A DNA stretch of 64,000 bases, from contig JAKAVC010000042.1 of the NCBI GenBank assembly GCA_021817345.1, forward strand, positions 39,336 to 103,335. The letters are read 5' to 3'. The translations under genes and the position numbers were made by a program. This document shows positions 1 to 64,000 of this stretch, in pieces (position 1 is the stretch's first letter; each line of letters begins with the position of its first letter). The notes beneath the pieces are model-generated. The model was not told the origin of the DNA. It was given only the letters and a program-made list of their open reading frames with translations, and ran no database searches. This DNA is from Deltaproteobacteria bacterium. Its GTDB lineage: Bacteria > Desulfobacterota > Binatia > Binatales > Binataceae.

Positions 1-420
1 CGGTCCCGACTCGCCTTCCTTTGGCCGGATATGGACGGCGATACTGCAAAGCCGCGTCAGCTCATCGCATTCCTTCCAAGTCTCCAGGTCGGCGAACTGG
101 TCCGTCCCCATCAGGAGGAACAGGGTTGCCTGCCTGAGCGTGGAAAGGAAATAGCGAACGGTATCGATTGTGTAGGATCTGCCTGAGCGCCTGACTTCCA
201 CGTCCGAGACCATGAAATGGCGATTGCCCTTGGTCGCCAACCGCACCATCGCGAGCCGATGCTCGGCGGGAGCAAGCTCGCCTTCGGTCTTGTGCGGCGG
301 CGAGGCGGCGGGAATGAAATAGACGAGGTCAAGATTCAGCGTCTCGCGCACCTCCTCGGCAGCGCGCAGATGCCCGAAATGGATCGGGTTGAAACTTCCG
401 CCGAACAGACCTACCCGCAT
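1..420 (-). CDS. nadD: nicotinate-nucleotide adenylyltransferase (partial, runs off window start)
   Basis: Reverse-strand translation MRVGLFGGSFNPIHFGHLRAAEEVRE...MVSDVEVRRSGRSYTIDT; GGSFNPIHFGH nucleotidyltransferase motif; lies next to proA as in the usual obg-proB-proA-nadD order. Confidence 0.93.
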   Translation of the reverse strand, partial: MRVGLFGGSFNPIHFGHLRAAEEVRETLNLDLVYFIPAASPPHKTEGELAPAEHRLAMVRLATKGNRHFMVSDVEVRRSGRSYTIDTVRYFLSTLRQATLFLLMGTDQFADLETWKECDELTRLCSIAVHIRPKEGESGP

Positions 421-459
421 CCGCCCATCAAAACCCGCCCAGGTTTTCCCCGCAGAGTC

Positions 460-1713
460 TCATCCACGAACCTGGCCGGTTCCCCGGACAACATACTTGT
501 ACGTCGTCAACTCGCGAAGTCCCATCGGTCCCCGCGCGTGCAACCGGTTGGTTGAAATCCCGGTTTCCGCGCCGAAACCGAATTCGAACCCGTCGGTGAA
601 TCGAGTCGACGCGTTCACATAGACCGTAGCTGAATCGACCTCCCGTTCAAAGCGCGCTGCGGCTTCCCGATCGGCGGTCACGATAGCGTCGGCCAGTCCC
701 GAACCGTGGCGCGCGATGAACCCGATCGCCTCGTCGAGCGAGTCCACGATTTTGATGGCGAGAATCAGGTCGAGGTACTCGGTGTCCCAGTCGGCCTCGG
801 TCGCGCGGCGCGCCTCCGGCAGGAGTTCCACGACGCGCTCGTCGCCGCGAACCTCCACTCCCGCGCGCGAAAGCCGTGCCGCGATCGCAGGCAGAAAGGC
901 CGGCGCAATCTCGCGATGCACCAGCATCGTCTCCATCGCGTTGCACACCGAGGGCCGGCTGCATTTGGCGTTGAAGCAGATTTCCTCGGCCATCTTAAGG
1001 TCGGCGGCCTTATCGACGTAGGTATGGCAGATGCCGTCGAAATGGGGCAGCAGCGGCACCGCGGAGCCCAGGAGCGCTTCCTTCAGCGAGCCGCCGCCGC
1101 GCGGAATTATCAGGTCGATCGCTTCGGGATGGCGTTTCAGGATCTGGATCGCCTCGCGGTCGGGATTTTCGATGAACGTCGCGGCCGCGGGGTCGATACC
1201 GGCGTCCGAAAGCGCCCGCGCGAGCATCGCCGCAAGCCGCGAGTTCGTCAAAAGCGCTTCCTTGCCACCGCGCAGCACGACCGCGTTCCCGGCTTTGACC
1301 GTGAGCACGCCGGCGTCGATCGTTACGTTGGGCCGCGATTCATAGACGATCGCGATAACCCCGATCGGCACCCGGATCTTGCTTATCTGAAGCCCGTTCG
1401 GTCGCCGCCATTGCTCGATTATCTCGCCGACCGGATCGGGAAGCGCCGCCACTTCCTCGACGCTCTTCGCCATCGCGTCGATTCGCGTCTCGCTCAGCGT
1501 GAGCCGCTCGACGAACGCTCCGGTTCGGCCTGCGGCGCGCGCGTTTTCCAGGTCGTGGCGGTTGGCTTCGAGGATGGAGCCGGTTTGCGCGCGCAGAGCG
1601 GCGGCGAGCGCGAGCAGCGCCCGGTTCTTGCGCTCGCTCGGGCAAAGCGCGAGCGACGCGGCGGCTGCGCGGGTTTTTTTCAGCAGGGAGAGGATTTCCT
1701 CCTCGAGCCTCAT
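460..1713 (-). CDS. proA: glutamate-5-semialdehyde (gamma-glutamyl phosphate) reductase
   Basis: 417 aa; IAIVYESRPNVTIDAG, KAGNAVVLRGGKEA and NAKCSRPSVCNAMET motifs typical of ProA; overlaps proB by 4 bp. Confidence 0.96.
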   Translation of the reverse strand: MRLEEEILSLLKKTRAAAASLALCPSERKNRALLALAAALRAQTGSILEANRHDLENARAAGRTGAFVERLTLSETRIDAMAKSVEEVAALPDPVGEIIEQWRRPNGLQISKIRVPIGVIAIVYESRPNVTIDAGVLTVKAGNAVVLRGGKEALLTNSRLAAMLARALSDAGIDPAAATFIENPDREAIQILKRHPEAIDLIIPRGGGSLKEALLGSAVPLLPHFDGICHTYVDKAADLKMAEEICFNAKCSRPSVCNAMETMLVHREIAPAFLPAIAARLSRAGVEVRGDERVVELLPEARRATEADWDTEYLDLILAIKIVDSLDEAIGFIARHGSGLADAIVTADREAAARFEREVDSATVYVNASTRFTDGFEFGFGAETGISTNRLHARGPMGLRELTTYKYVVRGTGQVRG

Positions 1714-2855
1714 CGCAGTTCCTCAAGCAGAACGAAATTGTCGCGATGGATTATTTCGTCGGCCACCTTGTAGCCGAGAATCCGCGCGATGTCGCGTGAC
1801 TGGCGTCCCTTGAGACGCAAAACGTCGGCCGCCGGATAGTTTACCAGTCCCCGCCCGATTTCGACGCCCGCGGGATCGAGCAGGCTTACGCAGTCGCCGC
1901 CCGCGAACTCGCCGCGCACCTCGCGCACCCCCGAGGGAAGCAGGCTCTTGCCCTTTTTTCTAAGTGCTTCGGCCGCGCCGTGGTCGAGGGCGAGCGAGCC
2001 CTGCGGCCGGAGCGCGAAAGCGATCCAATGCTTTCGGCTGGCGAGCCGAGCGCCGGCGGGAATTATAAGCGTTCCGACCTCGCGCGCGGGATCGAGCGCC
2101 GCCTGGATAGTCGCGTCTTCGCGTCCCGGACCGATCACCACGGTGATTCCGGCGCGCGCGGCCTGTCGCGCGGCGTTCAGCTTCGCCGCCATCCCGCCGC
2201 TTCCGAGCGGTCCCTTGCTTTCGACGACGAGTCCCTTCATATCGGCTTCCGGGTCGGCGATAAGCGGCACCAATCGGGCGTCGGGACGTTTGCGCGGATC
2301 GCCGGTAAGCACGCCCTTCACGTCGCTCAGGATAATCAGCATCTCAGCCTGCACCATCGAGGCCACCAGCGAGGAGAGCGTATCGTTGTCGCCCAGTCTT
2401 ATCTCCTCGACCGCGACGGTGTCGTTTTCGTTGACCACGGGGACGACGCCCGCCTGAAGCAGCGCGTTGATCGTCTGGGTCGCGTTTCTGCGCCGGTTGC
2501 GCTCGGCAAGGTCCTGATGCGTGAGCAGGATCTGCGCGACGGTCCTGCCGTGGCGGGCAAACGCGCTCGCCCACATCGCCATCAGTTCTATCTGCCCGAC
2601 CGCGGCGGCAGCCTGCCGTACCGCCATCGAGGCGCCCGCGCTCGTTCCGAGCCGCGCGCGTCCCGCGGCGATCGCGCCCGAAGTAACCATGATTACCTCG
2701 CGGCCCTCGCGAATCACGCGCTCCACGTCTTCGGCCAGATGCGCAATTACGTCGCTGTGAAGGCCGCCGTTGTCGGAGAGCACGGCGCTCCCGACCTTGA
2801 CGACGACCCGGCGAACCCGCTCCAGAAGCCGCTGCTTGTAGGTCAGCTGGGACAC
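1710..2855 (-). CDS. proB: glutamate 5-kinase with C-terminal PUA-like region
   Basis: 381 aa; VVKVGSAVLSDNGG, VTSGAIAAGRARLG, VPVVNENDTVAVEEIRLGDNDTLSS. Confidence 0.96.
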   Translation of the reverse strand: MSQLTYKQRLLERVRRVVVKVGSAVLSDNGGLHSDVIAHLAEDVERVIREGREVIMVTSGAIAAGRARLGTSAGASMAVRQAAAAVGQIELMAMWASAFARHGRTVAQILLTHQDLAERNRRRNATQTINALLQAGVVPVVNENDTVAVEEIRLGDNDTLSSLVASMVQAEMLIILSDVKGVLTGDPRKRPDARLVPLIADPEADMKGLVVESKGPLGSGGMAAKLNAARQAARAGITVVIGPGREDATIQAALDPAREVGTLIIPAGARLASRKHWIAFALRPQGSLALDHGAAEALRKKGKSLLPSGVREVRGEFAGGDCVSLLDPAGVEIGRGLVNYPAADVLRLKGRQSRDIARILGYKVADEIIHRDNFVLLEELR

Positions 2856-3856
2856 TCGGCCTGCCTTTCCAGATGCCTGAGTTGCGCGGCGAGCGCCTCG
2901 ACCAGCGGTTCCAGCCCGGTACGTTTGTCGGCTGATATCGGAAACACCCTGAGATGCGTCGCCTTCTCGACCGCCTCTATTATCGCAGGCGCTTCGCCGG
3001 GGGCGACGAGGTCCATCTTGTTGAGCGCGACTATCGCCGGACGTCCGAGCAGCGAGGGGTCGAAGGCTTCGAGCTCGCGGCGAACGACCTCGAAATCGTC
3101 GCCGGGAGTTGCGGTCGCGTCAAGCACGTAAACCAGAACGCGAGTGCGCGAGAGATGGCGCAAAAACCTGATTCCCAGGCCGTGGCCGAGATGCGCTCCC
3201 TCGATAAGGCCGGGGATATCGGCCAGCGAGAAGCTTTCTTCGTCGGAGACGAAGACGCGGCCCAGATTCGGCGTCAGCGTGGTGAAAGGGTAGGGCGCAA
3301 CCTTGGGCCGCGCGGCGGTGAGCGCGCGCAGAAGCGTCGATTTTCCCGCGTTGGGAAGACCTATCAGCCCGGCTTCGGCGACCAGCCTGAGTTCGAGCCG
3401 GACCCATCGATGCTCGCCGGGTTTGCCGGGCGTCGCGATACGCGGCGCGCGCCGGGTCGAAGAGACGAAATGCATGTTGCCTCTTCCACCCTCGCCGCCC
3501 TGGGCGATTACCGCGGACGCGCCGGGAAGGACAAGGTCCGCCAGCACTTTGCCGCTTTCCTCGTCGATTACGACGGTTCCGGGCGGCACGCGCGCGATAA
3601 GGTCGTCGGCGTTCCTGCCGTATTGCTGTTTGCCGCGGCCCGGTTCGCCGTCGCGCGCGACGAGGCGCGGGTTGTACTTGAAATCCAGCAGGGTCGACAT
3701 CCCTTCGTCGACCTGGAAAATCACGCTTCCGCCGCGTCCTCCGTCGCCGCCCGCGGGGCCTCCGAATGGACGATACTTCTCGCGCAGGAACGCGATTGCA
3801 CCGTCGCCGCCTTTGCCGGCGTGCACCAATACCCGGGCTTCGTCGATAAATCGCAT
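2843..3856 (-). CDS. obgE: Obg family GTPase
   Basis: 337 aa; glycine-rich Obg domain (VHAGKGGDGAIAFLREKY) and G domain GLPNAGKSTLLRALT, ADIPGLIEGAHLGHGLG, NKMD. Confidence 0.96.
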   Translation of the reverse strand: MRFIDEARVLVHAGKGGDGAIAFLREKYRPFGGPAGGDGGRGGSVIFQVDEGMSTLLDFKYNPRLVARDGEPGRGKQQYGRNADDLIARVPPGTVVIDEESGKVLADLVLPGASAVIAQGGEGGRGNMHFVSSTRRAPRIATPGKPGEHRWVRLELRLVAEAGLIGLPNAGKSTLLRALTAARPKVAPYPFTTLTPNLGRVFVSDEESFSLADIPGLIEGAHLGHGLGIRFLRHLSRTRVLVYVLDATATPGDDFEVVRRELEAFDPSLLGRPAIVALNKMDLVAPGEAPAIIEAVEKATHLRVFPISADKRTGLEPLVEALAAQLRHLERQAECPS

Positions 3857-3933
3857 GTGCGCGTGGCCACTATGATACCATCCACTGGGCGGCGGATGCG
3901 TGCCGCGCGGCTAGGCCTGCACGGATCGCATCC

Positions 3934-4962
3934 TCACAGGCACGCCTCGGCGAGTACGCGGACCGCCTCGATCTGTCCGGTGCCGACCAGCATCGTTTTG
4001 ACCGGCGAGGACTTCCACGCCTTGAGCCGCTCGGCGATTCGCTCGCGCGGGCCGACCAGTGCGACTTCGTCAACCAGCTTGTCCGGTATCGCGGCCATCG
4101 CCTCGGCCTTCTTGCCGGCGAGGTAGAGGTCCTGGATTTTGGCTGCTTCGGCCTCGTAGCCCATACGGCGGGCGTAATCGTTGTAGAAATTTTTCGACCG
4201 CGCGCCCATCCCGCCGATATAGAGCGCGAGCATCCCCTTGACCGGCATCCGGCATTTCTCGAGGTCCGGACCCATCACACACTGCACGAACGGCGCGACG
4301 TCGAAGTTCTCCATGCTCTTTTTGCCGCCCGACTTCGCGAAGCCCTCGGCCAGCGGTGCCTTGTAAAGCTCCCACTTCTCGGGGCTCATCCAGACCGGGA
4401 TGACGCCGTCGGCGATTTCGGCCGCGAGGGCCACGCCCTTGGGGCTGATCGAAGCGGTGTAAATCTGGAGATCCCGGCGGCCGTGCAGGATGCTCTTGAG
4501 CGGCTTGCCGAGACCGCTCGCGCCCGGCCCGGTGTAAGGAATCTGGTATTCCTTGCCGTGATGCTCGAGCGGAGCTTCGCGGGCGAGAATTTTGCGGACA
4601 ATCTCGATGTACTCGCGGGTGCGCTGGAGCGGCTTGCCGTAGGGCACGCCATGCCATCCTTCGACGACCTGCGGACCCGACGGTCCGATACCGAGGATGA
4701 AGCGTCCGCCCGAAAGCGCGTCGAGCGTCATCGCGGTCATCGCGGTCATCGCCGGCGTGCGCGCGGGCATCTGCATGATTCCCGTGCCGACGCGGATTTT
4801 CTTGGTGAGCGCGGCGATCCACGCCGCCGGAACGATCGCGTCGGAGCCGTAAGCTTCGGCGGTCCATACCGAGTCGAAGCCTGCGCGTTCGGCTTCGAGG
4901 ATGAGGTCCATCGGAAGCCCCATCTGCGCGCCCGAATATCCGGAAATTAAGCCCAATCGCAT
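3934..4962 (-). CDS. LLM-class (luciferase-like, probably F420-dependent) oxidoreductase
   Basis: [42 protein letters not shown]...[14 protein letters not shown]; start trimmed to the ATG after a GGAGGGA SD; family-level call. Confidence 0.85.
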
Positions 4963-4994
4963 CGCAACATCCCTCCCTGAGCCAGGAAGCCCGC

Positions 4995-5035
4995 AACAAA
5001 ACGAAGGCCCCACGGATTATCCGCAGGGCCTTCAA
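4995..5035 (-). terminator. intrinsic terminator downstream of rpmA
   Basis: Minus-strand reading GAAGGCCC-tgcggataatccgtg-GGGCCTTC followed by GTTTTGTT. Confidence 0.75.
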
Positions 5036-5068
5036 CCTTCAATCAATCCTTTAGCGTAAGCGGCGCGC

Positions 5069-5356
5069 CTACTCGTTTGCCCCGGCGGACGATGAAGCGT
5101 CCGGCGCCGGCTCGATTCGGACCCGCCGCTTGTCCCCGCGATACGACTCGTACTTAACCACGCCGTCGACGCGGGCGTAAAGCGTAAAATCGCGGCCCAT
5201 TCCGACGTTCGGTCCGGGATGGATCCGAGTGCCGAGTTGTCGAACCAGGATATTTCCGGCCTTCACGGTCTCGCCAGCGTAGATCTTGACGCCTCGATGC
5301 TGGCCTGGACTGTCGCGGCCGTTGCGCGTAGAGCCTTGTCCTTTTTTGTGCGCCAC
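5069..5356 (-). CDS. rpmA: 50S ribosomal protein L27 (bL27)
   Basis: [48 protein letters not shown]. Confidence 0.97.
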
Positions 5357-5423
5357 GGCTGGTCTCCTGCTTTTGAGGCGGCGCTCCTGCGCCGCGGTTT
5401 GAATATGCTTGACGCGCCGGCGC

Positions 5424-5741
5424 TCAAGCGCCCGGCGTGATTTCCTCGATCTTGAGCACGGTCAGTTCCTGCCGATGGCCGTGCTTGCGCCGATAGTTCT
5501 TGCGCCGCTTCTTCTTGAAGACGATTACCTTGGTGCCACGGGGTTGCTGAACTATCTTCGCCTTGACCGACGCGTTTTCGACGGTCGGATGGCCGACGAC
5601 GGGCGATTCGGTGCCGCCCACCGCGAGCACTTCGGTCAGTGCGACTTCGTTACCCACATCACCCGCGATTCGTTCGACGGTGATCTGGTCACCGACGCCG
5701 ACGCGGTACTGTTTGCCGCCTGTTTTTACGATAGCGAACAT
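5424..5741 (-). CDS. rplU: 50S ribosomal protein L21 (bL21)
   Basis: [25 protein letters not shown]...[21 protein letters not shown]. Confidence 0.97.
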
Positions 5742-5902
5742 GGCTTAGCCGGAAACAATTTAGTTATAGGACCGGCCAAGCCCTGTCAACGCGGTCCCGC
5801 CCGGCGCAGGGTCGGGCCGGGGTGTCCGCCCGCGAACAGGATAGATTGCGTTTTCTCCTGAATTCGCTGATATCGCCGAAGGATATCCCACTGGGGATAT
5901 TC

Positions 5903-6133
5903 ATGGAATCGATATCGCTGAAGCTGCCCGGGGACCGGCTCGAAACGAGCGACCGTTGCGCCAAAGCGCTTGGCATCCCGCGCGCCGAATACATCCGCCG
6001 CGCGATCGAGCGGATGAACCGCGAGGCCGAAGAGCGTGCGCGGGCCGAACGGATGGCGCGCGCCTCGCATAAGGTCCGCCGCGAAAGCTTGCGCGTGAAC
6101 GCCGAGTTGGCAAGGATCGAGCGCGACCCATGA
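5903..6133 (+). CDS. small ribbon-helix-helix-like protein (possible orphan antitoxin or regulator)
   Basis: ISLKLPGDRLETSDRCAKALGIPRAEYIRRAIERMNRE pattern; internal ATG chosen; no convincing toxin ORF follows. Confidence 0.5.
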   Translation: MESISLKLPGDRLETSDRCAKALGIPRAEYIRRAIERMNREAEERARAERMARASHKVRRESLRVNAELARIERDP

Positions 6134-6392
6134 TGGTGCGCGTCGCCCACGCCCTGCGCGAAGTGCTCGACCTGCGGTGAGGCGGCCGGCTCACGCAGGT
6201 CTTTGGCCCTCGAAGACCGAGCATATCAAATTTGTCGCGGTCGGGCGGGATCACGCTGCGCCAAAGCTGCCCCTGCGGAAAGCCCCTAAGCCTGAGCAAG
6301 CCGAGGGCGAAACCGGACGTCATCGCGAGACGCCCAAGCCTGGCGGCTTGCGCGCCCCGTTGTGGCCCCTTGGCGGCTGACTGCGGGAAATC

Positions 6393-6926
6393 TCAGTCCA
6401 GGCCGAGGCGTTCGCGGCCTTCGGGCGAGATCATCTGCGGATTCCAGGGCGGATCCCAGACCAGCTCGACGTTGGCCTCCGACACTCCCGGCAGCATCAT
6501 CAGCTTCTGCTGCGCGTCATGCGCGATCGACGCGCCCATCCCGCATCCCTGCGCCGTGAGCGTCATTTTGACATCGATTCGGCTCGTACCGTCCGCCTCA
6601 GGCGTTATCTCCATCCCGTAAACCAGGCCAAGGTCAACGATATTGACCGGGATTTCCGGGTCGTAGCAGGTCTTGAGCTGCTCCCAGACCGCGGCTTCGA
6701 GGTCACCGGACGCGCTCGCGCCGGCGGCTTCCTGCACTTCCTTGCCTAGAGCGTCGGCGTCTTTCCCGGAAATGCGGTACAGGCCGCCGTAGGCCGGAAC
6801 CTGTATCGTGTAGGTTCCGCCGAGCGACTGGGTGATGAATACTTCGAGACCCTTTTCCAAGGTGATCTTATTCCCAGCCGGGATCTCGATAGCCTCGCAT
6901 TGCCGAGTCAATTCCACGCGTTCCAT
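6393..6926 (-). CDS. sufT: SufT-like Fe-S assembly protein (MIP18/DUF59 family)
   Basis: 177 aa; KTCYDPEIPVNIVDLGLVYGMEI, TLTAQGCGMGASIAHDAQQK, VELVWDPPWNPQMIS. Confidence 0.88.
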   Translation of the reverse strand: MERVELTRQCEAIEIPAGNKITLEKGLEVFITQSLGGTYTIQVPAYGGLYRISGKDADALGKEVQEAAGASASGDLEAAVWEQLKTCYDPEIPVNIVDLGLVYGMEITPEADGTSRIDVKMTLTAQGCGMGASIAHDAQQKLMMLPGVSEANVELVWDPPWNPQMISPEGRERLGLD

Positions 6927-7043
6927 AGTCGACTCCGTTTGTCCACATTTTATGATTTCCTGCGCTGGACTTGAAGACGCGAGGGTTCTTTTGTTGCGGC
7001 GGCGGGTGCGCCTTTGCTAGCGATTTAGCTTTGCGGAGGGAAG

Positions 7044-9110
7044 GTGGCGGAGGAATCCGAGAGCCGTTCGAGCCGGTCTCTGGCGGCGAATCACGCGACA
7101 ATCAGGGAAAAGCTGCACGCTTTTCTCGCTTCGCGTCCCGCCGGTGCTGACGCAAGCGAGCTGGTGGGCCTGCTGCTTAGCGGCGCGGGCTCCGACCCGG
7201 AGCTTGGCGCGCGGCTGGTGCGCACGATGCTCGACGCGGACCCGAACTTCGTCTTCGACGCCGCATCGGGCCTATGGTCGCTCAGGCGAAACCAGGCTCT
7301 GCGCGTCCCGCTCGACGAGGCGCGCTTTACGGTCGTCGATCTGGAGACGACGGGCGGACGCGCCGGCCCCGGGACGATAATCGAGATCGGCGCATACCGG
7401 ATGCACGGGCGGCGCATCCTGGATTCCTTTCAGACACTGGTCCGCCCGCACGGGCCGATACCGCGCTTCATCACCGGGCTTACCTCGATAACCAACGAGA
7501 TGGTGCGCGAGGCGCCACCGGTCGAGGAGGTGCTGCCGCCGTTTCGCGATTTTCTTGGCGATTCGGTGCTGGTCGCGCATAACGCCGCGTTCGACTACTC
7601 GTTCCTTGATTTCGAGTTTCGCCGCGTGTTCGGAATCGGGCTTGAGAACCCGGTGCTGTGCACGCTCAAGATGGCGCGCCGGTTCCTGCCCTCGCTCAAG
7701 CGCAAGCGGCTCGACGCGCTCGCCGAGCATTTCGGCCTTTCGACCGAGGGACGCCATCGCGGGCTCGGCGACGCGCGGATGGCGGCGGAGCTGCTCTCGA
7801 TCTTCATCGATATCGCAAGCCGGATGGGCCTTGGACGCCTCGACCGGCTCATCGACGACCATCAGCGCGGCGCGGCGGGACGACGGATCGAACGCCACGT
7901 CGCGCCCGAGGAGATCGCGGCGATCTCACAGGCGCCCGGCGTGTACCTGATGCACAACGAGCGCGGCGACCTGCTGTACGTCGGCAAGGCGCGGCGGCTG
8001 CGCGAGCGGGTCGCGTCGTACTTCAATTCGAGTGTCACCGCGAAGACCGCCGACCTGGTGAGCCACGTATGGAAGATCGAGACGCGCGAGACGCGCTCGT
8101 CGCTCGAAGCCGCGCTTTTGGAAGCGAAGCTGATTCGCGAGCTCAAGCCTCCGTACAACAGGATGCTCAAGGCGGCCGCGCCCGCGTATTTCATCCGGCT
8201 CGACCTGATGGACGAATTCCCGCGTCTCGTTATCAGCACCAGGCTCTCGGCCAGACGGGGTGTGATGCAGACCGGGCCGTTTATCGGGCGAACGGGCATT
8301 GAGCGCTCGGTGCGCGCTCTCTCGCGGATGCTCGGTCTTCGCACCTGCGCGGGGAAGCTTGCGCCCGACGAATCGTTCTCGCCGTGCATCTATGGGCAGA
8401 TGGGGCATTGCGCGGCGCCGTGCAATCTTACGGTCGATGAGGATTCCTACGCCGAGCGCGTGCGAAAGGCGGTCGCGTTCCTGCGCGGCGGAAGCGGTCC
8501 GCTGATGGGCGAGCTTGCGCGCGCGCGAGAGGATGCGGCGCGCGCGATGCGCTTCGAAGAAGCAGGCAGGCTCCATCGCGATCTCGAGGCGCTTGCCGCG
8601 CTGTCCTCGCGCGCAAGCCGTCTGAGCCAGGTTGTCATCGAGAACAATCTCGTGATCGTAACCGGCAATGAGAGCGATCGTGCCGCGCATATCGTGCTAT
8701 CGGGCAGGCTCGCGGCGTCCTACGAGCTTCGCTCGCTCGAAGACGCGCGCGCCGTGTCGCGATTCGTCGCCGAGAACTTCGAGCGCTACAAGGCGCGCTC
8801 GGTCACGCGCGAGGAACTCGAACCGATGCAGATCGTCGCGCGATGGCTTCGCGAGCGCCATCCCGACGAAGGCCGCGTCATCAACCTGTACAGCCCGCGG
8901 ATCGAAACTGCGGCGCTCGGATGGCCCGAGGCGCGCGGCGATAGCGCCGTGGGTGCGCACGACGGCTCCGAGCCCGCGCCGAGGATTGGCAAGGCCGCAC
9001 CGATAGCGGCCGGGAGATCCTTCGCTTCAGCAGCCTGCGCTCAGGATGACAGAAGGGAGGCAGCGTGCGCTCAGGATGACGTGAAGGGAGGCAGCGTGCG
9101 CTCAGGATGA
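7044..9110 (+). CDS. DEDDh 3'-5' exonuclease (DnaQ/epsilon-like) fused to UvrC-like GIY-YIG nuclease
   Basis: TVVDLETTGGRAGPGTIIEIGA and HRGLGDAR (exonuclease), then ISQAPGVYLMHNERGDLLYVGKARRLRERVASYF (GIY-YIG) and a UVR-like region; last ~35 aa come from a DNA repeat. Confidence 0.88.
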   Translation: MAEESESRSSRSLAANHATIREKLHAFLASRPAGADASELVGLLLSGAGSDPELGARLVRTMLDADPNFVFDAASGLWSLRRNQALRVPLDEARFTVVDLETTGGRAGPGTIIEIGAYRMHGRRILDSFQTLVRPHGPIPRFITGLTSITNEMVREAPPVEEVLPPFRDFLGDSVLVAHNAAFDYSFLDFEFRRVFGIGLENPVLCTLKMARRFLPSLKRKRLDALAEHFGLSTEGRHRGLGDARMAAELLSIFIDIASRMGLGRLDRLIDDHQRGAAGRRIERHVAPEEIAAISQAPGVYLMHNERGDLLYVGKARRLRERVASYFNSSVTAKTADLVSHVWKIETRETRSSLEAALLEAKLIRELKPPYNRMLKAAAPAYFIRLDLMDEFPRLVISTRLSARRGVMQTGPFIGRTGIERSVRALSRMLGLRTCAGKLAPDESFSPCIYGQMGHCAAPCNLTVDEDSYAERVRKAVAFLRGGSGPLMGELARAREDAARAMRFEEAGRLHRDLEALAALSSRASRLSQVVIENNLVIVTGNESDRAAHIVLSGRLAASYELRSLEDARAVSRFVAENFERYKARSVTREELEPMQIVARWLRERHPDEGRVINLYSPRIETAALGWPEARGDSAVGAHDGSEPAPRIGKAAPIAAGRSFASAACAQDDRREAACAQDDVKGGSVRSG
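9018..9110 (+). repeat. GATCCTTCGCT...GCGCTCAGGATGAC-type repeat with tandem 31-bp units
   Basis: gaagggaggcagcgtgcgctcaggatgac(gt) at 9052-9082 and again from 9083; preceded by gagatccttcgctt...tgcgctcaggatgac. Confidence 0.75.
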
Positions 9111-9242
9111 TGGAAAGGGACGTCCTTTCCCCAGGACTGACAAACGGGCGTGGCCGACTAAAGAGCGACAGCCTTCGCTCGAACGGGCGTGCGGACGGGT
9201 CGCCTGACCGCGCCGCAAGCGTGCATGGCGGAGGCTGTTTTC

Positions 9243-10106
9243 TCAGGAAACAAGCTCGTCGAAGATGCGCGGCATCTCGAGACGGAGCAGAAAATGGCCG
9301 CGCCCGGGCAATACGATTAGCCGCGCGCGCGGGATTTGCTCGGCAAGGCGCCGCGCGTGCTCCATCGGCGAAAGCGTGTCCTCCTCGCCCTGCCACAGGA
9401 TCACCTCGGTCTTGATCTGCCCTGGTTCGAAGCCCCACGGGCTGCCGAGGACGCGATAATCCTCGATCACGCCGCGCGCGCCCGAGCGCAACGCCTCGTA
9501 GAAAAAATCGGTCGCCTCTTTCGCGCTGAGAGCGCCGATTACCGCTCGATCGGAGGCCGACGGCAATTCCCTGAGCAATGTCTGGCGCAGCATCTCGGCG
9601 GGAATTCGTCGCGCCATCGTGAGCCCGACCGCGGCGATTCGCGGCGCGCGCATTGCCAGCGGAAACAGCATCCTGTCCGCCCAGAAGCCGAGTTTTCGGG
9701 TCGCCTCGGGCCGCTCCAGCGAGGCGACCGCTCCCACCGTGCCGATCTTCGTTACGCGGTCGCCAAGCCGCGCGCCGCATGCGAACGCGTACGGCCCTCC
9801 GCCCGACCATCCGAACACCGCGAAGCGTTCCAGGCCGAGCGCGTCGGCCAGCGCTCGCACGTCGTCCGCCCAATCGAGCATCGTGCGCTCCGGTTTGGGA
9901 TCGGAAAGGCCGATTCCGGGCCGGTCGGGCGAGAGCAGGCGGACGCCTTTTTCGGCGCATAGCGGCGCCGCGAATGCGACGTCGAGCCGCGAGCTCATCG
10001 CGCCGTGGCAGCTTATTATCGGAAGCCCGCGCCGGTCGCCGTATTCGGCAAAGCCGAGCATCCGCCCGTCCGGCAGCCGAATCCTGTCCTCGAAGGCGTG
10101 TTCCAC
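9243..10106 (-). CDS. alpha/beta hydrolase
   Basis: 287 aa; DRPGIGLSDPKPERTMLDWADDVRALADALGLERFAVFGWSGGGPYA nucleophile elbow GWSGG; C-terminal His region GRGHFLL. Confidence 0.9.
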   Translation of the reverse strand: MEHAFEDRIRLPDGRMLGFAEYGDRRGLPIISCHGAMSSRLDVAFAAPLCAEKGVRLLSPDRPGIGLSDPKPERTMLDWADDVRALADALGLERFAVFGWSGGGPYAFACGARLGDRVTKIGTVGAVASLERPEATRKLGFWADRMLFPLAMRAPRIAAVGLTMARRIPAEMLRQTLLRELPSASDRAVIGALSAKEATDFFYEALRSGARGVIEDYRVLGSPWGFEPGQIKTEVILWQGEEDTLSPMEHARRLAEQIPRARLIVLPGRGHFLLRLEMPRIFDELVS

Positions 10107-10135
10107 CCGGCGTTTGCGCGCGGCGTTTCAGGCGT

Positions 10136-10840
10136 TCACTTCAGGTTCTCGGCGAACAGGCTGAGCGTGCGCCGCCAGGCGTCTTTGGCCGCCTCGGGCG
10201 AGTACACGTCCTTTCGCGTATCGTTGAAGAATCCGTGCTGGCATCCGGCGTACACTTTCACTTCGCCCTTCTTGCCGAGCCTTTTGAGCGTGGCCGCGAG
10301 CCGATCGACGTCCTTGCGCTGGATCCATCCGTCGTTCTCGCCGTAAGCGTAAAAGATGGGGCAGTTGAGCGAGGCGAGTTTTTCGTCGGACGGAATCTCG
10401 CCGTAAAACGGCGCGGCGGCGGCAATCTCCTTCGATTCGCACGCGAGCAGCAGCGCGTAGCTTCCGCCCATGCAGTAGCCGGTGACGCCGATTTTCGCGC
10501 TTGCGGTTTCCTTCTGCGCGCGCAGCCACTCGATCGCGCTCTTCAGGTCTTCGATTCCGTCTTCCTTCCTGAGCGCGGTCATCAACTGGGCGGCCGTGTT
10601 GGGATCGGCGGCGACCTTGTGGCCTTGGCGCGAGTAGAGGTCGGGAGCCAGCGCGAAGTAGCCCTCGCGGGCGAAGCGGCGCGCAATGTCCTTGATGTTT
10701 TCGTTGAGGCCCCACCATTCCTGGACCACGATAACCGCCGGCCTTGCACCAGCGCCTTCGGGCCGGGCGACGTATGCTTTTATCGGGCAGGCTTTGCCGG
10801 TGAAGGTGACTTCGTTTGTCGCGATTTCGACACTGGCCAT
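10136..10840 (-). CDS. dienelactone hydrolase family protein
   Basis: VIVVQEWWGLNENIKDIARRFAREGYFALAPDLYSRQG and IGVTGYCMGGSYAL (GYCMGG nucleophile motif). Confidence 0.92.
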   Translation of the reverse strand: MASVEIATNEVTFTGKACPIKAYVARPEGAGARPAVIVVQEWWGLNENIKDIARRFAREGYFALAPDLYSRQGHKVAADPNTAAQLMTALRKEDGIEDLKSAIEWLRAQKETASAKIGVTGYCMGGSYALLLACESKEIAAAAPFYGEIPSDEKLASLNCPIFYAYGENDGWIQRKDVDRLAATLKRLGKKGEVKVYAGCQHGFFNDTRKDVYSPEAAKDAWRRTLSLFAENLK

Positions 10841-10899
10841 CGCTTAACCTCCAATGGTGTTGGATCTCTCGCGCCGCGGCTTCGCGCCGGCGTGCGCTC

Positions 10900-11775
10900 C
10901 TATTCAGCCGCAGTTACCGGAATGAATCCGATCGTGCCGCTGCGCAGCCTTATCTGCAGCCATCCGCGGGCGATTCCGATCACGCGCACGTAGCCCTTGC
11001 GATGGACGTGGGCGACCACCCGGCTCGAACTGTCGGGTTCCTCGTAAACCGGCGAATTGTGGGTCAGGTAAAAGACCTTGTTGATGCGCCTTATCTTGGG
11101 CCTTGGAGTCGGCGCGGCGGTTGCCTCCGCGGGACTTGGCGACGCGGCCGGAGCCGGTGTGGCGATCACAAGCTTCGGATTGAGGGCCCGAGCCTCGGCG
11201 AATTCAGCGTCCGCCTCGGCGGAGCGGTTCGGCTCGGTGCTGAGAAGTTTGGCGAGATCGAAATGCGCCCGCGCGTTCTTGGGGTCGAGTCCGATCGCGG
11301 TGCGAAACTCGGCCTCCGCCTCGGCTGACTTGTTCTCTTTGGCGAGAATCGTACCGAGGGCGAGACGATAGGCGGGATTGGTCGGTTCGAGAACGACCGC
11401 GGCGCGATATTGCGATTCCGCGTCGCCGTTTTCGCCCTGCGCGGCGTAAAGGCGGCCCAGCGAGCGATGGGCCGCGGCGTTTTTAGGGTCAAGCTCGAGG
11501 ACCTTGATGAACTCGGCCTCCGCGGCGGCGTTTTTGTTCTCGACCACGTACAGGTTGCCGAGCGCGACGTGGGTGCGGACGTCGTTGGGCGCGAGCTCGA
11601 CGGCCTTGCGGTAGTTCTCTTCGGCCTTGGTGAGATTCGTCGCCTGCATCGCGGCGTCACCCGCGCTCAGGTAATGCTGGACCGACTCGCCGCTGCGGCA
11701 TCCAAACAACGACAACACGGCAACCAGTCCAATAGCGGCGGCAAGGCCGGCAGGGTTTCGCGCTTCGACAGGCAT
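10900..11775 (-). CDS. TPR-repeat lipoprotein with C-terminal SH3-like domain
   Basis: Lipobox-like LSLFGCRSG; tandem TPRs (AEENYRKAVELAPNDVRTHVALGNLYV...); C-terminus SSRVVAHVHRKGYVRVIGIARGWLQIRLRSGTIGFIP. Confidence 0.8.
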   Translation of the reverse strand: MPVEARNPAGLAAAIGLVAVLSLFGCRSGESVQHYLSAGDAAMQATNLTKAEENYRKAVELAPNDVRTHVALGNLYVVENKNAAAEAEFIKVLELDPKNAAAHRSLGRLYAAQGENGDAESQYRAAVVLEPTNPAYRLALGTILAKENKSAEAEAEFRTAIGLDPKNARAHFDLAKLLSTEPNRSAEADAEFAEARALNPKLVIATPAPAASPSPAEATAAPTPRPKIRRINKVFYLTHNSPVYEEPDSSSRVVAHVHRKGYVRVIGIARGWLQIRLRSGTIGFIPVTAAE

Positions 11776-11931
11776 ATGAGTGACTCCTCTTCAACCTTCC
11801 TACGGCTTCCTGAAACGAGAGAACGGCGAACTTGGTTCGCGGGGGGATTTAAGCATCATTCGGGTGTCCAAGTTAAATGGCGAAGCCTTTTCCCATTGGA
11901 CTGCCTGATTGGGTGGGTTATAAACAATGCC

Positions 11932-12576
11932 GTGCGAGTCGTTCTTATCGCCGCAAAGCATACCGCGCTGGCAAAGACGCGGCTTGCCCCTGTCATCCCC
12001 GACGCGGAGCGCAGGGTGCTCGCCGAGGCGATGTTCCGCGACGTGCTGGCGGCGGCTTTAGCTTCGCGGATCGCCGAGCGGGTTGCGGTGGTTTCCTCGG
12101 ACGCGACGCTGCTCGAAATCGCGGCCGAAAGCGGGGCGCTTAAGATCGATGAAATGGTCCCGCGAGGGTTGAACGCGGCGGTCAGGATGGCGACCTCGAT
12201 GCTGGTCGAGGCGGGCGCGACCCAACTATGCACGGTGCTGTCGGATATTCCGCTGGTGACGGGCGCGGACATCGACGCGGTGTTCAGCGCGATACCGGGC
12301 GAGGGCGGGGTGGTGCTGGTGCCATCACGCGATTTTTCGGGAACGAATATCATTGCGCGCGCGCCCGGCGACCTGATTTCGACCATATTCGGGCGTTTGA
12401 GCCTGGTGAAACATTTGGAAGAATGCAAACAAAGGGGACTGACGTGCGAGGTGATGCGGCTGGCCGGGCCGGCGCTCGATCTTGACTTGCTCGCCGACCT
12501 GATGGAATTCGTACGGGTCGGCAAGCCGACCAACACGCTGAATCAGCTTTCCCGCCTGGGGATTGCTCTCGACTGA
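11932..12576 (+). CDS. cofC: 2-phospho-L-lactate guanylyltransferase (coenzyme F420 biosynthesis)
   Basis: AAKHTALAKTRLAPVIPDAERRVLAEAMFRDVL...CTVLSDIPLVTGADI...PSRDFSGTNIIARAP; GTG start inferred. Confidence 0.88.
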   Translation: MRVVLIAAKHTALAKTRLAPVIPDAERRVLAEAMFRDVLAAALASRIAERVAVVSSDATLLEIAAESGALKIDEMVPRGLNAAVRMATSMLVEAGATQLCTVLSDIPLVTGADIDAVFSAIPGEGGVVLVPSRDFSGTNIIARAPGDLISTIFGRLSLVKHLEECKQRGLTCEVMRLAGPALDLDLLADLMEFVRVGKPTNTLNQLSRLGIALD

Positions 12577-12589
12577 ACTTCGGCAGCGA

Positions 12590-13366
12590 ATGGCGATAAT
12601 TTCGGCGATCGAAAGATTCGGGGAGTATATCCTCGAAAGCATCACGGCGCTCGGGAACTTTATTCTGTTCCTCGCGAGCGCGCTTTTTCAACTCCTCTCG
12701 CCGCCATACAAGCCGCGGCTCGCGATACGGCAGATGAGGATTATTGGCGCCGAGTCGTTCATGTTGATCGCGCTTATCGGCGCGTTCACCGGGATGGTGC
12801 TCGGGCTGCAGGGCTACAACACGCTTTCCCGGTTCGGCTCCGAAGGAGCGCTCGGAACGGTGGTGGCGCTGGTGCTGGTGCGTGAGCTTGGGCCGGTGCT
12901 GGCCGCGTTGATGATCGCGGCGCGGGCGGGCTCCGCGATGGCGGCGGAGTTGGGCTCGATGCAGGCGACCGAGCAGGTCGACGCGCTCACCGTGATGGCG
13001 ATAAACCCGGTGCAGTACCTGGTGTCGCCGCGAATCCTGGCCGGGGTCATCAGCTTCCCGCTGCTGACCTCGATCTTCGACGTGATTGGAATCTGGGGCG
13101 GATACGTGATTGGCGTGGGCCTGATGGGCGCGCCAGGCAGCAGCTATGTTAACGGGATCGCGCAGAACATGACCGCCCACGATATAGAGACGGGGCTTTA
13201 CAAGGCGCTGGTTTTTGGCGTCGTGGTAACCTGGGTCTGCTGCTACAAGGGCTACCACGCGCGGCGAATGGCGACCGGGGTCAGCCGCGCCACGACCGAA
13301 GCCGTTGTGCTGTCCAGCGTTCTTATACTTGCGTGGGACTACTTCATGACCTCGGTGCTACTGTAG
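12590..13366 (+). CDS. mlaE: MlaE family lipid ABC transporter permease
   Basis: RQMRIIGAESFMLIALIGAFTGMVLGLQGYNTL, LVRELGPVLAALMIAARAGSAMAAELGSM. Confidence 0.93.
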   Translation: MAIISAIERFGEYILESITALGNFILFLASALFQLLSPPYKPRLAIRQMRIIGAESFMLIALIGAFTGMVLGLQGYNTLSRFGSEGALGTVVALVLVRELGPVLAALMIAARAGSAMAAELGSMQATEQVDALTVMAINPVQYLVSPRILAGVISFPLLTSIFDVIGIWGGYVIGVGLMGAPGSSYVNGIAQNMTAHDIETGLYKALVFGVVVTWVCCYKGYHARRMATGVSRATTEAVVLSSVLILAWDYFMTSVLL

Positions 13367-14152
13367 ATGGACAAGCCGGCTGAAGCTCCCGTCGCCAACG
13401 CAATCGAAGTCCGCGCGCTGCGGAAGCGCTTCGGGCGCCAGCAGGTGCTCGACGGTATCGATTTGAAAGCCCCGCACGGAACCATCACAACTATCGTGGG
13501 GCCTTCGGGATGCGGCAAGACGGTCCTGCTCAAGCATCTGAACCTGCTGCTGCGCCCCGACTCGGGACAAATCGTGATCGACGGAGTTGAGGTTACCCGG
13601 CTAAGCGGGCGCAGTCTCAACCCGGTGCGCGAGAAGTTCGGGATGCTGTTTCAGGCCGGAGCATTGTTTGACTCGCTCAGCGTGTTTGACAACGTCGCGT
13701 TTCCGCTGGTGGAGAAGACCCGGCTTTCACGCGAAGAGATTGCGAATCGCGTGCGCGAGACGCTGTCGGCGGTCGGATTGAACGGGATGGAGCAGAAGTT
13801 TCCGTCGGAACTCAGCGGTGGGATGCAAAAGCGCGCGGCCTTGGCGCGCGCCTTGATCCATCGGCCGAAAATCCTCCTGCTGGACGAACCAACCACCGGT
13901 CTCGATCCGACTCGCACCGGCGCGATCCATGCGTTAATCCGGCACACGCAGCAGCGTTTCGGTCTTACCGTCGTGATGGTGAGTCACGACGTTCCGAACG
14001 TGTTTGAGGTATCCGATCACGTTGCATTCATGCATCTTGGGAAGGTAAGGCTCTATGGCTCGCCGCAGGAAGTCGTATCGGCCCATGACGAGGTCTTTGA
14101 CCATTTCCTCGCGGGCAGGGCGGACGAGGGCGAGGCATCCGCGCTTGGTTGA
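13367..14152 (+). CDS. mlaF: MlaF-type lipid ABC transporter ATP-binding protein
   Basis: Walker A GPSGCGKTVLLK, signature ELSGGMQKRAALARAL, Walker B ILLLDEPTTGLDP; immediately follows mlaE. Confidence 0.94.
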   Translation: MDKPAEAPVANAIEVRALRKRFGRQQVLDGIDLKAPHGTITTIVGPSGCGKTVLLKHLNLLLRPDSGQIVIDGVEVTRLSGRSLNPVREKFGMLFQAGALFDSLSVFDNVAFPLVEKTRLSREEIANRVRETLSAVGLNGMEQKFPSELSGGMQKRAALARALIHRPKILLLDEPTTGLDPTRTGAIHALIRHTQQRFGLTVVMVSHDVPNVFEVSDHVAFMHLGKVRLYGSPQEVVSAHDEVFDHFLAGRADEGEASALG

Positions 14153-14162
14153 GAAAAGCTGA

Positions 14163-14654
14163 ATGTACGCAAGTCGCACCACCCAGTTCATCGTCGGACT
14201 CTTCGGCTTGGCGGGCATCGCCGCGCTGGCAATTTTGTCCTTCAGACTCGGCAATCTTTCCCTTTTTCCGCCACCCAGCTACACGCTTTACGCGAACTTT
14301 GACGATGTTTCCGGATTAAAATCGGGGGATAGCGTCCAAATTGCGGGCGTAAGCGTTGGCAAAGTCGTTGCTATCAGCCTCAAGGACGACCGCGCCCACG
14401 TGGCGCTCCAGATCCAGAAGGGCGTACCGGTCGACAGCGACGCGATAGCTTCGGTCATGACCAGTGGCATAATAGGCGACAAATATGTCTCGATCTCGCC
14501 GGGCGCCGGCGAGCGCATGCTCAAGAACGGTGACACCATCCGCCTCACTCAGTCGGCCTTCGTGCTCGAGAAGGCTATCGGACAATTGATCAGCGGCTCC
14601 GGTTCTGGAGGCGGAGTCGGCGGCAACAAAACCCAGCAGCAACAGTCCAAATAA
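14163..14654 (+). CDS. mlaD: MlaD (MCE domain) lipid-binding protein
   Basis: FIVGLFGLAGIAALAILSFRLGN; YTLYANFDDVSGLKSGDSVQIAGVSVGKV MCE signature. Confidence 0.93.
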   Translation: MYASRTTQFIVGLFGLAGIAALAILSFRLGNLSLFPPPSYTLYANFDDVSGLKSGDSVQIAGVSVGKVVAISLKDDRAHVALQIQKGVPVDSDAIASVMTSGIIGDKYVSISPGAGERMLKNGDTIRLTQSAFVLEKAIGQLISGSGSGGGVGGNKTQQQQSK

Positions 14655-14669
14655 TCGTTGCTAAACTCG

Positions 14670-15326
14670 ATGACCCCTATGCGCAAGGAATTAGCATATC
14701 CACGAATTACCGCCTTTCTTCTGACTTCGATGGTAATCGCGGCCGTCAGCCTCGTTTGCGCAAGCGCGTCGTTGGCCCACGCGGCGACCGACCCCATGAC
14801 CGTCGTCAAGACGGTGGTCGATCAGGCGATCGAGGTGCTCAAGGACCGTCAGACGCCGCTTCCCCAACGCCAGCAGAAACTGCGCGAACTGGTGGATAAC
14901 AATTTCGACTTCAGGGCGATGGCACGCTCGGCGCTCGGCTATCATTGGCGCAACATCACTCCCGAACAGCGCACCGAATTCACCAAGGCGTTCACCGCCT
15001 TCGTGCAGGACTCGTACCTGAGCAGGATGCAGGATTACTCGGGTCAACGGGTCGACATCATAGACTCGCGCAACCAGGGCGACGGTTATGCCGAAGTGAT
15101 GAGCAAGATCGTCCAGAACGGCAAACAACCCGTTCCTGTGAATTATCTACTTCATCTCGAGAACGGCAAATGGCTTATCTACGACGTTACCGTTGACAAC
15201 ATCAGCATCATTGCGAACTATCGCAACCAGTTTAATCGTGTCGTGAATAATCAAGGCTTTGATAAGTTGCTCCAGGACCTGAAAAACAAGCAAGCGGAAC
15301 TGGCGGCACGACTTGGGAACTCATAG
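14670..15326 (+). CDS. mlaC: MlaC-like periplasmic phospholipid-binding protein (Ttg2D family)
   Basis: Signal peptide then FRAMARSALGYHWRNITPEQRTEFTKAFTAFVQDSYLSRMQDYSGQRV...YDVTVDNISIIANYRNQF. Confidence 0.92.
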   Translation: MTPMRKELAYPRITAFLLTSMVIAAVSLVCASASLAHAATDPMTVVKTVVDQAIEVLKDRQTPLPQRQQKLRELVDNNFDFRAMARSALGYHWRNITPEQRTEFTKAFTAFVQDSYLSRMQDYSGQRVDIIDSRNQGDGYAEVMSKIVQNGKQPVPVNYLLHLENGKWLIYDVTVDNISIIANYRNQFNRVVNNQGFDKLLQDLKNKQAELAARLGNS

Positions 15327-15423
15327 CGCGCTCGTTGACCCAAGCTTGATATTGAAGCAGCCTACTTGCATCGGTACCCTGTGTTGAGGCGTCGCGGGCA
15401 GTCGACGCGTTTGGCGACGCTGC

Positions 15424-16269
15424 TTGGACCTGGAGGGAAAGCGCGAAATCATGGAATACACCTCAGATACCCGACGGGATAGCGCGGCGCTGGTACTGAT
15501 CCTCCTGCTTGCGCTGCTTTCGATACTCGTCGGTTTGGTGACGGCAAGCCCGGCCTTTGCCGCCGGGGCGGCGGCTCCGAACGGAGGCGGCTCGTCGGGC
15601 GCGGCATCGGGCGCTCCCGACCAGGCGCTTGAACAGGGCGTCGAAAGCGATCCGCTTGCGCCGTTCAACGAGAAGATGTTTACCTTTAACCTGAAACTCG
15701 ACGACTGGGTCCTGCATCCGGTCGCGAGCGGCTATGCGGACATCGCGCCTGAAGCGTTTCGTCAGGCGGTCGGCCGCTTTTTCGACAACGTCGAGTTCGT
15801 TCCGCGCTTCGCCAACAATCTTTTCCAGCTTCGCCTGGCACAGGCGGGGGGCGAAGTCGCCCGCTTCGGCATCAACACGACGCTCGGGCTTGCCGGTTTC
15901 TTCGATCCGGCCGATAAATGGTTCGGCCTGAAAGAACATCCTGACGACTTCGGCCTTACGCTGCGCTACTACGACGTGCCGACCGGACCGTATCTGATGC
16001 TACCGTTCATAGGCCCCTCGACGATCACCGATGCGGTAGGGCTAGGCGTCGACGATTTCATGGATCCGGAATACTACTTCATGCCGCTCTGGATGTCGTT
16101 TGCGGTGGGCGGCGGCGAGACCGTCGCCGAGGCGATCAACTACCGGTCGTTGCACTTGAACCAGTTCGAAGAGGCCGACCGCTACGCCATCGATCTCTAT
16201 GGCGCGGTGCAGGACGCTTATCTGCAGACCCGCCGGGTGCAGGTGCGCCACCTCAAGGAAGGAAAGTAG
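15424..16269 (+). CDS. mlaA: MlaA (VacJ) family protein
   Basis: DPLAPFNEKMFTFNLKLDDWVLHPVASGY; FFDNVEFVPRFANNLFQ; RFGINTTLGLAGFFDPADK. Confidence 0.92.
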   Translation: MDLEGKREIMEYTSDTRRDSAALVLILLLALLSILVGLVTASPAFAAGAAAPNGGGSSGAASGAPDQALEQGVESDPLAPFNEKMFTFNLKLDDWVLHPVASGYADIAPEAFRQAVGRFFDNVEFVPRFANNLFQLRLAQAGGEVARFGINTTLGLAGFFDPADKWFGLKEHPDDFGLTLRYYDVPTGPYLMLPFIGPSTITDAVGLGVDDFMDPEYYFMPLWMSFAVGGGETVAEAINYRSLHLNQFEEADRYAIDLYGAVQDAYLQTRRVQVRHLKEGK

Positions 16270-16292
16270 TTCGCACCAGCTCTGTGCTATCG

Positions 16293-16325
16293 ACGGCGCG
16301 CCTGGCAACCGGGCGCGCCGTTTTG
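16293..16325 (+). terminator. intrinsic terminator after mlaA
   Basis: CGGCGCGCC-tggcaaccg-GGCGCGCCG followed by TTTT, 25 bp after the mlaA stop. Confidence 0.8.
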
Positions 16326-16364
16326 CTCCGATGGGGCACAGGCGGAAGATTCGGACTTAGCCCG

Positions 16365-17228
16365 TCAGTTCACGTGCTCCCACGCATGGTAGGAGCTTCG
16401 CACCAGCGGCGCGGACTCGACGTGGCGGAAGCCGAGCTTGAGCGCCTCGGCTCGAAGCTCCGCGAATTCATCCGGCGTGACATAGCGTGCGACCGGCAGG
16501 TGCTCCTTCGACGGGCGCAGGTATTGTCCGAGCGTCAGGATGTCGCACTCGACCCCGCGCAGATCGCGCATCACCTGTATCAGCTCCGCGTTTTGCTCGC
16601 CGAGCCCGAGCATTATTCCCGCCTTGGTCAGCAGCGGACGGCCGAGCGCACGCCCCGTCTTCTTCGCATGCCTTAGCACCCCGAGCGACAGCTCGTAATG
16701 GCCGCCGGGACGCGCCGTGCGGTAAAGGCTGGGGACGGTCTCGATATTGTGGTTGTAGATGTCCACCGGCGACTCGACGACCGTCTCAACCGCTTGCGCG
16801 GCGCCGCGGAAATCCGGCACCAGCACCTCGACGCGCGCCGAGGGAATCGCCCGCTTGAGTTCCCGCGCGGTTGCGGCGAAATGCCCGGCGCCGCCGTCGG
16901 GCAGGTCGTCGCGATTGACGGAAGTGACCACGACGTGCTGAAGACCAAGCCGCGCCGCGGCTTGGGCGACGCGCCTGGGCTCCTCGGGATCGAGCGGCCG
17001 GACCTTGCCGTGCGCTACCGCGCAGTACGGGCAGTTTCGCGTGCACACATCGCCCATCAGCATGAAGGTCGCCGTGCGATGCGAGAAGCATTCGCCGATA
17101 TTCGGGCAGCACGCCTCCTGGCAGACCGTGTGCAGCCTCATCTCGGCGAGCAGTGCGCGCGTCCGCGCGTATTCGGGCGACGCGGGCGCTCGCACCTTTA
17201 TCCAATCGGGATGTCTTCGTTCAGCCAT
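16365..17228 (-). CDS. lipA: lipoyl synthase
   Basis: CQEACCPNIGECFSHRTATFMLMGDVCTRNCPYCAV radical SAM and auxiliary cluster motifs; VVVTSVNRDDLPDGGAGHFA. Confidence 0.97.
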   Translation of the reverse strand: MAERRHPDWIKVRAPASPEYARTRALLAEMRLHTVCQEACCPNIGECFSHRTATFMLMGDVCTRNCPYCAVAHGKVRPLDPEEPRRVAQAAARLGLQHVVVTSVNRDDLPDGGAGHFAATARELKRAIPSARVEVLVPDFRGAAQAVETVVESPVDIYNHNIETVPSLYRTARPGGHYELSLGVLRHAKKTGRALGRPLLTKAGIMLGLGEQNAELIQVMRDLRGVECDILTLGQYLRPSKEHLPVARYVTPDEFAELRAEALKLGFRHVESAPLVRSSYHAWEHVN

Positions 17229-17281
17229 CGCTATCAGCGCCGCCGGCTCATGCGCTGTCCTGTGCGGCGCATGCCTTCCAT

Positions 17282-17992
17282 CTATCTATGAGCTTCACCC
17301 ACAGGCGCGGCGCGATCAACCGCGTTCCAGAGCGCCGCCGCGCCGTCCTCGACGATTCGCCCGTACCCGAATACGTCGGCGAAACTCGCGCGCATCGTTT
17401 TTGCGAAATCCGCCACGCCTACGTCGGCGCGGCCCAGTTCCGCGACCGACGTCATCAGGCATCCCTGGATCCCACACGGGACGATCCGCTCGAAGAAACC
17501 AAGATCGGTCCGCACGTTAAGCGCGAATCCGTGGAGCGTGACCCATCGCCGGATACCGACGCCGATCGACGCGATCTTGCGCTCGCCAACCCATACGCCG
17601 GTAAGCCCGTCGCGCCGCCCGGCTTCGATTCCGTAGGCGGCCAGCGCGCGGATCATCGCTTCTTCGAGCTTTCGCAGGTAGCCGTGGACGTCGCGGTCGC
17701 GCCCGGTGAGCTTAAGGATCGCGTATCCGACCAGTTGCCCCGGCCCGTGATAGGTGACCTGTCCGCCGCGCGACACGCGATGGACGGGCACGCCGGACCC
17801 TCGCGCAGCGGCGAGATAGCGCTCGTCGGCGCCGCGCCCGAGTGTGAAGACGTGCGGATGCTCGAGCAGCAGCAGCGTGTCGTCGCGCCGGTCAGCGTAG
17901 CGCTCGGCAACCAGCGCGTCCTGCAGCGCGAGGCTCGCCTCGTACTCGACCACACCGAGTTCGGCGACCGTGAGCGTTCGAGTTCCGTCCAT
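17282..17992 (-). CDS. lipB: lipoyl(octanoyl) transferase
   Basis: LLLLEHPHVFTLGRGADERYL, VHRVSRGGQVTYHGPGQLVGYAIL, IASIGVGIRRWVTLHGFALNV; start trimmed from the longer open frame. Confidence 0.95.
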   Translation of the reverse strand: MDGTRTLTVAELGVVEYEASLALQDALVAERYADRRDDTLLLLEHPHVFTLGRGADERYLAAARGSGVPVHRVSRGGQVTYHGPGQLVGYAILKLTGRDRDVHGYLRKLEEAMIRALAAYGIEAGRRDGLTGVWVGERKIASIGVGIRRWVTLHGFALNVRTDLGFFERIVPCGIQGCLMTSVAELGRADVGVADFAKTMRASFADVFGYGRIVEDGAAALWNAVDRAAPVGEAHR

Positions 17993-18199
17993 CGTCACCC
18001 TGAAGTGTAGCGAACTTCGGCCGTTTCGTCGCATCCCGCCGAGGGCATTTCGCTCACGCGCGGCGGGCCGCCGGAGCCGGCGGGCTTTCCGTCGGCGAAT
18101 CGGAGCCGCGCCCGCTTCGCCTCTCGGCGGTTGTACCTGTGGCGCTTTCCGTCGTATAGGATGCGCGGGTGACTGCAAGGGGGCAATGGGGACAAAAAG

Positions 18200-19450
18200 A
18201 TGACAAACCGCGAGCGCCGCGGATGGCTCGTTGTCGGCGCGTTGTTTACGGCGCTCTTCTTCATCTGGGGCGCGATCAACAGCGGCGGGGTGTTCGTCAT
18301 CCCGGTACTGAAGTATTTCGGATGGACGCGCGCGCGGATCTCGACGCTGGCCGCGGTGTCGGCCCTCGCCGGCGGTGCGGCGGGACCGCTGATAGGATGG
18401 ATCCTCGACCGGGTTGACGCGCGAAAGGTGATGGTCGCGGGGGCGGGCGTGTACGCGCTCGGGCTGTTCGTCCTCAGCCGCGCCAACTCCTTCGGCACGT
18501 TCTTCGTAATCTACATCGTCTTCGGCATCAGCTCGGCCGCCTCGACGATACTGCCTTCCTCGGTGGTGATCGCGAACTGGTTCGAGGAGCGGCGCGGGCT
18601 TGCGATGAGTATCGCGTTTACGGCGGTCTCGCTCGGCGGGGCCGCGATGACGATAGTCGTGAACTACGCGATCAAGCTCGGCGGATGGCGTCTCGGATGC
18701 GTCGCGCTGGGCGTGCCGATCGCCGCAATTGTTCTTCCGATCCTGTTCGTCGTGGTCAGAACCCGGCCCGCCGTCGAACCGCCGGCGCCGGGCACCGCCG
18801 ACGCGCCCGCGCCAGCGGTGGCCGAGGTGCCGGGACTCGAGATGCGCCAGGCGCTCAGGACGCGCTCGCTCTGGATGCTTGCCCTCGCCTTCCTGCTCGC
18901 GAACTGTATCGGCTCGGGCGTGGGCTTCCATTTCATCGCCTACCTGATCGGAATCGGCTACAGCGCGACGTTCGCTGCCGGAACCGCGAGCGTCTCGCTG
19001 CTGTTCGTTGCGCTCGGCAGCCTGGTGGCCGGTCCTCTCGCCGATCGGGTGGGCGCGCGCACGGCGCTTGCGATCGCGGTCGGCGCGTGGTCAATCGGGA
19101 TGCTGCTTCTGCTCGACGCGCGGCAGGAAGTGGCGCTCGCCGCCTACGTGGTGCTGGGAGGATTCTTGTTCGGCGCGCCGTGGGTGCTGGGAACACTCGC
19201 GGTGGTGGAATCCATCGGTATCAAGCGGCTCGGCTCGGTGCTCGGATTTCTCGGAATCTTCTCGACCATCGGGATGGCGATCGGGCCGGTCGTGACGGGC
19301 CGCATCTTCGACCTGACGCACAGCTACCATCCGGCGTTCTGGCTGTTTATCGCGCTGTCGGTCGTATGCGCCGTGGCGGTGTCGGCGTGTCTTCCGCTCG
19401 AGCGCGAGCAGCAACGTCTCGCGACGCCTGCGGCTTCCGCCGCCGCGTAA
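18200..19450 (+). CDS. major facilitator superfamily transporter
   Basis: 416 aa with about 12 hydrophobic segments; GGVFVIPVLKYFGWTRARISTLAAVSALAGGAAGPLIGWILDR. Confidence 0.88.
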   Translation: MTNRERRGWLVVGALFTALFFIWGAINSGGVFVIPVLKYFGWTRARISTLAAVSALAGGAAGPLIGWILDRVDARKVMVAGAGVYALGLFVLSRANSFGTFFVIYIVFGISSAASTILPSSVVIANWFEERRGLAMSIAFTAVSLGGAAMTIVVNYAIKLGGWRLGCVALGVPIAAIVLPILFVVVRTRPAVEPPAPGTADAPAPAVAEVPGLEMRQALRTRSLWMLALAFLLANCIGSGVGFHFIAYLIGIGYSATFAAGTASVSLLFVALGSLVAGPLADRVGARTALAIAVGAWSIGMLLLLDARQEVALAAYVVLGGFLFGAPWVLGTLAVVESIGIKRLGSVLGFLGIFSTIGMAIGPVVTGRIFDLTHSYHPAFWLFIALSVVCAVAVSACLPLEREQQRLATPAASAAA

Positions 19451-19463
19451 GGGCCGCCCGTGT

Positions 19464-19667
19464 GGTGTCCCGCAAATAAGTTACGAAATGCCCAGGGTCA
19501 GCCGTAATCCGTCATCCTGAACGGAGGCTGCCGGAGTGAAGGATCTCGCGCGGTCCCCCGCGCGTCAGAGCCCCCGCGCCCAGCCAGTTCACCCGGAAGA
19601 CCGGGCGAGATCCTTCGCTGGCGCTCAGGACGACGCATAGACTTTACAAAGTTGTTTACGGGACACC
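19464..19667. repeat. nested inverted-repeat (MITE-like or REP-like) element between the MFS gene and lpdA
   Basis: Outer arms GGTGTCCCGcAAAtAA / TTgTTTaCGGGACACC; inner arms gtcatcctgaac...gtgaaggatctcgc (19511-19549) and gcgagatccttcgctggcgctcaggacgac (19605-19634). Confidence 0.65.
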
Positions 19668-19670
19668 CCG

Positions 19671-21083
19671 CTAGATATGTATCGCTTCGCCCTCTGCGGC
19701 GAGCGCCGCTTCCATGATCGCCTCGGACATCGTTGGATGCGGATGGACGGTGCGGCCGAACTCGGCGGTAGTGGCCTCGAGCGTCCTGCCCAGCACCACT
19801 TCTGAAATCAGGTCGGTCGCGTGATGGCCGATTATCTGGCATCCGAGGACCTCGCCGTACTGCTCGCTTACGACGAATTTGACGAAGCCTTCCGCCTCGT
19901 TGATCGCGACCGCCTTGCCGTTGCCGCGGAACGGGAACTTGCCGACTTTGACTTCGATTCCGCGCGCGCGCGCCTCGGCCTCGCTCAATCCCACGCACGC
20001 GACTTCCGGCTCGCAGTAGATACATCCCGCGATCGAGAGCAGATCGAATCCCGGCTCGCGCACCCCGGCCATTATCTCGACCGCGGCGATACCCTCGGCG
20101 GAGGCCTTGTGCGCAAGGAGCGGCGGACGAATCAAGTCGCCGATCGCATAGACGCTCTCGCACGAGGTGCGGAACGAATCGTCAACCTTGACGAAGCCGC
20201 CGCGCTCGATCTCGACGCCGAGCGCTTCGAGTCCGAGGTTTTTGCTGAGCGGAGCGCGACCGACCGCGACCAGCACGTTCTCCGCATCGACGGCCTTTTC
20301 GCCGTCCGCGGAATCGAGCGCGACGGACCATCGCTCTCCATTCCGCGCCATCGATTTGTACCCGTGCCCGAGCATCACCTTGACGCCGCGCTTGACGAAC
20401 TGGCGGCGCGCTTCCTCGGCGACCTCGGCGTCGACCCCGGGAAGCATCTGCTTCTCCAGTTCGATAATCGTGACCTTGCTTCCGAACGCCTGGTAAAAGT
20501 AGCCGAACTCGAGCCCGATCGCGCCCGCGCCGATTATCGCGATACTCTCGGGCAGCCGGTCGTGCACGAGCGCCTCGCGGCTCGTCATCACGCCGTCGCC
20601 GATTTTCATTCCGGGGAGCAGACGCTCGGTTGAGCCGGTGGCGACCAGGATGCGGTCGGCTTCGATTTCGGAGGCGGCGGGCGCGGGCTTTCCCTCGGCC
20701 TGCGCGAGCGCGACGGTGTTCGGCCCGGCCACGGTTCCGTTCGCCTCATAGAGATCGATTTTGTTCTTCTTGAACAGGTAACGGACACCGCGCTGGAGCT
20801 TGTCCGCCGCGTCGCGCGAGCGCTGGATAACGCGCGGGAAGTCAACCCGCACTTCGCCGGTTTCGATTCCGTGCTCCTTCGCCGCCGAGCGTATCGTCTC
20901 CATCGCCTCGGCCGAGTTGAGCAGCGCCTTCGACGGGATGCATCCCCAGTTAAGGCACACGCCGCCCGGGCGATCGCGCTCGACCACCGCGACCCGCATC
21001 TTGAGCTGCGAGGCGCGAATCGCCGCCACATATCCACCCGGTCCCGAGCCGATTATCGCAAGGTCGTATCGTGAGTTGGCCAA
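19671..21083 (-). CDS. lpdA: dihydrolipoyl dehydrogenase
   Basis: IIGSGPGGYVAAIRASQLKMRVAVVERDRPGGVCLNWGCIPSKALL; HPHPTMSEAIMEA C-terminal motif. Confidence 0.96.
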   Translation of the reverse strand: MANSRYDLAIIGSGPGGYVAAIRASQLKMRVAVVERDRPGGVCLNWGCIPSKALLNSAEAMETIRSAAKEHGIETGEVRVDFPRVIQRSRDAADKLQRGVRYLFKKNKIDLYEANGTVAGPNTVALAQAEGKPAPAASEIEADRILVATGSTERLLPGMKIGDGVMTSREALVHDRLPESIAIIGAGAIGLEFGYFYQAFGSKVTIIELEKQMLPGVDAEVAEEARRQFVKRGVKVMLGHGYKSMARNGERWSVALDSADGEKAVDAENVLVAVGRAPLSKNLGLEALGVEIERGGFVKVDDSFRTSCESVYAIGDLIRPPLLAHKASAEGIAAVEIMAGVREPGFDLLSIAGCIYCEPEVACVGLSEAEARARGIEVKVGKFPFRGNGKAVAINEAEGFVKFVVSEQYGEVLGCQIIGHHATDLISEVVLGRTLEATTAEFGRTVHPHPTMSEAIMEAALAAEGEAIHI

Positions 21084-21156
21084 GATTTGCTCCCGAGGTT
21101 CCGGTGCGCGCGCCGAAGCGCAAAGGCCGGCGCGCGCGTGATTTGTTCAGAGTCGT

Positions 21157-22593
21157 TCAGACAAGGAGACTAGCCGGATTTTCCAGAAAGCGCTTCAGTT
21201 CCTGCAGGAAGCGCCCCGCGACGATCCCGTCGATAATCCGATGGTCGCACGACACCGTCACCATCATCGTCCTTCCCACCGCGAGTTGTCCGTTTCGCAC
21301 CACCGGCTTTTCCTTGATCGCGCTCACCGCGAGAATCGCGGCCTGCGGCGGGACGATCACCGCGGCGAAGTGCTCCACGCCGACCATCCCCATGTTAGAG
21401 ATGGTGAAAGTCGCGCCCGAGAGTTCGCCGGTCGTGAACCCTCCGCCTCCGTGCCCCGCCTTGGCGACCAGACGATGCGACACGGCGGCGATTTCCGGCA
21501 GCGCAAGCCGTTCGCACTCGCGGATTACCGGGAGCAAAAGGCCGTCCTCGATCGCGACCGCGACGCCTATATTGATGTGTGGATGGATCACGATGCCGTC
21601 GTTTTCGAAGCTCGCGTTCATCCGCGGAAAGCGCCCGAGCGCAAGCGCCGTCGCCTTGACGATCATGTCGTTGTAGGTGATGTCTTCCTCGAAAAGTTCG
21701 GTCGTCTCGATCGACTTCTTGAAGCGCACCGCCTCTTCCATGTCGATTTCGACCGTGACGTAAAAGTGCGGTATCTCGCGCTTGGAGAGCGCCATGCGCT
21801 GCGCGATCGTTCTGCGCATGCTGGAGAGTTCCTCGCGCGAGCCGGGCGCTCCTTCGTGCGGATGGACCAGGCGGCGGAACTTGAACATCTGCTGCTCGCG
21901 CAGATAGTTGTCCACGTCGCGCTTGGTGATACGGCCGTCGGGCCCGGTGCCGCGCACGTGCTCGAGGTCGACGCCGGCCTCCTCGGCCGCGCGGCGCGCA
22001 AGCGGCGAGGCGCGCAGCTTGTGCCCTTCGGGCTCGACTTCGGGAGTCTCGACGATCCTGAGCGGCTGGCGCGGCGGCGCGGCCAGCGCGGTCGGAGCGG
22101 CCGACGGATGAAGGCCCATCGCGGGATGGAACGCGGGAGGGCCCGCTTCCTCTTCCTCCATCTCGGGCGGAGCGTTGACCGTGGCTTTGCGGGCAACAGC
22201 CGGAGCCTTTTCCGGCTCGCTGGCGGGCTTTGCCTCGGGCGCGGGGGCTTTTTCCGCAATCCTGGGCCGGGCGGGTTTCGCCGCCGCGGCTTCAACCGGT
22301 ATCGCCGTCGCGACCGGCGCCTCGGCCGGTTTCGCGCGCCTGGCGGAAGCCTCGCCGGGCGCGCGCATCATCGCGATCACCGCGCCGACCGGAGCGCTCT
22401 CGCCCTCCTTGAGCTTCAGCTCATCGAGCACGCCGTCCTCGAAGGCTTCGAGCACCATGTCGGCCTTGTCGGTCTCCACCTCGGCGATAGCGTCGCCATG
22501 ATGGATCTCGTCACCAGGATGCTTGAGCCAGCGCAGAATTTTTCCCTCCTCCATCGTGTCGGAGAGCTTCGGCATCGTGATCTCGTTGCTCAT
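21157..22593 (-). CDS. pdhC: pyruvate dehydrogenase complex dihydrolipoamide acetyltransferase (E2)
   Basis: MSNEITMPKLSDTMEEGKILRWLKHPGDEIHHGDAIAEVETDKADM lipoyl domain; peripheral subunit-binding domain; catalytic VSCDHRIIDGIVAGRFLQEL. Confidence 0.94.
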   Translation of the reverse strand: MSNEITMPKLSDTMEEGKILRWLKHPGDEIHHGDAIAEVETDKADMVLEAFEDGVLDELKLKEGESAPVGAVIAMMRAPGEASARRAKPAEAPVATAIPVEAAAAKPARPRIAEKAPAPEAKPASEPEKAPAVARKATVNAPPEMEEEEAGPPAFHPAMGLHPSAAPTALAAPPRQPLRIVETPEVEPEGHKLRASPLARRAAEEAGVDLEHVRGTGPDGRITKRDVDNYLREQQMFKFRRLVHPHEGAPGSREELSSMRRTIAQRMALSKREIPHFYVTVEIDMEEAVRFKKSIETTELFEEDITYNDMIVKATALALGRFPRMNASFENDGIVIHPHINIGVAVAIEDGLLLPVIRECERLALPEIAAVSHRLVAKAGHGGGGFTTGELSGATFTISNMGMVGVEHFAAVIVPPQAAILAVSAIKEKPVVRNGQLAVGRTMMVTVSCDHRIIDGIVAGRFLQELKRFLENPASLLV

Positions 22594-22691
22594 AAGTCCG
22601 CTCTTTCCGTATTGTGGGCGCAAGCCAGGCGATCCGACAAGGCGTGCGCGGATTGATACGCCGGGGCGCGAAAAACGGGAGGTGTCTTCGA

Positions 22692-22985
22692 TTGGAAGTG
22701 GGGGAAATTCCCGAGCGCGAATGGCTTCAGGCCGGGTTCTTCTGGATAGGGCTGGGATTGCTCATGGCATTGCCATGGGTTCGGCAGTCGATTCTGGCGC
22801 AGGCCGCACGCTTCGTGTTCTGCCTTACAGTCGTGGTGCATATCGGCGAAGCCTTCTACAACGCGAGCCTTGCCCGGCGCGCCAACCTCGATCCGTACCG
22901 GTGGGCGATCAGGTCACTGTTTCTCGGCTACCTCGCGCTCAGGCGGCTCAGAGAAGTCGTTTCGTCAACCGGCCATCCCATGTGA
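22692..22985 (+). CDS. small membrane protein resembling the DUF4499/TMEM254 family
   Basis: IPEREWLQAGFFWIGLGLLMALPW...FVFCLTVVVHIGEAFYNASLARRANLDPYRWAIRSLFLGYLALRRLR; hydrophobic segments; start (TTG/GTG) uncertain; family from memory of motif spacing. Confidence 0.55.
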   Translation: MEVGEIPEREWLQAGFFWIGLGLLMALPWVRQSILAQAARFVFCLTVVVHIGEAFYNASLARRANLDPYRWAIRSLFLGYLALRRLREVVSSTGHPM

Positions 22986-23016
22986 GGCGCGCGCCCGGCA
23001 CCGCGCCCGTTTCACC

Positions 23017-23988
23017 CTACACGATTCGTTCCGCCGCGCTGATGATGTCGGCGGGGCTCGGCAGCGCCGCCTTTTCGAGCCGCGCGTTATACGGCATCGG
23101 CGTGTCCATCGTTGCCACCCGCTCGACCGGCGCGTCGAGATGATCGAAGGCCTTCTCGTACAATTGCGCCGCGATTTCCGCGCCCGCGCCGCCGGTGCGC
23201 CATCCCTCGTACACGACGATCGCCTTGCCGGTCTTTTTGACCGATTCGAGCACCGTGTCGAGATCGAGCGGATTGAGCGTGCGAAGATCGATCACCTCGG
23301 CGTCGGTTCCCATGTTCTCCAGTTCTTGCGCGGCGGCGAGCGTGTCGTAAACGCATTTCGAGTATGAAACGAGCGTCAGGTCCTTGCCCTCGCGCAGGAC
23401 GTTGGCTTTGCCGAAGGGCACCAGATGCTCGCCGTCGGGCACTTCGCCCTTCACATGATAGAGCGATTCGTGTTCGAGGAAGATCACCGGATCCTCCTGG
23501 CGCAGCGCGGTCTTGAGCAGCCCCTTGGCGTCCGCGGGCGTGGCCGGAATCACGACGCGCAGTCCCGGGCAGTGCATGAAGTACGCTTCGAGGTTCTGGC
23601 TATGCTGCGCGCCCAACTGATGGCCCGCGCCCTGCGGCGCGCGGATTACGATCGGAACCTTGGCCTTGCCGCCGAACATGTAATGGATTTTGGCCGCGTT
23701 GTTCACGATCTGATCGAGCGCGAGCAGTCCGAAGTTGACCGTCATCAGCTCGACGATCGGCCTGAGTCCGCCCATCGCGGCGCCGATTCCAGCGCCTACG
23801 AAGGTGAGTTCGGATATCGGCGTGTCGCGCACGCGTTTTTCTCCGTATATCGCGAGCAGGCCGTCGGTCACCTTGAAAGCGCCGCCGAAGTAGCCGACCT
23901 CCTCGCCCATGATGAAGATGCGCTCGTCGCGATCGAGTTCCTCGCGCAGCGCCTGGTTCAATGCTTCACGATAGGTAATCTGGGACAT
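23017..23988 (-). CDS. pdhB: pyruvate dehydrogenase E1 component beta subunit
   Basis: ITYREALNQALREELDRDERIFIMGEEVGYFGGAFKVTDGLLAIYG; EAYFMHCPGLRVVIPATPADAKGLLKTA. Confidence 0.95.
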   Translation of the reverse strand: MSQITYREALNQALREELDRDERIFIMGEEVGYFGGAFKVTDGLLAIYGEKRVRDTPISELTFVGAGIGAAMGGLRPIVELMTVNFGLLALDQIVNNAAKIHYMFGGKAKVPIVIRAPQGAGHQLGAQHSQNLEAYFMHCPGLRVVIPATPADAKGLLKTALRQEDPVIFLEHESLYHVKGEVPDGEHLVPFGKANVLREGKDLTLVSYSKCVYDTLAAAQELENMGTDAEVIDLRTLNPLDLDTVLESVKKTGKAIVVYEGWRTGGAGAEIAAQLYEKAFDHLDAPVERVATMDTPMPYNARLEKAALPSPADIISAAERIV

Positions 23989-24006
23989 GCGCGGACCTCC
24001 CTCGGC

Positions 24007-25011
24007 TCACTCGACGTAAACGTTCTTCGCGAGCTCTTCGAGCGGCGGCTCGGGGCTCTCGTCCGCGAACTTGACCGCGTCGTCGATAACCGCGCCGACC
24101 TCGGCGTCTATCTGGTCGAGACGCGCCTCGCTGACGCGCTTTTCGGCGAGCAGGCGCCGGCGCAGGTTCTTGATCGGGTCGCGCTCCTGCCAGATTCGTT
24201 CCTCGCGCTTGGAGCGGTATTCCACCGGATCGGACATCGAATGGCCGCGGAAGCGATAGGTCACCGCCTCGATCAGCGACGGGCCGTCGCCCTCGCGCGC
24301 ACGCGCCGCCGCCTCGGTCACCGCCCGGTACACGTCGAGCACATCCATCCCGTCCACCCGCACTCCCGGCATCTTGTACGGCTCGGCGAAGCGGTAAAGC
24401 TCTTCCTGGCAGATGGCGTTCTGCACCAGCGTGCCCATCCCATAGAAATTGTTCTCGCAGATGAAGATGACCGGGAGCTTCCAGAGCGAGGCCAGGTTGA
24501 GCGATTCGTGGAAAGCGCCCTGCGGCAGCGCGCCGTCGCCGAAGAAGCAGCACGCCACTTCGGGCTCTTCCTTGTAGGCGATGGAAAGCCCGAGTCCGAC
24601 CGCGAGCGGAAGTCCGCCGCCCACGATCGCGTAGCCGCCCATGAAGCGGATATCGGGGTCGAACAGATGCATCGAGCCGCCGCGGCCGTGTGAGATGCCG
24701 GTTGCCTTGCCGAACAGCTCCGCCATCACCGCGCGCGGGTCGGCGCCCTTGGCCAGGCAATGGCCGTGCTCGCGGTAGGTCGAGACGACGTAGTCCTTGT
24801 CGTAGAGCGCTTCGATCGCGCCGACCGCAACCGCCTCTTCGCCGGCATACAGATGGCAAAAGCCGGTAATCTTGCCGCGCGTGTACATCTCGGCCGATTT
24901 CTCTTCGAAGCGGCGAATGAGGCTCATCTTGCGGTACATGGCGAGGAGCTGAGCCTCGTCGAGCGTGAGCAGCGCGTGCTGCGCCACGTGTTTGTCGCGT
25001 TCAAGGGCCAT
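24007..25011 (-). CDS. pdhA: pyruvate dehydrogenase E1 component alpha subunit
   Basis: YRKMSLIRRFEEKSAEMYTRGKITGFCHLYAGEEAVAVG; TPP motif GDGALPQGAFHESLNLASLWKLPVIFICENN. Confidence 0.95.
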   Translation of the reverse strand: MALERDKHVAQHALLTLDEAQLLAMYRKMSLIRRFEEKSAEMYTRGKITGFCHLYAGEEAVAVGAIEALYDKDYVVSTYREHGHCLAKGADPRAVMAELFGKATGISHGRGGSMHLFDPDIRFMGGYAIVGGGLPLAVGLGLSIAYKEEPEVACCFFGDGALPQGAFHESLNLASLWKLPVIFICENNFYGMGTLVQNAICQEELYRFAEPYKMPGVRVDGMDVLDVYRAVTEAAARAREGDGPSLIEAVTYRFRGHSMSDPVEYRSKREERIWQERDPIKNLRRRLLAEKRVSEARLDQIDAEVGAVIDDAVKFADESPEPPLEELAKNVYVE

Positions 25012-25083
25012 AAGAAAACCCTCCGCGCCGTCTCCGGCGCTGCTCCGATTCTACTCCGGTACGTTTCATGGCAAAACCCGAAA

Positions 25084-25164
25084 TCAACATTTATCAAGTT
25101 CGCCATTTGCAACTCTACTCCAATCCGCCGCGCCGTGAAACCGCGCGGTCAACATTTATCAAGT
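25084..25164. promoter_or_regulatory. paired 16-bp direct repeats upstream of pdhA
   Basis: TCAACATTTATCAAGT at 25084-25099 and 25149-25164, in the pdhA 5' region. Confidence 0.5.
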
Positions 25165-25624
25165 CCGGGTTTCAGGCCGTGGCGCACGCGCCCGGCGATG
25201 CGCCGCGCGTTTAACAGGACAGGACGGATTCTCGCTGCTTCAAATCGCCAACGGTGCTTCGGTTAAGCTTTCGCCGCGGGCGCGTGCGATTTGGTTTTAT
25301 GGCTTCACATCGCCACCGAGAAAGCGGGACGCCGAGCGCGAACGTATCGAAACGGAAACCGCACGCCGCCGCGCGATAGCGCGTTTCCGAGCCAAACTAT
25401 CGGGACCGCCCGGGCACGGCCCGGCGAGGCTGCCGCTCGCGGCGCGGGACGAGCGGCGCCGCCGCGTTCTCCGCCTAATCGGGAGACGTTTCGTTCGAGT
25501 CGGGCGAAGACGCGTTGAAGGTCCGCCGATTCAACACGGGCGCGGCATTACATGACCTCGAGTGCCGACAAGGGATGTCCGGCCAACGTGGGCGGACTGG
25601 CCGCGGCGTTACGAACCGAAAAAG

Positions 25625-25670
25625 TGTCCCGCCGGCATGGAATGCCGTGTCCCGTCGGCATGGAATGCCG
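25625..25670 (-). terminator. tandem duplicated hairpin immediately after the enoyl-CoA hydratase gene
   Basis: Minus-strand reading CGGCATTCCATGCCG-acgggaca-CGGCATTCCATGCCG-gcgggacac-TTTTT. Confidence 0.65.
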
Positions 25671-26498
25671 CTAGCGTCCTTTGAACACCGGCTCGCGCTT
25701 TTCGACGAAGGCCTTCGCCGCTTCGCGGTGATCCTCGGTCTGTCCGCAATGGATATGATGCGTGGCTTCCAGATCGAGACAATCGTCGATGTCGCCGTTA
25801 AGCGCGCGGTTCAGGTTCTCTTTCATGTAGCGGAACGCCACGGTCGGTCCTTTGGCCAGGCGCTCGGCGATCTCGCGCGTCCGGGACGCGAGTTGTTCGG
25901 GAGGGCAGACCCAGTTTGTCAGTCCGAGCCTTAGCGCCTCCTGGGCGCTCACGCGCTCGGAGAAATAATAAAGTTCGCGCGCCTTGGCGGAGCCCACGAG
26001 CTTGGTCAGAAAATACGTGCCGCCGTAGTCGCCCGAGAATCCGACGCGGGCAAACGCGGTGGTCAGCACGGCGGTGTCGGCCATTATCCGCAGGTCGCAC
26101 GCGAGCGCGAGCGACAGCCCCGCGCCGGCGGCGGCGCCCGGCAGAGCGGCGAGCGTCGGCTTGGGCATCGTGAACAATTTTCCCGCCGTTGCGCGCTGAT
26201 TGACGCGCTGGCGATGGATGGCGCTGTCGATGGTATTGTCGCCCACGGTTCCGTCGCCGCGCGAGGCCATGCCCTTGACGTCTCCGCCCGCGCAAAAACC
26301 CTTGCCTGCGCCGGTGAGCACGATGCACTTGACGGCGGGATCGAGTTCCGCTTTCGCGAGCTGTTCGGCGAGCGCGCTGGTCATCGCGGCCGACATCGCA
26401 TTGCGCACCTCGGGGCGGTTCAATGTCAGAGTCAGGACGTTATCGTCGAGGCTGGCGAGAAGATCGTTTGTGCCCGTGTTGATGTCCATCGCGCTCAC
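25671..26498 (-). CDS. enoyl-CoA hydratase/isomerase family protein
   Basis: LTLNRPEVRNAMSAAMTSALAEQL, VLTGAGKGFCAGGDVKGMA, KPTLAALPGAAAGAGLSLALACDLRI. Confidence 0.94.
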   Translation of the reverse strand: MSAMDINTGTNDLLASLDDNVLTLTLNRPEVRNAMSAAMTSALAEQLAKAELDPAVKCIVLTGAGKGFCAGGDVKGMASRGDGTVGDNTIDSAIHRQRVNQRATAGKLFTMPKPTLAALPGAAAGAGLSLALACDLRIMADTAVLTTAFARVGFSGDYGGTYFLTKLVGSAKARELYYFSERVSAQEALRLGLTNWVCPPEQLASRTREIAERLAKGPTVAFRYMKENLNRALNGDIDDCLDLEATHHIHCGQTEDHREAAKAFVEKREPVFKGR

Positions 26499-26639
26499 TT
26501 GTCCTCCTGGCGTTTGCCTTCGCGCAAGCGCCGTCCGCGTTCAGTTTCCGAAATGCGCGGCCCGGCTTCAAGCCGCGCGGCATCGAATGGCGCCCGGTAA
26601 ATCGCACGCGCGCCGCAAGCGCGCCCGCGGGCGTTGCGG

Positions 26640-27266
26640 TTACAGGAGCTTCATTTGAAGCACGGCGGCGACGGGAGCGAACGATCTGCGATGGATCGGC
26701 GAAGGGCCGAGAGTGCGCAAAAGTTCCAGGTGCTCAGGCGTGCAATATCCCTTGTGCTCGGCGAATCCCCAGCCGGGAAAACGCTCGTCATATTCGGCCA
26801 TCATGCGGTCGCGCGTGACCTTGGCGACGATCGAGGCCGCGGCGATGCAGAAGCTCCTGCGGTCGCCGCCCACGATTCGGGTTTGCGGCAGAACCAGTCC
26901 GGGAATCGCGCGGCCGTCGACCAGGACGTGGGCCGGCTGAGGCGCCATCGCGCCGAGCGCGCGCTTCATCGCGAGCATCGCGGCCCAGTAGATGTTGAGC
27001 CGGTCGATCTCGTCGACATCGACGATTCCCACGCCGATACTCAGCGCCTTTTCCCTGATCGGCTCGAAAAGGCTCTCGCGCCGCTCGGGAGTGAGCTTTT
27101 TCGAGTCGTTGACGCCCTTGATGAAAACCTCCGGAGGGAAAAGCGCCGCGGCCGCCACCACCGGCCCCGCCATCGGACCCACGCCGGCTTCGTCCACGCC
27201 CGCGACCGCCTCGACACCGGCGCGCCAGAGCTTGCGCTCGTACCGTAAATCAGGCCCCTTGCCCAT
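26640..27266 (-). CDS. rnhB: ribonuclease HII
   Basis: VAGVDEAGVGPMAGPVVAAAALF; GVNDSKKLTPERRESLF; SIVAKVTRDRMM. Confidence 0.94.
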   Translation of the reverse strand: MGKGPDLRYERKLWRAGVEAVAGVDEAGVGPMAGPVVAAAALFPPEVFIKGVNDSKKLTPERRESLFEPIREKALSIGVGIVDVDEIDRLNIYWAAMLAMKRALGAMAPQPAHVLVDGRAIPGLVLPQTRIVGGDRRSFCIAAASIVAKVTRDRMMAEYDERFPGWGFAEHKGYCTPEHLELLRTLGPSPIHRRSFAPVAAVLQMKLL

Positions 27267-27305
27267 CGCGAACCACCCCGCGCCTCCTCCTCGCGCAACG
27301 CGACG

Positions 27306-27845
27306 TCAGGCGAGCCGCTTAAGCCTCGCCTTGCGCACTGTTTCCGCCACCGCGTCCGGGTCGCGCACGTCGACCATCCGGATCAGATAGTCGGCGCTCG
27401 CTGCGGAGGCGATTATGACGTCACCCAGTCCAACCAGCCGCTGCATCAGGCGCCGGCTGACCTCTATCGAACGGATATCGGAAAGTTCCACCTCGCGGCG
27501 GGTTGTCGCAAGCAGTCCGCGTTTCTCGATAAGGCGGTCGGACGTGATCCGCCAGGTGACCGCGCGCTGGGCGAGCGGAACGAGCCCCCAAATGACGAAT
27601 CCGACCAGTATCAGCGCGAGACCCGCAAGGCTGTTGTTTGGGCCCCGGTAGATGATCGCCGCGCCGAAGACGACGATCAGGGCGCCGACTACGAAGACGT
27701 TGGCATAATGCCAGTAGGAGCGCCGGATGAGCGCGAGCGCGTACTCGCGCACGTCGGCAGGTTTCGGCTGGCTAAGCCGCGCGCCGCATCGCGAACAGAA
27801 AGCCGATTGCGCGAGCGCGTCGAAGCCGCATTGTGGGCACCTCAT
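27306..27845 (-). CDS. zinc-ribbon plus PH-like (bPH2/YdbS-type) membrane protein
   Basis: CPQCGFDALAQSAFCSRCGARL zinc ribbon, two TM segments, then TWRITSDRLIEKRGLLATTRREVELSDIRSIEVSRRLMQRLVGLGDV. Confidence 0.82.
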   Translation of the reverse strand: MRCPQCGFDALAQSAFCSRCGARLSQPKPADVREYALALIRRSYWHYANVFVVGALIVVFGAAIIYRGPNNSLAGLALILVGFVIWGLVPLAQRAVTWRITSDRLIEKRGLLATTRREVELSDIRSIEVSRRLMQRLVGLGDVIIASAASADYLIRMVDVRDPDAVAETVRKARLKRLA

Positions 27846-27962
27846 CGCCGGTTATCCATCCAGGGTCTTGGCGATTATCCGGACGGCAGATTGGTTGGTC
27901 AAACGGCGCGGGATGGTTCGTCCCGCCTTTTAACGGCGCGGCGTTCGTGGTAAGCAGCGCCC

Positions 27963-28805
27963 ATGAAATTCGGCCTTTTTGCCATCAATAACGGTCCCTG
28001 CGCGAATCCGAAAACAGCCGCGGCGGTCGCCCGCGCGGCGGAGCAGGCGGGCTTTGAAAGCGTGTGGACGGGCGAACATGTCGTGGTTCCCGACCCGCGC
28101 GTGCCGCCTTCGCCGGTGCCGGCTGACTATCCGATGCTCGACCCGGTGGTGGCGCTGTCGTTTATCGCGGCGCATACGACGAAAGTCCGACTCGGAACGG
28201 GGATCATCATTCTGCCGCAGCGAAATCCGCTGGTGCTTGCCAAGGAACTCGCCTCGCTCGACGTGCTTTCGGGCGGGCGGCTCATCTTCGGAATCGGGGT
28301 GGGCTACCTCAAACCCGAATTCGACGCGCTCGGGATTCCGTTCGACCACAAGGGCGCGCGGACCGAGGATTATCTGGCGGCGATGCGCGCCATCTGGTCA
28401 ATGGAAAAGCCGGAGTATCGGGGCAAATACGTGTCGTTCGGCGGGGTGAACGCGATGCCGCGTCCGGTGCAGAAACCGCATCCCGAAGTGGTCTTCGGCG
28501 GGCATACGCCCGAGGCTTTCAGCCGCGCCGCGCGGCTTGCGCGAGGATGGTACGGGTTCGCGCTGGATTTTGCGGCAACCGAGAATTGCCTGAAAGGGCT
28601 TCGCGCGGCTTGCGACGCGGCGGGAAGAAAATTCGCGGAACTCGAGATAAGCGTAACCCCGTCGATCAAGGTCGATCGCGACGCGGCAAAGCGCTTCGCT
28701 GACCTCGGGGTGAACCGGCTGATTCTGCTGCCGCGCGCTTCGGACGAAGCGGGCGTGCTACGGCTGGTAAAGGAGAGCGCTGACGACCTTATCGCGAAGG
28801 TTTAA
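27963..28805 (+). CDS. LLM-class F420-dependent oxidoreductase
   Basis: MKFGLFAINNGPCANPKTAAAVARAAEQAGFESVWTGEHVVVPD...RLGTGIIILPQRNPLVLAKELASLDVLSGGRLIFGIGVGYL. Confidence 0.9.
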   Translation: MKFGLFAINNGPCANPKTAAAVARAAEQAGFESVWTGEHVVVPDPRVPPSPVPADYPMLDPVVALSFIAAHTTKVRLGTGIIILPQRNPLVLAKELASLDVLSGGRLIFGIGVGYLKPEFDALGIPFDHKGARTEDYLAAMRAIWSMEKPEYRGKYVSFGGVNAMPRPVQKPHPEVVFGGHTPEAFSRAARLARGWYGFALDFAATENCLKGLRAACDAAGRKFAELEISVTPSIKVDRDAAKRFADLGVNRLILLPRASDEAGVLRLVKESADDLIAKV

Positions 28806-28888
28806 CGAGGTCGGGAGGCAAGTGCGCGGGTGCTCTGGGAGTTCGATGGCGGGACATTCACCGTCCTGGGATGCGACTGTTTTCTTTG

Positions 28889-28922
28889 ATTGGCGCTGGC
28901 ATTCCGAGCGCGCCAATTTTAT
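28889..28922 (+). terminator. intrinsic terminator after the LLM oxidoreductase gene
   Basis: ATTGGCG...CGCCAAT stem followed by TTTT. Confidence 0.6.
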
Positions 28923-28957
28923 GTCGCAGCGTCAAATTACTAACGCTGTAGAGGGAT

Positions 28958-28994
28958 AAAATCCGCCTAAGTTACAGGTATTTGCGCGGATTTT
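28958..28994. promoter_or_regulatory. inverted repeat AAAATCCGC-N19-GCGGATTTT upstream of the HTH gene
   Basis: Perfect 9-bp arms at 28958-28966 and 28986-28994. Confidence 0.5.
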
Positions 28995-29084
28995 CCTCGG
29001 CTGCGCTACGGCACGCCGATTGCGACATGTCCAAGACAACGCGGCGATGACCGCAAAATGGCGTGATAGGAGGACGTTGGGCGA

Positions 29085-29279
29085 ATGAAGTTCGAGAGCA
29101 GCCGAGTGATGACCGTTAAGGAGCTATCCGACTACCTGAAGGTGCATCCATCGACGATCTACCGTCAGCTTAAGCGTGGGCGTCTGCCTGCGTTCAAGGT
29201 GGGAAGCGACTGGCGCTTCAACGTCGAATCGATCGACCGCTGGCGCCTTGAACAGGACAGCTTTCGGGAAATCTCCTGA
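29085..29279 (+). CDS. excisionase-family (MerR-like winged HTH) DNA-binding protein
   Basis: RVMTVKELSDYLKVHPSTIYRQLKRGRLPAFKVGSDWRFNVESIDRW: typical excisionase-type HTH. Confidence 0.88.
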   Translation: MKFESSRVMTVKELSDYLKVHPSTIYRQLKRGRLPAFKVGSDWRFNVESIDRWRLEQDSFREIS

Positions 29280-29346
29280 GGCTGGGAATCCTTCGAGCGG
29301 GCCGTGTGGAAAGAGAGCTGAGCGTCATCCAGGGCGGAGGGTGCCG

Positions 29347-31311
29347 TTACGGGGCACCCTCCGTCGCCTCCAGTCTCGGGCCCGCATAGCTCATCACGAG
29401 CCATCCGCGGATCGGATCGGCCCGGGTTATCTGCACGGCGATCGGATGCTGATTCGCAAGCGTGGGAGCGCCGTGCAGGGTGCCGCGCACTCCGAAATCG
29501 ACCAGTTCCGCGGTGGCTCCGTCGCGCAAGGCGAGCGCGGCAAGTTCCATATCCCGCGCGTTGCGTTCCAGGTAACGAAGTATCCAGTAGCGTTTGGCGC
29601 GCCGTTCGAGTTCGCGCCGTTCGGCTTCCGCACTCTCGGCGCCGGCCAGGACCTTGAGCAGTTCGTCGGGCGAGTAAACCGCCCCGGCCGTGCCGGAAAG
29701 GGCTGCGACAAGCTGGCGCTGGAGAACCAGGTCGGCGTAACGCCTTATCGGTGAACTTACCTGTGCGTAGCAGTCCAGTCCGATACCCGCATGATACTCG
29801 GGGTAAAGCGAAAGACGTGGGCGCTGGGTAGGCAGTTCGCCGCCAGTGCGCGGCTGCACGCGATAGATAATCGGTATTCGATTGTCGGCCGCATAACGCG
29901 CCGCCACGAAGTTGCTGAGTATCATGAATTCGCCGACCAGCGTGCGGCTTGGCGCTGACGCGTCGATCATCTTCACGTCGATCTCGTCGCCGCGCACCTT
30001 GACCTTGGTCTCGCGTCGTTGCACGAGCAACGCGCCCGCGCGCCGGCGGCGCTCGCGAAGCCATCCGGCGGCGCTATTGAGCCGCCTGAGCGTGCGCGCG
30101 ACCTCGCTGTCCGTTGCGCCGGTGGCGATAATGCTGTCGGCCTCGTCGTAAGTGAGGCGTTGCCTTATCGCGACCCGGCCCGGGTATATCGACGTCTCCA
30201 GTATCTCGCCCTCGGCCGAGAGCACGACTTCGGTGGTGAAGACGGGACGCTCGTTTCCCGCGACCAGGCTTGCCGCCTGGCACGAAACCGCGTCCGGAAG
30301 CATCCGGACGGTCGTTTCCGGCAGATAGACGCTCGTGACCCGTTCCGCAGCCTCGCGATCCATCGCGCCGTCCTTGGCGACGAAATCGGCGACCAGCGCT
30401 ATGTGAACCCGCACTCGAAGATTCCCGCCGGGAATTTCCTCGCATGAGAGCGCGTCGTCGATTTCGACCGTGTCGTCGTCGTCGATCGTGAGCGTGAAAC
30501 CGGCGTTCCTCAGGGGGCGTTCGGGCGGTTTTGCGCCGTGGGCCTCGGCTATCACCTCGGGCGGGAACTCGATACGAAGGCCGCCGATCGCGGCGAAGCG
30601 GGGAATCGGCGGCGCCTGGCCGAGGCGGTCGAGAATTTCGTAGGCGGCTTCGACGGGTTCGATATCGGGCGCGGCCTGCTCGAGCAGCGCGGTGGTCTCG
30701 CGACTTCGCGTGAAGGGGTTTTCGATATAGGGCCTAAGGCGCGCGGTTATCGCGGCGATCTGCTCCTCAGTCGGCCGGGAGTAATCGCCCGCAACCACTT
30801 GGCGCATCAGATGCTGTATCTCGCGGAACTCCTCCGAGCGCATCCTGACCCGCTCGGCCTGGACGCGAAGCCTTTCAACCTGTTCGGGGCTTCGTGCGAT
30901 AAATTCCATGTGACGGCGCACGAAATAGAGCCGGTCGTTCAGCAGTGCCTCGAGCATCACGGAGGCGGCGGCCTGCGAGCGCCGGCCGAAGAAAAGCTCG
31001 GCCAGCTCGGGCGCGGTGAAGCTTCGCGCCTGCTCGTGGACTACTTCCCACAGCAGGTGGAGATCGAGTTCCGCCTGAAGGCCGGCGCGTTCGGCTTCGA
31101 GATCCGAAAGCACCTCAGACAGATTTGCGGCATTCGCCCTGCGATCTGAATAACGCACCATCACGAGGTCGCTCGCGATGGTTTTTTCCGGTCCCGAGGC
31201 GTCGCTGAGCGTAAGCTTGCGATCGTTCTCGCGCACCACCAGGCCCGGCCGGAACCGGCCCTGGTCGAGGTATTCGACGATTGCGCCGAGATATTTCTGA
31301 GCTTTGTTCGT
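29347..31311 (-). CDS. RNase II/VacB-family exoribonuclease (RNB domain)
   Basis: TIDDDDTVEIDDALSCEEIPGGNLRVRVHIALVADFV, YHAGIGLDCYAQVSSPIRRYADLVLQRQL; the frame stays open upstream of the listed GTG (31239) to an SD-preceded ACG at 31309-31311. Confidence 0.87.
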   Translation of the reverse strand, partial: TNKAQKYLGAIVEYLDQGRFRPGLVVRENDRKLTLSDASGPEKTIASDLVMVRYSDRRANAANLSEVLSDLEAERAGLQAELDLHLLWEVVHEQARSFTAPELAELFFGRRSQAAASVMLEALLNDRLYFVRRHMEFIARSPEQVERLRVQAERVRMRSEEFREIQHLMRQVVAGDYSRPTEEQIAAITARLRPYIENPFTRSRETTALLEQAAPDIEPVEAAYEILDRLGQAPPIPRFAAIGGLRIEFPPEVIAEAHGAKPPERPLRNAGFTLTIDDDDTVEIDDALSCEEIPGGNLRVRVHIALVADFVAKDGAMDREAAERVTSVYLPETTVRMLPDAVSCQAASLVAGNERPVFTTEVVLSAEGEILETSIYPGRVAIRQRLTYDEADSIIATGATDSEVARTLRRLNSAAGWLRERRRRAGALLVQRRETKVKVRGDEIDVKMIDASAPSRTLVGEFMILSNFVAARYAADNRIPIIYRVQPRTGGELPTQRPRLSLYPEYHAGIGLDCYAQVSSPIRRYADLVLQRQLVAALSGTAGAVYSPDELLKVLAGAESAEAERRELERRAKRYWILRYLERNARDMELAALALRDGATAELVDFGVRGTLHGAPTLANQHPIAVQITRADPIRGWLVMSYAGPRLEATEGAP

Positions 31312-31672
31312 AAGCGCCTCCGATCGCCATGTCCGCCACTTTCGGGCGGTTTCTCCTCCCCTCGACGTCTCTATTCAGGGGTTACAGCCGGGTTGTGGCG
31401 TCAGATCTTACACTTTCCACCCGTCGCGGTCCCGCAAGCGCAATCGCTCCGGCGCAAGTCCGAGTCGGTGCGGAAATATCACCGTTGACGATTATTGCGC
31501 GAGTCAGCGGGCGCGGCGAGCCGTGCGGAAACGGCGTCGGAAGCTCCAGGGGCGCAAGGCATCGTCGAACTCGAGGGGACGCCGGAGCGCGCGGGCGTTG
31601 CCGATGCCGCTCCATGCACGAAATCATTTTGACGAGCCATGGCCGTAAAGACTATATGGAGGGCTGACTGAA

Positions 31673-31894
31673 ATGGCCGGAAAAAGATTGGAAATTGAGC
31701 TGCCCGACGAGCTCTTCGCTCAGCTCGAAGAGGTGGCGCGGGGGCTTCAGATTCCCGATCCCGCCGAAGCGGCCGTGATCGGGCTCGCCGAATGGGTCTC
31801 GCGGCGCAAATCGGAGCTTGACGATCGCAATCCGGACCAAAAGTACTTCGTCAACGAGGCGCTCGATGAGCTCATGCGCAAGGAAAAGCAATAA
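31673..31894 (+). CDS. small conserved-looking protein with ribbon-helix-helix-like N-terminus
   Basis: MAGKRLEIELPDELFAQLEEVARGLQIPDPAEAAVIGLAEWVSRRKSEL...; GGAGGG SD upstream. Confidence 0.55.
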   Translation: MAGKRLEIELPDELFAQLEEVARGLQIPDPAEAAVIGLAEWVSRRKSELDDRNPDQKYFVNEALDELMRKEKQ

Positions 31895-32924
31895 GCGGCT
31901 TCGGACAGGCCTGGCGACGCTTGCCGCAGTCTCGATTATCGCGCTTGGCAGCGGACCGCGCGGTCTGATCGCAACCGCCCGCGCGGAGGGACCGACGGCC
32001 GAAGTTCCCTACGTCGCCGACGCGCTCAAGATAACCGGCGCGAAGGAACCAGTTTACGTCCAGAGCGAAGCCCACGGCAAACTGGTCTTCTCCGACGCCT
32101 CCGGCGCGGTCTTTTCAGTGCCGATTTCCGGCGGACGCGCGGTCAAGGTCGCGAAAATAAGCCGTCCCGCCGGACTTGCGATTGCGCCCGCGAACTTCGG
32201 CTCCCACGCGGGCCAGATTTTTGTCCTGTCCGCGGCGGGCAAGGGCGGGGCATGCGTCATCGATAGAATCGACAAGTCGGGCAAGGCGAGCACCTTCGCG
32301 ACGCTGCCCAAGGCGGGCAAAATCGGCAAGGGCGAGCCGACCGATTGCCGCGATTTGGAATTCGGGCCGCCCTCGGGTCCGTTCGCCGGCAAGCTCTACG
32401 CGGTCGCCAACGGCAACGCCACCGTTTACGAGACGGCTCCGGACGGAAAGGCGCGCGTCTTTTCGACTTTGGACAAGCCGATCCCATGGGAGATAATCAA
32501 TCTCACTTTCGCGCCGGCCAACGATCCCAAGGCGCGCGGCGCGATGATGCTCGGGATGAGGCCGCGCAACGAGGTAGCCGCCAAGGTTGGGCGGATCGGG
32601 ATGCTCGGGGCGGACGGCAAGCTCTCGGCGAACTATTACCTGGTCGGGTTCACGCGGCCCACCGGATGGGGTTTCGCGCCGCCGGGATTTGGCGAGTATC
32701 ACAACCAGTTTTTCATTCTCGACGCCGGGCGCACCGCCAAACAGAATCACGGCGCGCGCGACGGCGAAGTTTTGCGCTTCGACAAGGGTGTCGCGCGCAA
32801 GTTCGCATCGGGTTTCGTCGATCCGGATTGTCTTCGGTTCGTCGGCAACGAGATGGTGGTCGCGGACCCGGCGGGCAACGGCGCTCGCGGCGGCGCCATC
32901 CTGGTGATCAAGTCGATGCTTTAG
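31866..32924 (+). CDS. secreted beta-propeller-like (NHL/SMP-30-type) protein
   Basis: Signal peptide RLRTGLATLAAVSIIALGSG; repeated blade-like segments GKLVFSDASGAVFSVPISGG, GRIGMLGADGKLSANYYLVGF; overlaps the preceding gene by 29 bp. Confidence 0.6.
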   Translation: MSSCARKSNKRLRTGLATLAAVSIIALGSGPRGLIATARAEGPTAEVPYVADALKITGAKEPVYVQSEAHGKLVFSDASGAVFSVPISGGRAVKVAKISRPAGLAIAPANFGSHAGQIFVLSAAGKGGACVIDRIDKSGKASTFATLPKAGKIGKGEPTDCRDLEFGPPSGPFAGKLYAVANGNATVYETAPDGKARVFSTLDKPIPWEIINLTFAPANDPKARGAMMLGMRPRNEVAAKVGRIGMLGADGKLSANYYLVGFTRPTGWGFAPPGFGEYHNQFFILDAGRTAKQNHGARDGEVLRFDKGVARKFASGFVDPDCLRFVGNEMVVADPAGNGARGGAILVIKSML

Positions 32925-32999
32925 CGGGACGCGAGCGCAGGCTGCCCGGCGCGGCGCGCGCAAGGTATCCCGCGGGACGCTTGGAAAGACCGCCGGGGC

Positions 33000-33719
33000 T
33001 TAAGGCCACGGCCTTCGGATCATTTCGGTGTCGCCGGTTTCGCGGTTGATGAGCAAGACGTCGATTTCGCGGTAGCTGCCGTTGGGAAAGAACACGTAGC
33101 CGCTTACCGTGAAGTTATGCCTTAGGTCGTCGCGCTTGAGGGCGAGCGCGTGAATCTGCTCGCGCGCCTCGCGATCGGCGCGCGCCTGGCCCTTGCTCAT
33201 GCCGCGAAACATCCCTTCCGCCGCTCCGATCGCCGAGCCGATTAAGGCGCCCTGGCCGGCGCCGCCTCCGCCGCCGATCACCGAACCGACCACGGCGCCG
33301 GCTCCCGCACCGATCGCGCCGCCCGCGACGCCGCTCACGGCAGCGCTCGCGAGCGCGGCTTTCAGTTCTTCGGCGCCGCCCGCGCGCCGCGCCGCCTCGC
33401 CCGGTGGAAGCGGCGCGACCCGCTCGCCGGCTTCATTGATGGCGAAAATCTGGCTTGGGATGACAGCCCGGGGAATATCGGTGCCGTTCGCAATCGAGAC
33501 GTAAACTGGCACTACCCCACCGACGCTGTCCGCCTTTTGCAACCCGACCGAAAGCTGGCCGGGCAGGGGCGAAGCGACCACGGCCGGTGTCGTCTTGATA
33601 GGAGCCGAGGCGACACCGCATCCGAACAGGCACAAGCAGGCGAATCCCGTCGCAATGACGGCGGCGACAGGGGAGGGGCGGAAGGCGATACGGTTCGATT
33701 CGCAGGAGCGTTTATTCAT
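33000..33719 (-). CDS. lipoprotein with glycine-zipper segment
   Basis: MNKRSCES...ATGFACLCLFGCGVAS lipobox; AAVSGVAGGAIGAGAGAVVGSVIGGGGGAGQGALIGSAIGAAEGM glycine zipper. Confidence 0.75.
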   Translation of the reverse strand: MNKRSCESNRIAFRPSPVAAVIATGFACLCLFGCGVASAPIKTTPAVVASPLPGQLSVGLQKADSVGGVVPVYVSIANGTDIPRAVIPSQIFAINEAGERVAPLPPGEAARRAGGAEELKAALASAAVSGVAGGAIGAGAGAVVGSVIGGGGGAGQGALIGSAIGAAEGMFRGMSKGQARADREAREQIHALALKRDDLRHNFTVSGYVFFPNGSYREIDVLLINRETGDTEMIRRPWP

Positions 33720-33996
33720 GGTTAGGCCGGCTTCCAGTTTTCCATGTTCTTGCCACTGCTTCGAGATGTCGAGCCTCCGGGGATGCGCGGCCTTCTCGCA
33801 ATATGGGACGCTCAATCGTTGCCATGGTTTCGCAAGGCGGGGGTGTGTGCCGGATCGGCATCGGACGCGAGCGGGTCCGGATGGGGCCTCGGCGATGAAA
33901 TCGGTGGCGCGCTTCGGTAAAGTTCGGATGTCCCGGGCCGTCGTCCGGCGTTGACACTCGATGGGGCGGGAGACGGGCTGGGATGGCCGATACTGC

Positions 33997-34082
33997 GCCG
34001 GGGTGGTGGAACAGGTAGACACAGGGGACTTAAAATCCCCTGGGAGGCGACTCCCGTGCGGGTTCGACCCCCGCCCCCGGCA
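33997..34082 (+). tRNA. tRNA-Leu (anticodon TAA)
   Basis: GCCGGGG...CCCCGGC acceptor stem, TGGTGGAACAGGTAGACAC D arm, AGGGGACTTAAAATCCCCT anticodon arm, class II variable arm, GCGGGTTCGACCCCCGC T arm; CCA not encoded. Confidence 0.95.
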
Positions 34083-34283
34083 AGGAAAACCCGGGCCCGA
34101 TAGGGATGCGGGAAATCCAAGGCGCAACCGGCGACGGAAGCATCCGCAAAAAAGCAACTAAGCGGATCTCGCGCTGAGAGCGGGCGCTTGCGCGCGACTT
34201 GCGGAGTCCGCCGCGCTTGGCGGGGAATCCGCCAGACCTGATAAGCCTATTTCGAATGTCGCCGCTCAAGGGGGCGGGAAAAA

Positions 34284-36476
34284 TTGGCGCCCGCGGACCA
34301 AATAACTCATTGGCCGAAGGATCGATACGGGCTGCTCGCAATGGCGGTGTACCTGCTGCTATCGCTTGCGATCTTCGGCCGCGCCATAGCCGGCCATCTC
34401 GGCGACTCCCACTTCGGCATCGGGACCGATCCTTCAGCATTCATTTGGTCGATGGCGTGGTGGCCGTACGCGATTCGTCACGGTTTGAATCCGTTGTTCA
34501 GCGACTACGTGTGGTCACCGCACGGATTGAATCTCACCTGGATGACCGCAATTCCGGCGGTGAGCCTTGCGATGTGGCCGGTGACGGCCGTCGCGGGACC
34601 GGTCGTCTCTTACAACGTGATATGCGTTTTGGCGCCCGCGCTGGCGGCGTGGAGCGCGTTCCTGTTGTGCCGGCAGATTTCCGGAACATGGTGGCCGGCG
34701 CTGGTCGGCGGCTATCTGTTCGGATTCTCGGCATACGTTCTCGGCCAGCTCGCCGGTAGTCATCCGCACATGTCACTTGTGTTCCTCGTGCCGCTCGCCG
34801 TGCTGCTTGTGGTGAAAGCGATCGAGGGCCAAATCAGCGGCGGGACTTTGGCGGCTGGGCTGACCGCGCTGCTGGTCGGGCAGTTTCTGATCTCGGTCGA
34901 AGTTTTCGCAACAGTGACCGCGGTTGGCGCCCTGATAGCTCTGCTTGGCTATTCTTTTGCGCCCCGTGAGATTCGTCTTCGGCTGAACGCGGTTTCGATA
35001 CCAGTCGCGCTCGCCTACGGATTTTCACTGCTGATAGTCAGTCCGTATATCCACGCGATGCTTGGAAATGATTGGCCTTCCGGTCCGATCTGGTCGATGA
35101 CGGCTTACTCCGCCGACCTGCTCAACTTCATCGTTCCGACGCCGACCTCCGCCATTGGCAGCCTCGCGTATGTCCGCGCTCTTGCCTCGCCTTTCTCGGC
35201 ATACGGCGTCGCGGAGGTGGACGCATACGTAGGATTGCCGATGCTGGCGGTCGCCGCATCCTACGCCTGGTATCATTGGCGCGAGCCGCTCGGGAAAATC
35301 CTGGTCGATTCATTCGTTATCAGCAGCGTGCTGGCGATGGGGCCTCGTCTGCATATCGACGGCGTTGACTGGGGCGGTTTGCCCGGGAAAATCCTTCCGA
35401 TGCTGCCGCTTTTGAATAAGGCGCTGCCGGCGCGTCTGATGATGTTATCGTTCCTCGTGCTCGGCGTGATCGCCGCAAACTGGCTCGCATCGGTGCGCCG
35501 TCCCGCCATTCGCGCGGGAGCCGCGTGGCTGTTGATATTATTTTCGTTTCCGAATCCGGCGGCCGCATTTTGGACCGTTCCGAACAACACCCCGAGTTTC
35601 TTTACCGCGCCAACCTGCACGCACGACCTGCGCGCGGGAGAGACGGTATTGGTTCTGCCCTTTGGGATTCGCGGCGACAGCATGATGTGGCAGGCGCAAT
35701 GCGGCATGCATTTTCGGATAGCGGGCGGATATACGGCGGTGGTGCCCTCCAGTTTCTCGGACTGGCCGATCTATCCTGCTTTCCTTGCCGCCACCTATTT
35801 GCCCGACCCGGGCGCTCAACTGAGCGCCTTCATCGCTCATCACGACGTGGAGGCCGTGATCGTCAGCGACGGGGACCCGGATGCGCCTTCGTGGAACCGC
35901 CTGCTTGCGTCTCTCGGAGCTGAGCCGCGCCGTATCGGAGGAGTCGCACTTTACCGCGTGGCGCGGAGCGCGACCGACCCGTACCTTGCGGTGACCGCCA
36001 GCGACATGCGCCGGCGCGCGCTCGGCACCCTTCTCGACACGCTGGTTCGCGCCGCGAACGGATGGCTCGCGCAGGGCCGAAGCCTCTCGTCGCTCACCCC
36101 GCTTAAGGCGCAGCGCGAAGGATTGCTGCCCGCGCAATGGTTGACGGGGCCAACCTCGGCGGGGTGGTCGATCGTGAATACGAGCCTTCCATGGAATGAC
36201 CCTCGATACTTCTGCGGCGTATGGCTTGGCCCGATGAAAAGGGGACTCGTCGGGGTTGGAATATACGGCCCGGATGACGCGATGGCGCCGGCACTCGCGC
36301 GATATAGACCGTACGCGGCTCACATCTATTCGCCTTATCCCCCGGATTCGAAGTCGAAACTCTCTTCGCAAAAAAGTTCAGGCGCAAGTGTGCTGGCGGT
36401 TATCGAATTCAGTCCGAGCGGCCTCAAAGAAGCCGCCACGCGGGTCGCCTCGCTCTCGGTTTCGCGGCAATCCTGA
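34284..36476 (+). CDS. large multi-TM protein, GT-C-type glycosyltransferase-like
   Basis: 730 aa, about 11 TM segments in the N-terminal two thirds, large C-terminal extramembrane domain; GTDPSAFIWSMAWWPYAIRHGLNPLFSDYVWSPHG resembles GT-C first-loop regions; TTG start. Confidence 0.6.
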   Translation: MAPADQITHWPKDRYGLLAMAVYLLLSLAIFGRAIAGHLGDSHFGIGTDPSAFIWSMAWWPYAIRHGLNPLFSDYVWSPHGLNLTWMTAIPAVSLAMWPVTAVAGPVVSYNVICVLAPALAAWSAFLLCRQISGTWWPALVGGYLFGFSAYVLGQLAGSHPHMSLVFLVPLAVLLVVKAIEGQISGGTLAAGLTALLVGQFLISVEVFATVTAVGALIALLGYSFAPREIRLRLNAVSIPVALAYGFSLLIVSPYIHAMLGNDWPSGPIWSMTAYSADLLNFIVPTPTSAIGSLAYVRALASPFSAYGVAEVDAYVGLPMLAVAASYAWYHWREPLGKILVDSFVISSVLAMGPRLHIDGVDWGGLPGKILPMLPLLNKALPARLMMLSFLVLGVIAANWLASVRRPAIRAGAAWLLILFSFPNPAAAFWTVPNNTPSFFTAPTCTHDLRAGETVLVLPFGIRGDSMMWQAQCGMHFRIAGGYTAVVPSSFSDWPIYPAFLAATYLPDPGAQLSAFIAHHDVEAVIVSDGDPDAPSWNRLLASLGAEPRRIGGVALYRVARSATDPYLAVTASDMRRRALGTLLDTLVRAANGWLAQGRSLSSLTPLKAQREGLLPAQWLTGPTSAGWSIVNTSLPWNDPRYFCGVWLGPMKRGLVGVGIYGPDDAMAPALARYRPYAAHIYSPYPPDSKSKLSSQKSSGASVLAVIEFSPSGLKEAATRVASLSVSRQS

Positions 36477-36577
36477 GAAAGGCTTCACAAGAGCGGAGCT
36501 TCGGCGGCCGCGCGATCCTGACGCTTGCCGGGTCGTTTGCCCGCCCTCGATTGCGAGAAGGTCGCGAACGCCGCGCG

Positions 36578-37039
36578 TTAAGCGTCGCGGCGCTCCTTTC
36601 GTGGGCCGAGGCGGCCCACGTACAGCGCAGCCGCGGCGGCAAGAATCGCCAGGTCGCGCGCGAGTTCGAGCAGGTTGCCCGCCAGCGTGGCGGGCGCGCC
36701 GGCGCCGCCGAAGCATCCGCAATCAACCGCGATACCGCGCGCGAGCGTTGATGCGAACGCGGCCGAGAATATCGCCGTGGCAACCGCGACCGCAAGCGCG
36801 CCCACCCGCCAGCCCGCGACGAGCATCGCGCCGGCGAGAATCTCGAAAGGTGGCAAGGCGAGCGCGAGCGGCGTTACCAGTGGACGCGGCAAAATCTGGA
36901 AAGACCAGATGGAATCGGCGAGTTGGAGCGGATTGGTTATCTTGACCGCGCCCGCGTACACGAAAACCCCTCCGACCACGAGCCGAATCGCGAGTTCGGC
37001 CCATCGGTAAAGCGCCGCGGTCCGTTCGCGGGGATTCAT
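36578..37039 (-). CDS. MauE/DoxX-like redox-associated membrane protein
   Basis: AIRLVVGGVFVYAGAVKITNPLQLADSIWSFQILP...RGIAVDCGCFGG. Confidence 0.85.
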   Translation of the reverse strand: MNPRERTAALYRWAELAIRLVVGGVFVYAGAVKITNPLQLADSIWSFQILPRPLVTPLALALPPFEILAGAMLVAGWRVGALAVAVATAIFSAAFASTLARGIAVDCGCFGGAGAPATLAGNLLELARDLAILAAAAALYVGRLGPRKERRDA

Positions 37040-37560
37040 TTCCGGCTCACCGGCATCCCGGCCCGCGACCACGCCTCAAAGCCGCCAGTGAAGACTTCCA
37101 CGCGCTGAAATCCGAGGCTCAGCAGCGCGCTCGCCACCATCCTGCTGTCGTGGCAATCCTGCCCCGAGCAATAGACGACGATTTGTTTGCCGCGATCCTT
37201 TGCGAGAACGGAACCGAGCCGCCGGTAGTCGCGGGCGAAGTCCTCGCGCGAGAGGTTGAGGGCTCCGGGGACGTGGCCGTCGTGGTAAAACGGTTCGGCG
37301 CGAGCGTCGATTATGACCGCGCTCCCGCTGTTCACGATGGCGCGGAACTGGCCGAGCCCGATGAAGTTGGCGGGCGTGACCTGGAAGGCGGGCGCATGGA
37401 TTAACCGTTCGAGCTGCGCGGCGAGCCGTTGCTCCTGCGTCTGATAGGGCATCGGCACAGGTTCAACGCGAAAGTGGTTGATTGCGAGGCCCACGGCCAG
37501 TGAAAAAGCCGCGAGCGCCGCAAGAGCGGCCGCGTCTCCAGCACATTGAGCGTATCTCAT
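37036..37560 (-). CDS. membrane-anchored rhodanese-domain protein
   Basis: GSAVIIDARAEPFYHDGHVPGALNLSREDF...IVVYCSGQDCHDSRMVASALLSLGFQRVEVFTGGFEAW; 4-bp overlap with the MauE-like gene. Confidence 0.9.
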   Translation of the reverse strand: MRYAQCAGDAAALAALAAFSLAVGLAINHFRVEPVPMPYQTQEQRLAAQLERLIHAPAFQVTPANFIGLGQFRAIVNSGSAVIIDARAEPFYHDGHVPGALNLSREDFARDYRRLGSVLAKDRGKQIVVYCSGQDCHDSRMVASALLSLGFQRVEVFTGGFEAWSRAGMPVSRK

Positions 37561-37648
37561 TCCGGGCCCCGGCGTCTTATCGACTCCATTACACGATGAC
37601 GTCCGAGGAGGTCAGGGTCAACGCGATCGGTGGCATTGACCGGCGGGC

Positions 37649-37684
37649 GCGCATAAAGGGTATATAAGATGTATGTTTATGCGC
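37649..37684. promoter_or_regulatory. inverted repeat GCGCATAAA-N18-TTTATGCGC upstream of the TonB receptor
   Basis: Perfect 9-bp arms 37649-37657 and 37676-37684, about 107 bp before the receptor ATG. Confidence 0.5.
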
Positions 37685-37790
37685 CGCCCCAGCGTATCGA
37701 GGGCTTGCGCGCAGGCTCTATTCCAGTTCAAATAAGCGCGTTCCGGATCGCCGCATCCACGCCTTTAAAGCGTGTCGGGGGAGAGGACAC

Positions 37791-40019
37791 ATGAAAGGCC
37801 TGGTGTCCTTCGCGGCGGTCACCATCTGGTGCCTCATTTCCGTTCCGACGGCTCGGGCGATGAGCCCTGGCAAAACGTCCGCGGCGATTGCGCCGAACCG
37901 CGGCGCGAGCGGGGCGAAGCGTCGACTGTCTTCCGCGAAAAGAGCCGCCGCGGGCGGGAAAGCCGGTTCAGCCGCGAAAAAAATGCTTCTTGCGCCGGTC
38001 ATGGTCCGGGCGAAGCGGATGCTGCCGTCGCGCCTGATGAGCGACCGCGAGGCGCTCCGACGCCTTGAGCGCACGCCGGGAGCGGTCGCGCAGGTGACCG
38101 AGGCGCATATCCGCAGGCGCAAGGCCGCCAACCTCGGCGACGTGCTGGACTTCGTCCCCGGCGTAACCGCGGGCTCACGACAGGGCCCCGCGCAGGACAA
38201 TCAGATCTCGATCCGTGGCTCGGGCCTGGAAAGCAGGTACGAAACCTGGGGCATCAGCCTTCTGCAGGACGGCTTCGCGCTCAACCAGGCCGATGGGCTG
38301 GCGATCACGCAGCCGCTCGACATGGATTTCGTCAAGCGCATCGAGATCTACAAGGGAGCGAGCGCGCTGCGCTTCGGCGGCGACATGATGGGCGGAGCGA
38401 TCAACCTGGTTTCCAAGACGGGATACGACGCGCCGGCGCTGGAAACGGATTCGGAATTCGGTTCGTATGGTTTCGTCAAGAATTACGTCGGCTCGGGACA
38501 CGTGTCCGGGCCATGGGACTCATATCTGGGCCTCAGCGACACGGAGATGGGAGGGTTTCGCGGCCATGAGGTGGAGGTGCAGCGGCGGATGTTCGGCACG
38601 GTCGGGTACACGGGCGGCGACGGCGCGACGGTCCGCCTGGATACGTCGTACCTGAGCGACAGCGAAGACCTGCCGGGCGAGGTGACACGCAGCGAACTGG
38701 TCAACAACCCGACGCAGCCCGACCCGACCTACCTTGCCGACCGTGCCGCGCGCCAGTTCGATTTCATGCGCGGGGGCCTGACCGTCACGAAGCCGATCGG
38801 CGAGGACCAGTTGCTCGAAGTGTACGCGCAGTTCTACTGGCACGATTATGAGAATCCACTGCCGTTTGCCATCGTCGAAGGAAGCACATACGCCTGGAAC
38901 GGCGAGGCGCGCTATCTCAACCATGCGCGGCTCTTCAACCACCGCAATTATCTGACCGCCGGACTTCAGTACGGCGGCACGATGTGGAAGGACCTCAATT
39001 ACGTCAACGAAAAGGGTGAAACGGGCGCCGCGCTCAGAAACCAGTGGGATCGCGCGCTCGCGCTCGGCCTGTATGCCGAGGACGACTTCGACGTGACGCG
39101 CAAGCTTGGCCTGGTGATCGGCGGCAGGCTCGATTACGCGCGGCGCTCGGTATCGGGATTCGCGTCAGCCAGGGATTATGCGCCGACCGGAGCGGCCAAT
39201 TTCTTTTCGGGCCTTTCGCCGAGAGCCGGCTTCGTTTACCGGCTCGAACCGGCCGTGCAGTTCTTCGGAAACATCAGCCGCGCCTATCAGCCGCCGATTC
39301 TCAAAGAGGAAGAGGCTCCCGACGAGAACCCCGCCACCGCAAGCGTGGGCACGCTTCGCGCGGAGCGTGGATGGCAATTCGAGACCGGCGCGCGCGGTTC
39401 GTGGAAGAAGCGCTTCCAGTGGGACGTCGCGGCTTACGATTATGAGATCCACAACGAGATTCTGAACTTCAACCGGCTTCCGTTCCCGGGCGCCAACTTC
39501 GTCATCCCAAGCTACATCAACGCGCCGCGCACGCGTCATACCGGGGTCGAGGCGGGGTTCGGCGCGGCGCTGCTCAGAAACGTATCGCGCCTTTTGGGGT
39601 TCGAGGGACCGCCCGACCGAATTGCCGCGCGCGTCGCCTACACGTGGTCATATTTCCGCTTCGTCAACAATCCCACCTATGGCAACAACGAGATACCGGG
39701 GCTGGCGCCCGAAAACCGGATCGACGCGGAAGTCACCTATCAGAACGAAAACGGCTTCTGGCTGCAGCCCTACGTCTATACGGTGCCGGGCGGATGGGCG
39801 GTGAACAGCCTCAATACGGTTTACGCGCCCCCCTATACGCTGGTGGGCGTGCGCAGCGGCTACGACTACAAGCCGTGGCGTTGCCGGCTGTTCTTCGAAG
39901 CCTCGAATCTGACTAACGCGTCGTGGGCCGCGGCGATTGCGCCGGACGCCGGCGACCAGCGCTATTTCGATCCGGGCGACGGGCGGAGCTTTTACGGCGG
40001 AATCGCATGGCATCTGTAA
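37791..40019 (+). CDS. TonB-dependent outer-membrane receptor
   Basis: 742 aa; plug domain NLGDVLDFVPGVTAGSRQGPAQDNQISIRGSGLESRY, VKRIEIYKGASALRFGGDMMGGAINLVSKTG; terminal barrel strand GGIAWHL. Confidence 0.94.
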   Translation: MKGLVSFAAVTIWCLISVPTARAMSPGKTSAAIAPNRGASGAKRRLSSAKRAAAGGKAGSAAKKMLLAPVMVRAKRMLPSRLMSDREALRRLERTPGAVAQVTEAHIRRRKAANLGDVLDFVPGVTAGSRQGPAQDNQISIRGSGLESRYETWGISLLQDGFALNQADGLAITQPLDMDFVKRIEIYKGASALRFGGDMMGGAINLVSKTGYDAPALETDSEFGSYGFVKNYVGSGHVSGPWDSYLGLSDTEMGGFRGHEVEVQRRMFGTVGYTGGDGATVRLDTSYLSDSEDLPGEVTRSELVNNPTQPDPTYLADRAARQFDFMRGGLTVTKPIGEDQLLEVYAQFYWHDYENPLPFAIVEGSTYAWNGEARYLNHARLFNHRNYLTAGLQYGGTMWKDLNYVNEKGETGAALRNQWDRALALGLYAEDDFDVTRKLGLVIGGRLDYARRSVSGFASARDYAPTGAANFFSGLSPRAGFVYRLEPAVQFFGNISRAYQPPILKEEEAPDENPATASVGTLRAERGWQFETGARGSWKKRFQWDVAAYDYEIHNEILNFNRLPFPGANFVIPSYINAPRTRHTGVEAGFGAALLRNVSRLLGFEGPPDRIAARVAYTWSYFRFVNNPTYGNNEIPGLAPENRIDAEVTYQNENGFWLQPYVYTVPGGWAVNSLNTVYAPPYTLVGVRSGYDYKPWRCRLFFEASNLTNASWAAAIAPDAGDQRYFDPGDGRSFYGGIAWHL

Positions 40020-40843
40020 GGCACATCCGGAATTCCGAGCGCGGCCGGGATGCGCAGCGGAGCGTATCGAGCGGGAACTCGACGGAGCAACCCAAAGACG
40101 GGCGTCGCGGGCGATTGATGCCCGGCGCCTCCGCGTTCCTGCTTTCGATCCTCGCACACGCTCTACTGATCGGCGGCGTCATATGGTTCGTCGGGATTCC
40201 CAAAGGGCTCGCGCCGGTCGAGCCTATCCGCATCTCGTTGTTCGCCCCGGGCGCATCCGGCCCGGAACAAAGGCCTTCCGCCGCGCCTGCGCCGGTTCGT
40301 CGCACGAACAAAATCGTCGCGCCGCCGCATAAGGACACGGTCTTGCACCGAAAGAAGGTGCGGAAGAAAGTCGTGCGGGCTCACGCGATTTCACGGCGCG
40401 CCGAAATCGTCGTTGAAAAAAAGCCGCCCGCGCAATCATCGGAACGCGAGACGAAAAGCGTTTCAGGCACCCGCAACGTGGTCCCCGGACAGTCCGCGGG
40501 CTCGGCTGGCGGCGCAGCCGGCCGGCGGAGTCTCGGATTGGCCAGCACCGGTCCGTTTGCCGCGGGCACCGTGGCCCATCCGCCGCGAATTCTCAAGCGC
40601 GTGATGCCGCAATATCCGCTGCGCGCCCGCGTCAGGGGCGTTGCCGGGCGGGTGGTTGTCGAAGTCGTGCTCGGACGCGACGGCGGAATCCGCAAGCTGA
40701 CCGTGGTACATTCGGTCCCGCTCCTTGACAGGGCGGCGATACGCGCGGTCCGCCAATGGCGGTTCAGCCCGGCGCGCGACGCCAGCGAAACGCCGGTAAG
40801 CGTGATCGTCGATATCCCGGTCGTCTTCGCACTTGACGATTGA
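40007..40843 (+). CDS. tonB: energy transducer TonB
   Basis: N-terminal TM, Pro/Lys-rich linker, C-terminal PPRILKRVMPQYPLRARVRGVAGRVVVEVVLGRDGGIRKLTVVHSVPLLDRAAIRAVRQWRFSP; overlaps the receptor gene. Confidence 0.92.
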   Translation: MASVRHIRNSERGRDAQRSVSSGNSTEQPKDGRRGRLMPGASAFLLSILAHALLIGGVIWFVGIPKGLAPVEPIRISLFAPGASGPEQRPSAAPAPVRRTNKIVAPPHKDTVLHRKKVRKKVVRAHAISRRAEIVVEKKPPAQSSERETKSVSGTRNVVPGQSAGSAGGAAGRRSLGLASTGPFAAGTVAHPPRILKRVMPQYPLRARVRGVAGRVVVEVVLGRDGGIRKLTVVHSVPLLDRAAIRAVRQWRFSPARDASETPVSVIVDIPVVFALDD

Positions 40844-40963
40844 GTGCCAGCGCGCCGTGGCGCGCCCGATCCGTGCTTGCGGGGCGGACCCGCGCGGGCC
40901 TATACGAAAGTTGCGGCGCGCGTCTTGCCGCGGGCTTTGCAACTCGAACCAGCGAGGGAATCC

Positions 40964-42205
40964 ATGACCAGCGAATCCCACACCGGAATGTCAATTTCGC
41001 GCCTGGAGAGGATCGATCGCTTCCTTGGCGAGCGCTATGTCGACACGGGCAGAATCCCGGGCGCCGTGATGCTTATCGCGCGGCGCGGCGAGGTCGCCCA
41101 TCTGAGCGCGCTCGGGAACGCCGACTGCGAGCGGCGCAGGCCGATGCGCGAAGACACCATCTTCCGCATCTACTCGATGAGCAAGCCGATCACGAGTGTC
41201 GCCTTCATGATGCTGGTGGAGCGGGGGATGGTCGCGCTCGACGATCCGGTCGATAAGTTCATCCCCGAATGGAAGGATCTGGGCGTTTACCAAGGCGGCT
41301 TCATGGAGACGTTCCGCGTCGAGCGCCCGGCGCGCCAGATGCTGATAATCGACTTGCTGCGTCATACGTCGGGACTCACCTACGGCTTTCAGCAGACCAC
41401 CAACGTGGACGCGGCCTACCGAAAGCTCCACGTCGGCGAACGGCTCGGCGACGCCACGCTCGACACGATGATCGAGCGGCTTTCCCACCTGCCGCTCGAG
41501 TTTTCGCCCGGCACGGCGTGGAACTACTCGGTATCGACCGACGTGCTCGGATACCTCGTCGGGAAAATCTCCGGCGTTCCATTCGACCAGTTCGTCCGCC
41601 GCAACATCCTGGAGCCGCTCGGGATGACCGACACGGGCTTTCACGTCTCCGCTGAAAAGCAGGCGCGCTTTGCAGCGTGCTACTCGGCGACACCAAGAGG
41701 CACGATGATGCTGTTCGACGACCCGGCGAAGAGTCCATATCTCGAACCGCCGACCTTGTTTTCGGGCGGCGGCGGGATGGTATCGACGGTCGGCGACTAT
41801 TTGCGCTTCTGCCGGATGCTTCTCAACGGAGGGAAGCTCGACGGCGCGCAGCTCCTGAGCCCCAAGACGATCCAGTTGATGACGCTGAACCATCTGCCCG
41901 GCGGCAAGGACCTGCCCGCGATGTCGCGTTCGCTGTTCAGCGAAGTGACGTACAACGGCGTCGGGTTTGGGCTCGGCTTCGCGGTAACGCTCGATACGAC
42001 GCGGACGATGCTCCCGGGCAGTGTCGGCGATTACTCGTGGGGCGGAGCGGCTTCGACCTATTTCTGGATCGATCCGCAAGAGGAGCTGATAGCGATCTTC
42101 ATGACACAGCTGATGCCGCCGAGCACCTATCCGATTCGCCGCGAACTGCGCACGCTGGTGTACTCGGCGTTCACCGAGTCGAACGGCGAGCGGCCGCGGC
42201 CGTAG
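40964..42205 (+). CDS. serine hydrolase, beta-lactamase class C/esterase family
   Basis: TIFRIYSMSKPITSVAFMMLVERG (SxxK), WNYSVSTDVLGYLVGKISG (YxS/N), SWGGAASTYFWIDPQEELIAIFMTQLMP. Confidence 0.92.
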   Translation: MTSESHTGMSISRLERIDRFLGERYVDTGRIPGAVMLIARRGEVAHLSALGNADCERRRPMREDTIFRIYSMSKPITSVAFMMLVERGMVALDDPVDKFIPEWKDLGVYQGGFMETFRVERPARQMLIIDLLRHTSGLTYGFQQTTNVDAAYRKLHVGERLGDATLDTMIERLSHLPLEFSPGTAWNYSVSTDVLGYLVGKISGVPFDQFVRRNILEPLGMTDTGFHVSAEKQARFAACYSATPRGTMMLFDDPAKSPYLEPPTLFSGGGGMVSTVGDYLRFCRMLLNGGKLDGAQLLSPKTIQLMTLNHLPGGKDLPAMSRSLFSEVTYNGVGFGLGFAVTLDTTRTMLPGSVGDYSWGGAASTYFWIDPQEELIAIFMTQLMPPSTYPIRRELRTLVYSAFTESNGERPRP

Positions 42206-42554
42206 CGCGCTCCGTCATGAAGCCGCGCGGCGGCCGGTTTATGTCAGTCTTCGAACATCAGCACAAGCGCGTCGCACACGGCCGATTTTCCGGCAGATAT
42301 GATTCCAGGTTGGATTTACCAAAGCCGGTGTGCGGCAGGCGGAACTTGCGCTCCTCATCAAGCATCCGCAGGCGCCTAGCGCGGCGACGCACAGGCTCGC
42401 GTAACCGCGCTGGCGCGCCCGCGGCGGCGCGCCCACTATTCCAATCCTTGGCGGCGCCGTTTAGGGTTGGCCGGGAAAACCCGCCGTCACAACCGGCCCC
42501 TGTCAGGTGCGATCTTCGGCGCGCCGCCAATTGAGTGAGCGCCCTCCGCCGCGG

Positions 42555-42579
42555 CGTTGGTGACCAAGAGTCACCAACG
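42555..42579. promoter_or_regulatory. perfect 10-bp hairpin/dyad CGTTGGTGAC-caaga-GTCACCAACG
   Basis: Exact inverted repeat in the gap between convergent genes; no T-tract. Confidence 0.5.
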
Positions 42580-42678
42580 TTACCGTCATGATTCGGCTCC
42601 CTTCGACGCACTGGACCGCCGACAGCTAACACGCCGTGGCATGACTGGCCCGCACCATCTTCCTCAAGGCTTGCGGCC

Positions 42679-42990
42679 TCAATGGGACTGCTCGAGGTAG
42701 TAGGCCACGGCTCTGGCGTCCTGCGGTGGCAGATTGGCGAGAGTCCGCATGTGCATTATGATTTGCTGCCACTGCGCCGGTGAAAATTGCGCGCCAGGGC
42801 GGGCATTATGGCACTGCATACACTTGACCGGCCATAACCTCGCCCCGCGCAAAAACATCGCCTGCCGCTCGCTCGCCGTGGTCCCGGGTGGAGGCGCCAC
42901 GGCCGGCGCCGTCGCGCTGGAACACCCGGCCACCAGCAAGCAGATGGCCAAAACCATTTTGCTCCAAAGACGCACACTTCGATCGGACAT
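42679..42990 (-). CDS. small monoheme c-type cytochrome lipoprotein
   Basis: Lipobox LLVAGCSS; single CMQCH heme motif; C-terminal LPPQDARAVAYYLEQSH. Confidence 0.82.
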   Translation of the reverse strand: MSDRSVRLWSKMVLAICLLVAGCSSATAPAVAPPPGTTASERQAMFLRGARLWPVKCMQCHNARPGAQFSPAQWQQIIMHMRTLANLPPQDARAVAYYLEQSH

Positions 42991-43016
42991 CTGATTAACT
43001 CCTCTCAGGTGGCGGG

Positions 43017-44582
43017 CTAGAAGCCGATCGCAAACTGGGTTAGGAAGGCGCGATCGTTGGGAGTCGCACCGACAGGCAGACGAGTGTCACTGTAGTAGCC
43101 CCCACTTTCAGGCATCTCCAGGTCGAGCTCGTTCTGCCAGACAATCGAGGGTGCGATCCAGTAGTCCAGGCCAAGAGCGAGTTCGCGCGAGTACGGAGTG
43201 AACAGTGCGGGCGAACCGTTAAAGCCCAGCGAGATTGCCGACACTCCAGGCGCAGCATACGGCGTTTCGCCGAACAGCACCGCAGGCTGGTCTACGCCCG
43301 AGAACCGAACCAGCGGCTCGAGCTTTTGGAATTGGCGGTTCACCGTGTCGCCGACCCACGGTAGCTGGTAGCCGTTCAGGAAATAACCGACCTCGAACCA
43401 GAAGCCTTCGCGATGGTCGGAGCCGACACCCACCGGCATCTGCCGAAACATCTGCATATACTCGCCACGCGCCTGCAGATTGCCGCGATGGTAGGCAAAA
43501 TCGACACCCCAGGTATACATCCAGAGGTTGTCGAAGTACTTGCTGTCGTACGTGGACGCCCCGAGCTCGAGATAGCCAAGGTTGGAATCAACCGGCAGCG
43601 GGTAGAACCGGAACCTTGCACCGTAGCCGAGCCCATTGCTCTGGTAGTGAATGTTGGTCTGGCCGTTCAGTTCGTCGCCCGGAACAACGCAACTTACCGT
43701 GGCACCCGCGGGGCAATTGGCGAACGTCGCTCCGTTGCCCATCCAGACCGTGTAGTCGACATCCTGGCCCAAGCGTCCCCACTGAAACGCGCCGCGCGCC
43801 TGCATTCCAATGTCCGTGGGCGGCACAATCGCGTTGATATCATAAGGCACGGGCGCCGTTATGAATCGATTCACCCACACCGCGCTGTAGTCCTCGTAAA
43901 ATTCGCCGAACGGCATGTCAAAGATTCCCGCGACCACCTCCAGGTAATCGTTAAGGAACAATTGAAAATCCGCCACCGGCAGGGTGTAGTGGGTCGTAGT
44001 TTCGTTGAGATGGCCTGTCACAGTGCCTTCGAACAGAATCCAGGGTTCAACCTGGTAGAGAAAGATGGGCGAGAACTTCAGGTTGAAGGTGTTGTTCGTC
44101 GAATGAATCTGGTCTTGGCCTCGATCATAGATGAAGTCGAATGCGGCGTCGCCCACCAGCGTGACTTGATGGCTTCCCAGATAGCTTGAGAACTCGCTAC
44201 CAAAGGTTCGCCCGCTCGTAGCGGCCTGAACTTTGGTCTCAAGCTGGCTGAGTTTGCTTTCGGTCTGGGCTCGCGCCTGCTTGCTCTTCGCCTGCGCCTG
44301 CTGAGTCTCCGCTTGGAGCTGGCGAGCGGCCTTCTCAAGCCGCGCATCGCGTGCCTCGATCGCGTTGATCTGTTGCTGCAACTGGCGGAGCGCCTTGCGC
44401 TCGCTGCGCCGCTCCGCTTCCACCCGCTTAAGCTCGCGTTTTACTTGCTCAAGCGATGTCGAGCTTGAGGCGGTTGAAGCCGTTTGGGCTACGGCAACGC
44501 CGCCCGCGACGAGCACAATCGCCAGCGACAACGCAAGTGACTGACGCAAAATGCCCCTTGAGACATTATTGAAGAGATACAC
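43017..44582 (-). CDS. outer-membrane beta-barrel porin with N-terminal coiled coil
   Basis: 521 aa; signal peptide; LEQVKRELKRVEAERRSERKALRQLQQQINAIEARDARLEKAARQLQ coiled coil; alternating aromatic barrel strands; C-terminal FAIGF. Confidence 0.8.
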   Translation of the reverse strand: MYLFNNVSRGILRQSLALSLAIVLVAGGVAVAQTASTASSSTSLEQVKRELKRVEAERRSERKALRQLQQQINAIEARDARLEKAARQLQAETQQAQAKSKQARAQTESKLSQLETKVQAATSGRTFGSEFSSYLGSHQVTLVGDAAFDFIYDRGQDQIHSTNNTFNLKFSPIFLYQVEPWILFEGTVTGHLNETTTHYTLPVADFQLFLNDYLEVVAGIFDMPFGEFYEDYSAVWVNRFITAPVPYDINAIVPPTDIGMQARGAFQWGRLGQDVDYTVWMGNGATFANCPAGATVSCVVPGDELNGQTNIHYQSNGLGYGARFRFYPLPVDSNLGYLELGASTYDSKYFDNLWMYTWGVDFAYHRGNLQARGEYMQMFRQMPVGVGSDHREGFWFEVGYFLNGYQLPWVGDTVNRQFQKLEPLVRFSGVDQPAVLFGETPYAAPGVSAISLGFNGSPALFTPYSRELALGLDYWIAPSIVWQNELDLEMPESGGYYSDTRLPVGATPNDRAFLTQFAIGF

Positions 44583-44892
44583 GTGCGCCTCCTCCCTAGT
44601 CCAAAGTTCCTGCGCGATTCCGCGCGCACCCCTCTCGGCGGCGTCCTGACCTAACCGTATCCGCCGCCGACTATGAGCAAGAACCGCGCCGCGTGAACAT
44701 CCCGCAGGCCGGAAACTTCACTTGCCGCGATTTTGCGAAAACTTCAAGCAGCATTCCTAACGATTGCTTTTATCACGAGTATTTTATCAGCCATGCTGGC
44801 TACGCAGCGCTTTTTTGCCTTATCGTGGTCGGGCGCGCCATCTCCCGTTACCCTGCCAAACCGCCATCGCTTGCGGCGTCACGAGCGTCACC

Positions 44893-45276
44893 TCACTTGG
44901 ACGCGGTGTGCTGCGGGCAGAACTTACGCACGTACTTGACCAGGTCGTGAATCTGCGGGTCGTTGAAGGAGCCTCCCCACGCGGGCATGTTGGGGCTCAC
45001 CCCGACGCTCGCGCCACCGTTCTTGATGGCGTTGAACAAGGTCTGGTCCGTGATCGTTTTCATCACTTTGCAGTTGGCGAAATCCCTTGGACGCGGACTG
45101 AGGAATGCGCCCAGCGGGCCGTCGCCCCCGCCATCCTTGCCGTGACAGCCCGCGCAATACTGCTGATATTCGGTCGGCGCCTGACCGAAACTCGCCGCCA
45201 TCACTCTCGGTGCGCATGCCACGAATGCAATCACTACCGTTGTGGCCGCAAGTGTCATCCGTCTTTTCACTTCCAT
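44893..45276 (-). CDS. secreted monoheme c-type cytochrome
   Basis: Signal peptide then APTEYQQYCAGCHGKDGGGDGPLGAFLSPRPRDF...NMPAWGGSFNDPQIHDLVKYVRKFC. Confidence 0.9.
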   Translation of the reverse strand: MEVKRRMTLAATTVVIAFVACAPRVMAASFGQAPTEYQQYCAGCHGKDGGGDGPLGAFLSPRPRDFANCKVMKTITDQTLFNAIKNGGASVGVSPNMPAWGGSFNDPQIHDLVKYVRKFCPQHTASK

Positions 45277-45299
45277 CCCTGCCTTTCTTCCGTAAGAAG

Positions 45300-45480
45300 T
45301 TACTGAACCTTCTTCCGCCTCCAAGCACCAACAAGGCGCGAAACACGCGCCCTGCTCTGCGGCCAGACAGCCGGATAGAGTACCATGGCAAGGTGCGCAA
45401 GCTGCAAGTGTCCCATTCGGCAAACGTTTCCTTCCGCGGAATCACTCATCCCGCTGTTGCCGATGGCGACACCTTGTGCG
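45300..45480 (-). pseudogene. possible decayed c-type cytochrome fragment
   Basis: Frame just upstream of the intact cytochrome reads RLPNGTLAACAPCHGTLSG (CxxCH) with no plausible full-length ORF. Confidence 0.35.
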
Positions 45481-45950
45481 CCTGCCACCCCCGCCGGTCT
45501 GGACGCGCGGCCAAGAATCCCCCGTGTCCGCGACCAGCGTCGCTCAAATCGGGACTTTCGCGGCGTGCGGCCGAAATCAGACACATCGAGCTTTCGAGAA
45601 GAGGCGGCCATTTCTTGACGCGGAGCAGTTTGCGAGTCGCGTGCCAATTAGAAGAGAACGAAAAATAAGCCTCTTTCCATTCGACAGAGTAATCCAACTG
45701 GGTCTGTTGGAGCCGTTTGACTCCAATGGCTACGCAACCCTTGGCCGCACCCCGAACCAGAGGCCCATATGCACTAAAATCAACCATTTACGCCACAACC
45801 GAAGTTCCCGAAGGCGAAAACCCGACGGATGTGGTGAGTAAGTTTTCCTGAAGTATTTCGAGGCTAATTTGTCCTCTGACTTATGCGCGCCTGAACGATG
45901 CAAATGAGCACTTCTCCTCTTATGACGACGCCGAACGCAGGCTACAATAT

Positions 45951-46244
45951 TTGGCGATGGCGGCAGCGGTCGAAATTGCCAAAATCGAGAAGGATTGGAG
46001 CGAACGTGGCTTTGGATGCGGCTTATGGGTCGATCCGCCCGGGCAGGTCTGGAAGGACTATGTTCACGCGGTGGATGAACTCCTGATGGTGGTCGAAGGG
46101 AACCTTGAGATCGAGATCGAAGGCAAGCCGTTCAGACCCGAACCCGGAGAGGAGCTGTTTATCCCGGCAAACACCCGCCATAGCGTGCGTAATCTGGGAA
46201 AAACCACCGCGCGATGGCTTTATGGCTATCGCAGGCGTCGCTGA
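45951..46244 (+). CDS. cupin-domain protein
   Basis: HAVDELLMVVEGNLEIEIEGKPFRPEPGEELFIPANTRHSVRNLGKTTARWLYGY. Confidence 0.88.
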   Translation: MAMAAAVEIAKIEKDWSERGFGCGLWVDPPGQVWKDYVHAVDELLMVVEGNLEIEIEGKPFRPEPGEELFIPANTRHSVRNLGKTTARWLYGYRRRR

Positions 46245-46275
46245 ATCGTCGAGCGGCGCCTGGATCGGGCCTGCT

Positions 46276-46761
46276 CTATTTGACGCCGGCTTCTATCTCA
46301 TTGGCGTACTTCTCAAGAATTTTAGCCTTTCCCTCCAGCATCTGAGCGCGCAGCGTGAGCATGTCGGCGCGCATCCTCATCATTAGCGCAACCCCCTTGG
46401 GGTCGCGTCTAGCCGCTGCCAGCACCCCCATGCCCATCATCCGGCGACGCATGCCCATCCCGCCCATCATCGGGTGCATCATAGGGCCCATTGCGCCGCC
46501 CTGACACGGGCACCGATGCCCCATCATCATGCCGGGGCCCATCCCACGCATCATCGGGCCCATCCCCATGCCTAATCCCATCATCGGAGCGCCTGGCGGA
46601 GTCCGCGGCGAAGGCATCGCCTGCTGGGACTCAGCGGCTAGGGTAAGTTGCTGCCGAGCGCCCGCGTTGGCCGCTTCGAACGCAAACGCGGCTGCGCTCC
46701 ACAGCACCCAAGCAAGGATGGCCAAGCCGGCCGTTCCGAGAATCCAATCGATGTGTTTCAT
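46276..46761 (-). CDS. Met-rich periplasmic or membrane-anchored protein
   Basis: 161 aa; N-terminal TM; PMMGLGMGMGPMMRGMGPGMMMGHRCPCQGGAMGPMMHPMMGGMGMRRRMMGMG. Confidence 0.75.
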   Translation of the reverse strand: MKHIDWILGTAGLAILAWVLWSAAAFAFEAANAGARQQLTLAAESQQAMPSPRTPPGAPMMGLGMGMGPMMRGMGPGMMMGHRCPCQGGAMGPMMHPMMGGMGMRRRMMGMGVLAAARRDPKGVALMMRMRADMLTLRAQMLEGKAKILEKYANEIEAGVK

Positions 46762-47008
46762 CGCCGGATACACCTCCATCAGGTTTTGGGGCTGCGCTGA
46801 GTCGCGGATGTGAGGGTCCGGCCAACCCTCCCGAACCTCACACGCGCCGTTAGTGCGCGGACCGTCATCAGGAGCGTGCCCGCGAGCCCGAGGATCGCGG
46901 GCACCGGGCCGCCTCTGGCGCGGGTTCCATGCGGGAACGGAATCACCATGGCTTTGCGGGACGGTTTCGGCGGATGCGTCGGCGATCGCCTGACTCCGCT
47001 TCGTATTT

Positions 47009-47935
47009 CTACGCATCGGCCCATTCGGGATTAAACCCCGTCTGCGTCCAAGTGTCGCGCACGCGATCCGGCTCGCCCAAGTCACTCCATCTTACCTGCC
47101 GCACTGGCATCACGGCGAGATTCACCGGGCATTTCTCGAGCACGTCGCTGGAAAAGTTGACCTCGGGGAGGTTCTCGTAAAGGCGCTCAACCACCCGCAT
47201 CTCGACCCCGGTCTCGAAGGCCGCGCGAAGCGAATTGAATGCCACATAAAGACCCGGTGCGGCGATCATGAACAGGCCAATCATGGTTGAGACCCGCGCG
47301 ACCATCACGAAGCTGTTCCATAGCGCGCCGTTGCTCATCAACCTGCTCGCGGTTCCGCTGTCGGGTTTCTCGACGAACCTGCGCACGCCCGAAAGTGGCA
47401 TCTCTCCGATACCCAGGGGTTCCGCCGGGTCGATCCATCCATAGCTCGTCTCCGGATGGGTCGGTTCGATTCCGAGCAGCACGGTAAGTTCAGGGCGCAC
47501 GTCGACGGCTCGCGCCGCGGCATCGACGTGGCGCATGAAGAGCGAATCGTCGCTGACGTAATGGTCGCAAGGGAAGAGCGACACCACGGAGGCGGGCGCA
47601 CGCCGCGCGAGCCGCATCAGGGCGTATAGAATCGCGGGCGCCGTCCCACGTCCTGCAGGCTGAGCGACAACCAGATGCTCGGGAGTTCCACCGAGGATGG
47701 GCTGGTAAAAGCGCTCGTGGGCGCGGTTGACGACGGTCACCGTGCGCTCGCGCGGGATCAAGTTTGATACGCGGTCGTAGGTCTGCTCCAGCAGGGACTT
47801 CGAACCGACCAACTTGCAGAACTGTTTTGGGATTTCCTCTCCGGCAATCTGGCGAGTGAGGGCTCTAAGCCGGGTGCCTTCGCCGCCGGCCAGAACAATC
47901 GCGGAACGTTCGCTTGCGCGCGGAACTGATGACAT
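47009..47935 (-). CDS. sugar-phosphate nucleotidyltransferase, mannose-1-phosphate guanylyltransferase-like
   Basis: SAIVLAGGEGTRLRALTRQIAGEEIPKQFCKLVGSKSLLEQTYDRV; VVSLFPCDHYVSDD; FVEKPD. Confidence 0.88.
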   Translation of the reverse strand: MSSVPRASERSAIVLAGGEGTRLRALTRQIAGEEIPKQFCKLVGSKSLLEQTYDRVSNLIPRERTVTVVNRAHERFYQPILGGTPEHLVVAQPAGRGTAPAILYALMRLARRAPASVVSLFPCDHYVSDDSLFMRHVDAAARAVDVRPELTVLLGIEPTHPETSYGWIDPAEPLGIGEMPLSGVRRFVEKPDSGTASRLMSNGALWNSFVMVARVSTMIGLFMIAAPGLYVAFNSLRAAFETGVEMRVVERLYENLPEVNFSSDVLEKCPVNLAVMPVRQVRWSDLGEPDRVRDTWTQTGFNPEWADA

Positions 47936-48365
47936 CGGCGTTTTCCTTTTCTGATTTACTGCGCCGACATTCAGCAAGCACCCTGCCAATTCTCCGTGCA
48001 CGGATGCTCGGCAAGTCATAGCGGGAAAACTAACGCGAACGCGCGAGAATGCGCACTGCGAGATGGAGCTATGGCTATCGATCGCCGCCTCGCTTGCTCC
48101 CGATTGTAACATCGCCCTGCGGCCGCGATGCGCCCTTAAGGAGCAGGGTAAGAATGCGCAAGAATCCTGAAGCTGTTTGTCAACTCGCGGACTAAGACGG
48201 AAATTCCGGAGTACGAAGAAATTCAATCGGCGAGCGCGAGCCAATATGACGCTCGCGGCACAAATGTGTGCCACCACGTGCGTCATTCGTAAACTCAAAA
48301 TAAGTAACCGCGCCAGCGGCCCCGAAGCTGGTGTCCGTCCGATTTCTTAAGCGCACCACGCCGCC

Positions 48366-48386
48366 CGCGCGAGAATTTCTCGCGCG
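48366..48386. promoter_or_regulatory. 21-bp palindrome CGCGCGAGAA-T-TTCTCGCGCG
   Basis: 10-bp arms with a 1-nt centre, in the intergenic region. Confidence 0.5.
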
Positions 48387-48416
48387 ATTTTCCACGCAGG
48401 CTCTTGTTCGGAACTT

Positions 48417-48458
48417 CCCGTCACGCCGGACGAACCTCCCGTCACGCCGGACGCGCCA
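48417..48458. repeat. 21-bp tandem duplication tcccgtcacgccggacgaacc / tcccgtcacgccggacgcgcc
   Basis: Two adjacent near-identical 21-bp units, read directly. Confidence 0.7.
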
Positions 48459-48475
48459 TCGCTCGGCGCTCTTCC

Positions 48476-48919
48476 TCACGCTCCGAACTGGGTTCCGGAA
48501 GGCCCGCCGCTCTTGCGCCCCGCTTCCATCCATAGCTTCTTCAAATCCTTCGGAAGCTGGCTCATGATGTCCCACGCTTCGCCTTCCTGTCCGCTTGGGC
48601 TGCCGAGCAGTTTCTGCAATGCGGCGAAGACCGCGGCTACCGCGCGCTCCGCCTCGGCATCGTCGGCGAGGCCCGTCATTCGGCGCACCTCGCCGATGAA
48701 TTCCTGCATATGAACTCGCCGGACCTGCCGATTGGGGCGGTCGAGCGACATCCACATCATCTTGAGGCGCTTGGGAAGTTGCGCGGCGACGTCGTTGGTT
48801 TCCTTCGGCGTGATGCGATCGCGCAGTTCCTGGAAGACCGCGAAAGTCAGAGCCTCGGCCCGCCGCATGTCGCATGCGACTCGCTCCGAAACCTCATGAA
48901 AGAAAGTCCGGTCGTCCAT
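48476..48919 (-). CDS. DUF2267 domain protein
   Basis: FFHEVSERVACDMRRAEALTFAVFQELRDRITPKETNDVAAQLPKRLKMMW...AWDIMSQLPKDLKKLW. Confidence 0.88.
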   Translation of the reverse strand: MDDRTFFHEVSERVACDMRRAEALTFAVFQELRDRITPKETNDVAAQLPKRLKMMWMSLDRPNRQVRRVHMQEFIGEVRRMTGLADDAEAERAVAAVFAALQKLLGSPSGQEGEAWDIMSQLPKDLKKLWMEAGRKSGGPSGTQFGA

Positions 48920-49006
48920 CGCGATTCTCCCTCGTTGGATTTCTCGTCACATCCACGCTCGGGTGGCTGAAGCGGTACCGTCCCCGACTTGCGGCGCGCC
49001 GGATTC

Positions 49007-49213
49007 TCAGCGCAGCGCGACCTCGTCCGGAAACAGAAGCATCGTCGTCCCGTCGTCGAGACGGACCATGAACATCCGGCGGCCCAGATTGTAGAACTCG
49101 CGAATAATTCGCGGGCGCTCATCGAAATGGATCCGGCCCTCTCGATCTCGAACCGGCCTCAGGAGCCGGCATTGATGGCCCACCGTATCGGCAAACCCGT
49201 TCTCGGTTTCCAT
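49007..49213 (-). CDS. small hypothetical protein
   Basis: METENGFADTVGHQCRLLRPVRDREGRIHFDERPRIIREFYNLGRRMFMVRLDDGTTMLLFPDEVALR; low-complexity-free, plausible fold; internal ATG chosen. Confidence 0.55.
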   Translation of the reverse strand: METENGFADTVGHQCRLLRPVRDREGRIHFDERPRIIREFYNLGRRMFMVRLDDGTTMLLFPDEVALR

Positions 49214-49451
49214 CAGTCGATGCCTCCGGGGATGAGGTAACTTCCTTGGAAGGATTTCCAATTCATCTTTCGTGCCGGTGTGGAGTCTTTTGAAAGTCCC
49301 GACTACTGGAGTATGTCGCTGCGATCAGGAGCCCATTTTCGGCCACCATTCGAGTTACACACAGTATCCATAGGTGACAGTTGACCAGCCGATTAATTCC
49401 CCGCTGGCCAATTAAGGCACCTAAACTCCCTATTTGACCGAATTGGCCGGA

Positions 49452-49466
49452 TGGCGCGCGAATTGC
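49452..49466 (+). promoter_or_regulatory. candidate sigma-54 (-24/-12) promoter
   Basis: TGGCGC-GCGAA-TTGC matches TGGCAC-N5-TTGC at 9 of 10 fixed positions; faces the DksA-like gene. Confidence 0.35.
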
Positions 49467-49690
49467 GTTCATGGAACCAACGGAAGCCGAGGCGTGTTGT
49501 CCGGTTGGTAAGGTGAAAATGACTTGGCGAAGGAGCTGTATCGCATACGACGAACAATCGAAGAAATTGGGTGCCTAGCTCGTCCAATTGTGACAGCCTG
49601 CCGGGAGCGGGGATCTTTTTCGATCGCCATGACGAGCGGAAAGTCGCCGCGCCCCGGCGATATTCGCGGCACCCCGGCGCGAAGGGAGTT

Positions 49691-50269
49691 ATGACCATGG
49701 GAATTGCACCGGCAGTACGCAAACACCGCAACGAGGCCCTGCGCGATCTGCTTGTCCGTCTCCGAGATGAAACCTACATGCGGGTGAAAGAGTTCCGCAG
49801 GGACCAGAACGAAGAAGCGGAACCCACACCGGCTGACGACATCGATCAGGCGCGCTCGACCTCCGACGTCGAGACCCATGCGGCCCTTATCGAGCGTGCC
49901 GAGGACCGGCTCAGGCTTCTCGATCAGGCGCTCGCCCGCCTGGACAACGGTACCTATGGAATTTGCGCCGAATGCGGCGAGGAGATTCCGCTGGAAAGGC
50001 TGAAGGCGCTGCCGTTTGCGGTCTACTGTGTTGATTGCCAGGAAAAACTGAACCGGACGCGTCGATGGGGCGCTGGCGGAATGATCCCGCCCTACGATCG
50101 GCAGTGGTCGCCGCCCGAAGACATGGAGGAATCGGATTCGCGCGAGTACCGGCTCGAGCTGCCCGAGGAGAGTCCTACCATTCACTATGACGAGCCGTTC
50201 GGTCCCGAAGAGCCATCGGAAGAAGCGCCGCGCCGGCGTCGCGGGCGTCCGCGCAAGGAGCGCAAGTAG
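49691..50269 (+). CDS. DksA/TraR-family zinc-finger protein
   Basis: DDIDQARSTSDVETHAALIERAEDRLRLLDQALARLDNGTYGICAECGEEIPLERLKALPFAVYCVDCQEKLNRTRR; acidic and basic C-terminal tail. Confidence 0.92.
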   Translation: MTMGIAPAVRKHRNEALRDLLVRLRDETYMRVKEFRRDQNEEAEPTPADDIDQARSTSDVETHAALIERAEDRLRLLDQALARLDNGTYGICAECGEEIPLERLKALPFAVYCVDCQEKLNRTRRWGAGGMIPPYDRQWSPPEDMEESDSREYRLELPEESPTIHYDEPFGPEEPSEEAPRRRRGRPRKERK

Positions 50270-50401
50270 CCGCAGCGTACCACTTTCACTCCGCTGCCCG
50301 GGTCCCGCGCCATGTTGGCACGGACCCGGCCACGCGGTTACGCTGGGGCATGGGCGGCGCGTCACGATGGCCGCCCGATTCTCGCGAGGAGAAAGCGCAT
50401 C

Positions 50402-51277
50402 ATGGCCGCCCGCCCCATCGCCAACGGCGTAATCTCATTCGGGCTCGTCTCAATCCCGGTAAAACTGTTCGCCGCCACTCGTTCCAAATCGGTAAGTTTC
50501 CGGCTCCTTCACGCCAAGGACAAAAGCCGCATCCAGCAGAAGTTCTACTGCCCGGTTGACGACGCGATTGTCGAGCGAAACGAACTAGTGCGCGGCTTCG
50601 AGGTCGAGAAGGGCGTCTTCGTCACCTTCACCGACGAGGAACTTGAAAAACTCGAAGCGCACGACGGCCATGCGCTCGATATCAAGGAGTTCGTTCCGCT
50701 TGCCGAGGTCGATCCCATATATTTCGACACCGCTTACCATCTCGGATGCGAGCCCGAATCGGCCCGCGCCTACCGGCTCCTGGCGCAGGCGATGCACGAG
50801 TCGAAGCGGGTCGCGCTCGGCACCTTCACGATGCGCTACAAGGAGTACCTGGTGCTGCTCCGGCCCTACGAGAAGGGCCTGATGCTTCATACGATGTATT
50901 TCGCGGACGAAATCGTCGCGGCCACGGAGATTGGCCGGGGCGAGGAAGCGAAGGTCGGCGAGGGCGAACTCGCGCTGGCAAAGCGGCTGGTGGACGATCT
51001 CACCGAGAACAAGTTTCATCCCGAAAAGTACAAGGACAGTTACCGCGAGCGTGTCATCGAGGCCGCGCGCAAGAAGGTCCAGGGCGAAGAGATGGTCGAA
51101 GTACCGGCCGAGGAACGGCGCGCGAAAGTGATCGACCTGATGTCCGCGCTCAAGGCCTCGCTTGCACGGCGCGGCGCGCCCGCCGAAGAAGAGCCGCAGG
51201 GGAAGCCGCGCGAAAAGCGCGCCGCCGTGGCCGGACATGCGCGCGCCCGCGCCGCCCGTCCGCGGAAAACCAAATAA
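50402..51277 (+). CDS. ku: Ku protein (NHEJ)
   Basis: MAARPIANGVISFGLVSIPVKLFAATRSKSVSFRLLHAKDKSRIQQKFYCPVDD; basic C-terminal tail. Confidence 0.96.
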   Translation: MAARPIANGVISFGLVSIPVKLFAATRSKSVSFRLLHAKDKSRIQQKFYCPVDDAIVERNELVRGFEVEKGVFVTFTDEELEKLEAHDGHALDIKEFVPLAEVDPIYFDTAYHLGCEPESARAYRLLAQAMHESKRVALGTFTMRYKEYLVLLRPYEKGLMLHTMYFADEIVAATEIGRGEEAKVGEGELALAKRLVDDLTENKFHPEKYKDSYRERVIEAARKKVQGEEMVEVPAEERRAKVIDLMSALKASLARRGAPAEEEPQGKPREKRAAVAGHARARAARPRKTK

Positions 51278-51287
51278 GACCGGGCGG

Positions 51288-53897
51288 CTACGAAACCAGT
51301 TTCGCCCGCCCCAGTTCCTTTTCGAGCAGCGCGAGGGCGGGCTCCAGCGCCTGGCGGTCTTCCAGCGCGCCGAGAAACGGATCGTGCCTGAGCCGCGCCA
51401 TCCGGCGCGCCATCGTCTTGATCGTAAACTTGCCCGGGTCGAGCGAAACCCTGAGTTCCTTCGCCTGAAGCGGTGCGGAAACCCATGCGCCCGGAACCGG
51501 ACGCACCGTGTACGGCGCGGCGATTGTCTTGCCGTAGCCGAGTTGCAGGTAATCGATATAGACCCGGCCCTTGCGCGAGGCGACGTCGCGGTTGATGGTC
51601 GCAAGCTCGGGTATCCGATGCGCCACGAGCCGCGCCACCAGTTCCGAGAAGTTGCGCGCTTGCGCGTAGGTATAGATGGGCTTGAGGCCGGCGAAAACAT
51701 GGATCCCCGCCTGGCCCGAGGTCTTGACCACCGCCCGGAGTTTGAGCTTCGCCAATACGGCGATAACCTCGCGCGCGACCCGGACGGCGTTTGCCGTGGT
51801 GGAACCCTTCGGATCGATATCGAAGAGCAGCCAGTCGGGACGTTCCAGTTGTCCCACCCGCGACGACCACATGTGCAGCGGAATCGCTCCGAGATTCGCG
51901 ACGTAGGCGAGCGCTTCGGCGCTCTCCAGGATGAAGAACGCGATTTCGCGCCCGGAATCCTCGGAATAAATCCGCTCCGTCCTTATCCATTCGGGCACGT
52001 ATTCGGGCGCGTCCTTCTGGAAAAAGCTCTTGCCCTCGATTCCGTCCGGATACCGCACCACCATCACCGGCCTGTCCTTCAGATACGGCAGCATCCAGCG
52101 CGCGATCGAGCGGTAGTAAGCCACCAGGTCACCCTTGGTGTATCGTTCGGCGGGCCAGAAAACCTTGTCGGCGTTGGTGAGCTCGACGACCGCGGGCCTG
52201 CGCGCCGGGGCGGCGGCTCGCGCGGGAGTCTCGGGCGCAGGCGGCTTCGCCTTAAGCTCGGCGCCGGCGCCGAACGGATGCTCGTAGCGGCACTGTTCGG
52301 GAGCGGCGCCGGGGAGGAGCCTGAGAAAACTCGGATGGCGCACGGAATTGTCGTTGGTTACTTCGGCGAAGCGCACTTCGCATACCAGTTCCGGGGCGCA
52401 GAAATGCGCACGCGACGGAATCGGCGCCTCGGACGCGCGCGGCTTCGCGAATGGGGAGGTCCTGCGCGCTCGCTCGCGCATCAGGCGAGAAAGTTCTCCC
52501 AGAGTGTCGGCGGAAAAACCGGTTCCCACCTTTCCGACAAACCTGAGCTCGCCATTCGCGTCGTAAAGTCCGAGCAGCAGCGCGCCGAAATGGGTGCGCG
52601 AGCCGGCGGGATCGGTCCATCCGCCGATTACGAAACGCCTGACCAGCGGGCATTTGATCTTGAGCCAGTCCGAGCTTCGCGCGCCGCGATAGGGCGACTC
52701 GCGCCGCTTCGCCATCATCCCTTCCAGTCCGGCCTCCGAGACCGCCCGGAAGAACGCCTTTCCCCTGCCCGCAACATGATCGCAGTAGCGCACCGGTCCC
52801 TCGCCGCGAATCAGGCGCGCAAGGATGGATTTTCGCGTGTCGAGCGCAAGCGGGCGGAGGTCGAAATCGTCGAAGGCGAGCAGGTCGAAGACGAAATCGT
52901 AGGCCGGAATCGCGAGACTCAGCCGGCGCACCGCCGACGCGTCGCGCACGTGCATGCGGCGCTGAAGCGCTTGGAAGTCGGGACGCCCGTTGTCGTCCAG
53001 CGCCACTATCTCACCGTCCATCACGAAACGCTCGTAGGGCAGGGCGTTGAAGGCGAGCGCGATTTCCGGATAGCGCTCGGTGATCACAGCGCCGCTTCGC
53101 GCGTAAAGAGCGACCGGTCCGCGATCGCGGATGGCGAGCACACGAACCCCATCGTACTTTATTTCGAAAAGCCACTTTGCGCCGTCGAAGGGCTCACGCA
53201 CGAGGCGCGCAAGGCTTAACGGGAAATTTTTCGCCTCAAGGCGCTCGGAAAGCCTTGGCGCGTGCGCGCGTTTGAGGTCCGCGACCGCCTGCTTCGCGAG
53301 CTGTCCGGCCTCGCGCATCTCATCGACGGTCAGGCCGGAGAGCACCGAGCGCGGATGGGTTTCGGTTACGTCCTCGCCGGTTGCGTACTGGTCGCGTTTC
53401 TTGATCAGCAGCCAGTTTTCCCTTGCCTGTGCGCCGCTGCTCTTCAGATGCGTGCGCACGAGCGTGTAGGCGCCGCGCAGCTTGTAGCCGCGAAGTTCGA
53501 TATCGAGCTTGCCCTTGCGAACCGCATCGGCGGCGTCGGTGTCGGGCGGAGCGATGACCGAGTAGCGGCCGCGATCCCATACGATCACCGAGCCCGCGCC
53601 GTAATTCCCGGGCGGGATCACGCCTTCGAAGTCGGCGTATTCAAGCGGGTGGTCTTCGACCATGACCGCGAGCCTGCGCTCGGCGGGGTTGAGCGACGGT
53701 CCCTTGGGAACCGCCCACGAGCGCAGCACGCCTTCCATTTCAAGGCGAAAATCGTAATGGAGCCGGCGGGCAAGATGCTTCTGGACAACGAACATCCCGG
53801 TCCGCTGAGGACGGGTGCTTTCGGACGCCTTGGCGCCGCCGAAAGGTTCCGGGGTGCGTTCGACGTGCCGTTTGCGTCTGTATTCGTCGACCGCCAT
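51288..53897 (-). CDS. ligD: DNA ligase D (phosphoesterase - ligase - polymerase order)
   Basis: FVVQKHLARRLHYDFRLEMEGVLRSWAVPKGPSL (PE); FEIKYDGVRVLAIRD (ligase KYDG); DWLLFDIDPKGST, KTSGQAGIHVFAGL (Pol); start trimmed. Confidence 0.95.
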   Translation of the reverse strand: MAVDEYRRKRHVERTPEPFGGAKASESTRPQRTGMFVVQKHLARRLHYDFRLEMEGVLRSWAVPKGPSLNPAERRLAVMVEDHPLEYADFEGVIPPGNYGAGSVIVWDRGRYSVIAPPDTDAADAVRKGKLDIELRGYKLRGAYTLVRTHLKSSGAQARENWLLIKKRDQYATGEDVTETHPRSVLSGLTVDEMREAGQLAKQAVADLKRAHAPRLSERLEAKNFPLSLARLVREPFDGAKWLFEIKYDGVRVLAIRDRGPVALYARSGAVITERYPEIALAFNALPYERFVMDGEIVALDDNGRPDFQALQRRMHVRDASAVRRLSLAIPAYDFVFDLLAFDDFDLRPLALDTRKSILARLIRGEGPVRYCDHVAGRGKAFFRAVSEAGLEGMMAKRRESPYRGARSSDWLKIKCPLVRRFVIGGWTDPAGSRTHFGALLLGLYDANGELRFVGKVGTGFSADTLGELSRLMRERARRTSPFAKPRASEAPIPSRAHFCAPELVCEVRFAEVTNDNSVRHPSFLRLLPGAAPEQCRYEHPFGAGAELKAKPPAPETPARAAAPARRPAVVELTNADKVFWPAERYTKGDLVAYYRSIARWMLPYLKDRPVMVVRYPDGIEGKSFFQKDAPEYVPEWIRTERIYSEDSGREIAFFILESAEALAYVANLGAIPLHMWSSRVGQLERPDWLLFDIDPKGSTTANAVRVAREVIAVLAKLKLRAVVKTSGQAGIHVFAGLKPIYTYAQARNFSELVARLVAHRIPELATINRDVASRKGRVYIDYLQLGYGKTIAAPYTVRPVPGAWVSAPLQAKELRVSLDPGKFTIKTMARRMARLRHDPFLGALEDRQALEPALALLEKELGRAKLVS

Positions 53898-54010
53898 TGG
53901 CAGGTCCGGGACTTGGCCGTGTCGGGGCAGATGCGCAGGCACGCCACGGAACAGGCTAGTCCAAAGCGCGGCGGCGGTCATCCGCCGCGCGACCTCCGAT
54001 TCGGGCCGGG

Positions 54011-54481
54011 TCAGTTGATGAAATAGCCCGCAACCACCCACCGGCCGCCGCGAAGCATCGTGAGCACGGTTTCGTTGGCCGAGTCCTTGCGCTCGAAGCG
54101 GCTACGGTACTGCACGACGACATAGTCGCCGAAGGAACTGGCGGGCGAATCGGAAAGCTTGTTGGCGTACTGCTCCTGTGTGACGGCGCGCCGCAGCAGT
54201 TTGCCCATCGGCTTGCGATAGCCGTCAAGGCCCCGGATCCATTCCTTCTTGGACACCTGTTTCTGGAACTCCGGAGCGGTTGCGGCCCAGGCCTTCGCGT
54301 AATCGCCCGCGTCAACCAGCTTGATCCATTGATTGGCGGCTTTGAGGGCGTCGGCCTTTGCCTTTACAACATTGACCGGGCCATGACGCGCGCACGCGGA
54401 CAAGACGATCGCGAGCGTGGCGATGATTGCGACGGCGGCGAGCCGGTTATTTCTGGTTGAAGATCGACACGTCACGGGCAA
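54011..54481 (-). CDS. DUF4019-like lipoprotein
   Basis: ALKAANQWIKLVDAGDYAKAWAATAPEFQKQVSKKEWIRGLDGYRKPMGKLLRRAV. Confidence 0.8.
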   Translation of the reverse strand: MPVTCRSSTRNNRLAAVAIIATLAIVLSACARHGPVNVVKAKADALKAANQWIKLVDAGDYAKAWAATAPEFQKQVSKKEWIRGLDGYRKPMGKLLRRAVTQEQYANKLSDSPASSFGDYVVVQYRSRFERKDSANETVLTMLRGGRWVVAGYFIN

Positions 54482-54582
54482 GTCTCCCTGCGTACGCGTT
54501 GCAATCGGAATTTTCGCCTACTAGCCTTTTCATAAGCATTTGCGACCGGGGTTCGATACGGGAGCCCGGCAGGAGGCGGAAG

Positions 54583-55050
54583 ATGCGGAGTATTGTGGTT
54601 GCGGCTCTCGGCTGCTCGTTGGCGTGGCGTCTCATCGGTGGCGTCGCGTTCGCCGGCGGTCCCAGGTTCACCGACAGATTTCTTGCAAACCGTTATTCAT
54701 TCAAGCTCGCGGGAACCCAGTCCGGGTCCGCCACGATCTGTCCCGTATCGGCTGACGGGGTGCTGAGTTTCAACGGCAGCGGAACCATTGACCGCGGAAC
54801 CATACTATACAACGACTGCGTGCGCGCCTGCACCGGCAGCCTGATCACGGGCACCTACGCGGTCAACCCTGACGGCACTGGAGAGATGACCCTGCTCTTC
54901 GACGGGGGCGCCTGCAACACGACTATCGCGCTCGGGCTGGACCTCGCGCTGCTCAAGGCCGGCAGGCAAGCCTACCTCTCCGGACAGAGCACCGGTCCTG
55001 TTTCGGCTGTGATGAGCGGAGAACTCTCGTCGCAGAAAAATTTCCCATAG
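54583..55050 (+). CDS. secreted hypothetical protein
   Basis: Signal peptide MRSIVVAALGCSLAWRLIGGVAFAGG; YSFKLAGTQSGSATICPVSADGVLSFNGSGTIDRGT...GTYAVNPDGTGEMTLLFDGG. Confidence 0.7.
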   Translation: MRSIVVAALGCSLAWRLIGGVAFAGGPRFTDRFLANRYSFKLAGTQSGSATICPVSADGVLSFNGSGTIDRGTILYNDCVRACTGSLITGTYAVNPDGTGEMTLLFDGGACNTTIALGLDLALLKAGRQAYLSGQSTGPVSAVMSGELSSQKNFP

Positions 55051-55217
55051 TGGTTAAGCCGCCCGCAGACGAAGGAAGCGGACGATAGGCTTCCAAAGCG
55101 GGGTTTCGAGCGCGGACCGGCGGATGGTCCGCGAACTGCGATTTGTCGGATTCGGCGCGGACGTCCTCTGGCCTCGGAGTTGCCATACCGGTTAAATACT
55201 CGGCGCGGGGGTTGCCG

Positions 55218-56108
55218 ATGCGAATATCGAGGAGCTTGTTCAGCGCGCTTTTGCCGATGCTTGTGCTGGCCGGGATGGCAGGCGGGGCGGCGACGGCGTT
55301 CGGACAAACGAGCGAGATGGCGTCGCTTGGCGGGCAAATCACTTCGGATTTCAAGTACACGTTGGACAACGTGCAGATGGACGCGGTGGATATCGGCACC
55401 TCGCCGCTTTACGTCGCAAGCCCGAACAGCGTGTTCCGCTCACCCAAATTCTATCTTGCGGTCGCGGGAGTCGGCGCGGTATGGGGCGGCGCGTTCGCGC
55501 TCGACCAGACAATTCGGGCGCGGCTTCGCGACATGAACAGCCACACCGCCGACAACCTTGCATACGCGAGCTACGCGGTCACGGCGGGTGGGACCGTGCT
55601 GCTTTACGGCTACGGTCTTTACGCCGGCGACGCGCGCGCGCGCCATTACGCAATCACCGCAGGCGAAGCCGCGGGGGTCGCCACCCTGTTCGACGAACTC
55701 GTGATCAAGTACGCCTTCGGCCGGCTGCGCCCGCGTCAGGACGGTCACAGCCATACCCAGTTCTTCGACGGCGGGCGCTCGTTCGTCTCGGGCGAGGTCA
55801 CGCCGATCTTCGCGCTCGCGGCCGGGGTGAGCGAGTATTTCGACAACGAGTGGTATATCGCGCTGCCGGTCTATGCGGGGGCGACGGCCGACGGGTTCAG
55901 CCGGATGGGTCACGACGCGCACTGGTTCTCCGACGTGGTCGGCGCCGCGATGCTCGGGTGGGGGACCACCGAGCTTTTCATCTACCTCCATCGCGAGCAT
56001 CTGGCCGAGCCCGACAGGTGGCGGATCTTTCCGGTGAGCGCGCCCGAGCCCGCCACGCAGGGAGCCGTCGGCGCTCCGGCCGGCATCGGACTCAAGTATT
56101 CGTGGTAA
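55218..56108 (+). CDS. PAP2-family phosphatase
   Basis: KYAFGRLRPRQDGHSHTQFFDGGRSFVSGEV...GFSRMGHDAHWFSDVVGAAMLGWG: divergent PAP2 motifs KxxxxxxRPR / SG / RxxxxxHWxSDVxxG. Confidence 0.88.
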   Translation: MRISRSLFSALLPMLVLAGMAGGAATAFGQTSEMASLGGQITSDFKYTLDNVQMDAVDIGTSPLYVASPNSVFRSPKFYLAVAGVGAVWGGAFALDQTIRARLRDMNSHTADNLAYASYAVTAGGTVLLYGYGLYAGDARARHYAITAGEAAGVATLFDELVIKYAFGRLRPRQDGHSHTQFFDGGRSFVSGEVTPIFALAAGVSEYFDNEWYIALPVYAGATADGFSRMGHDAHWFSDVVGAAMLGWGTTELFIYLHREHLAEPDRWRIFPVSAPEPATQGAVGAPAGIGLKYSW

Positions 56109-56183
56109 GAGCGTCGGCGCGCCACGGCTGGAACTGAGCACGCCTCACCGCGCAACGGCGCGACCCGCCGCCGTGTCCGCGGA

Positions 56184-59100
56184 CTACGAGGCGACGCGGC
56201 GACGCGCGTCCTCCGCCTTCTGCTCGCCGTTTTCCGCCGCCTGGTCGATTGCTCGCTCGGAAGGAGCGACCAGGCCGTGAGCCTTGCGCCAGGTCCTGAG
56301 CCAGTCCTGCAACTGCTCCATATAAGTGTAGAAGACCGGCGTGATGTAAAGCGTCAGGAACTGCGAGAAAAACAGTCCACCCACGACCGCCACGCCGAGC
56401 GGACGGCGCGACTCCGAACCCGCGCCGAGCCCGGCCGCGATCGGCAGCACGCCGAACAGCGCAGCCATCGTGGTCATCATGATCGGGCGGAAGCGGACCG
56501 TCGCGCCTTCGAAAATCGCCTCGGCGGCGTTTTTGTTTTCGGTGCGCTGCGCGTCAAGGGCGAAGTCGATCATCATGATCGCGTTTTTCTTCACCAGGCC
56601 GACCAGCATGATCACGCCCACGAAGGCGAATAAATCGAGCTGCATGCCGAAGATCCACAGCGTCAGCAGTGCGCCGAGTCCCGCCGCGGGAAGGCCCGAC
56701 AGAATCGTGATTGGATGGATGAAGCTTTCATACAGCACGCCGAGCACCAGATAGATGACAAGGATCGTGATGAGGAGCAGTATCCCAAGCCCGCGCATCG
56801 AACTCTGAAACGCCTGCGCTGCGCCCTCGAACGACGTGGTTATCGAGGCCGGCAGATTGTCATTGGCAAGGCGCTTGATCTGGTCGAAAGCCTTGGCGAG
56901 CGAAACCCCGCGCGCGACGTCGAACGAGATTGTGACCGCGGGAAGCTGTCCGAAATGGTTGATCGAGAGCGGGCCAAGCGTGCGCCTGAACTTGACCAGC
57001 GTGTCGAGTGGCACCAGCGAACCGCCGCTCGAGCGCACGTAAAGCATCGAGAGCGTCGAAGGCCGGTTCTGGAACTGCGGCTCGACCTCCATGATGACTT
57101 CGTATTCGTCGTCGGAGGCGTAGATGGTTGAGATCTGCCGCGAGCCGTATGCGTCGTAGAGCGCGTCCTCAATAGCCTGGGCCGAGACGCCAAGGGTGTG
57201 GGCCTTGTCGCGGTCGATATCGACGGTGACCTGCGGATTGGCGATTTGCAGGTCGCTGTTGACGCCGCGCAAGTCGCGCATCGCGCGCATCCTGCGCTCG
57301 AGGATCTGTGCGTATTTGTAGAGTTCGTCGGTGTTCGGACCCTGCAGCGTCATCTGGTACATGCTGCGGGTGAACTGGCCGCCAACCTGTATCGGCGGCG
57401 GATTCATCAGGAACACTTCGAGCCCGGGAATCGAGTTGACCTTGGGTCTCCACCGCGCCATCAGCTGATCGACGCTGAGCTTGCGCTCGGAGCGCGGGAC
57501 GAGATGGCAGAAGAGGATTCCGCTGTTCGTGGCCCCGCCCGGGCCGCCGGTGCCGATGCTCGAGAAAAAGGCCTTGACATTGGGGTCCTTCATGACCATG
57601 TGCGCAAGGGCGAGCTGATGGGCCTTCATCGCGTCGAACGAGATTCCCTGGCGCGCGAGCGTGAACATCACGATTTCGTTGTTGTCCTCGCTCGGGATGA
57701 ATCCCTTCGGAATCGCGTAAAACATGAAGATGGTCGCGAGCAGAAGCGCTCCCGACATCACCATCGTGGCGAACCGATGGCGCATCGCCCAGGCGAGGCT
57801 CCGCTGGTAGGCAACGAGCGAGTCATCGAACCATCTCTCGGTCACCTGGTAGAAACGTCCATGACGCTGGCTGTGTTGCGGACGCAGAAACCGCCCGCAC
57901 AGCATCGGGGTCAGCGTCAGCGATACGAACCCCGAGACCAGGATGGCGGCGGCGATGGTGACCGCGAATTCATGCAGCAGGCGGCCCATGATCCCGCCCA
58001 TGAAGAGAACCGGGATGAACACGGCCGCCAGCGAAAAAGTCATCGACAGAATCGTGAAGCTGATCTCGCGCGAGCCGTCGAGCGCGGCCTCCATGACTCC
58101 CTTGCCCATCTCGAGGTGGCGCACGATGTTCTCGAGCATCACGATTGCGTCGTCCACCACGAACCCGACCGCCAGCGTGATCGCCATCAGCGACAGGTTG
58201 TCGAGCGAGTAGTTGAGCAGGTACATCACCGCGAACGTGCCGATAACCGACATCGGCAGCGCAAGGCTCGGGATGACCGTCGCCGACAGGTTCCTGAGGA
58301 ACAGGAAGATGACCATCACGACCAGGAACACGGTCAGCACGAGCGTGAACTCGACGTCGTGGACCGAGGCGCGGATCGTCTCGGAGCGGTCATAAAGCGT
58401 TGTCAGCTTGACGCTCGGCGGGAGATCCTCGCGAAATGTCCGCAGAAGCTTGCGGACGTTGTCGACGACTTCGACCGTGTTGGTGCCGGGCTGGCGCTGG
58501 ATTGCGAGCACCACGGCGGGCACGTCGTTCATCCATCCCGCGACCTTGTCGTCCTCCACGCTGTCGAGCACGCGGCCCAGTTCGTCGAGCCTGACGGGCG
58601 AGCCGTTTCGGTAGGCGACGATAAGCGGGCGGTATGCGGCGGCGTCGGTAAGCTGCCCCTTGGCCTGCACGGTGAAAGCCTCGTGCGGGCCGTAGAGCGT
58701 GCCGGTCGGCAGGTCGACGTTCGCGTTCTCGACCGCCTGGGCAACTTCGTCTATCCCGATTCCGTACGCCGCGAGCTTGCGCGGATTGACCTGGATTCGC
58801 ACCGCGTACTTCTGCGAGCCGTAAACCTGCACCTGCGCCACGCCGTTTATCATGGAGATGCGCTGCGCGAGGTAGGTCTCGGCGTAACGGTCAACCTCCG
58901 AGATGGGAAGCGTCGAGGAACTCAGCGCCAGGTAGAGGATCGGCGAGTCCGCGGGGTTGACCTTGCGGTAAAGCGGAGGATTCGGCATCCCCTGCGGCAG
59001 TTGGCCCTGCGCGGCGGCGATCGCCGACTGCACGTCCTGCGCCGCCGCGTCGATGTTGCGGCTCAGGTCGAACTGGAGCGTAATCGAGGTCTGGCCCAGG

Positions 59101-59354
59101 ATGTTCGTCGAGCTCATCTGCGAGAGCCCCGCGATGGTCGAGAACTGCTTTTCGAGCGGAGTCGCCACCGACGACGCCATCGTCTCCGGACTTGCGCCGG
59201 GCAAAGTCGCGGTGACCATGATCGTCGGAAAATCGACGTTGGGCAGATCGCTGACCGGGAGAAAGCGAAAGGCGATGATGCCGAACAAGATGATCGCCGC
59301 CGAAACCAGCGTCGTCATCACCGGGCGGCGTATGAACAGTTCGGCGAGGTTCAC
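56184..59354 (-). CDS. RND efflux permease, HAE1/MdtB-like
   Basis: 1056 aa; MNLAELFIRRPVMTTLVSAAIILFGIIAFRFLPVSDLPNVDFPTIMVTATLPGASPETMASSVATPLE. Confidence 0.96.
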   Translation of the reverse strand: MNLAELFIRRPVMTTLVSAAIILFGIIAFRFLPVSDLPNVDFPTIMVTATLPGASPETMASSVATPLEKQFSTIAGLSQMSSTNILGQTSITLQFDLSRNIDAAAQDVQSAIAAAQGQLPQGMPNPPLYRKVNPADSPILYLALSSSTLPISEVDRYAETYLAQRISMINGVAQVQVYGSQKYAVRIQVNPRKLAAYGIGIDEVAQAVENANVDLPTGTLYGPHEAFTVQAKGQLTDAAAYRPLIVAYRNGSPVRLDELGRVLDSVEDDKVAGWMNDVPAVVLAIQRQPGTNTVEVVDNVRKLLRTFREDLPPSVKLTTLYDRSETIRASVHDVEFTLVLTVFLVVMVIFLFLRNLSATVIPSLALPMSVIGTFAVMYLLNYSLDNLSLMAITLAVGFVVDDAIVMLENIVRHLEMGKGVMEAALDGSREISFTILSMTFSLAAVFIPVLFMGGIMGRLLHEFAVTIAAAILVSGFVSLTLTPMLCGRFLRPQHSQRHGRFYQVTERWFDDSLVAYQRSLAWAMRHRFATMVMSGALLLATIFMFYAIPKGFIPSEDNNEIVMFTLARQGISFDAMKAHQLALAHMVMKDPNVKAFFSSIGTGGPGGATNSGILFCHLVPRSERKLSVDQLMARWRPKVNSIPGLEVFLMNPPPIQVGGQFTRSMYQMTLQGPNTDELYKYAQILERRMRAMRDLRGVNSDLQIANPQVTVDIDRDKAHTLGVSAQAIEDALYDAYGSRQISTIYASDDEYEVIMEVEPQFQNRPSTLSMLYVRSSGGSLVPLDTLVKFRRTLGPLSINHFGQLPAVTISFDVARGVSLAKAFDQIKRLANDNLPASITTSFEGAAQAFQSSMRGLGILLLITILVIYLVLGVLYESFIHPITILSGLPAAGLGALLTLWIFGMQLDLFAFVGVIMLVGLVKKNAIMMIDFALDAQRTENKNAAEAIFEGATVRFRPIMMTTMAALFGVLPIAAGLGAGSESRRPLGVAVVGGLFFSQFLTLYITPVFYTYMEQLQDWLRTWRKAHGLVAPSERAIDQAAENGEQKAEDARRRVAS

Positions 59355-60577
59355 GACGCGGCCTGCCGCGGTTCGAGGCCCTGTTTGATGATCACGGTGG
59401 CGCCGGGAACCAGCCTGAGTTGGCCGTCGGTGACGACCGTCTCACCGGCCTTGAGCCCGCGCGCAATCACGGTGTCGCCGCCCACGGTCGCGCCGAGGAC
59501 CACCTTGCGCATCTCGGCTTTCATCTTCCGGCCCACCACGAAGACATACGAACCGTCCTGCCCGGTCTGAACGGCCTGGCTCGGCACCACGACCTGGTCA
59601 GGCATCCTTCTGACGACCAGCGTCACATTGACGAATTGTCCAGGCCACAACTGCTCATTGGCGTTCTTGAACGTGCCCTTGAGCAGGATTGTTCCGGTCG
59701 TGGAATCGACCTGGTTGTCGATGAAGGAAAGATAGCCCCGTTCGCGCTCGTCCTTGTCGGTCGGAGTCGTGACAAAGACGGGCAGCGGATGCTCGGCCAT
59801 GTTGGCGCGCACCTGGTCGAGGTCCTTTTCAGGAATCGAGAAGTCAACGTACACGGGGTGGATCTGGTTTATCGTCACCATCGCGGTGTCGGCGTTGGCC
59901 TTGACCAGGTTGCCCGCGTGCACGATCAGGTTGCCGGTGCGGCCGTCGATAGGCGAGCGGATCCGCGTGTAGGAAAGATTGATCCGCGCGTTCTGGACCG
60001 CCGCCTCGTCCGCCGCGACTGAGGCCTTGAGACCTTCGTAGGCCGCCAGCGCCTGGTCATACTGCTGCTGAGAGCCGACACGCTTCTTCAGAAGATAGGC
60101 GTAGCGTTCGTAATCAGCCTTGGCCTGCGCAAGTTGCGCCCGATCCTTGGCGAGGTCGGCCTGGGCCTGAAGAAGCGCAGCCTGGTACGGGCGAGGGTCG
60201 AGTGTGAAAAGCAGGTCGCCTTTTTTAACGTCCTGGCCCTCGTGGAAATGGACTTCGAGCACCTCGCCGTTGATCTGAGCCTTTATGTCAACGGTCGAGT
60301 GCGCCTCGACCTTGCCGATCGCGTGGAGCTCGTCGGCGACCGTTTTGCGCACGGCCTTCGCGACCAGCACCGGCACGTGCATGCTCGCGACGTAGCCCTC
60401 GTTCCCTCCGCGCGAACATCCCACGGCCACGCCGATTGCGAACACGAGCGCGGCAATGCCCGCCAGGCGGGAACGCCCGCGACCGGGGCGCGCAGTCCGG
60501 GGCGCACGGCAGCATTCGAGGCCGTCACCCGGCGTGCAATACGCCCTCTGTTCGTTCGACCCCAAGGTATCCATCAA
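59351..60577 (-). CDS. RND efflux periplasmic adaptor subunit
   Basis: DIKAQINGEVLEVHFHEGQDVKKGDLLFTLDPRPYQAAL...ARINLSYTRIRSPIDGRTGNL; 4-bp overlap with the permease. Confidence 0.94.
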   Translation of the reverse strand: MMDTLGSNEQRAYCTPGDGLECCRAPRTARPGRGRSRLAGIAALVFAIGVAVGCSRGGNEGYVASMHVPVLVAKAVRKTVADELHAIGKVEAHSTVDIKAQINGEVLEVHFHEGQDVKKGDLLFTLDPRPYQAALLQAQADLAKDRAQLAQAKADYERYAYLLKKRVGSQQQYDQALAAYEGLKASVAADEAAVQNARINLSYTRIRSPIDGRTGNLIVHAGNLVKANADTAMVTINQIHPVYVDFSIPEKDLDQVRANMAEHPLPVFVTTPTDKDERERGYLSFIDNQVDSTTGTILLKGTFKNANEQLWPGQFVNVTLVVRRMPDQVVVPSQAVQTGQDGSYVFVVGRKMKAEMRKVVLGATVGGDTVIARGLKAGETVVTDGQLRLVPGATVIIKQGLEPRQAAS

Positions 60578-60825
60578 GATTGTAAATGCTTTTCAACAAT
60601 ACGGCTCGGAGAGCTCGGGCGACGGCTCAATCCTTTCTTTGGACGACGCCCGAATCCTTTCAACCGTCGCGGCAATCATGATTTTACCAGTCTTGTCCGA
60701 AACTGGGAAAACCATGTTTTCTGAACCGGAGCGCGCGATCCGGTCAGTCGCGCGGTTCCCCGGACTGGCGCGCCGGGCGGGCGGTCCACGCTTGAGCGGC
60801 TGGCGCGCGTTACCCGAGGTCCGAT

Positions 60826-61923
60826 TCAGATGCTCAGCCGGTACAGCTCGGCCACATTGTCGTGCAGGATGAGGTCCTTCTCCTCGGCGGTCAGCTCGGC
60901 CGTATGCTCGCGCAGAAGCTCGGGTGAATGCGGCCAGGTCGAATCGCTATGGGGAAAATCATTCGCCCACATCAGGCGCCGCGCGTTGCAGAGCTTCGCT
61001 ATCCGAAACGCCACCCAGTCGTCCTGGAAGGTCAGGTACACGTTCTCGCGGAAATACTCGCTCGGCATCTTCGAGAGCGTGCCGGCGGTCAGCCAGTAGC
61101 GATGGCGGTCGTAGGCGTGGTCCATGCGATACATGTAATGCGGGACCCATCCCGCATCCGCCTCCACGCACACCACCTTGAGTTTCGGATGGCGCTCGAA
61201 GACGCCGCCCAGGATGAACGTTCCGATGATGTCCTGGCATCCGCGGATGATCGACAGGAAGCCATTGAGCCGCGGCCCGCGCGTCTCGAAACGGTCCTGC
61301 TGGCTGGTCAGGATATGAAAGCTGAGCGGCAGTTCGAGATCGATAGCGGCTTCGTAAAACGGATCGTAAATCGGATCGTCGTAATCGCTCACCGCGGGAT
61401 TGCCGGGCATCATCACGCCCCTGAGCCCCAATTCCTTTATCCTGCGAAGATCCGCGATTCCCTCGTCCACCGAGCGCATCGCGGTCTGCCCGAGCCCGAT
61501 AAGCCTGTCCGGATGGACCGAGCAGTATTCGGTGATCCAGAGGTTGTAGGCGTCGAAGCAGGCCTTCTTGTAGTCGAAGTCCGGATGATTGCAGAGCAGC
61601 ATCCCGACCGTCGGGTAAAGAATCTCCGCGCTGACGCCGTCACGCTCTTGCTCGGCGAGCCGCGCGTCGGGATCCCATCCGCCGCGATGCATCTCATCAA
61701 ATTTGACGCCGCCCACCGCGAGCTGTTCGGCGCTTTTGCCGGCCGCCGCGACCAAGCCCATCAGAAGCGGGCGCTTCATCCCATCAACCAAAAACATGTC
61801 GCCGAGCTTGGGGTCGCGAACCATCCGCGGCGCGCGCTCGCGGAATTTACGATCGCATCGATCGACGTAGGTGCCCGGCGGTTCGGTTATATGCGAATCC
61901 GCGGAGATGACCGGCTTTGACAT
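60826..61923 (-). CDS. amidohydrolase-family (metal-dependent hydrolase) protein
   Basis: MSKPVISADSHITEPPGTYVDRC; MLLCNHPDFDYKKACFDAYNLWITEYCSVHPDRLIGLG; WANDFPHSDSTWPHS. Confidence 0.92.
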   Translation of the reverse strand: MSKPVISADSHITEPPGTYVDRCDRKFRERAPRMVRDPKLGDMFLVDGMKRPLLMGLVAAAGKSAEQLAVGGVKFDEMHRGGWDPDARLAEQERDGVSAEILYPTVGMLLCNHPDFDYKKACFDAYNLWITEYCSVHPDRLIGLGQTAMRSVDEGIADLRRIKELGLRGVMMPGNPAVSDYDDPIYDPFYEAAIDLELPLSFHILTSQQDRFETRGPRLNGFLSIIRGCQDIIGTFILGGVFERHPKLKVVCVEADAGWVPHYMYRMDHAYDRHRYWLTAGTLSKMPSEYFRENVYLTFQDDWVAFRIAKLCNARRLMWANDFPHSDSTWPHSPELLREHTAELTAEEKDLILHDNVAELYRLSI

Positions 61924-61994
61924 GATGCGCTCTCCCAATGTTTTGGTCCTGCGCAGCCCCGGACCCGTAATGACCATTTTAAAGCACTTATTAC

Positions 61995-62013
61995 TAAACG
62001 ATTGTTCCGTTTA
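61995..62013. promoter_or_regulatory. inverted repeat TAAACG-N7-CGTTTA in divergent promoter region
   Basis: 6-bp arms between the divergent amidohydrolase and methyltransferase genes. Confidence 0.4.
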
Positions 62014-62123
62014 CAACGAAAAAATCCGGTGCGCGATTTTGCGCGCTGGAACCGGGTTGATCCGGTGGGCTATCCTGTCGCACAGGCACCCTCGTGGTTG
62101 CGGCCAGGCAAGGTTTCTCGGCG

Positions 62124-62807
62124 ATGGAAAAAGGTCTGAAGCGCGCGTTCGATAGCGGCGCGCAGAACTACGACAGCGCTCGGCGCAAGCTCGTGCCGTG
62201 CTTCGACGACTTTTATCGGGCGGCGATCGAGCTCATCCCGTTCGAGCGCGACGCCGAATTCGACGTTCTCGACCTCGGCGCCGGCACGGGCCTTTTCTCG
62301 GCGCTGCTTGCTTACAGCTTTCCCGGCGCGCGGATCACGCTCGTCGACGTGTCCGATGAAATGCTGGCGCGGGCGCGCGAGCGGCTCGGTCCCGGCGGCG
62401 CGCGCTTTCGGTTCGTCGAACGCGATTACGCCGAGAATCGCGGGCTCGACGGCCCCTATGACGCGATCGTCTCGGCGCTCTCGATCCATCATCTTGCCGA
62501 CGACGACAAGCGCGCGCTCTTCCGCCGCGTGCGCGAAGCGCTCAAACCGGGCGGCGTGTTCGTCAATGCCGACCAGGTACGCGGCGAAACCGACGCAATG
62601 GAAAGGCGCAGCCATGCCAGATGGCTTGAGCGCGTGCGCGAACTCGGCGCGAGCGAGCGCGACCTGGCGCAGGCGCGCGAGCGGATGAAGTTCGACCGCA
62701 CCGCGACAGTCTCGGCGCAGCTCCAATGGCTTCGCGAGGCGGGCTTTCGGGAAGTGGCCTGCTCGTATCGCAACCTTATTTTCGCGGTCTATTCAGGCGA
62801 AAAATAA
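62124..62807 (+). CDS. class I SAM-dependent methyltransferase
   Basis: FDVLDLGAGTGLFSALLAYSFPGARITLVDVSDEMLARARERL motif I and post-I. Confidence 0.93.
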   Translation: MEKGLKRAFDSGAQNYDSARRKLVPCFDDFYRAAIELIPFERDAEFDVLDLGAGTGLFSALLAYSFPGARITLVDVSDEMLARARERLGPGGARFRFVERDYAENRGLDGPYDAIVSALSIHHLADDDKRALFRRVREALKPGGVFVNADQVRGETDAMERRSHARWLERVRELGASERDLAQARERMKFDRTATVSAQLQWLREAGFREVACSYRNLIFAVYSGEK

Positions 62808-62855
62808 CCGCGATTCGCCGCGCGGAGTTTTGCCGCCGTCTCCGCGCGAACCGTC

Positions 62856-63533
62856 ATGGAGCCGGATAATATGGCGTTCAGCGCGGAACTCTGGAAATCG
62901 ATTGACAACATCTATCGCGGGATCCTGCGCCATCCGTTCGTGCGGAGACTCGGCGACGGCACGCTCTCGCGCGAAAGCTTCAAGTACTATGTTGTGCAGG
63001 ACGCGCTCTATCTGCGCGAGTTCGGCCGTGCGCTATCGGTTGCGGCCGCGCGCGCCCCGCATGACGACTGGATCGTGATGTTCAACGAGCACGCGGCCAA
63101 TGCGCTTCGGGTCGAGCGTTCGTTGCATGAGGGCTTTTTCAGGGATTTCGGGCTATCGCCGCAGGAGGTCGCCGCGACTCCGCCCGCGCCCGCAAACCTT
63201 GCGTACACAAGTTTTTTGCTTGCGACGGTTTACGGCGGCACGTTTCACGAGGCGCTCGGCGCGCTCTTGCCGTGCTACTGGATTTACTGGGAGGTCGGCA
63301 AGGAACTCGAACGCAAGGGCTCTCCCGATCCGCTTTACCAGCGATGGATCGCGACCTACGCGTCCGAGGAGTTCGCCGGCGTCGTCAAGGCCGTGATCCA
63401 GGCGCTCGACGAGACGGCGGAAAAGCTTCGTCCCGCCGAGCGCGAGGCGGTCGCGCGATGCTTCGTCACGACCAGCCGCTACGAATGGATGTTCTGGGAC
63501 ATGGGATACCGGCGCGAGGGATGGCCCGTGTAA
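62856..63533 (+). CDS. tenA: TenA/thiaminase II-family protein
   Basis: HPFVRRLGDGTLSRESFKYYVVQDALYLREFGRALSVAAARAP; LPCYWIYWEVGKEL; YEWMFWDMGYR. Confidence 0.92.
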   Translation: MEPDNMAFSAELWKSIDNIYRGILRHPFVRRLGDGTLSRESFKYYVVQDALYLREFGRALSVAAARAPHDDWIVMFNEHAANALRVERSLHEGFFRDFGLSPQEVAATPPAPANLAYTSFLLATVYGGTFHEALGALLPCYWIYWEVGKELERKGSPDPLYQRWIATYASEEFAGVVKAVIQALDETAEKLRPAEREAVARCFVTTSRYEWMFWDMGYRREGWPV

Positions 63534-63550
63534 GGGCCATCCCTCGTTTT
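63516..63550 (+). terminator. intrinsic terminator overlapping the end of tenA
   Basis: GAGGGATGGCCC-gtgtaa-GGGCCATCCCTC then GTTTT; the tenA stop TAA lies in the loop. Confidence 0.85.
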
Positions 63551-63567
63551 CCATTCCATGCACTCGG

Positions 63568-64000
63568 TCAGCGCGGAATCACCGGCAGCAGGATGTGCGA
63601 CGCGGCTCCCGCCTTATGGAATACGGATTGATGCGCGGTTTTGAGTTCGGTATCGGCACCGAGTTCGCCGCCCGTGTTCGGATTGCGATCGTAGCGCGGA
63701 AAGTTGCTCGAGGTTATTTCCACGCGCAACCGATGGCCGCGGCGGAAGACGTGGCTGGTTGACCACATGTCGATGTCGTACGCGTGGATTTCGCCCGGCT
63801 TGATGAGGGTCGGCGTGGAGAGCGACTCGCGAAAGCGAGCGCGTATCACGCCCTCGGCGATATTGTGCGCGTATCCGTCCGGGCGGACATCGACGAGCTT
63901 CGCCATGAAGTCGGTGTCGGGCGAGGACGACGCGGCGAAGAGCTTCATCGCGATCGGTCCGGTGACTTCGAGATCGGATTCCAGCGTCGCACCTGTATAG
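63568..64000 (-). CDS. CocE/NonD-family hydrolase, C-terminal portion (partial, runs off window end)
   Basis: GATLESDLEVTGPIAMKLFAASSSPDTDFMAKLVDVRPDGYAHNIAEGVIRARFRES...FRRGHRLRVEITSSNFPRYDRNPNTG (X-Pro dipeptidyl-peptidase C-terminal-like domain). Confidence 0.88.
   Translation of the reverse strand, partial: YTGATLESDLEVTGPIAMKLFAASSSPDTDFMAKLVDVRPDGYAHNIAEGVIRARFRESLSTPTLIKPGEIHAYDIDMWSTSHVFRRGHRLRVEITSSNFPRYDRNPNTGGELGADTELKTAHQSVFHKAGAASHILLPVIPR

Follow-up and report, generated by a model that had tools for sequence, protein, structure and literature searches.

An acidic, putative outer-membrane barrel protein and a one-heme cytochrome c, here called c1, are encoded by a conserved gene pair in the Binatia, and this pair suggests a two-piece, so far undescribed relative of the iron-oxidizing porin-cytochromes. 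In the stretch of DNA that was analysed (64,000 nucleotides; referred to below as the window), the barrel gene (43017-44582, minus strand) begins with a GTG codon and encodes 521 residues comprising a signal peptide, a coiled coil and a predicted 16-strand OprP-type barrel that ends in FAIGF. The c1 gene (42679-42990, minus strand) follows downstream after a gap of 26 bp and encodes a 103-residue monoheme c-type cytochrome with the heme-binding motif CMQCH (42808-42822, minus strand) and, in this genome, the lipobox VAGC of a lipoprotein. A small secreted class-I monoheme cytochrome, c2 (44893-45276, minus strand), with the heme-binding motif CAGCH (45142-45156, minus strand), is encoded 310 bp upstream of the barrel. 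The original prediction had grouped these three minus-strand genes as a single locus, and all three are present as described; however, the tight gene pair in the window consists of the barrel and c1 only, while c2 is more loosely attached and varies in position, lying directly downstream of c1 in most relatives. The three genes are more than chance open reading frames, because they encode conserved proteins that recur across the class Binatia, whose members are soil and sediment bacteria.

The linkage of the barrel to c1 is real, conserved and specific. The gene-neighbourhood search that had been suggested as a check places c1 immediately after the barrel in each of the 45 Binatia loci found (34 from the first round and 11 further loci, the latter including five other families), whereas c1 lies alongside none of the distant Porin_O_P (OprP-type) paralogues of other Binatia in the 13 informative cases. 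Of 118 genomes of the class, 28 contain c1 (E < 1e-13), and the barrel (E < 1e-50) is present in all 28. Four genomes carry two copies, and in these every barrel type comes with a c1 type of its own; the second copies of genomes G015 and G029 are 76% identical to each other in the barrel and 90% in c1, compared with 50% and 51-54%, respectively, to the copies with which they share a genome. The barrel and c1 distance matrices show a correlation of 0.77, which was reached by none of 2000 permutations and for which shared ancestry accounts in part. A phylum-wide search for c1 outside the Binatia produced weak matches only, and no barrel was recognized alongside the four that were inspected. No description of the barrel-c1 pair was found in the literature, which is weak evidence given the limited coverage.

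The AF2 model of the barrel protein (30 sequences; mean pLDDT 66.6) consists of one long helix, corresponding to the N-terminal coiled coil (residues 45-121; 44220-44450, minus strand), and 16 strands, and its best Foldseek match is OprP (2o4v; E = 7e-12). Remote sequence similarity to the OprP/OprO porins is seen in relatives: 13 of 30 barrel family members match PF07396 (Porin_O_P) at E < 0.01, with a best E-value of 4.9e-7, and a profile built from divergent members matches Porin P at 6e-5. No match to PF07396 was obtained for the window barrel or elsewhere in its own genome. Judging from its sequence, the protein is probably located in the outer membrane. OprP contains 47 arginine and lysine residues per subunit (PMC5877670), and the OprP and OprO phosphate porins are rich in basic residues arranged as an arginine ladder and a lysine cluster; the window barrel domain, in contrast, lacks such richness and has 18 basic residues (three lysine and 15 arginine) against 41 aspartate and glutamate residues, its acidic character being judged by overall composition. 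The idea that the barrel might be a generic phosphate or anion porin, which had been named as one of two outcomes that would refute the original prediction, is disfavoured by this composition despite the OprP-type fold. The Binatia barrel further differs from OprP and OprO in being permanently paired with a cytochrome.

The best conserved of the barrel loops is that between strands 5 and 6 (residues 223-255; 43818-43916, minus strand), with a mean majority frequency of 0.79 compared with 0.42-0.59 in the other loops and with the motif FDxPFGDxYExxSxxWVNRFxTxPLPYG. The strand order of the AF2 model would place it at the position of the constriction loop L3. The NCPAGATVSC segment that had been singled out earlier is a variable extracellular loop, L4, and was rejected as a functional loop since its cysteine pair is missing in most family members. 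The window barrel sequence contains no CXXCH. Its N-terminal coiled coil is reminiscent of FapF, in which a coiled coil also precedes the barrel, and this part is matched by 12 of the 30 members. FapF-type secretion was nevertheless rejected, because the match of the window protein (21 bits, where the cut-off is 700) is limited to the N-terminal, mostly coiled-coil residues 28-142 and no fap genes are found among the conserved neighbours of the barrel in the 34 loci.

Each of 26 aligned c1 members contains a single CXXCH, and residues Cys57, Cys60, His61, Trp74, Ile77, His80 and Met81 are invariant among them. The top structural matches of c1, to WD-repeat designs, were rejected as a signal-peptide artefact. 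The description of c1 as a lipoprotein holds for the window, but a canonical lipobox is confined to its own sub-clade and one doubtful case; most relatives lack it and apparently use ordinary signal peptides, and lipoprotein anchoring is not general. The AF2 model of the barrel and c1 joined by stop-codon read-through, taken from the in-frame relative L083, is folded (pLDDT 73). A single heme alone cannot span the outer membrane. The trans-outer-membrane electron or copper-type system that was originally envisaged is therefore best recast as a pore that brings a soluble substrate to a heme; the pairing of barrel and cytochrome stands, while the support for copper is circumstantial.

MtrCAB, MtoAB and PioAB resemble the Binatia module in that an outer-membrane barrel is encoded together with a c-type cytochrome, but they comprise a 26-strand barrel and decaheme cytochromes (PMC8406198) in place of 16 strands and the one heme of c1. 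The conserved unit contains no multiheme outer-surface cytochrome in the 34 loci, the sole conserved multiheme neighbour being the tetraheme protein of a bc-type cluster. Thus, a genuine conduit of the MtrCAB kind, carrying electrons between the cell and solid donors or acceptors outside it, is highly improbable, even though an outer-membrane barrel, cytochromes and nearby genes for a bc-type complex would be in keeping with one.

Cyc2 has one heme and a 16-strand barrel with an OprO/OprP-like fold, and its substrate has to come into the pore (PMC8406198); its partners in the Acidithiobacillus rus operon are the c-type carrier Cyc1 and the cupredoxin rusticyanin (PMC8406198, PMC10654088). The Binatia module shares the single heme, the 16-strand OprO/OprP-like barrel and the cytochrome or cupredoxin partners, Cyc2 being compared here by its published description. 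In Cyc2, however, the heme c domain forms the N-terminal part of the barrel protein, a place taken by the coiled coil in the window protein, and the Binatia heme is provided by the separate downstream c1 gene. The Cyc2 marker is AXPXFAR[QK][TY] upstream of CXXCH; a search for PxFAR[QK][TY] followed by CXXCH found no occurrence in any frame of 202 sequences from the window and the loci of relatives (3.5 million translated residues), and this lack of an iron-oxidation marker counts against a split porin-cytochrome.

The second cytochrome, c2, exceeds its Pfam cut-off as Cytochrome_CBB3 and is probably the soluble electron carrier of the module. Its gene lies in the vicinity of 27 of the 34 barrels, five others having a gene for a plastocyanin-family cupredoxin nearby (together 32 of 34); c2 is thus swapped for a plastocyanin-like cupredoxin in some Binatia species. 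Genes for GltD-like, Rieske, cytochrome b and tetraheme c proteins are present in 8-9 of the 34 loci, and Rieske and cytochrome b genes also in locus L160; the cytochrome b of the window's genome sits on another contig. These loci recall the extHIJKLMNOPQS cluster of Geobacter sulfurreducens, which contains Rieske, cytochrome b and c-type cytochrome genes and encodes ExtI, a porin weakly similar to phosphate-selective porins whose loss lowers selenite and tellurite reduction (PMC5877670). The ext cytochromes are multiheme, in contrast to the conserved monoheme c1, and neither the multiheme cytochromes ExtKL, ExtM and ExtN nor the rhodanese ExtH is among the genes whose position next to the barrel is conserved across the 34 loci.

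The module is often followed by the Rieske/cytochrome b cluster or by a gene for a NirK-like copper protein. The latter comes after it in 10 of the 34 loci, and the copy at L033 exceeds the NCBIfam nitrite reductase cut-off. The NirK-like protein and the precedent of ExtI are consistent with the barrel being a substrate-specific porin for a small solute, such as nitrite or another acceptor, that is accompanied by ordinary periplasmic carriers, c1 and c2 feeding the NirK-like reductase and no electrons being exchanged at the pore. Several points make this explanation rather unlikely. The NirK-like gene is missing from most module loci and c1 from none. The majority of NirK-like copies fall far short of the cut-off and show variation at the positions of the type-2 copper, and an anion would not be expected to pass through an acidic pore. 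In addition, the barrel of Legionella anisa is covalently joined to three N-terminal cytochrome c domains of the ordinary class-I type. Other fusions involve c1 itself: in Legionella, Alteromonas and Glaciecola it forms one protein with a class-I cytochrome, and plasmids of gammaproteobacteria carry the barrel of the Binatia module next to such a double cytochrome with a c1 domain.

Another explanation, which is improbable, is the handling of copper or another metal, with the porin and cytochromes oxidizing or scavenging Cu(I) together with methionine-rich and cupredoxin proteins. The cupredoxin that takes the place of c2 in some Binatia would fit such a role, as would the methionine-rich protein with an HRCPC motif (46276-46761) whose gene in the window lies about 1 kb away from that of c2. 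The latter and a cupin (45951-46244, plus strand) are both present as originally noted, but they were rejected as module parts: neither is conserved beside the barrel in the 34 loci, and the methionine-rich gene has only weak, low-complexity matches in relatives, on other contigs. The Alteromonas and Glaciecola homologues have methionine-rich proteins encoded directly downstream and CopC/CopD/CusA-type genes upstream. However, the Alteromonas pair is flanked by a copper island on one side and a hydrogenase island on the other, and its association with copper may therefore be incidental; in the 34 Binatia loci, no cluster of copper-resistance genes is found repeatedly next to the module.

The explanation that we prefer, and to which we give an even chance, is that the module is a Cyc2-like porin-cytochrome in split form, its soluble redox substrate passing into the pore and exchanging electrons with c1. 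The barrel would be an acidic OprP-type outer-membrane pore with its coiled coil reaching into the periplasm, and c1, with its one heme, would be dedicated to this pore and sit at its periplasmic mouth. The most plausible substrate is a metal cation or other small solute, not a solid, and its exchange with the heme of c1 would proceed in one-electron steps. In turn, c1 would exchange electrons with c2, or with the cupredoxin in some species, and these carriers might connect to the quinone pool via the Rieske/cytochrome b complex or to the NirK-like copper protein. We infer, rather than observe, the contact between c1 and the barrel, the substrate and the direction of electron flow, and c1 could instead act as a soluble carrier in the periplasm without ever contacting the pore.

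To our knowledge, the known outer-membrane electron systems are either multiheme conduits or fused Cyc2. The published description of electron transport in the Binatia, an uncultured class, mentions no outer-membrane system (PMC8262859). Somewhat more tentatively, the module may represent a third porin-cytochrome architecture, present in the Binatia and plasmid-borne in some gammaproteobacteria, that is split, has one heme and 16 strands, oxidizes or reduces a dissolved substrate in its pore and is connected with the respiratory chain by way of a Rieske/cytochrome b complex and a carrier that can be either a cytochrome or a cupredoxin, with the Legionella fusions showing a possible origin of Cyc2-like proteins from split forms. 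If this is true, a conserved split one-heme version widens what counts as a porin-cytochrome, and the combination of the barrel with a c1 cytochrome carrying the W..I..HM signature provides a marker by which it can be searched for. The progression from separate genes to fused proteins would offer a natural series for studying the rise of Cyc2-like proteins, and porins annotated as phosphate-selective could be tied to electron transfer.

Three minus-strand genes of the window encode the parts named in the original prediction: the monoheme cytochrome c1 (42679-42990; lipobox VAGC, single CMQCH), the 521-residue barrel protein (43017-44582) and the small class-I cytochrome c2 (44893-45276; single CAGCH). 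The barrel and c1 are separated by 26 bp, and c2 lies 310 bp upstream of the barrel. In Pfam, c2 scores above the cut-off as Cytochrome_CBB3, c1 narrowly misses the cut-offs for the cytochrome c families, and matches to the barrel protein are confined to coiled coils. The genome containing the window (3.54 Mb, 176 contigs) was compared with related genomes, the named ones being Binatia and including Candidatus Binatus and Binataceae MAGs.

The barrel is present in 31 of 57 related genomes, and each of the 34 barrel loci retrieved has c1 directly 3' in the same direction. A class-wide c1 search produced loci from further Binatia families with diverged barrels; in five of these c1 stands immediately behind a barrel, and the barrels of this set are homologous to the first set (hhalign E 2e-102). 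Counting these five, the 34 first loci, those of four additional genomes and a further named contig, the linkage that had been proposed holds in 45/45 Binatia loci. In a 118-genome class sample, c1 occurs at E<1e-13 in 28 genomes, all 28 of which contain the barrel at E<1e-50. A control set consisted of coiled-coil porins of this superfamily from other Binatia that are distant from the barrel (E 1e-9 to 1e-16 in its search); of the 13 with downstream sequence available, none has c1 beside it. Four genomes carry two barrel copies, each barrel type accompanied across species by a matching c1 type. Barrel and c1 distance matrices correlate at 0.77, a value reached in 0/2000 permutations, although common descent contributes to it. 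A decayed barrel copy with several stops (G020:C32:9473-10914) adjoins an intact c1 and a cupredoxin.

An AF2 model built with 30 family sequences (mean pLDDT 66.6, moderate confidence) predicts 16 strands preceded by a single helix that spans residues 45-121. The barrel is considered OprP-like because Foldseek ranks OprP (2o4v), a phosphate porin, first among solved structures, 13 of 30 family members match PF07396 and a profile of the diverged barrels matches Porin P at 6e-5. It resembles OprP in fold but not in charge, with 18 Lys and Arg (three Lys) versus 41 Asp and Glu. The best-conserved loop is the long one between strands 5 and 6 (FDxPFGDxYExxSxxWVNRF); the NCPAGATVSC loop highlighted previously is variable among family members. 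The c1 lipobox is restricted to the clade of the window, with a single doubtful case besides.

Redox proteins recur around the pair. c2 is near 27 of the 34 barrels; in four other loci a plastocyanin-family cupredoxin replaces it downstream of c1, and in a fifth the cupredoxin precedes the barrel. Such an exchange is what soluble electron carriers would be expected to show. Next comes a gene for a NirK-family copper protein in 10 loci; the alternative, in 8-9 loci, is a set encoding a GltD-like flavoprotein, a Rieske protein, cytochrome b and a tetraheme cytochrome. One NirK-family protein is above the NCBIfam cut-off; the others tested are far under it, with variable type-2 copper positions. 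In one cluster (L032, L034, L037, L038, L042, L054 and L056) and in G000:C83:5318-6265 the type-1 copper ligands are kept and the type-2/catalytic positions vary; these proteins may not be nitrite reductases. In the genome that contains the window, neither the NirK-like gene nor cytochrome b shares a contig with the barrel; a c2 paralogue precedes cytochrome b. At L186:4428-7189 (G000:C35) of this genome, a cytochrome b carrying two CXXCH motifs is grouped with a Rieske-like protein and a c2 paralogue; the contig stops just upstream, where a barrel is possible.

Plasmid tblastn searches with a diverged barrel and, separately, with c1 returned the same three loci, from Legionella anisa, Alteromonas macleodii KD01 and Glaciecola. 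At each locus the gene immediately following the barrel encodes a c1 domain joined to a second cytochrome domain, of class I. In L. anisa (plasmid NZ_CP082853.1; L191:10939-13215) the barrel itself is the C-terminal part of a 758-residue protein with three N-terminal class-I cytochrome c domains, the second and third separated by a coiled-coil-like stretch. This barrel is homologous to the Binatia set (hhalign E 2e-35) and is matched by the window barrel at 2e-14. These fusions provide independent evidence that the barrel, c1 and c2-like parts work together. In Alteromonas (L192:11911-15450) and Glaciecola (L193:12028-14297), the porin and c1-containing diheme cytochrome have copper-resistance genes on one side and a [NiFe] hydrogenase cluster on the other. 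Met-rich proteins directly follow the pair, two of them in Alteromonas and one, the one checked, in Glaciecola.

Neither the Met-rich protein nor the cupin of the window, both noted earlier as lying nearby, is a conserved neighbour of the barrel. The former (46276-46761) is secreted, contains HRCPC and ends in a charged helical stretch; it has no Pfam match, and in relatives its weak low-complexity matches do not share a contig with the barrel. On the plus strand, 37791-42205 encodes a TonB-dependent receptor, TonB and a hydrolase of the serine beta-lactamase family. The receptor's top NCBIfam match is PqqU, at a score far under the cut-off. All three families are also found downstream of the module in a same-genus genome (L059).

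The barrel-c1 pair is specific and co-inherited, with redox partners and fusions. We place c1 tentatively at the periplasmic mouth of the barrel; since one heme is too little to span the membrane, a substrate would have to reach it through the pore. For Cyc2, the fused one-heme porin-cytochrome of iron oxidizers, the substrate has likewise been argued to come to the heme through the pore (PMC8406198). The predicted working principle would be alike, but in Cyc2 the heme is fused to the barrel, unlike in the window, and the defining FAR motif was not found in the window or the fetched loci. One heme and 16 strands set the system apart from an Mtr-type conduit. The Geobacter ext cluster is similar in gene content (PMC5877670), but its multiheme cytochromes do not recur around the 34 barrels. 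The acidic composition of the barrel would favor a cation or neutral solute as substrate. Electrons could pass from an oxidized substrate into the chain or from the chain to an acceptor, and either direction would suit a Rieske/cytochrome b complex. The system is classed as an apparently undescribed variant within the porin-cytochrome kind.
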